33,297 bases of DNA from contig JAJDAE010000211.1 in NCBI GenBank assembly GCA_029262035.1, positions 1 through 33,297 of the forward strand, given 5' to 3'. The stretch is from Candidatus Zhuqueibacterota bacterium. GTDB lineage: Bacteria; Zhuqueibacterota; Zhuqueibacteria; Oceanimicrobiales; Oceanimicrobiaceae. The first letter of the stretch is position 1. Every line of letters starts with the position of its first letter. Below, piece after piece: positions 1-33,297 of this stretch. The notes beneath the pieces are model-generated. The model was not told where the DNA came from and ran no database searches. It saw only the letters and a program-made list of their open reading frames with translations. A program made the position numbers and the translations under genes.

Positions 1-109
1 AAGCTTCGGGATGATTTTTTTAAAAGTGCACTGAAATAAATGCATTGAATAATTATCTCGGTTGATGTATCTTACGTGTGTAGGATGTACAAAACAAACG
101 GAGAGTGAA

Positions 110-334
110 ATGAAGAATTTACAAAATCGAATCACAATAAATCCACAACAGTGTGGCGGTCGACCATGTATCCGAGGCATGCGGATCCGTGTATCGGATG
201 TGCTTGATCTTTATGCTCAAGGTTTAAATTCAGAACAAATTCTGGACGAACTCCCGGATCTTAAGAAAGAAGATTTGCAAGCTTCCCTTCAATATGCAAG
301 CCTAAGAATTAGCCATCCTGTCTTGGTCGCATGA
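110..334 (+). CDS. DUF433 antitoxin
   Basis: Small DUF433-family protein of 74 residues, the usual antitoxin partner of DUF5615 toxins. The family core is clear: a GGRPCIRG segment followed by RIRVSDVLDLYAQG and EQILDELPDL, a winged helix-turn-helix-like fold thought to bind the operon promoter. An upstream in-frame ATG exists at 62, but the start at 110 is preferred: GGAGAG at 100-105 lies just upstream, and the added 16 residues are unlike the family. The stop overlaps the next gene by four bases (ATGA at 331-334), so the two are translationally coupled. Inference: it neutralises the downstream PIN-like toxin and autoregulates the pair. Family assignment is confident; neutralisation is inferred from family knowledge. 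Confidence 0.9.
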   Translation: MKNLQNRITINPQQCGGRPCIRGMRIRVSDVLDLYAQGLNSEQILDELPDLKKEDLQASLQYASLRISHPVLVA

Positions 335-678
335 TTATTTGGATCGATGCTCATCTTTCACCTGCAATTGCCAAATGGATCAGCCAGGAGTTTGACTTCC
401 ATGCAATCGCAATCCGAGACTTAGGACTTCGAGATGCAGCAGATAGCGAGATTTTCGAGGCTGCCAGAAAGGAGTCAGCAGTTGTGATGACCAAAGACGC
501 CGATTCCCCGAAGTTATTGGAAAAGGTGGGAGCTCCACCAAAAGTCATTTGGCTTACCTGTGGTAACACTTCAAACATACACCTCATGGAAATCCTAAAA
601 CGAACCCTTCCGGAAGCAATAGACTTTCTAGATTCCGGGGAGATTCTTGTTGAGATTAGTGACAGGAAAATCAAGTAA
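331..678 (+). CDS. DUF5615 PIN-like toxin
   Basis: 115-residue DUF5615 protein, a small PIN-like (VapC/Mut7-C type) presumptive RNase toxin. Acidic residues placed as in PIN folds are visible: D6 in IWIDAHLSP, E40 in the ADSEIFEAA helix, and D56/D58 in VVMTKDAD. Length is normal for the family and no key acidic residue appears lost, so it is probably intact. It overlaps the DUF433 antitoxin by four bases, the classic arrangement of this toxin-antitoxin pair. The RNA target cannot be read from the sequence. No transposon is visible beside it, though these modules move horizontally between genomes. Confidence 0.88.
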   Translation: MIIWIDAHLSPAIAKWISQEFDFHAIAIRDLGLRDAADSEIFEAARKESAVVMTKDADSPKLLEKVGAPPKVIWLTCGNTSNIHLMEILKRTLPEAIDFLDSGEILVEISDRKIK

Positions 679-752
679 ATAATCGGTGTATTATTTCAAA
701 AACCTTATGCTCCAGTTTGCTCTACTATTTGTGAATTATCAAGAAAACTAAT

Positions 753-2063
753 ATGCACGTTTCTCTCAAAAAAATAGTTCTCACGCTTCTCCTCACAACA
801 AATAGCATCGCATATTCACAAACTAACTGGGAGGTTTTAACAAATGCCCCAGCTGTCAACGGGCGTTTTGATGACGTCATGTTTATTTCCCCGGAAACGG
901 GCTGGCTTATACATAGCCAGGGACGTGTTTACAAAACTACCGATGGCGGTCAAAGCTGGTCACTAATACACGTTGCATCTGGAGAACTTTTTAGGAGCAT
1001 TGTATTCGCTGACTCCTTACATGGCTGGATTGGCTCACTTGCAGGGCCTGACTTCCTGCTGCAAACCACAGACGGCGGCTCAAATTGGTCTGCGGTACCG
1101 AACACAAAAAATCTTGCCATAACCGGAATTTGTGGTTTCTTTGCCGCAAGCGATTCAGTAATATATGGCGTCGGCAGGTTTGACGGGAACCCGCATTTAA
1201 TTAAAACAGAAAACAAAGGCCAAAGCTGGACTTCAACCGACTTCAGCCGGTACGCCAGCACTTTGGTCGACTGCTTTTTTTTCAACCCTGATACCGGCTT
1301 TGTTGTAGGCGGTTCAAAAACAGGCGTTTTCCCTTCTACCCTGAATGCAGTAATACTTCAAACTTACGATGGTGGTTTGAATTGGATTGAACGCAAAGTA
1401 ACCGCAAGATCGGGCGAATGGTGCTGGAAAATATCATTTGCAAACCGTAACACCGGCTTCGTGAGTATCGAGACCAATGGGTTTCGCGGCCGCTCGCAAC
1501 ATATTTTAAAAACAGTCGATGGTGGATTAAACTGGAACGAGCTTTTAGTAGGCAGTAACTTTAGAATCCAGGGCATTGGTCTTGTGACGCCAAATCTTGG
1601 CTGGGTTGGCGGCCGTTCTCAGACATTCGAAACCACAGATGGCGGGGCGTCCTGGGACCTTACCTCTTTCGAGTGGCAAAACGTCAACCGCTTTCGCTTC
1701 TTTGGGGACACTGTGGGATATGCCATCGGCAAGAAAGTCTATAAATTTCAAAACACAAATAAGCCTACTTCTGTAATCAGTAAAACCGAAACTCCAAATG
1801 ATTTTCGTTTATTGCAAAACTACCCAAATCCATTCAACCCAACCACTACCATTGCTTTCCAATTAAAAAAGAAAAGCACGGTTTCACTTAAAGTTTTTAA
1901 TACCATTGGACAAACCGTAAAAACCCTTCTCAACAATTCAACACAAGAAGCGGGATACCATGAAGTTCAGTTCGATGGAGCAACTCTGCCAAGCGGAATC
2001 TACATCTACAAAATAGAAAGTGAAAATTTTACGGCGGTTCAAAAGATGCTTTTAATTAAATAA
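753..2063 (+). CDS. Secreted YCF48/BNR propeller, type IX sorting tail
   Basis: 436-residue exported protein. A signal peptide covers about residues 1-23, ending near AYSQ. Residues about 25-335 carry at least six BNR/YCF48 propeller repeats with the signature T-x-D-G-G-x-S/N-W (TTDGGQSW, TTDGGSNW, TENKGQSW, TYDGGLNW, TVDGGLNW, TTDGGASW). From about 350 the protein switches to the type IX C-terminal domain, with LLQNYPNPFNPTTTIAF, a FlgD-like strand series, SGIYIYKI and the tail KMLLIK. It should cross the inner membrane by Sec and the outer membrane by type IX secretion. Ligand or activity is unknown; such propellers serve as adhesins, enzyme scaffolds or glycan binders. No clear ribosome site is seen before the ATG. 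The next gene follows after 60 bases on the same strand. Confidence 0.88.
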   Translation: MHVSLKKIVLTLLLTTNSIAYSQTNWEVLTNAPAVNGRFDDVMFISPETGWLIHSQGRVYKTTDGGQSWSLIHVASGELFRSIVFADSLHGWIGSLAGPDFLLQTTDGGSNWSAVPNTKNLAITGICGFFAASDSVIYGVGRFDGNPHLIKTENKGQSWTSTDFSRYASTLVDCFFFNPDTGFVVGGSKTGVFPSTLNAVILQTYDGGLNWIERKVTARSGEWCWKISFANRNTGFVSIETNGFRGRSQHILKTVDGGLNWNELLVGSNFRIQGIGLVTPNLGWVGGRSQTFETTDGGASWDLTSFEWQNVNRFRFFGDTVGYAIGKKVYKFQNTNKPTSVISKTETPNDFRLLQNYPNPFNPTTTIAFQLKKKSTVSLKVFNTIGQTVKTLLNNSTQEAGYHEVQFDGATLPSGIYIYKIESENFTAVQKMLLIK

Positions 2064-2123
2064 ATTGCTATGTTCCTCCCAGCGATAAATCCCAAACCAT
2101 ACTCATTGACAGATGGATTCAAT

Positions 2124-3728
2124 ATGTACAAATTATTTATTTTTGTTATGCTTTTTTATGTTGGCTGCTCTGTAACTCCCCGCAGGATGTATGGAGAAAG
2201 CCAGCCACTTATTCGGGTTGGTATTATTGAAAATCGAAAAGAAGTTCATTTCCAAATAGAAGGAAAATTTAACTTTGTCGATGAAAGTGACCATGTTAAA
2301 GGAAGAAATATGGAAGGCGGCCACTGGCGGGTAGTTGTAACTAAAGAGCAGCCGGCTGAATTTGATTATGTCCTCTCAGTCGGAACGACCCGGAATTACC
2401 TCGATGCCAAATCGATCCAACAATCGATGAAAAAAAAGGGGTTAAAAACCACCATAAAAAAGAACAGTTTTCGAAATCGATTCTCTCTGCCATATCTTCA
2501 CAAAGCATCTTACCAGGTGTTACTGAAGAAAAAATTTGCTACAGAATCGGAAGCAGTTGAGCATAAAAAGTCAATTGCTGCCAAAACAAATACCGAGATA
2601 GTTAAACGCCCCATAGCCAACCCGAAAGGTATTTTAAATTTCAAAAATCTAGATACCGGCAAGAGGTTCAAAGCTTTCGGTAACATACATATCATAGGGC
2701 CAAAAATTGAAATCGCCAATATTGATGTAGGAACCGGCTTCCATTGGGAAAGAAGCGACCGTCGGTCCTACAGCGATAAAATAGAATTTGTTTTAGACCT
2801 GACCGGTGAGATTACTGTTATAAATGAATTGCCGCTGGAGTCGTATTTAAAGGGTGTTGTACCATCGGAAATGCCGGCAAGTTTTCCTTTAGAAGCTCTC
2901 AAAGCGCAGGCTGTAGCTGCCCGGGTGGAGGCCGTATCCAAAATAGGCCTACGCCACCCAATGAAGCCGTTTGATCTGTGCGACGATGTTCATTGCCAAG
3001 CTTTTAGCGGTACCTCCAAAGCGAATAAAAAAACCAGTGAAGCGGTAAAAAGCACTAGCGGTGTATTTATGGTTCACAGGGGAGATATAACAGAAGCATT
3101 CTATTCAGGTGTCTGCGGCGGGAACACGGAAAACAATGAAAATGCCTGGACGATGAATGCAAAACCATTTTTACGCGGTATCATGGATAGTAAAATCAAG
3201 CGTAACGTGATGCTGCACAAAAAACAAAATGTTATAAATTGGATAAATACCAAACCGGAAGTTTACTGCAACCCGTTTTTCCGGAAGTCCCCAAGAGCAA
3301 TTAATTATGCAAAAAGATATTTCCGCTGGAAAGAAGTATATAGCAGGGTCGAATTGGAAGAAATTATAAAGAAAAAAACAAAGGAAAAATTTGGAGAGCT
3401 CAAAGATTTACGGCCTCTAACACGCGGGGTTTCGGGCAGGATTACAGCGCTTGAAATTGTGGGCACAAAAAAAACTTTTGCCATTACCAAAGAACTCAAT
3501 ATTCGTCAAACGCTTTCTAATAAGACTTTGTACAGCGCTTGTTTTTATGTGAAAAAAGAAAAAAAAGGTAAGGGGCTCCCTGATAAATTCATACTACACG
3601 GCGCCGGTTGGGGACACGGTGTCGGGATGTGCCAGGTTGGCGCTGCGGTTATGGCCCACAGGGATAAACGATTTAATGAAATTCTCCAGCACTATTACAA
3701 AGGCGTCAAAATAAAAAAGCTTTATTGA
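2124..3728 (+). CDS. SpoIID/LytB-domain lipoprotein
   Basis: 534-residue lipoprotein of the SpoIID/LytB (amidase enhancer) family, which in Bacillus acts as a lytic transglycosylase on peptide-stripped peptidoglycan. An upstream in-frame ATG at 2070 exists, but starting at 2124 gives a clean lipoprotein signal, with a hydrophobic stretch ending FYVGC. Residues about 75-160 contain a sporulation-related (SPOR-like) pattern (YQVLLKKKFATESEAVEHK). The SpoIID core follows: LPLESYLKGVVPSEMP with the conserved Glu, EALKAQAVAARVEA, SGVCGGNTENNENAW, and near the end the hallmark HGAGWGHGVGMCQ. All core motifs are intact. In a non-sporulating Gram-negative this likely means cell-wall remodelling in the periplasm. 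It follows the BNR gene closely, but functional linkage is not evident. Confidence 0.88.
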   Translation: MYKLFIFVMLFYVGCSVTPRRMYGESQPLIRVGIIENRKEVHFQIEGKFNFVDESDHVKGRNMEGGHWRVVVTKEQPAEFDYVLSVGTTRNYLDAKSIQQSMKKKGLKTTIKKNSFRNRFSLPYLHKASYQVLLKKKFATESEAVEHKKSIAAKTNTEIVKRPIANPKGILNFKNLDTGKRFKAFGNIHIIGPKIEIANIDVGTGFHWERSDRRSYSDKIEFVLDLTGEITVINELPLESYLKGVVPSEMPASFPLEALKAQAVAARVEAVSKIGLRHPMKPFDLCDDVHCQAFSGTSKANKKTSEAVKSTSGVFMVHRGDITEAFYSGVCGGNTENNENAWTMNAKPFLRGIMDSKIKRNVMLHKKQNVINWINTKPEVYCNPFFRKSPRAINYAKRYFRWKEVYSRVELEEIIKKKTKEKFGELKDLRPLTRGVSGRITALEIVGTKKTFAITKELNIRQTLSNKTLYSACFYVKKEKKGKGLPDKFILHGAGWGHGVGMCQVGAAVMAHRDKRFNEILQHYYKGVKIKKLY

Positions 3729-3841
3729 CGCGCTCAATATTTATCAATTTCATACGATATTTACAATAGCACAGTTTTACAAATACTTACATTAGAGGCA
3801 TCGTAGAAGCAGCTAACAAGCAGAATTAACCAATTTTTCCC

Positions 3842-3870
3842 TTGACTTGGAAGGTTAATTTCTATATTTT
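3842..3870 (+). promoter_or_regulatory. Promoter of the DUF151 nuclease gene, inside an inverted repeat
   Basis: TTGACT at 3842-3847 and TATTTT at 3865-3870 (17-base spacer) form a sigma-70-like promoter about 75 bases before the chosen start at 3947. A perfect 8-base inverted repeat, AATTAACC at 3824-3831 and GGTTAATT at 3853-3860, brackets the -35 box and could be an operator. The TTG in the -35 box would be read as a start codon by a longest-frame rule, which is why that start is rejected. The call rests on pattern only. Confidence 0.45.
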
Positions 3871-3946
3871 ATTCGCAGTTAAGGACGTAAGAAATTGGCT
3901 GGCACGATGTTGGCAGAAGTCCAAAAGATTTGGAGAATTTGAAAAA

Positions 3947-4507
3947 ATGTTGATTGCCGTAAGAGTAGACCGGGTTACATTGGATGCCCATACCAACAGA
4001 TTTGTTGTTATTCTGAAAGACGATGTCAACAATCGCTGGCTCCCGATTGTCGTTGGCAACACCGAAGCTCAGGCAATTGCCCTACAATTAGAGAACGTAT
4101 CTCCGCCCCGTCCGCTTACTCACGACCTCATTAAAAATCTTCTCGAATCTATCGAAGCAAAAATTTCCCGCGTGGTGGTGAATGATTTACGCGAAAACAC
4201 CTATTACGCGCTGATCAACCTAAAACTAAATGGCACCGACTCTGAAATTGACGCTCGCCCCAGTGATGCAATCGCATTGGCACTTAGAATGCATGCACCT
4301 ATCTTTATTTCGCAGGATGTCATGGATAAAGCCTCGGTAACTGAAAAAGAATCAGAAGGTACCTCTGGTAGTGAAATAACAACGTCGGGTCCTCTCAACA
4401 ATCTCGAAAAATTAGAAGTTGATATGGAGAAAGCTATCACCGATGAGCGCTATGAAGACGCCGCCCGTTTACGCGACGAAATAAAAGAGATGAAAAAGAA
4501 AAGTTAG
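3947..4507 (+). CDS. Bifunctional nuclease (DUF151) with UVR motif
   Basis: 186-residue bifunctional nuclease-family protein. The DUF151/BFN core spans roughly residues 1-130, with VDRVTLDAHTNRFVVILKD, LPIVVGNTEAQAIAL and the strongly conserved IDARPSDAIALALR. A linker and a C-terminal UvrB/UvrC-type helical hairpin (LEKLEVDMEKAITDERYEDA, ending in KEMKKK) occupy about 145-186; this fusion is common in FCB bacteria and relatives. BFN proteins are reported to cleave DNA and RNA, and the UVR hairpin may mediate docking to a repair or Clp-type partner. Start 3947 is chosen because GGAG lies at 3932-3935 and the family begins here; upstream in-frame codons overlap the promoter. It is a single-gene unit ending at a strong terminator. 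Confidence 0.9.
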   Translation: MLIAVRVDRVTLDAHTNRFVVILKDDVNNRWLPIVVGNTEAQAIALQLENVSPPRPLTHDLIKNLLESIEAKISRVVVNDLRENTYYALINLKLNGTDSEIDARPSDAIALALRMHAPIFISQDVMDKASVTEKESEGTSGSEITTSGPLNNLEKLEVDMEKAITDERYEDAARLRDEIKEMKKKS

Positions 4508-4530
4508 ATTTACTTAAAACCAAACTTTAA

Positions 4531-4566
4531 AAGCGCGATTGATTTATTTCAGTCGTGCTTTTTTTA
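4531..4566 (+). terminator. Rho-independent terminator after DUF151 gene
   Basis: A 12-base-pair stem (AAGCGCGATTGA at 4531-4542 with TCAGTCGTGCTT at 4549-4560, two G-U pairs) closes a six-base loop and runs straight into seven T residues. It lies 23 bases after the nuclease stop, and isolates that gene from RNase R downstream. Confidence 0.9.
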
Positions 4567-4763
4567 CTTATTTCCGCCTTATTTAACCAACTGAACAAAA
4601 AAAGTCACCCCCGGCATTCTAAATCATTTTCATTTACAAAGATTCTTTTAATTCCTACATTGTCGCCAATTAAATCAAGATATTAGAAAGCTAAATTAAG
4701 CCCCAGCCATAGCGGGCGTTATTGCATACAAATTATTCATTAAAACAGGCTTCTCACAAAAAA

Positions 4764-6899
4764 ATGGCCAAAGACAAATCAATTTTAGGGAAAGTAAAAA
4801 GACTTCTGGCAAGTCAGCCCAACCGTACATTTAAGCCAAAGGAAATGGCGCGAACGATCGGTGTAAGTAAGGCCGGTTATTTGCGTTTCACGAATTTGCT
4901 TAAAAAGGCCGTGCAAGAAGGTCAAATTGCCAAACACAAAGGTAACAACTTTGGCATGATAAAAAAAGCAGCGCTCATCGAAGGCGAGTTACACGTAAAA
5001 ACCCAGGGTTACGGATTTTTGATAACTGAGGAAGGCAGCGAGGATGTTTTCATCAGTCAGAAGAATATGGGCATTGCGTTGCACAAAGATATTGTAAAAG
5101 TACAGTTGTACGCCAAATCCCAATCCAGCGGTCGTAGCCGCGAAGGCCGGGTTATTGAAATAATTAAACGGTCTCGAAGCAATATTGTTGGCACTTATAC
5201 CAAAAGCAAAAACTATGGTTTTGTTGTGCCGGACAACATGAAAATCACACGCGATCTTTTCATACCAAGCAAGGCTCAAAAGAAAGCAAAATCCGGACAA
5301 AAAGTCGTTGCTCAAATTGTTTTCTGGGAAGATGAACGTACCAATCCTGAAGGTGAAATCATGGAAGTACTGGGATTCCCGGATGACCCGGGCGTCGATG
5401 TGATTTCTCTGGTTAAAGATTTTGACCTGCCAACGGACTTTCCGGCAGCGATTGAAAATGAAGCTGCAAAAATCCCCGAAACTATTCCAAATGGGGAAAT
5501 AAAACGACGCCTGGATTTACGCAAAGAAGTTTGTTTTACCATCGACCCGGTAGATGCAAAAGATTTTGATGATGCTATTTCCATTAAAAAGTTGGGGCTC
5601 GCCGGGCGTAAGGGTTACGAATTGAGCGTGCACATCGCAGATGTAAGTCATTTTGTGCAGCCTAAAACTAAACTCGACAAAGAGGCGTTCAGTCGGGCGA
5701 CTTCAATTTATCTGGTGGATAGAGTTATCCCGATGCTGCCGGAAAAAATCAGCAATAAAATTTGCTCCCTTCGGCCACACGAAGATCGTCTTACATTTAG
5801 CTGCATTATGGAAATCAATAAATCCGGAGAAGTGGTAAAATATAGAATTGAAGAAACGGTGATAAATAGTAAGCGGCGATTTACTTACGAGGAAGTACAG
5901 AGCGCTATCGACAAATCCGACAAGTCTGTGGACTTCTACCCCGAAATCAAAATGATGCACGAACTGAGCAAAACTCTAACAAAGAAAAGAGCTAAAAAGG
6001 GAAGTTTGGATTTTAATATTCCTGAAGTAAGAGTTGAGTTAGATGCTAAAGGTGAGCCAATAGCTATAAATAAACGCGAACGGGCTGATAGTAACCGGCT
6101 GGTTGAAGAGTTTATGCTGTTGGCGAACCAGACCGTAACTGAGTATGTTGTAGGAATGGCCGACCGGGAAAAACGAACACCACCATTTATTTACCGCATT
6201 CATGATGAACCTGACCAGACCAAAATTGAAGATTTTAGAAAATTTGTAAAAGCGCTGGGTTATCCACTTGACCCAAACAAAAAAATTACAACCAAAATCT
6301 TTGGTGAATATTTAAAAAGTCTGACTGATAAACCCGAACAGGGCTTAATTGAAGGGCTGATGCTGCGGTCGATGATGAAAGCAAAATATTCCACGGATAA
6401 TGTTGGTCATTTTGGACTCGCTTTTAAAAACTATACTCATTTCACTTCTCCGATACGCCGCTACCCCGATCTGGAAGTACACAGAACTTTGAAAAAATAC
6501 AAGAAACCGTTTGATTTTCAATTTTATCAAAATCAAAAAAGTCACCTGGACACTATCTCAAAAAAATCTTCAGAACAGGAGTTGGTGGCGCTGGAGGCGG
6601 AACGGGAATCTATAAAATTAAAGAAAGTTGAGTACATGCAACGCCACCTCGGCGAGGAATTTGACGCCGTTATTTCAGGTGTAGTCGCGTTTGGGATTTT
6701 TGCTGAAATTACAGATATTCTGGTGGAAGGGCTGATTCATATTTCTGATCTGGATGATGATTATTATTCTCATGATGAGAAAAAATACCAGTTAATCGGA
6801 GAAAGAAACAATCGCACTTATCGGCTTGGCGATCCGATTAAAGTAAAAGTGGTCAGGGTTGACGTAGCAGAAAGAGTTATCGATTTTTTGTTAGCATAA
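4764..6899 (+). CDS. rnr: Ribonuclease R
   Basis: 711-residue RNase R, a processive 3'-5' exoribonuclease that degrades structured RNA. Domain order is standard: an N-terminal winged helix (about 10-70, FKPKEMARTIGVSKAGY), two cold-shock/OB domains (about 70-230, GYGFLITEEGSEDVFIS and YGFVVPDNMKITRDLFIP), the RNB catalytic domain (about 255-590) and a C-terminal S1 domain (about 620-711, GVVAFGIFAEI and VEGLIHISDL). The metal-binding aspartates D261, D267, D269 and D270 have exactly the spacing known in E. coli RNase II. HIADVSHFV and FTSPIRRYPDL are also present. The ATG at 4764 is preferred over the TTG at 4722 because it matches the usual family N-terminus, although the Shine-Dalgarno is weak. 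The basic tail seen in E. coli RNase R is absent. Confidence 0.96.
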   Translation: MAKDKSILGKVKRLLASQPNRTFKPKEMARTIGVSKAGYLRFTNLLKKAVQEGQIAKHKGNNFGMIKKAALIEGELHVKTQGYGFLITEEGSEDVFISQKNMGIALHKDIVKVQLYAKSQSSGRSREGRVIEIIKRSRSNIVGTYTKSKNYGFVVPDNMKITRDLFIPSKAQKKAKSGQKVVAQIVFWEDERTNPEGEIMEVLGFPDDPGVDVISLVKDFDLPTDFPAAIENEAAKIPETIPNGEIKRRLDLRKEVCFTIDPVDAKDFDDAISIKKLGLAGRKGYELSVHIADVSHFVQPKTKLDKEAFSRATSIYLVDRVIPMLPEKISNKICSLRPHEDRLTFSCIMEINKSGEVVKYRIEETVINSKRRFTYEEVQSAIDKSDKSVDFYPEIKMMHELSKTLTKKRAKKGSLDFNIPEVRVELDAKGEPIAINKRERADSNRLVEEFMLLANQTVTEYVVGMADREKRTPPFIYRIHDEPDQTKIEDFRKFVKALGYPLDPNKKITTKIFGEYLKSLTDKPEQGLIEGLMLRSMMKAKYSTDNVGHFGLAFKNYTHFTSPIRRYPDLEVHRTLKKYKKPFDFQFYQNQKSHLDTISKKSSEQELVALEAERESIKLKKVEYMQRHLGEEFDAVISGVVAFGIFAEITDILVEGLIHISDLDDDYYSHDEKKYQLIGERNNRTYRLGDPIKVKVVRVDVAERVIDFLLA

Positions 6900-7140
6900 T
6901 TTTTTTTTACCAGCTATATGATCTACTTTTTTATCAAAACTAATTTTTGTACATTTAAACTTGTTTGAAACTATTTTGAGGGAAAAGCTAACATAGCGTG
7001 TTTATATGTTAAAGAAATGCATCGAAGTTACAGATGTACTATTAAATATACTCTGTTAAACAAAACCATTTGAAACCTTAGTGAAATATCCACCGTAATA
7101 AGTACCTGAATTTTTTGATAGGTTGAATAGGAGATAGAAA

Positions 7141-7905
7141 ATGTTTGGGAATAATAAAGGAGCGTTTTCGCAGTTTGTTGTAGAAAAGAAGGGTGAGAGC
7201 GTCCTGAACGAGTCAACGCGTAAATTTTTTACCGCTCACACTGCGAGCCAAAAGCTGGTAGTTGGCAAGGTACCCACGGTGAGCTTGAAGCATAGTTATT
7301 ACATAAATATTGAGCGCGGCTTTATGGCATCCCTTTTCCTGCTTATTATGCTCACTCAGTTGTCCAGAGCATTTTCTGTAACCGTAGAAACCGCAAAACA
7401 AGTTGACCTTCAAATTGAAGTTGCAGATATCCCGCCAACTGAACAATTTCACAGGCCACCGCCGCCGCCACGACCCAGCATTCCAGTGCCATCGGAATCT
7501 CAGGATATCCCTGACGATTTAACAATTGCTTCCACTGAGATTGATCTTTCAGATATTCCCCCACCTCCTGCTCCCCCCGGAGATGATGATTTGGACATTT
7601 TTATTGCTTATGACGAGGCCCCGGAGATCAAAGGTGGAATGAAGGCACTTTTAAAACACTTACGCTACCCAAGAGTAGCACAAAGTGCCGGCATGGAAGG
7701 AATTGTCTTTCTAAAAGTTCTTGTAGGAACATCGGGAAAAACAGAAAGGGCAGAAGTAATAAAAGCAAAACCCGCCAACATGGGTTTTGAAGAATCCGCT
7801 CTTGATGCGATTAAAAAAATTTCATGGAAACCCGCTAAACAAAGAGAAAAAGATATCAGAGTCTGGGTTTCAATTCCAGTTCAATTTAAATTAATTAGCT
7901 CGTAA
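7141..7905 (+). CDS. TonB-like energy transducer
   Basis: 254-residue TonB-family protein. About 60 N-terminal residues precede the single membrane anchor (about 61-80, GFMASLFLLIMLTQLSRAF), longer than the short cytoplasmic tail of classical TonB. A proline-rich periplasmic span follows (PPPPPRPSIPVPSES, then DIPPPPAPPGDDD), and the TonB C-terminal fold occupies about 160-254 (EIKGGMKALLKHLRYP, GMEGIVFLKVLVG, FEESALDAIKKISWKP). TonB couples the proton-motive force to outer-membrane receptors together with ExbB/ExbD; neither partner gene nor any receptor is in the window. The start is well supported by AGGAGA at 7129-7134. The stop is one base from that of the convergent gene. Confidence 0.88.
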   Translation: MFGNNKGAFSQFVVEKKGESVLNESTRKFFTAHTASQKLVVGKVPTVSLKHSYYINIERGFMASLFLLIMLTQLSRAFSVTVETAKQVDLQIEVADIPPTEQFHRPPPPPRPSIPVPSESQDIPDDLTIASTEIDLSDIPPPPAPPGDDDLDIFIAYDEAPEIKGGMKALLKHLRYPRVAQSAGMEGIVFLKVLVGTSGKTERAEVIKAKPANMGFEESALDAIKKISWKPAKQREKDIRVWVSIPVQFKLISS

Positions 7906-7906
7906 T

Positions 7907-8776
7907 TTACTGACCCACAGTTGGATTTGCCGGTGGAGCGGGCGGTGCTGAAAGGCCGTGCGATCCACCGTCATCTCCGCCGCTAACTGCAATAACTGTA
8001 GCAACAGTCCCACCAAGTACGCCACCTCCCACAGCCATCATCCAGACCGGTACAAAAAAACCTTGTGTTTTCCACTTTTGAGACATTTCTAATTTTTCGA
8101 ACCATTCGTTTAAAATGGGTTTTACTACATCAGTTTTTACACCTGAAACCAAAGGAATTGCAGATGTATTAATTGCTTCATCACCTGTAATAATTGCCAG
8201 CATACTGCCGTTTTTATCCACAATTGGGGTACCGCCATAGCCGGAATTTTGGTTAACCCCCATAATCAAATTGATATCATCGAGATTGTTTAGCTCGCTG
8301 GGAATTGGAATCCAATCGCCATCATCTGTGTGGGAAATTATGGTGAGAATATCGCCAATCTCAACTTTATTAGGCTCAGCTATTTTAATAACGACCTGGT
8401 CTTCAGGGAAATCTTTTATTGCAAGAACCGCCAGGTCAAGATCAAAATCTATATATTGTTCAACCACTTGCCCAAGTAATGCATCTGAATAATTTTTGAG
8501 AATTACAGCTACTTTATCACGCCCGGCAACCATGCTATAAGTGGTTAAAATGAAACCGACATTATCCTTGTGCACGCCAATTATAACCCCTCCGCCAATA
8601 CGCTTCCCGCCATCAGCAACAATTTTTACAATTGCAGGGGAAATACGATCATAACCTTCCTGGGAAAGTACCTGTTCAAACGGCTTTACTTCAATTTCTT
8701 CTGTCTCTTGGGCAAACAAATTGACATTAAACGCCAAACCCAATATTAAAGTAATTACTGACAATCTTATATTCAT
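7907..8776 (-). CDS. Degenerate HtrA-like (trypsin-fold) secreted protein
   Basis: 289-residue protein with a Sec signal peptide (about 1-23, ending LFAQ) and a trypsin-like domain resembling HtrA/DegP (GGGVIIG, GFILTTYSMV, DLDLAVLAI, TPIVD). Compared with the HtrA pattern T-N-x-H-V-V, the catalytic His position reads Ser81 (TTYSMV). The Asp is kept (D114). The nucleophile motif GNSGGP is distorted to NSGYGGTP, so Gly181 sits at the Ser position unless Ser178 takes over through a three-residue insertion. Proteolysis is therefore unlikely. A glycine-rich hydrophobic segment (about 243-266) could anchor it in the membrane, followed by a Gly/Asp/Pro-rich tail. GGAGTAA precedes the ATG. It lies 41 bases downstream of the large CTD gene and may be cotranscribed with it. 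No PDZ domain is present. Confidence 0.72.
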   Translation of the reverse strand: MNIRLSVITLILGLAFNVNLFAQETEEIEVKPFEQVLSQEGYDRISPAIVKIVADGGKRIGGGVIIGVHKDNVGFILTTYSMVAGRDKVAVILKNYSDALLGQVVEQYIDFDLDLAVLAIKDFPEDQVVIKIAEPNKVEIGDILTIISHTDDGDWIPIPSELNNLDDINLIMGVNQNSGYGGTPIVDKNGSMLAIITGDEAINTSAIPLVSGVKTDVVKPILNEWFEKLEMSQKWKTQGFFVPVWMMAVGGGVLGGTVATVIAVSGGDDGGSHGLSAPPAPPANPTVGQ

Positions 8777-8817
8777 TGTTTACTCCGTGTTAAATATTTG
8801 AAAATTTGATACAAATC

Positions 8818-11800
8818 CTATTTCACCAAAATCATTTTCCTGGATTGACTAAATTCACCGGCCTTGATACGATAGACGTAAACACCCGATGCGACAGGAA
8901 CCTCATTTTTATCTCTACCATTCCATGAGGTAACATGGTAACCAGATTTTTGTAAATCTCCTTGTACCAAAGTTCTCACTTCACGCCCCAAAAGATCAAA
9001 AATCCGAATCGTTACTTTTTCTTCAGCGGGCAATCCATATCGTATTGAGGTACTCGGATTAAAAGGATTGGGAAAGTTCTGAGATAATTCAAATTTTTCA
9101 GGAACTAAGCTGACATCTGCCAACGCTTGCTCGACAAAATCACCACTGCCAATAAATAATTTTAATTCTTTTAAAGTTATACTCGTACCCGTCACAAAAG
9201 CATAATTATCGCGTTCACGTAAATTTCTGGTTACATTAAGCTTTTCATCGAACAACACTATTTCAAGGTCGGCCGGAATTTGCTCGAGTCCTGAGAATTG
9301 AACCCTCGCTTCGGAATTGGCTATATTGGTTTTAACGTGAACGGTGAGTTCCTGGCCATTACCAATATCATTTCTAAAATCAGTGGTATAATTATTTGAA
9401 AATCTACCCCAATCTTTTTGAGGGAAATAGACCGAAACATAATTTCCAAACGGAGGCGGCTCAGGCGAATCCAGACGATCAAACTTAACACTCGCTTCTT
9501 CATTCACGCCAAAATAATTGTAGTCATCTCTCGCTTCGCCACAACTGGATAAAATCTGTAATTTCCATGAATCCTGAACGGTTTGCTTGCTTAATTTTGA
9601 AACATTAATGTCAACCTGCTTTGGCGGCATCAATAACGTTTCAACACTGTCTTCATGATTAAAAACAAAAAGGCCCGTGTATTGCTCTATCGTGTTGGGC
9701 ATTATATACTGCGCACCACGAAATTCATAAGGTGCACTAATTAAAGGTTCACCACTTTCAGACATAACATCATCCCATCCCACTTCAAAGGCAAACGGGT
9801 TGGCAATCTGATTCCACCCGGGCTGGAGTTCCAGCTCAAAAGGTTTATCCCCAGGCGTCGAAACACCGGAGCCAAATTCAAGCACCAGTTCATTTGCTGA
9901 AATCAGCCAATAGGCTGCGCCCGGTGTGAAACGAAATGAATCTGCATTTGCCGAATCTCTTTCAACATATGCGCCATCCTCATATTTATAGAGTCGCCAG
10001 CTTGTGGTGTCGTAAGCGCTGAATCCGGAATGGGCAAAAATGGAATCCGCCAGAGTTTGAGCCAGATTGTTTGGCGATGAAATCATTCGGTATCCGGTCT
10101 GGTTGACTGAAGAACGAATCAACTTAACCTGGGTACCCGCTTCAAAATTTACGGATACAAAAAATGTGTCGGATGAGCCAACCACATCGATGTTATCCGT
10201 GCCCGAGACGAAATAACTAACACCGCGTGAAGTAACAAAATTTGGTGGAACGGTTCCTTCATATCTATTTGAACCGATAGCCTGCATATCGATGGTTGAA
10301 TAAGACAAGCCACCACCAATTTTATAATTCAGTGTAACTTCTTGCACACCGCTTACATCTGTCGCAGTTGTCACCACTCTTAATGAATCCCCGCTATCAA
10401 GTTCAACTGTTACATCCGGGTTTAATTCCGGACCCAATGATGGCGAGATCGTAAAGGTCGCGCTTTCGCCAATTATAAACGGCGCTTCAACTGCGGTTAT
10501 TCTGATCTTGCAATTATTTGAAGCACTTCCTGACAAGGAGTTAATCGTAAAACTGCCGACCGCCGGGTCAGAATTGGGTTGTTCGTTTAAAGGAATAATC
10601 TCCGAACCATCGATTATCAATTCAATCTTTAGTCTCTCAATCTCCGCCGTTGCAGTCCAATTAATTACTTTCTGGCTACCGAGTTCCCAATTTACTCCGG
10701 AGACGGGCGAGCTTATGCTAATTTCCCTGAACTCGCCAATAACGCCTGTTTTGCTGATTCGCTGTGCGTAAATATCTTTATCAATTCCGGTGTTACGCGT
10801 ATCTTCCCAAACTGCAATTACGCCACCAAGATCATCTGCTGTAAGAACAGCATTTGCTTGTTTCCCTGAAGCAGTTGAAACAGCCAAACCAGTTGATGTC
10901 CAGAGTGTGTTTCCAGACATATCAACGGCCTGTGCGTAGATATCCGGGGTTGTGTTTCGTTTATCTTCCCAGACAACAACCACCTTATCATCCACAGGAT
11001 AAATTACAGGATTTAATTGAGAAGCCGGCGGAATGACCGTCATCGGGACATCACCAAGTGGCCAAAAAGCGCCTGCACTATCAATTCTTTGAACATGTAC
11101 CGTCGTATCAAACCTGGTAGTATTAATATTTTCCCAGACAAGATATGCGCCGTTTTGACGATCTGTTACGGCTCTCAAATTTCTCTTCTTGCCCGGGGTA
11201 GAATTGATCAACTCCGTGAAAGAGTCATCCCAAACCGGACTGCCTTCAGCGTTATAACGAGCTGCGGTTATGAATTGATCCTGGCCTTCAGATATACTTT
11301 TAATCCAAAAAATAATCGCACCTTCATTGCCGTCAGAAACAATTGTAGGAAACGTACTCATTGCAACTTTTAAATCAACGGGAAACTCTCCCACTCCCCA
11401 TTGCGAGCTGTTTTCATCGACACCGTTTACAAAAGTTAAGGTATCATTTCGGGCATCTGTCCATGCTGCAATCAACCCGCCATTTATAGCGGGAACAACA
11501 GCAGGTCTAAATTCATGCAGCTTACCCGTAGCATTAAGATTAATAATTTCCTGCCGGCCATCAAAAACACCAAACTGCTTTTGGCCATTTTGTGTATTTA
11601 TTCTTTGCCAACTAATAACATCATCGAAACCAGACTTAAAATAAGATGATGTAAGCACTCGTGTACCACTTAAAAATATAACGGGAGGAAGATTGTCCGA
11701 AGTATGCGCCAGGGTTGCGGATGCCCAAACCGGTAACCCATTGAAACCATATTTTTGTACATAGATTTCATTGTCAATTGTCCCCCGTAAGTCTTGCCAC

Positions 11801-12159
11801 GCAAGATAAAAATTACCATCGGGGGAAGCAACAATCGCCGGCGCTTTTTGATCTTCCATAGCATCAGCCAGTGGCCTTCCGCCAGTTGACCACACCAGCT
11901 TTGCCACCTCATCGATGCGCATACCGTAAACATCTGTACCGTTAACATTTAACCCACGCGCATCCTGCCAAACGATAATCGCCCCTTTATTAAAATCTCT
12001 TACTACTGCAGGTGAAGTCTGATTACTGCCACCTATCGTGATAATCGCATTATTTGCATTTGGGTCTTTCGACCATTGCGCGATGCTGTCTTTTGCAAAA
12101 ATCAAAAAAAGTACACAAAAACTTAGGTTGAGGCTCAATAACGCTTTGCTTTTCTTCAT
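8818..12159 (-). CDS. Large secreted repeat protein, Kre9-like domain, type IX sorting tail
   Basis: 1113-residue surface protein, the largest in the window. A signal peptide covers about 1-27. Residues 28-470 are made of about eight propeller-like repeats carrying W-(Q/E/T)-D-x-R and IYAQR/YGMR motifs (IIVWQDARG, LAWQDLRG, AAWTDARND, VVWEDKRNT, AVWEDTRNT). About 480-570 resembles a Kre9/KNH-type Ig-like domain (SISSPVSGVNWELGSQKVIN, KIRITAV). Further beta-sandwich regions follow, then the type IX tail with LSQNFPNPFNPSTSIRYGL, SGVYVYRI and KMILVK. It should be exported to the cell surface, probably as an adhesin or matrix protein; no catalytic motif was recognised. It is the first gene of a minus-strand pair and its promoter should lie in the AT-rich gap above 12160. 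Confidence 0.85.
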   Translation of the reverse strand: MKKSKALLSLNLSFCVLFLIFAKDSIAQWSKDPNANNAIITIGGSNQTSPAVVRDFNKGAIIVWQDARGLNVNGTDVYGMRIDEVAKLVWSTGGRPLADAMEDQKAPAIVASPDGNFYLAWQDLRGTIDNEIYVQKYGFNGLPVWASATLAHTSDNLPPVIFLSGTRVLTSSYFKSGFDDVISWQRINTQNGQKQFGVFDGRQEIINLNATGKLHEFRPAVVPAINGGLIAAWTDARNDTLTFVNGVDENSSQWGVGEFPVDLKVAMSTFPTIVSDGNEGAIIFWIKSISEGQDQFITAARYNAEGSPVWDDSFTELINSTPGKKRNLRAVTDRQNGAYLVWENINTTRFDTTVHVQRIDSAGAFWPLGDVPMTVIPPASQLNPVIYPVDDKVVVVWEDKRNTTPDIYAQAVDMSGNTLWTSTGLAVSTASGKQANAVLTADDLGGVIAVWEDTRNTGIDKDIYAQRISKTGVIGEFREISISSPVSGVNWELGSQKVINWTATAEIERLKIELIIDGSEIIPLNEQPNSDPAVGSFTINSLSGSASNNCKIRITAVEAPFIIGESATFTISPSLGPELNPDVTVELDSGDSLRVVTTATDVSGVQEVTLNYKIGGGLSYSTIDMQAIGSNRYEGTVPPNFVTSRGVSYFVSGTDNIDVVGSSDTFFVSVNFEAGTQVKLIRSSVNQTGYRMISSPNNLAQTLADSIFAHSGFSAYDTTSWRLYKYEDGAYVERDSANADSFRFTPGAAYWLISANELVLEFGSGVSTPGDKPFELELQPGWNQIANPFAFEVGWDDVMSESGEPLISAPYEFRGAQYIMPNTIEQYTGLFVFNHEDSVETLLMPPKQVDINVSKLSKQTVQDSWKLQILSSCGEARDDYNYFGVNEEASVKFDRLDSPEPPPFGNYVSVYFPQKDWGRFSNNYTTDFRNDIGNGQELTVHVKTNIANSEARVQFSGLEQIPADLEIVLFDEKLNVTRNLRERDNYAFVTGTSITLKELKLFIGSGDFVEQALADVSLVPEKFELSQNFPNPFNPSTSIRYGLPAEEKVTIRIFDLLGREVRTLVQGDLQKSGYHVTSWNGRDKNEVPVASGVYVYRIKAGEFSQSRKMILVK

Positions 12160-12716
12160 ATTTTGCTCTGATTATTAATTAATAGAAATTGGTTAAACCT
12201 ACGCGTGAAATTAGACAATTCAGACTCAAAATTTTAAAAACTGTAAATTTTGTATGAATTAATTGGATTCTCCCCCGGAGCGGTTGAAATGAAAAACACT
12301 TTCTCCCGAAAATGTTTACTTATGGCAATAAATATAAAATTATAGTAAAGAATAGTCAAGAACATTTATGCTTATTTATAAATTTTAATAAATTTAAGTC
12401 TATTTTTTTTAATTCCTTAATTATCCTTAATATCAAAGCCAATTTGTTAGCCAAACCGAACTAATTTTTCTAAACCGTAAAGACTATATCAAAAATTAAA
12501 CGAACGGCTTCAATTACAAATATGGAATACAATTTTTACAACTGGAACAGTCGTTCAAAATAAATTATACCTTATTTAGCCTCAAACTATTTTTTGTTAA
12601 TTCTTAGATTATCCCAATTTTCGGCTAAAACCCCTTTGGCATATGAGTTGCTTGTTTTGCAAATGTTTTTGATTTAAAACAATTATTATCACAGCATCAA
12701 GGGGAAATTATAGAAT
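12160..12716. other. AT-rich divergent intergenic region
   Basis: About 560 bases separate two divergent transcription units. It is very AT-rich, especially 12310-12480, and should hold promoters for both the large CTD gene (minus) and the barrel gene (plus). No tRNA, convincing small gene or terminator was seen. A short 18-codon frame at 12288 looks incidental. AAGGGG at 12699-12704 may be the Shine-Dalgarno of the plus-strand gene. Confidence 0.5.
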
Positions 12717-12724
12717 ATGTATCG

Positions 12725-13330
12725 CTGCATAGACTATTAAGACATCAGCTCGGCATTGCATTTCTGGTTTTATTTTACCAAATAGGCTATTGTCAAGATG
12801 CAGAGTTAAAAGTCGAGGTAGAAACCTCAACCGGGGTTTTTGCCTTCGACAAGAGTCTTTCATATAATAATAGTCAGTCTTTTGGGTTAGGCACAGGTTA
12901 TAACATCCGGCGCTTTCTTCAGCTTAACTTGTCTTTCTTTTTTATACCTACCCAACAGCATATAGCACAAGCGGCATCTGTTCAAAAAGTAAAGTATAAG
13001 ATTTATCATTATTCGGCAAACTTTAGGGTTATGAGTCCGCGATCGTTTTTGAGCTTCAAATCATATTTTATGCTTGGGCTCGGCGGCATTATCATCAACC
13101 CTGAAGCAGTCACCTTAGATTTAGGATTAGGCAATAGCATGACAATAGAACCACAGATTGACAAAAAATTCTCCGGGAATATAGGACTCGGACTTATAAG
13201 GCAAATAACAAAACGCATGGCCGCAGAGTTGAAGGCTCAGAGGTATTTTTTTAATCTGCAAGACACAAACAATAACAGAATCCATGCAAACAACAATTAC
13301 TTCGGAGTAGGTTTAATCTGGATGTTTTAA
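12725..13330 (+). CDS. Outer-membrane beta-barrel protein, start unresolved
   Basis: About 201 residues in the coding frame. It opens with a good signal peptide (LRHQLGIAFLVLFYQIGYCQ) and continues as amphipathic strands to a terminal Phe (GVGLIWMF), the usual signature of a small outer-membrane barrel. The frame has no ATG, GTG or TTG between the stop at 12644-12646 and the TTG at 12929, which lies well inside the mature protein. The coordinate given uses a CTG. A well-placed ATG at 12717, 12 bases after AAGGGG, is in another frame and stops after seven codons; a one-base indel near 12735 would join it to this frame. It may thus use a rare start, be frameshifted or hold a sequence error. It leads a three-gene group of barrels (gap 22 bases). 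Function unknown. Confidence 0.6.
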   Translation: MHRLLRHQLGIAFLVLFYQIGYCQDAELKVEVETSTGVFAFDKSLSYNNSQSFGLGTGYNIRRFLQLNLSFFFIPTQQHIAQAASVQKVKYKIYHYSANFRVMSPRSFLSFKSYFMLGLGGIIINPEAVTLDLGLGNSMTIEPQIDKKFSGNIGLGLIRQITKRMAAELKAQRYFFNLQDTNNNRIHANNNYFGVGLIWMF

Positions 13331-13352
13331 CAACTGGTTTAGCGGATAATTA

Positions 13353-14240
13353 ATGAACTATTTAGATAAGATGAAATTCTGGGGACTAATTCTTTTGGCT
13401 TTCATATTTTTACTGATGCTGAACAAAAACGCTTACTCGCAAAGGGCGATTATAAAAACGGATAACGTGAAAATTTACTCGTTACCAATGGTCGACACCC
13501 CGGTGGCGGTATTAACCAAAGGCGACACGATTCGAGTGATTGGGCAACGCGGCGACTGGGTGAAAATACAGATAGGCAGAAACCTCAAAGGCTGGATGCT
13601 GCTTGAAGTGAAAAGTTTATCAGGGAACTCACCTGCCAGCACCATAAAAAAAGAAAAACCGTCCAGACAACCTTCAATAGCTTCAACAAATAGTAAAGCA
13701 GAAAACAGCTCCACAAACGGTCCAGCCAATGGCACCCATAACCCGAAACCTTTTTCCCCGGATTTAATCCGTAAAAAGCCGAATTCCATTCAAGGCAACG
13801 AAACTTACCGTAGATTTGGCTATACATTTGGCGCCGGCCTCTTGGCAACAGACTTCACCTACAACTGGAAATTCATTTTCCACCAGACCCCGAGAATGGC
13901 GCTTGAGGGCTCTTTTAAACATGCTCTTGGTGAAGCAGCGAGCTCCTATTTTATCTTTGCAAATTTGAACTATTTGTTGACAGCAAACATCCGTAAAAAA
14001 TTTCTGCCTTTTGCCACTGCCGGTGTTGGCATTATTAACACCGTACCGGAAAATAGTATTGATGTCGGGCAAGGCGTCTCGAATATGGCAATCAATTACG
14101 GCATTGGCGCCAGAAAATACTACCGAAAAAAACTGTCGCTCCTCTTCAATGTGTCTCAATACTCAGTTTTCATCGGAAAAGGAGTCAGTCATTTCAAAGA
14201 ATTTACAGTCGGACTTTTAGTCGGAAAATTTTGGGACTAA
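13353..14240 (+). CDS. SH3b domain plus outer-membrane beta-barrel
   Basis: 295-residue exported protein. An N-terminal hydrophobic signal (about 10-29, ending AYSQ) precedes a bacterial SH3 domain at about 30-90 (VKIYSLPMVDTPVAVLTKGD, GDWVKIQIGRNLKGWM). A Ser/Asn/Pro/Lys-rich linker covers about 90-150, and from about 155 amphipathic strands look like an outer-membrane beta-barrel (GYTFGAGLLATDFTYNWKF, LPFATAGVGIINT, LLVGKFW). Inference: the SH3b domain sits in the periplasm and binds peptidoglycan while the barrel sits in the outer membrane, tying the two layers together. It shares an operon-like arrangement with barrel genes on either side (22 and 19 bases). No enzyme motif was seen. Confidence 0.7.
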   Translation: MNYLDKMKFWGLILLAFIFLLMLNKNAYSQRAIIKTDNVKIYSLPMVDTPVAVLTKGDTIRVIGQRGDWVKIQIGRNLKGWMLLEVKSLSGNSPASTIKKEKPSRQPSIASTNSKAENSSTNGPANGTHNPKPFSPDLIRKKPNSIQGNETYRRFGYTFGAGLLATDFTYNWKFIFHQTPRMALEGSFKHALGEAASSYFIFANLNYLLTANIRKKFLPFATAGVGIINTVPENSIDVGQGVSNMAINYGIGARKYYRKKLSLLFNVSQYSVFIGKGVSHFKEFTVGLLVGKFWD

Positions 14241-14259
14241 TAATTTTGGAGATATTTTG

Positions 14260-14814
14260 GTGAAAAACTTAAAATACATCATAACATATATATTTTTTAT
14301 AAAAATTATCATTCTTGCAGCCAATGCAAATTTATTTGCACAAGTATCTTCAAGAGAGCATGAACTGTATCCGCACACCGGACTTTATGCAGCAGATAGA
14401 TTTCAAAATTCATTGAATTTAGGCGTCGTGTACGATTATCATTTCGACCGACGACTTTCAATGGGGGCGTCTTTTGGCTTTGCACGCGCCGGCCAGGAAT
14501 ATGTGCAAAAGGTGCTTTCAGCGGCACCGGAGCAAGGCAGTTCAACTGTACTTTATTACAACGGCAGAATTACCTATGCTGTGCCTTTTGGCAAAATCAT
14601 TCCCTACGGCATTACGGCGTTAGGTGTTACACGTCAGCACTCAGAATCAAATCTCACCTTTAGCCTGGGAATCGGCACGAAGTTCCCTATTGGCAAAACA
14701 ACATACTTGAGATACGAAATCAACGATCACATTTTTTCCAGCGGTAAAGATAACACCTCATGGACAAATAACAACATGGAGTTTTCGATTGGGGTTTCTT
14801 TTTTCTTACAGTAA
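14260..14814 (+). CDS. Small outer-membrane beta-barrel protein
   Basis: 184 residues. A signal peptide of about 28 residues ends NLFAQ, followed by eight or so alternating strands typical of OmpW/OmpX-like barrels (LNLGVVYDYHFDRRLSMGAS, GRITYAVPFGKIIPYGITAL, LTFSLGIGTKFPIG, FSIGVSFF). GTG at 14260 is chosen as start because GGAG at 14248-14251 is eight bases upstream; the TTG one codon earlier is possible. It is the last of three linked barrel genes and lies 134 bases before the HzsA-like operon, so readthrough into that operon is possible. Nothing identifies a substrate. Confidence 0.7.
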   Translation: MKNLKYIITYIFFIKIIILAANANLFAQVSSREHELYPHTGLYAADRFQNSLNLGVVYDYHFDRRLSMGASFGFARAGQEYVQKVLSAAPEQGSSTVLYYNGRITYAVPFGKIIPYGITALGVTRQHSESNLTFSLGIGTKFPIGKTTYLRYEINDHIFSSGKDNTSWTNNNMEFSIGVSFFLQ

Positions 14815-14827
14815 GATAACAATATCG

Positions 14828-14912
14828 GGATAAATTTATTTTATCCACAAAAAGGGGAGATAACAACATCGTTGTTTCTCAGTTTAAACAACGTTTCGCA
14901 AATGGTTTGCGA
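14828..14912 (+). promoter_or_regulatory. Hairpin-rich leader with two mutually exclusive pairings
   Basis: The 134-base gap before the HzsA-like gene holds four perfect inverted repeats. These are GGATAAA/TTTATCC (14828-14834 with 14840-14846), AACAAC/GTTGTT (14862-14867 with 14871-14876), CGTTGTTT/AAACAACG (14870-14877 with 14886-14893) and TCGCAAA/TTTGCGA (14896-14902 with 14906-14912). The second and third share the GTTGTT arm, so only one can form at a time, as in an attenuator or switch. No T-tract follows directly, so simple termination is not shown. Regulation of the downstream operon is inferred. Confidence 0.5.
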
Positions 14913-14948
14913 GATATGGAGTCTTTAACGCATCACAGGAGAACATTT

Positions 14949-16883
14949 ATGAAAAAGCTCCAGAACAACATCAGAGACAACGAGCGAGGAAGAACATTTT
15001 CTGTTCGTTTATATAGATTCGCTCTAATCGGACTACTAGGCTTTTTTATAGCCTGTTCCGGTAGTGTGCCGGATGATATCATCCAGGAAGAGTCGCCCAC
15101 CGGGATAATATTTGTGAAGGCAACCAGATCCAGCACCTTAAATCATTTCAGCCGGGGTGGTAATTTATTTTCACTTATTCCGGCGTCACCAGACGGCAAG
15201 TTAACCAATTTAACCAATCTGGAAGAAGGCGATGTGTCCGATCCGGAAATTTCTTACGATGGTTTAAAAGTGCTGTTTTCCATGCGTCGAAACAGTGGTG
15301 ACACATTCAGTATTTATGAAATGAACGTCGACGGAACCGGACTGAACCAAATCACCAACAGCCAGCAGCATGATGACCACGACCCGGTCTATTTGCCTAA
15401 CGGCAAAATTCTATTTACATCTAACCGTCCGGGATTCACAGACGAGTACAACCGGCAAGATGCCGAAGTTATGCACACCATGAATAGAGACGGTTCAAAT
15501 ATCGAATGTATTTCATTTAATGCAAGCGATGACTTTGATCCGTTGGTAATGGCTGATGGCCGTATTCTCTACACACGCTGGGAACATCACGGCCCAATTA
15601 ACCGCTTTCCGCTATTTTTCACCCATCCGGATGGCCATGGCACATTTACATTTTTCAGTCCGCACAATATGAGAACACTCTTCCATCCACGTGAAATGCC
15701 AGATGGTTCCATTGTTGCGATTCACTCAAACATGGTTAATGGCGACCGCGGTCAGGTTGTCATCATCAAAGATCACTCAACTGCCGGAGAGCCTCTGGAA
15801 GACGGTTTTGTTGAAATTTTGACGCCGGATATTGAGACCAGCGGCCCGCCCTATGCAAAAGGTGTTTTCAAATATCCACACCCGTTGCCGGACGGACGGC
15901 TTCTGGTATCTTTTGCGCCCAAGTTTGGTGAATTTGAAGATTCAAACGGCGATGTAATTGAAGACATAAAACCGGATTATGGCCTGTACACCATGCAAAC
16001 CAACGGCGGCGATTTGCGGCTTCTTTATAATGATCCCGATACTGAAGAATATGATGCAGTTGTGATTGGAGAAAGGCCCATTCCGCAAGTCATCCCTTCT
16101 GTGCTTGATAAATCTCAAAGTACCGGTACCATCACTGTGGTAGATGCCTACTTCCGCCAAAATCGTGATGGACAAGTGGTTCCCGACAAGTCAACTCAGG
16201 ACATTAAACAGGTCATGCTGATTGAAGGGATCCCCAGAGTCAAGGGAGACCGTGCAACAATTGGCGAAACTAATTTCGAGCAGAAAAGAATAATCGGAAC
16301 AGCACCCGTGCAGCCCGATGGCTCTTTTTCAATACAAGTGCCCACCAATATTCCACTTTCATTTAACACACTGGATGAATTAGGGCGTGCGCTGGTGGTT
16401 AAAAGAAACTGGGTAACCGTCCGTCCCGGTGAAATAATCGCAGGTTGCCCGGGCTGTCACGGTCCGCGCGGCAAACATTCTGAAGTGACCAATCCAATCG
16501 CGGCTACACTTCCGCCGACTGACTTAAATATTTCGGAGAATCTACGCGAAGATGTCAGTTTTAGCTTTGCAATTGAGCCAATTATTGCAGACAAATGCGC
16601 AACTTCCGGGTGTCACGCAGGAACCGCGCCTGCCGACAGCCTAGATCTCACGTTGATAAAATCTATTGAAGAGCCGCTTTTTTCGAATGCATATATGAAC
16701 CTCATGGAAGGCAGAAATCTAGTACGTGAGCCGTTTTCACGCCGCAGCAGACTTATTAATAAGTTGATTGGCCTCGAGCCATTCGAGGGAGCCGGCAAAC
16801 ATCCGGGCGGTGCAGAAGCTCTCACGGATGATGAGCTACGTAAATTCATTAATTGGATTGACCTCGGCGCTCAGTACAGGTAA
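14949..16883 (+). CDS. HzsA-related propeller lipoprotein with two c-type heme motifs
   Basis: 644-residue lipoprotein resembling the alpha subunit of hydrazine synthase, a family that also has many members outside anammox bacteria. The N-terminal signal ends GFFIAC, predicting lipidation. Residues about 60-330 are PD40/TolB-like propeller blades (MNVDGTGLNQITNS, LPNGKILFTSNRPG). The family-specific middle region follows (YAKGVFKYPHPLPDGRLLVS, ERPIPQVIPS, QPDGSFSIQVPTNIPLSF). Heme motif one is CPGCH at residues 500-504. The second, CATSGCH at 550-556, is a CX4CH variant. AGGAGA at 14937-14942 fixes the start at 14949. It heads a five-gene operon with TlpA, DUF4266 and DUF3570. Without HzsB/HzsC subunits it is very unlikely to make hydrazine; a periplasmic redox role is inferred. 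Confidence 0.78.
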   Translation: MKKLQNNIRDNERGRTFSVRLYRFALIGLLGFFIACSGSVPDDIIQEESPTGIIFVKATRSSTLNHFSRGGNLFSLIPASPDGKLTNLTNLEEGDVSDPEISYDGLKVLFSMRRNSGDTFSIYEMNVDGTGLNQITNSQQHDDHDPVYLPNGKILFTSNRPGFTDEYNRQDAEVMHTMNRDGSNIECISFNASDDFDPLVMADGRILYTRWEHHGPINRFPLFFTHPDGHGTFTFFSPHNMRTLFHPREMPDGSIVAIHSNMVNGDRGQVVIIKDHSTAGEPLEDGFVEILTPDIETSGPPYAKGVFKYPHPLPDGRLLVSFAPKFGEFEDSNGDVIEDIKPDYGLYTMQTNGGDLRLLYNDPDTEEYDAVVIGERPIPQVIPSVLDKSQSTGTITVVDAYFRQNRDGQVVPDKSTQDIKQVMLIEGIPRVKGDRATIGETNFEQKRIIGTAPVQPDGSFSIQVPTNIPLSFNTLDELGRALVVKRNWVTVRPGEIIAGCPGCHGPRGKHSEVTNPIAATLPPTDLNISENLREDVSFSFAIEPIIADKCATSGCHAGTAPADSLDLTLIKSIEEPLFSNAYMNLMEGRNLVREPFSRRSRLINKLIGLEPFEGAGKHPGGAEALTDDELRKFINWIDLGAQYR

Positions 16884-16897
16884 AAAGGGGAAGTAAA

Positions 16898-17431
16898 ATG
16901 AATTTAAAAACAATACTAATTCTGGTACTTTTTTCGGCGACACCTTTGGCCGCTAAACAGCCACTAATCGGCACAAAGGCAATTAACTTCACGCTTAAAA
17001 AGTTTGACGGCACCAAACTAACCCTCAGCAATTTGCGTGGCAAAGTTGTACTGTTGGATTTCTGGGCGAGTTGGTGTGCACCCTGCCGCGAAGAACTACC
17101 GTTTCTTGATCTTCTAAACAACAGATATGGCAACAAAAACTTCGAAGTGGTGGCCGTAAACATTGACAACAATCCCGAAAAAGCTTACGGATTTCTGAAA
17201 ACGCTCTCTGTAAAATTAAACCCGGTTTGGGATGAAAAAAAACAAGTGGTTAGCGCCTACGATGTCGGAACCATGCCAACAACCTTCATCATCGATAAAG
17301 AAGGCTGGATTCGCTTCGTCCACTCGGGATTTAAGGCAGAACAGTTTGTTGAGTACAAAAAACAAATCGAACTTTTACTGCACCAAAATGCCCCCAAAAG
17401 GCCAGGAAATACCGCTTCGCGGAAAAAATAA
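16898..17431 (+). CDS. TlpA-family thioredoxin-like protein
   Basis: 177-residue exported thioredoxin-fold protein of the TlpA/ResA group. A signal peptide covers about 1-19. The active site WASWCAPC has cysteines C60 and C63, and the conserved cis-proline loop reads GTMPTTFIID. These proteins keep cysteines reduced in the periplasm, for example in apocytochrome c before heme attachment. It starts 14 bases after the di-heme HzsA-like gene, with a GGGGAAG ribosome site, and 12 bases before the Cys-tailed DUF4266 gene. That placement suggests it reduces the cysteines of one or both neighbours (inference). Confidence 0.92.
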   Translation: MNLKTILILVLFSATPLAAKQPLIGTKAINFTLKKFDGTKLTLSNLRGKVVLLDFWASWCAPCREELPFLDLLNNRYGNKNFEVVAVNIDNNPEKAYGFLKTLSVKLNPVWDEKKQVVSAYDVGTMPTTFIIDKEGWIRFVHSGFKAEQFVEYKKQIELLLHQNAPKRPGNTASRKK

Positions 17432-17443
17432 AGGAGTTGGAAG

Positions 17444-17674
17444 ATGCGAGATATTATACTTGTTTTTGTTGCAGGCTTAACCATGGTCATTTTCAGTTTA
17501 CTGTTCAGTGGGTGTGTTGCTGTAAAACCGTATGAACGTGAAAACCTCGCTGACCGCATTATGGACTTTGACGCCATCGCGGCAGAAAGCGGTATGGAGC
17601 GCCATTTTCTGGAAACCCGGGAGGGCAGTTCCGGAGGCCACGGCGGTTCAGGTGGTGGATGTGCTTGTAATTAA
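17444..17674 (+). CDS. DUF4266 mini-lipoprotein with Gly/Cys tail
   Basis: 76-residue DUF4266 protein. A hydrophobic signal ends LLFSGC, so Cys24 is probably lipidated and the mature chain is only about 53 residues. The family core KPYERENLADRIM follows directly. The chain ends in a flexible Gly/Ser/His stretch and the dipeptide-spaced cysteines of GGGCACN, the conserved end of this family. GGAG precedes the start. Function is unknown. The two tail cysteines beside a TlpA gene could bind a metal or cofactor, form a disulfide, or be modified, but no modifying enzyme is visible. DUF4266 and DUF3570 genes usually occur together, as here. Confidence 0.85.
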   Translation: MRDIILVFVAGLTMVIFSLLFSGCVAVKPYERENLADRIMDFDAIAAESGMERHFLETREGSSGGHGGSGGGCACN

Positions 17675-17707
17675 CACAAATTTCAACCCAAATAAATGGT
17701 AAGTTTT

Positions 17708-18814
17708 ATGAAATCGGCAATTATTAAAACAACATCATGCGCGCTGCTTCTTACATTTACTTCGGTAATTTGGGGCGATGAAAAATTCAGTCTGCGGACA
17801 AACCTTTTCAATGACAACACCGGGACAACCGTACAGTCTCCCGCGCTGGAAGTTATAAAAGACCTTGCCGGACAAATTGAGTTTGTCTTGCGGTACACGC
17901 TGGATCGGGTAATCATTCCACCTATCCGGGGCCTGGCCGCAACCCCAACAGCAGACGCCATTACCGGCGCTTCCAGACCCGTTGACGATGGCAATGCCGC
18001 CAATAAATCTTTTGCAAAAGATCGCAATGAATTCAACCTGGGTTTTTCTTTGCCCGGGTTCAGCGGTAGCTACTACTACAGCACCGAGAGCGATTATATC
18101 GGCAGGATGGCTACGGTCTCTGCTAACATTGACTTTAATCAGAAGAACACCAACCTCTCGGGTTTTTACAGCTACGGTTGGGACGATATAAGTCCTTTGG
18201 GCGCTGATACTTCCCACACCAAAATCGCGCACGCTGGTAACATCACTCTGACTCAGGCGTTGAGTCCCACGGTCATCGCGCGTATTGGCGCTGATATTTC
18301 TCTGCATGACGGGTTTCAAAGTAATCCGTACAGAACGGTAAATGCGGGCGGACAAATTTTGCCTGAAAACCACCCGTTGCAGCGCACACGCGGCTCGGTG
18401 TTTTTTAAGGTGAACCGCTATTTCGACACCGAGACATCTTTGAACATGGAATACCGCTACTATCAGGATGACTGGGAAGTCAAATCTCACACACTTGGTT
18501 TTTACTTCCATCAATACTTTAATGACAAAGTATTGATTCGCTACCGCTACCGCTACTACCAGCAAACACAGGCCGAATTTTATCGTAAAACTTACCCCAT
18601 CGTTCAACCGTTCATGACTTCCGATTATAAAATGGAAAAGTTTAATGCGCACTTATTTGGCTTCAAGGTTGAATACAAACTGAAAGATTTACTCAAGGAT
18701 GGTGTTCTTTCTTTCATGTCTTCTTCAATTCTCGATGTCAAATATGAACGATACTTTTCATCGAATGATTTTACCGCAGATATTTTTCAATTTGGACTTG
18801 TCTTTAACTACTAA
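17708..18814 (+). CDS. DUF3570 outer-membrane protein
   Basis: 368-residue DUF3570 protein. A signal peptide covers about 1-21. Next comes the family opening LRTNLFNDNTGTTVQSPAL and a region with IIPPIRGLAATPTADAITGAS. The rest is a long series of amphipathic strands rich in Tyr and alternating polar residues (YYYSTESDYIGRMATVSANI, LNMEYRYYQDDW, LIRYRYRYYQQ), ending FGLVFNY with an aromatic terminus. This predicts an outer-membrane beta-barrel. The ATG at 17708 gives the better signal peptide; one at 17696 is possible. Family function is not established. In the usual cluster it accompanies DUF4266, a thioredoxin and often ApbE; ApbE is missing here. Confidence 0.85.
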   Translation: MKSAIIKTTSCALLLTFTSVIWGDEKFSLRTNLFNDNTGTTVQSPALEVIKDLAGQIEFVLRYTLDRVIIPPIRGLAATPTADAITGASRPVDDGNAANKSFAKDRNEFNLGFSLPGFSGSYYYSTESDYIGRMATVSANIDFNQKNTNLSGFYSYGWDDISPLGADTSHTKIAHAGNITLTQALSPTVIARIGADISLHDGFQSNPYRTVNAGGQILPENHPLQRTRGSVFFKVNRYFDTETSLNMEYRYYQDDWEVKSHTLGFYFHQYFNDKVLIRYRYRYYQQTQAEFYRKTYPIVQPFMTSDYKMEKFNAHLFGFKVEYKLKDLLKDGVLSFMSSSILDVKYERYFSSNDFTADIFQFGLVFNY

Positions 18815-18831
18815 AATAGGGGACAAAAACT

Positions 18832-21435
18832 ATGAAACGAAATAAATATATAAAAATACCATTCACATTGGGTGTAATGATTTTAAGCATGGCTATGTTT
18901 GGAGATAATTCACAAACCAGCCTGGAATCAATGGGATTTTCCCGGGCAAAAATCAATGAGACCGCTCTGGTGGAATTGGCCGTTGACCAATTGAGAACAA
19001 GTATTAAAACCGGGAACATGGCTCAGCTTAAAGCCATAATCTCCGGCGATTTACAAAAAAGTGTTTCAAAAGGGGAAAACGCACAGCTATCACTCAATTC
19101 TGGTAAAGAGAATGTCATATTTGATTCAATTAATTCACATCTCCTGCCGAAAATAAAACTACGGACAACTAGAATCGCTCTACAAGACAAGCGCGCAGTT
19201 GTTTATGGAAATATTGAAGTGGGATCTGAATCGACTACGACTACGGAGCTGACCTTCGCGAAAGAAAACGACATGTGGAAACTTGTATCTGATAATGAGT
19301 TACTTACGAACCTGGAAGCTGAATTACGAAATGCGACCCCCGAAGATGACACCGAACAGTCCGTTATTGAACTCTACGCCGACGATGGAGCCGAAAATCG
19401 AACGATCGCACTGCGCGCTATGAGCGATGAGCACAGCATTCAAAAGCTCACCAAGTCCGTTACACAAAACAAGCTTAACCGCAATCTGTTTAAAAACCCT
19501 TATGCCGGCGTTCTTTTTTCATCGGTCACACAATCAGACCATGCGCCATTCTTCACTGCCCAATATGTTCAACTGGTAACCGACCCCGCCTGGAATCGCG
19601 TGGTTTATGGAGATTACGAGGGTTGGGTTAAAGCGTACAGAAACGGCAATTCTGAAATAGAAGCGCTAAAAAGTCCGCACGGAATTGACCGCGATGCCGA
19701 TGGCAATATTTACATCGCCGATACCGGCAACAACCGAATCGTGGTTTTGAAACTTGAGGGCTCTGAAGGAGAGACCGAATTAAATTATCAATTTTCTTTT
19801 GGCAAAGACAATTTGAGTCTACCCTACGATGTGGCTTGGGATGATTCAGGTACTCCGCTGAGAAACAGTGATGACATCATCTGGGTAACCGATACCGGCA
19901 ATCACCGCATTCTCGGATATTCGTTAAACGAAAAATCTGCTGAACAAAAATTCAGTTATGGCAGCAACGGCAATGCAGAGGGCGAGTTCTTTGAGCCGAC
20001 CTCAATTGCCGTGGGTAAATTTAACGGAGCAGGCAACGGTCAACTTTACGTTGGCGATGCAGGCAACCGCAGAGTTGCCCATCTTTCGGTTAAACCCAAT
20101 AACATGCAATGGCTCGGTAGTTTCGAAAATAAAGAAGAGAGCCAGTTTACAGCGGTGGAAGTGGACCATTGGGGCAACGTTTTTGTAACCGACCGCAGCT
20201 ACCGTGAAATCATTAAACTCACACCAACTCTCAAAACCCTGACAACCATCAAAGGTGAGGCAAACGCTCTTGTCGACCCGGCCAACATCCATGTAATTTT
20301 TGGAAAAGTAACCATTGAGTCCGAAAATAAAACTTACTGGTCCGGCTACGATCAAGCTTTCTCACTGGAAAAATGGGCGGAAAATTCCGGCGCAGAACGT
20401 TATAATTTAGGTACCGATTTTGCAAACTATAATCTAACGCTTAGCGAAGATTTAGCACACCTCTATGTAAATGGAACCTTAACTGACAATAGCAAAGTAT
20501 CTGTCGCCATCGTCGATGCGGCCACGAACTCAACTGTCAAACAAATTTCCATGGGTTGGCTTATTGCCGGTGATAAACAAGTTAGCTGGAACAGAACCGA
20601 CGATCTCGGCTGGCAGGTTAAACCAGGGCAGTACAAGTTACAACTCACCGCAGAATCCGGTTATGGCGGCAAAATCCTAAAGGAGTCCTCAAATTTCTAT
20701 TTGCCGCTTTACTACAACGAAGATAGCGGCGCAGACAAAAAACAGGATGAACATCTCGTACAAGGAACAGCAAATTCTGAATGGGGCACCGCACCATTCG
20801 AGACAATAGCAAAACATCCCTCGGAAGTCATTTACCGCTTCACGGATTTAAATCCGGCAATTGAATATGAATTTAAGGCAGACTTTTTTAACAAGGTAGG
20901 CTACGATCTGAAGCAATCGATTCATGTTAATCAAACACAGGTAGTTCAAGAGGCGGAAATACCTGCTGGATTTAAAAGCGTGAATTGGACCGCGCTTCCG
21001 AGGGAAACTTTTAGCGATGGAACCGTTGAAATTCGCTTCAAAAAAGAATCGGGCGAAGGCGACGCCATGGTCTCACAACTTTGGCTGCGTGAGTCCGACT
21101 TCAATGCGGAGAACACCCCGGACCAGAAAACCATTTCAGCCAGCATCCCCAAAGAATATACACTGAGGCAAAATTACCCGAATCCATTCAACCCGACAAC
21201 CAATATAGAATTTGGTGTTCCGGAGGGAATTGTCAATAATGTGACCTTACGTATTTACAATACACTTGGTCAGACAGTCGCCGTTCTGATGAACGGACAA
21301 CTTCCCCCGGGACGCCATACTATTGTATGGAACGGCCGCGATAATTTAGACCGGCAGGTTTCCAGCGGCGTTTATTTTTACCAATTCAAAGCCGGCAAAC
21401 ATTCTGAAGTTAAAAAAATGATTCTGATGAAATAA
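18832..21435 (+). CDS. Secreted NHL-repeat propeller, type IX sorting tail
   Basis: 867-residue exported protein and last gene of the operon, 17 bases after DUF3570. After a signal peptide (about 1-24), residues about 40-165 look like an NTF2/SnoaL-type domain (ALVELAVDQLRTSIKTGNMA, MWKLVSDNELL). Residues about 265-490 form an NHL propeller (SPHGIDRDADGNIYIADTGN, IIWVTDTGNHRILGY, LYVGDAGNRRV, WGNVFVTDRSYREI). A FlgD-like segment and a further beta-domain precede the type IX tail (LRQNYPNPFNPTTNIEFG, SSGVYFYQFKAG, KMILMK). It should be displayed on or released from the cell surface. Its position makes it the exported arm of the HzsA-like/TlpA/DUF4266/DUF3570 unit, an unusual association. No catalytic residues were recognised. 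Confidence 0.85.
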   Translation: MKRNKYIKIPFTLGVMILSMAMFGDNSQTSLESMGFSRAKINETALVELAVDQLRTSIKTGNMAQLKAIISGDLQKSVSKGENAQLSLNSGKENVIFDSINSHLLPKIKLRTTRIALQDKRAVVYGNIEVGSESTTTTELTFAKENDMWKLVSDNELLTNLEAELRNATPEDDTEQSVIELYADDGAENRTIALRAMSDEHSIQKLTKSVTQNKLNRNLFKNPYAGVLFSSVTQSDHAPFFTAQYVQLVTDPAWNRVVYGDYEGWVKAYRNGNSEIEALKSPHGIDRDADGNIYIADTGNNRIVVLKLEGSEGETELNYQFSFGKDNLSLPYDVAWDDSGTPLRNSDDIIWVTDTGNHRILGYSLNEKSAEQKFSYGSNGNAEGEFFEPTSIAVGKFNGAGNGQLYVGDAGNRRVAHLSVKPNNMQWLGSFENKEESQFTAVEVDHWGNVFVTDRSYREIIKLTPTLKTLTTIKGEANALVDPANIHVIFGKVTIESENKTYWSGYDQAFSLEKWAENSGAERYNLGTDFANYNLTLSEDLAHLYVNGTLTDNSKVSVAIVDAATNSTVKQISMGWLIAGDKQVSWNRTDDLGWQVKPGQYKLQLTAESGYGGKILKESSNFYLPLYYNEDSGADKKQDEHLVQGTANSEWGTAPFETIAKHPSEVIYRFTDLNPAIEYEFKADFFNKVGYDLKQSIHVNQTQVVQEAEIPAGFKSVNWTALPRETFSDGTVEIRFKKESGEGDAMVSQLWLRESDFNAENTPDQKTISASIPKEYTLRQNYPNPFNPTTNIEFGVPEGIVNNVTLRIYNTLGQTVAVLMNGQLPPGRHTIVWNGRDNLDRQVSSGVYFYQFKAGKHSEVKKMILMK

Positions 21436-21483
21436 AGCTGCAACAACATCCCTTCTCCACTATCCCACCCACTAATTGAGCCA

Positions 21484-21519
21484 GAGGCCTCGGATATATT
21501 ATCCGGGGCCTCATTTTTT
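21484..21519 (+). terminator. Rho-independent terminator of the HzsA-like operon
   Basis: A 13-base-pair stem (GAGGCCTCGGATA at 21484-21496 with TATCCGGGGCCTC at 21500-21512, one G-U pair), a three-base loop, then ATTTTTT. It lies 48 bases after the NHL-protein stop and closes the plus-strand operon. No T-tract exists on the other side, so it acts on one strand only. Confidence 0.92.
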
Positions 21520-21660
21520 CAGGAAACTCTAAGCTACAATTACATTTTACCTAGTCAATTCAAAACAACTTACGAAAGTAAATTACACGTATCATGGTGG
21601 TCGTACAAGTTAACAAATTCGCGGACGGTCTGGCTTGTGACAAGCTTTTATTCACCTATT

Positions 21661-21770
21661 ATGAAAAAAATATTAACATTAATGATAAGTTTCTCTCTGA
21701 GGGATTTTGAAACCCAGTCAGAATCATTTGCTTACCGCAATAACGTCATTTTTCCGGTAAAGGATTTCTG
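21661..21770 (+). pseudogene. Possible truncated secreted-protein start
   Basis: A 36-codon frame opens like a signal peptide (MKKILTLMISFSL) and then loses that character, running into the 3' end of the convergent M6 protease gene. No Shine-Dalgarno is seen. It may be the remnant of a deleted secreted-protein gene, or chance in AT-rich DNA. Confidence 0.25.
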
Positions 21771-23765
21771 AGTTAAAGAGGCCCTGATGATTTCAAAACG
21801 GTAAACGTAAACCCCCGAAGACGCATCCCTACCGTTAGTATCTTTGCCATCCCAGATTACCGAATGAAACCCAGCCGGCAAGACAGTATTGTTTAGTTCT
21901 CGCACATGCTCTCCCCGTACATTGTAAATAATCAAGCGAACTTGTGAAGACTCAGGCAATTCAAAGCGGATTTTGGTTTCGGGGTTGAAAGGGTTGGGAT
22001 GGTTTTGTGAAACCCGAAATATATTGGGTACGGCAACATTCTCCATCTCGAAATAATTCTTTGGCAAGGTATTGCTGCCAACCCAATCCTCACCGGAATA
22101 ATCGGATTCATTGTCAGCGTCATCTACGGCAGTAGCACGATAATGCACAGACGATGTTGTTGAGGTATTGATGGTGGTAGAATTGTCTATCCAGCTGGTG
22201 CTAGTTGTGGTAGTTACCGGATTATTACCCCATGAAATTGCCTGAGGCCATGAATCTTTATAGCCACGGTATATAGCGTAGTGATTCAAGTCGGGTTCGG
22301 AGTTAGCATCCCATTTTACTACCGGCTTCGCACCGTTGCTCGTTCGGTTGGGGATATACAGATTTTGTGGACGATCGGGCGGAGCATCTAGTGTTACGTC
22401 CAAAGTAATATCACTGCTTTGTTCCTGGATATCAAGGATGGCAACATCGGTGAATGTACTATTTCGGGTGGTAGAATTGGGTATTGTCCAAGGGGTGAAA
22501 TTATCTTGGGTGATTTGTTTAAAAGGATCAGTGCTGCTGCCTCCACCGAGTGATGTCGGGCTTCCTCCGTTTGCTCGTTCGATATATAATTGACCCGAAT
22601 AGGAACTTTTGTTTGGCGCAATATGTGAGATAAGCAACCCTGTTCCCGGCAATTGTTTGTCACAGTTATCGTTACCATCGCTCTGGTCCTGGTCAGCCCA
22701 AAACGTACGTTGACGGTTTTCTATAAGAAAATACTCTCCATTTTGTATCGCTACCTTATAAATATCCGATGTTGTTATGGACTCCGTAAGAACTAAATTG
22801 ATTGAATCGCCTAAAATCGTCCTCGGGGATATCCAGCCAAGAAGTTCACGCTCATAAGCGGACATTGATTGACCAGCGCCACCATTATCCATCAACCCCC
22901 AATTGCCTATATTATTAAAGTGAAATCCCCCTTTGAAACCATAAAATCGATGCGCATATTCATGCGCAATAAGTAATACAAATCCTTTGTGATCAACAGT
23001 ATTTGTAATTACACCAGATCCCTTCTGGAAGGAACCGTCAATATTTAATCCGTCGACTTGGAAAGAACCAAAATTGGTAGAACTGCTGTTCGATACACCA
23101 TCAAGATTTGATATTCCACTGAAACCTGGTTGAAAATGAAACCTAAAGGCAAGTATAATCATGTCGAACTTACCATCAGATTGCCTAATGGTTGTGCCAT
23201 TTTTGTAGTCGTCAAAACTCGATAGATCTATTCCCTCTGGGTTATTGTCAACGAAAGTCAAAATTTCTCTATTTACCGCAATCCATTCATTTGAAAAGCT
23301 GTGATTGGCCAAATTTTCGTACCAGCTTCTTGAGTGTACAGGGACTACCAATTCAGGATAGACCTCACCAACTAAATGAAAATCGCCGTGAGTGCCATCG
23401 TTGCGATCTCTAGACATTTTGCAAAAATAGTCTGTTAAACTATTCTCTGAATGTGTTCCTGAGCTTGTTTCATCGATCACTGACAAACCCCAAGAAGGGA
23501 TGTCGGCTCGGTCATAAGGCCACTCTGTTGCGGAATCGGTTGTGCATCGGCTTCCATCATCAGGTGTTGGCGGGTTTGAACCGAACGTATCATCGCTAAA
23601 CTGAACAAAAATAATTAAGGCTTTACTTGTTCCAGTAGTTGGTACAAATGGGCCTGCCTGTGAAGACGCAGCGTTCATTGTGCAATAGGGTGCTGTGTCT
23701 TCAGAAAAGGCATATTCATTTACGCCCCAAAAGGTAAAGATACAACAAATTAGAAAATAGATCAT
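21732..23765 (-). CDS. M6-family metalloprotease, type IX sorting tail
   Basis: 677-residue secreted zinc protease of the M6 (immune inhibitor A-like) family. A signal peptide covers about 1-20. The catalytic domain, about 40-380, contains IIFVQFSD, SLTDYFCKMS and the zinc site HEYAH at residues 268-272 with catalytic Glu269. WGLMDNGG downstream is the likely Met-turn region. About 440-560 is a fibronectin-III-like domain (APPDRPQNLYIP, DLNHYAIYRGYKDSWP, HYRATAVDDADNESDYSG). The C-terminus is a type IX sorting domain (VSQNHPNPFNPETKIRFEL, SSGVYVYRFE, KMTLLR). No large propeptide is evident. AAGGA eight bases before the ATG supports the start. It lies 38 bases downstream of the small CTD gene and is probably cotranscribed with it. 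Likely role: extracellular protein degradation. Confidence 0.9.
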   Translation of the reverse strand: MIYFLICCIFTFWGVNEYAFSEDTAPYCTMNAASSQAGPFVPTTGTSKALIIFVQFSDDTFGSNPPTPDDGSRCTTDSATEWPYDRADIPSWGLSVIDETSSGTHSENSLTDYFCKMSRDRNDGTHGDFHLVGEVYPELVVPVHSRSWYENLANHSFSNEWIAVNREILTFVDNNPEGIDLSSFDDYKNGTTIRQSDGKFDMIILAFRFHFQPGFSGISNLDGVSNSSSTNFGSFQVDGLNIDGSFQKGSGVITNTVDHKGFVLLIAHEYAHRFYGFKGGFHFNNIGNWGLMDNGGAGQSMSAYERELLGWISPRTILGDSINLVLTESITTSDIYKVAIQNGEYFLIENRQRTFWADQDQSDGNDNCDKQLPGTGLLISHIAPNKSSYSGQLYIERANGGSPTSLGGGSSTDPFKQITQDNFTPWTIPNSTTRNSTFTDVAILDIQEQSSDITLDVTLDAPPDRPQNLYIPNRTSNGAKPVVKWDANSEPDLNHYAIYRGYKDSWPQAISWGNNPVTTTTSTSWIDNSTTINTSTTSSVHYRATAVDDADNESDYSGEDWVGSNTLPKNYFEMENVAVPNIFRVSQNHPNPFNPETKIRFELPESSQVRLIIYNVRGEHVRELNNTVLPAGFHSVIWDGKDTNGRDASSGVYVYRFEIIRASLTQKSFTGKMTLLR

Positions 23766-23803
23766 GACATTGTCCTTTCTTGGTTTGTTATTGTTTGACT
23801 ACA

Positions 23804-24706
23804 TTACTTTAAAAAAAAGAGGATTTTCTGAACACTCATTTTGTTTTTTAAAGATAGCGAGTAAACATATGGTCCTGACGCTACTAAAAAACCACTTTCG
23901 TTTCTTCCCTTCCACTTTAGAGTATGAATACCTGAGTTCTCAAAGTCTTGCTTTAACAGCTTAACTCTCTGACCATTCAAATTAAATACTTCAACTCGAA
24001 TCTCGGATGCTTGAGCAAGTGTGTATACAATAGTAGTAGTGCTATTGAAGGGATTGGGATAGCTCTGCAAAAAGTTCGCTTCAAACTTTGCTTCAGGAGG
24101 CTTATGCTTCACAGAAGTAATATTTCCCATTCTTACACTATCTATGATCGCTCCCTGAAGTTCGATGTCAACGCCCTCAAATCCCTCAAACACCACGCCA
24201 ATACTATCTACCAGGATATATTCCGTTCGGAACCCCAATGGTATAGAGTCTGGGAGAGTAAATGACTCTATCTTGACAAATTTATGTGATTTGGAGAAAA
24301 AAACGGCCTCGCCAATTTGAGTTACCTGGGAGAAGCCAGAGTCAGAAGGATTTCCAAAAAGCGGGAAATTCCAGGCATCACCGAAACTAATGTTGAGTTT
24401 GAACAGCAGGAATTCATCAGAGTGAGAAGTATTGAACTGATATACATTGTCAGCGCTATCAACTCTTTGAAAAACCTGTCTTAGTCCAAAAGGCGATTTT
24501 TTTTCGATTCTGCGGTAAGCGCGGCCATTGGGAAAGAGGGTGTCTCCAATTACTTTTCGCGTTTCCTGTGTAATCAACACGCCATTGTTTTCATTGCGGC
24601 GATATTCCCAAAAGTCATTGGTGTTGAGTGGATAATAAAATGAACCTTGCATATCTTGAGCAAATAAATTGCAAAAGAAAGGGAGTAGTAACAATAGCCT
24701 TTTCAT
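23804..24706 (-). CDS. Small secreted protein of unknown function, type IX sorting tail
   Basis: 300-residue secreted protein. The ATG at 24706 is chosen over a GTG at 24715 because GGAGAGG then sits at proper spacing and the signal peptide begins cleanly (MKRLLLLLPFFCNLFAQ). The mature part, about 18-205, begins FYYPLNTNDFWEYR, a pattern common in FCB secreted proteins, and appears to be all-beta; no enzyme motif is seen. The type IX tail follows (LQSYPNPFNSTTTIVYTL, SGPYVYSL, KILFFLK). The sorting motif deviates from its neighbours at two positions, QS for QN and NS for NP. It is the first gene of a pair with the M6 protease; whether it assists that protease is unknown. Confidence 0.8.
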   Translation of the reverse strand: MKRLLLLLPFFCNLFAQDMQGSFYYPLNTNDFWEYRRNENNGVLITQETRKVIGDTLFPNGRAYRRIEKKSPFGLRQVFQRVDSADNVYQFNTSHSDEFLLFKLNISFGDAWNFPLFGNPSDSGFSQVTQIGEAVFFSKSHKFVKIESFTLPDSIPLGFRTEYILVDSIGVVFEGFEGVDIELQGAIIDSVRMGNITSVKHKPPEAKFEANFLQSYPNPFNSTTTIVYTLAQASEIRVEVFNLNGQRVKLLKQDFENSGIHTLKWKGRNESGFLVASGPYVYSLSLKNKMSVQKILFFLK

Positions 24707-24715
24707 GAAAAACAC

Positions 24716-25127
24716 CTCTCCAAATACTATTTAATTTCTACATTATTTGATAGTACCAAGCTTGTTAATCATCTAAAAATACTATTTGAGAGAATCTCTG
24801 AAGGGTTCAACATTACACAATCTGCTCAAAACAAAACTCGAATTGTCGCTCAAAGATCCTTCCAAAACCACTCTCCGCGATTTATGTAAATATGTGGGAT
24901 ACACTCTTTGACTATTAACAATCGTTGGCAGTATGATGCTGTATCTAAGTAATAAAAAATAATTGCAACGTCAACAACAAAACATGGTTTTTTTAAAATT
25001 ATTGCGAAAAATATAATTACTTGCTAATATTTTACAAAGTTATTACCTGTGCCTTTAAACGTTTTCTGTGATTTTATATTTAAAAACTGCGATAATGGGA
25101 GAAATTTCGCAGGCGTTATTGAAATTC
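24716..25127. other. Intergenic region with an 11-base direct repeat
   Basis: About 410 bases without a supported gene. It should contain the promoter of the small CTD/M6 protease pair (minus strand). AAATACTATTT occurs at 24722-24732 and again at 24777-24787, 55 bases apart, close to whole helical turns, and could be a paired regulator site. Nothing else stands out; short frames here are probably incidental. Confidence 0.4.
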
Positions 25128-26075
25128 TCAGAGTATCACAACCTGATTCCTTCGCGCGATATTAAAACCCAGCTTGAGAACACTTTTGGTTTGAGCGCTT
25201 TCAGGATTGAGCAACGGGTTGGTATGATTAAAGTGGATGAAATATATTTTACTTTTTTCTACTGCCGGAAGATTTTTAAATAGTTGCAAACTTTCGATAA
25301 CAAACGGGTGCGGGATTTCTGAAATGTCCCGGGCTTTTATTTCATCGCCATCGTAAAAACTGGCATCGAGGAAAGCATAATCGACATTTTTGATTTGCTT
25401 GATAATACTCTCATCCCACCGCTCCCACTTATCAATATCAGGAATAAACAATACTTTTTTAGATGGCCCGGAAATAATGTAACCAACGGTTTCTGAAAAC
25501 TCATCCCGATGCGGCACCCTGATGGGTTTGACTTTCACATTAGCCGACAGCGTAATCTCATTGTCCCGGTGTAACGGCTCCAACCTGATGTTGTTCAGAG
25601 CGACAAGCTGACTCCATGGGCCGTTTTGCTCAAGAAAAGACTTCATTCCCGGCATGGCATAAACCGAAACATCTTTGCTATTCATGGACTCTTTGCCGAG
25701 GTACATCAACCCGGTATAATGCCCGATATGCGCGTGGGTTAAGAAAATCCCGTTTGGGGTTTCCTGTGTGTTGAAAGTGGCAATATTTTTAAGCGCTTTC
25801 ATTTGCCGGGGCAAATCGGGGGTGGCCTCAAACATCCACGAGCTTTTGTTTTGATGATCGATCACACCCAGCGAAACCACCATTCTTTGAGCATCCGGAT
25901 TCAGAAATAAACTTTTGCAGCATTCTTTTGCACAGCCAGCATGGGGCGCACCGGCATCCTGTACGGTGCCAAGAACAACCAATGAAACTTTATCTTTTTC
26001 CTGAGGCGTAACTAAATTAAAAGCTCCGCTTAGAAGATAAAAAGTTAGCGTAAAGAGAGTTAGTGTGTTAGTCAT
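25128..26075 (-). CDS. PqqB-like metallo-beta-lactamase-fold hydrolase
   Basis: 315-residue exported protein of the metallo-beta-lactamase superfamily, closest in layout to PqqB. A hydrophobic N-terminus (about 1-22) predicts secretion to the periplasm. The PqqB-like opening VVLGTVQDAGAPHAGC precedes a Cys cluster (CAKECC). The metal motif reads HAHIGH at residues 114-119, with Gly where most family members have Asp. Later motifs include VPHRDEFSETVGYII, VLFIPDID, DASFYDGDEI and FIHFNHTNP. Orphan PqqB-like proteins are frequent outside PQQ operons; no pqqA, C, D or E is here, so PQQ synthesis is not supported. It starts three bases after the YCF48 propeller gene, indicating translational coupling. 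Substrate unknown. Confidence 0.85.
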   Translation of the reverse strand: MTNTLTLFTLTFYLLSGAFNLVTPQEKDKVSLVVLGTVQDAGAPHAGCAKECCKSLFLNPDAQRMVVSLGVIDHQNKSSWMFEATPDLPRQMKALKNIATFNTQETPNGIFLTHAHIGHYTGLMYLGKESMNSKDVSVYAMPGMKSFLEQNGPWSQLVALNNIRLEPLHRDNEITLSANVKVKPIRVPHRDEFSETVGYIISGPSKKVLFIPDIDKWERWDESIIKQIKNVDYAFLDASFYDGDEIKARDISEIPHPFVIESLQLFKNLPAVEKSKIYFIHFNHTNPLLNPESAQTKSVLKLGFNIARRNQVVIL

Positions 26076-26078
26076 TTA

Positions 26079-27128
26079 TCACCATTGCATTTTTGCTATT
26101 TTTTGGTCGCCCGCTAACCACGCGAAATTACCTGACTTGCAAATTCGTATCGTATAAAAACTTTCCCGGCTAAGATTTTGCCAAGTTAAACCTGCATTAT
26201 TTGAATAGGATATGCCCGGTGTGCCAACCGCAAATAGTTCTTTTCCATACGTATTCGGAAGATATTGAACGCATGATCTATAACCGGGCGCTTTATTGTC
26301 GCTGACTAAATTCCAGCTTTTGCCGCCATCTTTGGTAACGGCTTTATTTTTTGAATTAAGTGATTTATTGTCCCAATCGCCGCCGATAATTATGCCGTTA
26401 TTTTGATCGTAAAACGCAATAGAATAAATGCCGGTCATTTTACCGCCCGCTATTATGGGAGAGTCTGTGACATCCCAGGATTTGCCTTTGTCCGGAGTGT
26501 GGAAAACCCTGGCCTTGCCACCGCCCGAGGCTATCCACGCATGATTACCTGCGACTGCAATATTTGTGTTACTGGCAGCATAAGCTGCCTCTTTCGGAAA
26601 AGTTGGTGGTAGGATATCGCAGGAAAGTTTTTGCCAGGTATCACCGCCATCCCGGGTAATAATGATTGAAAGGCATTCATTAATTGGGTCGCCCATTGCA
26701 ATGCCGGTTTTGTCGTCCCAGAAAGTCATTGAATCATAAAAAACATTCTCATGGTCTTCACGATAGACCAATTCCCAACTTTCGCCATTATCGGTGGTTT
26801 TAAAAAGTAACGCCGGTGAGGCAACACTTAAAATAAACACGGCCTGAGAAGTTACAGCAATAGAGCGAAATTCAAGTTTGTCAACGCCGTCAATTTTTAA
26901 GCTATCTATTTTCCAGGTTTTCCCTCCATCCTTTGTATAGCCATATTGTCCGTTGGAACCCGCATACCAAACGGTTTTTTCATCCATGGCCGCAATGGCT
27001 CTGATGCTGCATTGCATTGGAAAAGTATCTATTTTGATGTTGATGTCAGCGCCGGAAGAAATTGGCAATTGTATGCATGTAATTGCAATTAAAGTAATAA
27101 ATACAACCCATGTTATTTTATTCATCAT
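26079..27128 (-). CDS. Exported YCF48/BNR propeller protein
   Basis: 349-residue exported protein, often labelled oxidoreductase in related genomes without biochemical basis. A signal peptide covers about 1-26. Six BNR/YCF48 blades are visible by their Asp-box-like motifs (TKDGGKTW, TTDNGESW, TRDGGDTW, TPDKGKSW, TKDGGKSW, SNNAGLTW). Unlike the other propellers here it has no type IX tail; it ends at KMQW just after the last blade and so should stay in the periplasm. It lies three bases upstream of the PqqB-like gene. YCF48 (HCF136) homologues help assemble photosystem II, but nothing here suggests photosynthesis. A joint role with the hydrolase is inferred from coupling only. Confidence 0.85.
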   Translation of the reverse strand: MMNKITWVVFITLIAITCIQLPISSGADINIKIDTFPMQCSIRAIAAMDEKTVWYAGSNGQYGYTKDGGKTWKIDSLKIDGVDKLEFRSIAVTSQAVFILSVASPALLFKTTDNGESWELVYREDHENVFYDSMTFWDDKTGIAMGDPINECLSIIITRDGGDTWQKLSCDILPPTFPKEAAYAASNTNIAVAGNHAWIASGGGKARVFHTPDKGKSWDVTDSPIIAGGKMTGIYSIAFYDQNNGIIIGGDWDNKSLNSKNKAVTKDGGKSWNLVSDNKAPGYRSCVQYLPNTYGKELFAVGTPGISYSNNAGLTWQNLSRESFYTIRICKSGNFAWLAGDQKIAKMQW

Positions 27129-27298
27129 GCTTTTTATCCCATTGGGTAAACTTGACTTGGGTACCAGGATTGATTAACAGCAAAATACGAAGAATTGCTC
27201 AAAAAGGAAAGTGTCAATAGCTGAGTTGTTATGTTAGTCCGTTTATGATAGGATAATTTAAATTAAAATTTGAGTAGAAAGAAATGCGTGTTTACGGC

Positions 27299-28546
27299 CT
27301 ACTTCAAAAACACCATCTTTCTCACAAAACTATAATTTTGCATGCCTTGCACATTAAACTGTACGCGGTAAAAATAGATACCTGAGGAAAGCAAATTACC
27401 CTCATTATTTCGACCATTCCAATTAACCGAAAAACTGCCGACAGGTTTGAATTCGTTAGCGACAAGCGTTTTCACTTCACGTCCCCGGATATCAAATACA
27501 GTTAAAGTGACCATCACGGCTTCCGGCAGCTCGTACGAAATGATGGTTTCCGGGTTAAACGGATTGGGATAATTTTGAAAAAGGTCAAATTTATTAATTA
27601 AGGATTCATTTTTATCTTCAACACCCGTTGTTTGAAATATTTCATTAGTACTAACCCAATAAACGGACCAATTCTCATCGGGTGATGGCTGCATTCCGGC
27701 AACATAAAACAAGTAGTTATTATCAGGTGAGATATATGGATTTCCTTTTCCATTTTTATTGATCTTTTCATTTAAAGGTTCAGCAATTGACCAGCTCCCA
27801 TTACTGTCATAATAACTAATGTATAAATTCGGAGTAGATTCAAATAATATAAAAGACTCATCTGGAGATATGAAGGGAGTATTTTGCTGAGTTCGAAAAT
27901 TTATTTCTCGTGGCAACTTTACTGCATCTTGAAATATTCCATCCATTTGTTTTGAATAATAAATATTCAAGTCAGAATAATTAGTATTTCCACTATGGAA
28001 ATACATTGTACCATCATTTGTTAGCGAAGGATGCGAAACAAGTTTCTTGCGTAAATTAGGAATATCAATAAATATTGGGTCAGTCCATTCATTATTAATT
28101 TTTTCTGATCGCCAAATATGCCAGGTATTTGATACACCCCCAATATACACAGGACGAGTAGAACTAAAATAAATGTATTTCCCGTCTGGTGTGAAACTGG
28201 TTCCGTGCTCGTTGAAAACTGTATTGAAAAAAGCATCTTCAGGTTGAGACCACTTACCATTTTCTTTACGGCTCACTTTTACATCAAACCTCTGAAAGTT
28301 TTTATCGGAAATAGTGATGTAATATTCTTCTATGTCAGGGGAAAATATACCACTGTGAATCAACATCCCATTTGGTACAAGTTCAGGATTGAAAGGAATA
28401 GGAATATTACCAGGTAGTACATCTGCAAAATAATCATTCAATTGTGCATTTACATTGCAAGAAATTAAGAAGAATACAAATAATAGGATATTAGTTCTAA
28501 TTCTTTTTGATTGAGTTAGAAAATCTTTTGTTTTTCTGTGCATCAT
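27299..28546 (-). CDS. Secreted PD40 propeller protein, type IX sorting tail
   Basis: 415-residue secreted protein. A signal peptide covers about 15-34 after a basic start. Residues about 50-310 hold PD40/TolB-like blades (FTPDGKYIYFSSTRP, LTNDGTMYFHSG, ISPDESFILFES, ISPDNNYLFYVAG), as in periplasmic TolB-type propellers and OmpA-linked PD40 proteins. The type IX tail has LFQNYPNPFNPETIISYEL, SSGIYFYRV and KMVFLK. GGAG lies five bases before this ATG and eight before the ATG one codon later, so either may be used. It is monocistronic as far as can be seen. No catalytic residues are recognised; surface binding is a plausible role. Confidence 0.85.
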   Translation of the reverse strand: MMHRKTKDFLTQSKRIRTNILLFVFFLISCNVNAQLNDYFADVLPGNIPIPFNPELVPNGMLIHSGIFSPDIEEYYITISDKNFQRFDVKVSRKENGKWSQPEDAFFNTVFNEHGTSFTPDGKYIYFSSTRPVYIGGVSNTWHIWRSEKINNEWTDPIFIDIPNLRKKLVSHPSLTNDGTMYFHSGNTNYSDLNIYYSKQMDGIFQDAVKLPREINFRTQQNTPFISPDESFILFESTPNLYISYYDSNGSWSIAEPLNEKINKNGKGNPYISPDNNYLFYVAGMQPSPDENWSVYWVSTNEIFQTTGVEDKNESLINKFDLFQNYPNPFNPETIISYELPEAVMVTLTVFDIRGREVKTLVANEFKPVGSFSVNWNGRNNEGNLLSSGIYFYRVQFNVQGMQNYSFVRKMVFLK

Positions 28547-28611
28547 TTATTCTCCAAAACGGTAACAAAATCAATAATAATTTTGTATCGAAATTCGCCG
28601 ATCGAGATTGA

Positions 28612-28868
28612 TTGAAACTACAAATCGCCGTTACAAAGATAGGTTGCGGCTCTGGTTTGGGTCAACTCTGCCTTGCTAACTTCTATGATAATTTTATGTT
28701 TAAAAACCAATCGCCCCATACTTTTTTAATAACACTTTTTGAAGTGGCGCCAAAAGGCAAAACAACTACCAGCGTCAGGCGCAGGTGTATCACCAATACT
28801 CAGGTTTTTGGCACAATTCAAACTTGCGTGCAGCCAACCGCCTCTTTTGGGAAAGCCCTCATTTTTTA
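28612..28868. repeat. Candidate dispersed intergenic repeat element
   Basis: Block of higher GC than typical spacer, open across most of its length in more than one frame on both strands. The plus reading contains GCGSGLGQLCLANFYDNF and the minus reading LNCAKNLSIGDTPAPDAGSC, neither with a ribosome site or known domain. The two ends share an imperfect inverted similarity (AAAGATAGGTTGCGGC near 28635, and on the opposite strand AAAGAGGCGGTTGGCTGC near 28850). From memory, similar short readings recur as hypothetical proteins in FCB genomes, suggesting a repeated non-coding element. That memory cannot be verified here. Confidence 0.35.
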
Positions 28869-30608
28869 TCAACGTAATAATATCATCTTGCCGTACTTTA
28901 CATTGGCATCCACTTGAATCCGATAGATGTACACCCCGGACCCAACCGCTTCAACATAACCATTTCTTCCATCCCAAACCGCTGTTTTTTCTCCGGGACT
29001 TTGTTTTTCATCTACCAGAGTTCGTATTTCCTGGCCGAGTGTGTTGTAGATTCTCAGAGCCACCCGTGAAGTTTTCGACAACTCGTAGCGGATTATGGTT
29101 TGGGGGTTGAATGGGTTAGGATAGTTCTGGGAAAGTGAGAATTCCCCGGGGATACCGATTCTGTCTTTCTCCTCCTCCACGGCCACTACAGGCTGTGAGA
29201 TACGACCATAGTAAACATCCTGCTCACCATTGAAAGTGGCTGCCCAGGCGATAGAGGCACCCGACACGTCGGAAATCAGATCGAAATAGTCGCCCATCTT
29301 TTCCTGCATTGGCCAGCCCAGATGGGGATCAAAAAAATCGCTTAGCCGCTCGTTTTGCGACCAGGTTTGGCCGGCATCATGTGAGTAGGAATAATAGAGT
29401 GCAGATAAAAAAGTACCGGGATTGTCGCGGGTATCCAACCAGACTGCGTCGATGCGGCCATCGGGGGCCACAGACATGGTGCCAAACCATTGCCAAGCCT
29501 CGGTTCCGGGATCATCATTGATGCGCACCGGATGACTCCAGCTTTGCCCCTTATCAGTGCTACGAACAAAGTACACGTCCAGCGGATCCAGCCCCAGTGG
29601 ATCTACAGAGGATAGCACGTATACATTGCCACGGCCCGGCCCGGACGAAAAATCACAGGCCACTTCGGTCTGGCCCAACCCGCCACCGGGATTAGGGCCG
29701 GCATTTCTTGAAAACGAGCCGCCCGGATAAAAAGTTGTCGAAAATTCAAATACCGGCGCCACGTTCGGGTAGAAAGCATTTGTTGATCGTGCCAGAACGT
29801 GTTGAAAAGTATCCCAAGATCGTCCAACGGTATATACTTCGCCATCGACTCCGACAGCAATGGTTCCTGACCCGGGGTTCCCTGGAACGTTGACAAGCGG
29901 TTGAAAGCTTTGTCCGCCATCGAGGGAGCGCGTCATAGCAATTGTCCATGAAATGCCGACTCGAGAGAAGCAGTAGATGTTCCCATCCCCCACTCCACCC
30001 GTGCGATCAATGGTCATCCACCCCTTGTCCCCGCCGTAGGCCGGTACCCGCTCTAACCAGGAGGCGCCCCCGTTAGTTGATTTAAATATCTCACAAGTCA
30101 TGGCATCCGAGAGGCTGTAATAGTAAAAATTGCCGGCGTTATCAGCATCAAGAACTGGATCGGAACGAAAATTTCCCGGTTCAATTACGCCAGGGAAAAC
30201 CCAGGTCTGGCCACCATCGGCACTGTAGCCATAGCCGGCCTGGCGGAAATTGTTTTTAATTGTGTTGAACTGCCGCCAGCCGATGGCCATCCTGCTCGGA
30301 TTGGTCGGGTCGATGGCAATTGAAGTCTCGTTCGCTGCGTCGCCGACAATGTTCTGACCGGACTGATCAACGTTCACCTGTACAGCAAAAAAGCTCGAAG
30401 TCGAAAAATTATAAGCGGGAGAGGTTTTCCGGCCTTCCGGGGGAACAGGGATGTATTTATCCTCCGGGAGTTCAAGATGCCCGGTCTGTAAAGGCATAGC
30501 GAGCGTGTCCTGTTCCCCTCCCTGCGGTGACGAGCGCAGAGGTGAGACCAGCACGCCGGCAAGTGTGAAACAAATGAATACGATGATTTTTCCGGGCATA
30601 ATATTCAT
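28869..30608 (-). CDS. Secreted sialidase-fold (BNR) propeller, type IX sorting tail
   Basis: 579-residue secreted protein. A signal peptide covers about 1-28. Residues about 75-480 form a sialidase-like propeller with several Asp-box/BNR repeats (SADGGQTW, STNGGASW, SLDGGQSF, STDKGQSW, SHDAGQTW). Also present are NETSIAIDPTNPSRMAIGW and DAVWLDTRDNPG, patterns shared with exo-alpha-sialidase-annotated proteins. The arginine triad of true sialidases could not be confirmed by eye, so glycosidase activity is uncertain. The type IX tail has LSQNYPNPFNPQTIIRYEL, GSGVYIYRI and KMILLR. GGGAG six bases before the ATG supports this start. The gene is visibly more GC-rich than its neighbours, possibly from a different source. 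Confidence 0.85.
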   Translation of the reverse strand: MNIMPGKIIVFICFTLAGVLVSPLRSSPQGGEQDTLAMPLQTGHLELPEDKYIPVPPEGRKTSPAYNFSTSSFFAVQVNVDQSGQNIVGDAANETSIAIDPTNPSRMAIGWRQFNTIKNNFRQAGYGYSADGGQTWVFPGVIEPGNFRSDPVLDADNAGNFYYYSLSDAMTCEIFKSTNGGASWLERVPAYGGDKGWMTIDRTGGVGDGNIYCFSRVGISWTIAMTRSLDGGQSFQPLVNVPGNPGSGTIAVGVDGEVYTVGRSWDTFQHVLARSTNAFYPNVAPVFEFSTTFYPGGSFSRNAGPNPGGGLGQTEVACDFSSGPGRGNVYVLSSVDPLGLDPLDVYFVRSTDKGQSWSHPVRINDDPGTEAWQWFGTMSVAPDGRIDAVWLDTRDNPGTFLSALYYSYSHDAGQTWSQNERLSDFFDPHLGWPMQEKMGDYFDLISDVSGASIAWAATFNGEQDVYYGRISQPVVAVEEEKDRIGIPGEFSLSQNYPNPFNPQTIIRYELSKTSRVALRIYNTLGQEIRTLVDEKQSPGEKTAVWDGRNGYVEAVGSGVYIYRIQVDANVKYGKMILLR

Positions 30609-30801
30609 GGCCGTCTCCCTTTGATTTTGAGCCTATAATCGGTCTTTAAAAAAGGACAGAACAAAACGAATCCATCTTTATTTTTTTGAAATAATTCGAA
30701 GCTAAAGAACTTGCGCTTTGGTATTGCACCTGGTCGAATTACCATGTCTCACCTCCCAATCAGGAAATTTGCATTTCTATGTCTCTGCAATTCATTTGAT
30801 T

Positions 30802-31968
30802 TTATCTCAATAGCAACATCTTTCTACTTTGTGCTTTCTTAACAAGATTACCGGTAGATATCGTACATATATGTATCCCAGAACTAGCCGGAGTCCCATT
30901 ATTATCCATTCCATCCCAAACAACTGTTTTACTCCCCGACAGTTGAATTTCATTGACTAAAGTTTTTACTTCCTGGCTCTGAACGTTATATATTTTTAAG
31001 TTGACATTTGTTTTCACAGGTAAATCGTATCTTATTTTCGTACTGGGATTGAAAGGATTTGGATAATTCTGAAACAATAAAAAGTTCTTTGGAAGGTCTA
31101 TTGAACCAACATCAGTAACTCCAAGATAAATTCTTTGCCATGAATTATAACTATATAAAGTTACTAATAAAGAATTATCCACTGCATCATAAGTTGGGTA
31201 AATGAAAGATGGATTCACGCGGTCATCATCCCAAAAAAGAACTGGGGGCTGACTAAAATCAGAATCGAGTTTATATATTCCTGGCAAATAATATCCACCA
31301 ATGTAATAATCACCATTCTTGTCTCTCACAATTCCGTCCGGACGATCCAAGGTAGTTGTAATCAAGGTTGAAACAGTCGAATCCATAAGACTAATTGCAT
31401 GAATTTTTGAGGCTCCGGAGTCATCGATAACCACTATTCTATTTTTTTCTTTTTCCAACAGAATTCCATTCGGTTTATTCAGCCCATTGGCGCTGGCAAA
31501 TATCCAAACTGACCGGTCACTAATTCTCATCTTGTAAATTGTGTTTAATCGAGGACAGGAAATGAAAAGATGACCTGAAGAATCCGAGGTGATACTCGAC
31601 AAATAATTATTACCTGCACCTGGTATTGTAACAAACAGAACCAATCGTTTTGTTATCAAATCATACCCTCTAACATTTCTGCCATTTCCAACACCATAAA
31701 CCGTATCTCCAACTATTTCCAGTCCATCTACAAAATTCGCGTCCGCTACAAAATAGCTTTGATTTCCAGAACTATCAATCTGAACAATATCTCCAGTTCT
31801 AAAATTCGATACAAGCAGACGATTACGCTTTGCATCGACAACGATTTTTTGTGGCTCGCTAAGCAAATTTTGTGCTTTACAGATCGCAGGGGACAACAAA
31901 AAAATCATCGAAAATAAACCAATAATAATTTGTTCGGTCTTTTTTAACCCCGTTAAATAAGATTTCAT
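30802..31968 (-). CDS. Secreted NHL/SMP-30-like propeller, type IX sorting tail
   Basis: 388-residue secreted protein. The ATG at 31968 is preferred over the one at 31986 because a consensus AAGGAGG lies just before it. A signal peptide ends about residue 33 (AICKAQ). Residues about 35-290 form a six-bladed NHL/SMP-30-type propeller (QKIVVDAKRNRLLVSNFRTG, LFISCPRLNTIYKM, LNKPNGILLEKEKNRIVVID, LDRPDGIVRDKNGDYYIGGY). The type IX tail has LFQNYPNPFNPSTKIRYDL and KMLLLR, but the usual SGVYVYRI strand is changed to SGIHICTI, adding a cysteine. It lies downstream of the AraC-type regulator gene on the same strand (gap about 145 bases). Function unknown; SMP-30 lactonase residues were not verified. 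Confidence 0.85.
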   Translation of the reverse strand: MKSYLTGLKKTEQIIIGLFSMIFLLSPAICKAQNLLSEPQKIVVDAKRNRLLVSNFRTGDIVQIDSSGNQSYFVADANFVDGLEIVGDTVYGVGNGRNVRGYDLITKRLVLFVTIPGAGNNYLSSITSDSSGHLFISCPRLNTIYKMRISDRSVWIFASANGLNKPNGILLEKEKNRIVVIDDSGASKIHAISLMDSTVSTLITTTLDRPDGIVRDKNGDYYIGGYYLPGIYKLDSDFSQPPVLFWDDDRVNPSFIYPTYDAVDNSLLVTLYSYNSWQRIYLGVTDVGSIDLPKNFLLFQNYPNPFNPSTKIRYDLPVKTNVNLKIYNVQSQEVKTLVNEIQLSGSKTVVWDGMDNNGTPASSGIHICTISTGNLVKKAQSRKMLLLR

Positions 31969-32113
31969 TTCATCCTCCTTTTTCATTTGACTGATTGTCT
32001 TTAAATCGTTATAAGTGGATTCCTGAAACCATCTACCAAAGGTATAATTCTTTATTCCTTATAGGAGGTTTTAGCCTATCGGATTGGACAACAGACCATT
32101 TAAAATGACTTTC

Positions 32114-33265
32114 TTAATCGCCTTGTTTTTGAAACCTGAGACGGAATTCTGCGGGAGTTAGAGAAGTACTTTTCTTAAAAAGTGTGTAGAAAGTAGATTT
32201 GGTATTAAAGCCGCAATCGTAAGCTATTGAAATTATCTTAAATTTATCCTGTTCGGGATCGATTAATTGTTTTTTCACATCCTCTATACGGTAATCATTA
32301 ACGAATTCAAAGAAATTTTTCTTAAAACATTCATTTATTACCTGAGACAATTTATGAGTGGATGTTCCTACTTTTTCTGAAAGTGATACCAGATTAAGAT
32401 TGCAGTCAAGATATGGTTTATCTTTTTTCATTACATTTAATAAATTTTCCGATAGCTGCTCAGCTTCATCTTTATTTAAACCGGACTTTTGATACGATGC
32501 TTTATCCGTTATCTTTATTTTTAAAGGAAATAAACTACTTCTAGAATAATCTGTTTCCAAATCATCAAACTGCGAGAAAACACCTTTTTGTTTGTATCCA
32601 AAAAACCCTATACCGAAAACATAAAACACCAACACCGGCCACGTATAGTTTTTTGATGATGGTAGTTCAATATCAAAAATTTTTGTAATGAAAGGCTTTG
32701 AGAGTAAAAAAAATAGAAAAAATACAAATCCATTTGTAAGAAAGGTTAGCCACTTTAAATCTATGTTTTTTGAATAAGAATAATACTGTTGAATATATCT
32801 GTTATGTTTAAATAATAGTAGACTTATAATGATATAAAAAATAGGTAAATTAAAAAACCAGACTTTAACAGATAAATCAAAAAACCAGTTTCTTGGAGAA
32901 ATATCTGTAAAAAAATTACTACCACTTATAAAAATATAATCTGCAAAACCAATTGTAACGATGAAAGTTGGTAGAAGTAGAAGAAGATATTTCCAATTAA
33001 GACGATTTTTACCTTGTATAATTAACCGGGTATAGACCAATAATGTCGGCCCCAATAATGTCCAGTAATAAATATCTACAATTAAAATCCAAGGATTATT
33101 TCTATAGAAACCACCGTAATAGCTGTAAACCCAAAACAATTGGCCACCAAGAAGAAGTATAAAAAAAGCAAGAAAATAGTCGCTTAAAAATTTATTTTTT
33201 TTGGTAAGGATAAGAACAACAAAAAAGAGCGCTTGTGCGAAACCAATGAGGTAAATATTTTCCAT
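32114..33265 (-). CDS. Membrane-anchored AraC-family regulator
   Basis: 383-residue regulator. The N-terminal part, about 1-225, holds six or seven hydrophobic membrane segments (ALFFVVLILT, FLAFFILLLGGQLFWVYSYY, YWTLLGPTLLVYTRL, YLLLLLPTFIVTIGF, FYIIISLLLF, GFVFFLFFLLS, WPVLVFYVFGIGFFGY). The C-terminal part, about 270-380, is an AraC DNA-binding domain with both helix-turn-helix units: LVSLSEKVGTSTHKLSQVIN and ISIAYDCGFNTKSTFYTLFK, followed by TPAEFR. Such 7TM-AraC proteins are common in FCB bacteria and probably sense an envelope or extracellular signal. Targets are unknown; the adjacent NHL/CTD gene is the nearest candidate. The gene is intact inside the window, with AAGG just before the ATG. 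Confidence 0.9.
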   Translation of the reverse strand: MENIYLIGFAQALFFVVLILTKKNKFLSDYFLAFFILLLGGQLFWVYSYYGGFYRNNPWILIVDIYYWTLLGPTLLVYTRLIIQGKNRLNWKYLLLLLPTFIVTIGFADYIFISGSNFFTDISPRNWFFDLSVKVWFFNLPIFYIIISLLLFKHNRYIQQYYSYSKNIDLKWLTFLTNGFVFFLFFLLSKPFITKIFDIELPSSKNYTWPVLVFYVFGIGFFGYKQKGVFSQFDDLETDYSRSSLFPLKIKITDKASYQKSGLNKDEAEQLSENLLNVMKKDKPYLDCNLNLVSLSEKVGTSTHKLSQVINECFKKNFFEFVNDYRIEDVKKQLIDPEQDKFKIISIAYDCGFNTKSTFYTLFKKSTSLTPAEFRLRFQKQGD

Positions 33266-33297
33266 AGAAGCCTTAGAAGTAAGCTTTTTAACTACCT

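Follow-up and report, generated by a model that had tools for sequence, protein, structure and literature searches.

A conserved Cys-X-Cys tail on a DUF4266 lipoprotein encoded with a TlpA-like thioredoxin, a DUF3570 barrel and a hydrazine-synthase-alpha-like heme protein

The lipoprotein gene and its operon

The window analyzed here is a 33,297-nt stretch of contig JAJDAE010000211.1 from a Candidatus Zhuqueibacterota bacterium. It holds an operon, all on the forward strand, in the order OMP, SH3-OMP, OMP, hydrazine-synthase-alpha (HZS-alpha)-like diheme lipoprotein, TlpA, DUF4266, DUF3570 and NHL/T9SS protein. The DUF4266 gene (17444-17674) has an ATG start preceded by a Shine-Dalgarno-like AGGAG and encodes 76 residues that match Pfam DUF4266 (PF14086) over profile positions 1 to 50 of 50, with 67.7 bits against a cut-off of 27. 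Its lipobox, LLFSGC, marks Cys24 as the lipid-bearing residue, so that this small secreted protein would have a mature form of 53 residues (Cys24 to Asn76). The C-terminus reads GSSGGHGGSGGGCACN and includes the Gly-rich tail GGSGGGCACN (17642-17671), in which the codons of Cys73 (17660-17662) and Cys75 (17666-17668) form a C-terminal CXC, here CAC at residues 73 to 75. A first-pass annotation of this DNA had described a small lipoprotein next to a thioredoxin, with a mature peptide of about 53 residues and this same ending; both descriptions agree with our results, as the TlpA gene (16898-17431) lies upstream, separated from the DUF4266 gene by 12 bp.

TlpA, DUF4266 and DUF3570 are contiguous in the window. 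The first is a soluble, periplasmic TlpA/ResA-like thioredoxin with a WCAPC active site and matches to AhpC-TSA and Redoxin; its best NCBIfam match, below the cut-off of that model, is ResA. The DUF3570 gene (17696-18814; PF12094, 144.7 bits) encodes an outer-membrane barrel predicted to be an ApbE substrate. The operon ends with a secreted NHL-repeat protein bearing FlgD_ig and a T9SS sorting tail (18832-21435; found in the same cluster in relatives), after which an intrinsic terminator-like stem of 13 bp with a T-run follows at 21484-21512. Other secreted proteins with FlgD_ig or T9SS-type C-terminal sorting tails are encoded around the operon (753-2063, 8818-12159, 21732-23765 and 23804-24715). 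No apbE was found in the window; two ApbE genes are present elsewhere in the same genome, as is DsbD.

Upstream, the third OMP_b-brl-like gene (12749-13330) starts farther 5' than the TTG listed at 12929. Truncation of this gene was ruled out by tblastn, in which the 201- to 223-residue proteins of relatives align continuously over 12749-13327. It is followed by a protein with an SH3 domain (PF08239) and a barrel-like C-terminus (13353-14240) and by an OMP_myx_plus outer-membrane barrel that is kept in the cluster (14257-14814; TIGR04565, 70.5 bits against a cut-off of 60). SH3 proteins flank DUF4266 in Myxococcota too, where several loci (L094, L098, L101, L104 and L122) have an SH3-domain gene, often barrel-like, directly upstream of DUF4266-DUF3570, which makes it a likely further conserved partner.

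The gene directly upstream of TlpA encodes the HZS-alpha-like diheme c-type lipoprotein (14949-16883; PF18582, 70 bits), which matches hydrazine synthase alpha (PDB 5C2V). Like hydrazine synthase alpha and its non-anammox homologues, it has, one after the other, a propeller, an HZS_alpha middle domain with CxxCH and a heme motif at the C-terminus. The heme motifs of the window protein are CPGCH and CATSGCH, those of its relatives CxxCH and CxxCH, and both motifs and a lipobox-like Cys are conserved among the relatives. The second motif (16596-16616) is thus CX4CH in the window and CxxCH in closely related proteins. A genuine hydrazine synthase was ruled out by the equivalog score (NF052339, 91 bits against a cut-off of 800) and by two absences. 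No Tyr stands four residues after the CxxCH His, where the window reads CPGCHGPRGKH and where Tyr591 of the alpha subunit is an axial heme ligand (PMC12758564), and no beta-gamma subunit gene adjoins the HZS-alpha-like gene, whose neighbors are the OMP and TlpA genes. This is in line with Suarez et al. (2023), who considered the KSB1 genes unlikely to encode hydrazine synthases and pointed to the missing hzs operon, and with Hägglund et al. (2025), who described related homologues without key residues. The isolate names of three of our loci (L079-L081) match metagenome-assembled genomes of Suarez et al. (2023).

Conservation of the tail and linkage of the gene set

DUF4266 sequences were gathered from the loci of relatives with the Pfam model and from 69 genome-contig loci through DUF3570, giving 88 sequences, of which 79 are distinct. 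These come from several phyla, and all 79 have both tail cysteines, although the genome-contig members were found with a profile made from sequences that contain the CXC; this profile gave a match at every locus with enough flanking contig. The residue between the cysteines is exclusively Gly (65) or Ala (14), the CAC form being confined to clusters of the HZS-alpha/TlpA type, and the pair is followed exclusively by N, G or SK. Judged from these alignments, the conservation of the CXC tail is far beyond chance. The invariance that the first-pass annotation had proposed to check is therefore borne out. The histidine that it mentions ahead of the tail (His66) is particular to the window sequence and replaced by Q, N, M, L, I or S in close relatives. 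The conserved histidine of DUF4266 is His54, further upstream, present in 73 of the 79 sequences. A search for gene fusions of TlpA with DUF4266 or of DUF4266 with DUF3570 gave none; the long DUF4266 frames of GC-rich contigs proved to be stop-to-stop artefacts.

The same annotation had proposed the tail as a metal or cofactor ligand. The CXC would then bind Cu(I), Zn or Fe, or belong to a metallochaperone tail, with TlpA keeping it reduced, for instance to deliver metal or to reduce iron at the outer membrane. Together with the largely conserved His54 it could make a thiolate/imidazole site, and some DUF3570 clusters carry the VIT1 iron transporter (PMC8238504). However, His54 lies 19 residues from the CXC and is replaced in 6 of 79 sequences, and the family that strictly neighbors DUF4266 consists of flavoproteins and not of metal transporters. 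His66 was ruled out as a ligand by its lack of conservation, and the cofactor is predicted on DUF3570, which has a conserved ApbE flavinylation motif. We thus regard a metal site as unlikely.

In 75 loci the DUF4266 gene lies no more than 300 bp from a DUF3570 gene of the same orientation, and DUF4266 is found at DUF3570 loci whose flanking contig is long enough. Among 60 relatives, the two families co-occur in 16 of 17 genomes each way (Fisher p = 2e-12). Furthermore, of 13 genomes encoding an HZS_alpha domain, 12 also have DUF4266 (Fisher p = 5e-8), and in these the two are encoded near each other. The remaining genome (G038, of the same class) has five HZS_alpha-domain matches and no DUF4266. 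Genomes from three families that are related to the window's own, the named relatives being KSB1, carry this gene set too, arranged in more than one order. The core of HZS-alpha, TlpA, DUF4266 and DUF3570 also occurs in Latescibacterota (L085), Gemmatimonadota (L086) and Fibrobacterota (L087 and L090). A scan of viral contigs with DUF3570 gave no match.

TlpA or Trx adjoins DUF4266 in canonical and new cluster types alike, and the TlpA CXXC is invariant in relatives, which supports the functional tie between the lipoprotein and the adjacent TlpA put forward in the first pass. A second DUF4266 of the same genome (contig C134, locus L037, 7926-11024) belongs to a canonical Trx-ApbE-DUF4266-DUF3570 cluster, and the DUF3570 encoded there is only distantly related to that of the window. 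In most Myxococcota clusters no TlpA was seen nearby, which speaks against the relay proposed below; in its favor, one Myxococcales contig (L127) combines the two cluster types, with ApbE, DUF4266, DUF3570, TlpA and heme/PD40 genes that overlap or are closely spaced. Divergent HZS-alpha-like multiheme proteins are encoded in other Myxococcota loci (L122, 6257-9238 and 10227-12656; L140; L119) on the strand opposite DUF4266-DUF3570, one of them with a CX6CH motif.

This distribution also bears on the proposal that TlpA and DUF4266 form a dedicated cytochrome c maturation pair, which would keep the CxxCH thiols of the HZS-alpha-like protein reduced for heme attachment. The match to ResA, a heme-maturation thioredoxin, and the direct adjacency of the TlpA and diheme genes would suit such a role. 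The proposal is weakened because canonical clusters pair Trx with DUF4266 and DUF3570 where no HZS-alpha-like gene is encoded (L028-L033, L035 and L037, with Trx or TlpA). Additionally, DUF4266 tracks DUF3570, not HZS-alpha, across phyla, and we consider a maturation pair quite improbable.

The DUF3570 barrel and its flavin sites

In an AlphaFold2 model built with 75 sequences, DUF3570 is a 16-strand barrel (mean pLDDT, 91.5), and Foldseek found it to resemble outer-membrane channels. Site 2, with the motif D-x-x-[ST]-x-A-[ST], is complete in 75 of 75 aligned DUF3570 proteins, although one search pattern contained this motif, so that the site is partly ascertained in the genome-contig members of the clade described below. 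It is kept in all 10 KSB1-group members found by the Pfam-based search, which did not include that motif, and corresponds in the window to the predicted flavinylation motif T90-G-A-S93 (17963-17974).

Site 1 (D-x-V-[ST]-[GA]-A-[ST]), which was part of no search pattern, is present in 57 of the 75 proteins, substituted in 15, with Pro at the Ala position, and deleted in 3. The window protein does not have both sites; in place of site 1 it reads IIPP, within a DRVIIPP segment (residues 70 to 76; 17903-17923) that aligns with DxV[ST]GA[ST] of canonical DUF3570 and is replaced throughout the group of 15. In a tree that left out the motif columns, these 15 proteins form one clade (SH-aLRT 97) and the substitution takes one change, a number as low being reached in 0 of 500 shuffles. 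They make up the HZS-alpha/TlpA-type group: an HZS-alpha-like gene lies within 7 kb in 14, and the fifteenth (L088) has TlpA and DUF4266 only. In a separate Myxococcota lineage (L093, L102 and L106), site 1 was deleted independently, and neither HZS-alpha nor TlpA was detected nearby.

ApbE is encoded elsewhere in 22 of 23 and in 11 of 11 genomes examined, and a single-contig Latescibacterota chromosome has one apbE, far from the cluster. This is weak, permissive evidence because ApbE is common, including in genomes that do not carry DUF4266. From its sequence, the DUF3570 of the window is predicted to carry FMN at one site, attached by ApbE acting in trans. The heme-linked variant with one flavin site and ApbE in trans is present in at least four phyla.

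In the model, site 1 is at the tip of strand 3 and site 2 lies in the 31-residue loop between strands 3 and 4, where confidence is low (pLDDT below 50 at residues 80 to 82 and 84 to 89). If the N-terminus is periplasmic, the loop would be extracellular or folded into the lumen. Since standard topology places it on the extracellular side, contact with a periplasmic arm would require the loop in the lumen or the arm inside the barrel. The Gly-rich DUF4266 tail, of about 16 residues, could span about 50 Å if extended.

A putative relay from thiols to flavin

We propose that the CXC tail is probably a tethered thiol/disulfide arm that ferries electrons between TlpA and the flavin carried by the neighboring DUF3570 barrel. 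DUF4266 would be a lipoprotein anchored in the outer membrane, with a Gly-rich C-terminal arm bearing a redox-active Cys-X-Cys pair. DsbD or CcdA in the inner membrane would feed soluble TlpA, which may exchange thiol/disulfide electrons with the CXC pair. The arm would give electrons to, or take them from, an ApbE-linked FMN on Ser93 of DUF3570, and this flavin could pass them to the hemes of the HZS-alpha-like protein or to an outside acceptor. The diheme lipoprotein and the T9SS-exported NHL protein may constitute the rest of an outer-membrane flavin-heme chain.

The opposite direction of flow would make the system an Erv-like thiol oxidase of the outer membrane, in which electrons pass from the CXC to the flavin and disulfides are made in exported proteins. 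The CXC shuttle arm has its precedent in Erv2 (PMC4019985) and the window encodes many proteins with T9SS tails, but the TlpA/ResA-type partner and the DsbD of published clusters point to reduction, and we give this direction little likelihood. That the tail is instead a site of post-translational modification, as also raised in the first pass, or a RiPP-like peptide is highly improbable: the protein is short, with a Gly-rich C-terminus and cysteines, but the operon has no recognized modification enzyme, and the lipoprotein core of DUF4266, LADxxM included, is conserved and has no leader/core layout.

A broader and more doubtful extension of the relay is that the operon encodes an undescribed outer-membrane conduit, combining thiol/disulfide chemistry (TlpA and the CXC arm), covalent flavin (one-site DUF3570) and c-type heme (the HZS-alpha-like protein). 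The arm would reach inside the barrel to an FMN attached to a loop in the lumen or at the surface, so that electrons would need no multiheme wire to cross the outer membrane. If the chain is as we infer, electrons would be moved to or across the outer membrane via thiols and flavin. The DUF4266 CXC tail gains a specific candidate partner and role, and the flavinylation system a heme-linked branch that is missed by scans for ApbE-containing clusters. The results also place the HZS-alpha-like proteins of KSB1 in an operon; when these were noted in 2023, neither a partner nor a function was given for them.

The closest functional parallel of the arm is yeast Erv2, in which a C-terminal CXC is the shuttle disulfide of a flavoprotein (PMC4019985). 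In both cases a C-terminal CXC pair would relay electrons to a protein flavin, as we infer for DUF4266. The likeness is an analogy in how the two may work and goes no further: unlike the tail of Erv2, DUF4266 is a separate lipoprotein, its predicted electron partner is a covalent FMN on an outer-membrane barrel, and the two have no sequence kinship. The helical FAD-binding domain of Erv/ALR is absent, DUF3570 being a predicted 16-strand barrel.

The system itself is related to that of Méheust et al. (2021), who reported that a DUF3570 protein of Chlorobium luteolum is flavinylated by ApbE at two [S/T]GA[S/T]-like sites and described clusters of ApbE, DUF3570, thioredoxin, DUF4266 and sometimes DsbD (PMC8238504). 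Among the open-access papers searched, we found DUF4266 or DUF3570 mentioned in that one alone. Its authors raised the possibility that the CXC conserved in DUF4266 undergoes redox cycling (PMC8238504), so the core idea of the first-pass annotation was already published; the redox motif of the tail is real and highly conserved, and had been noted before. The window shares with those clusters a DUF4266 with a C-terminal CXC, a DUF3570 with an ApbE-type [S/T]-x-A-[S/T] motif (TGAS, residues 90 to 93) and an adjacent thioredoxin-like protein. In contrast to them, its operon is without ApbE, its DUF3570 has one flavin site and not two, and the operon additionally encodes an HZS-alpha-like diheme lipoprotein, OMPs and a T9SS NHL protein. 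Consequently, while the CXC arm was previously known, its operon with an HZS-alpha-like heme protein and a one-site DUF3570 is apparently new.
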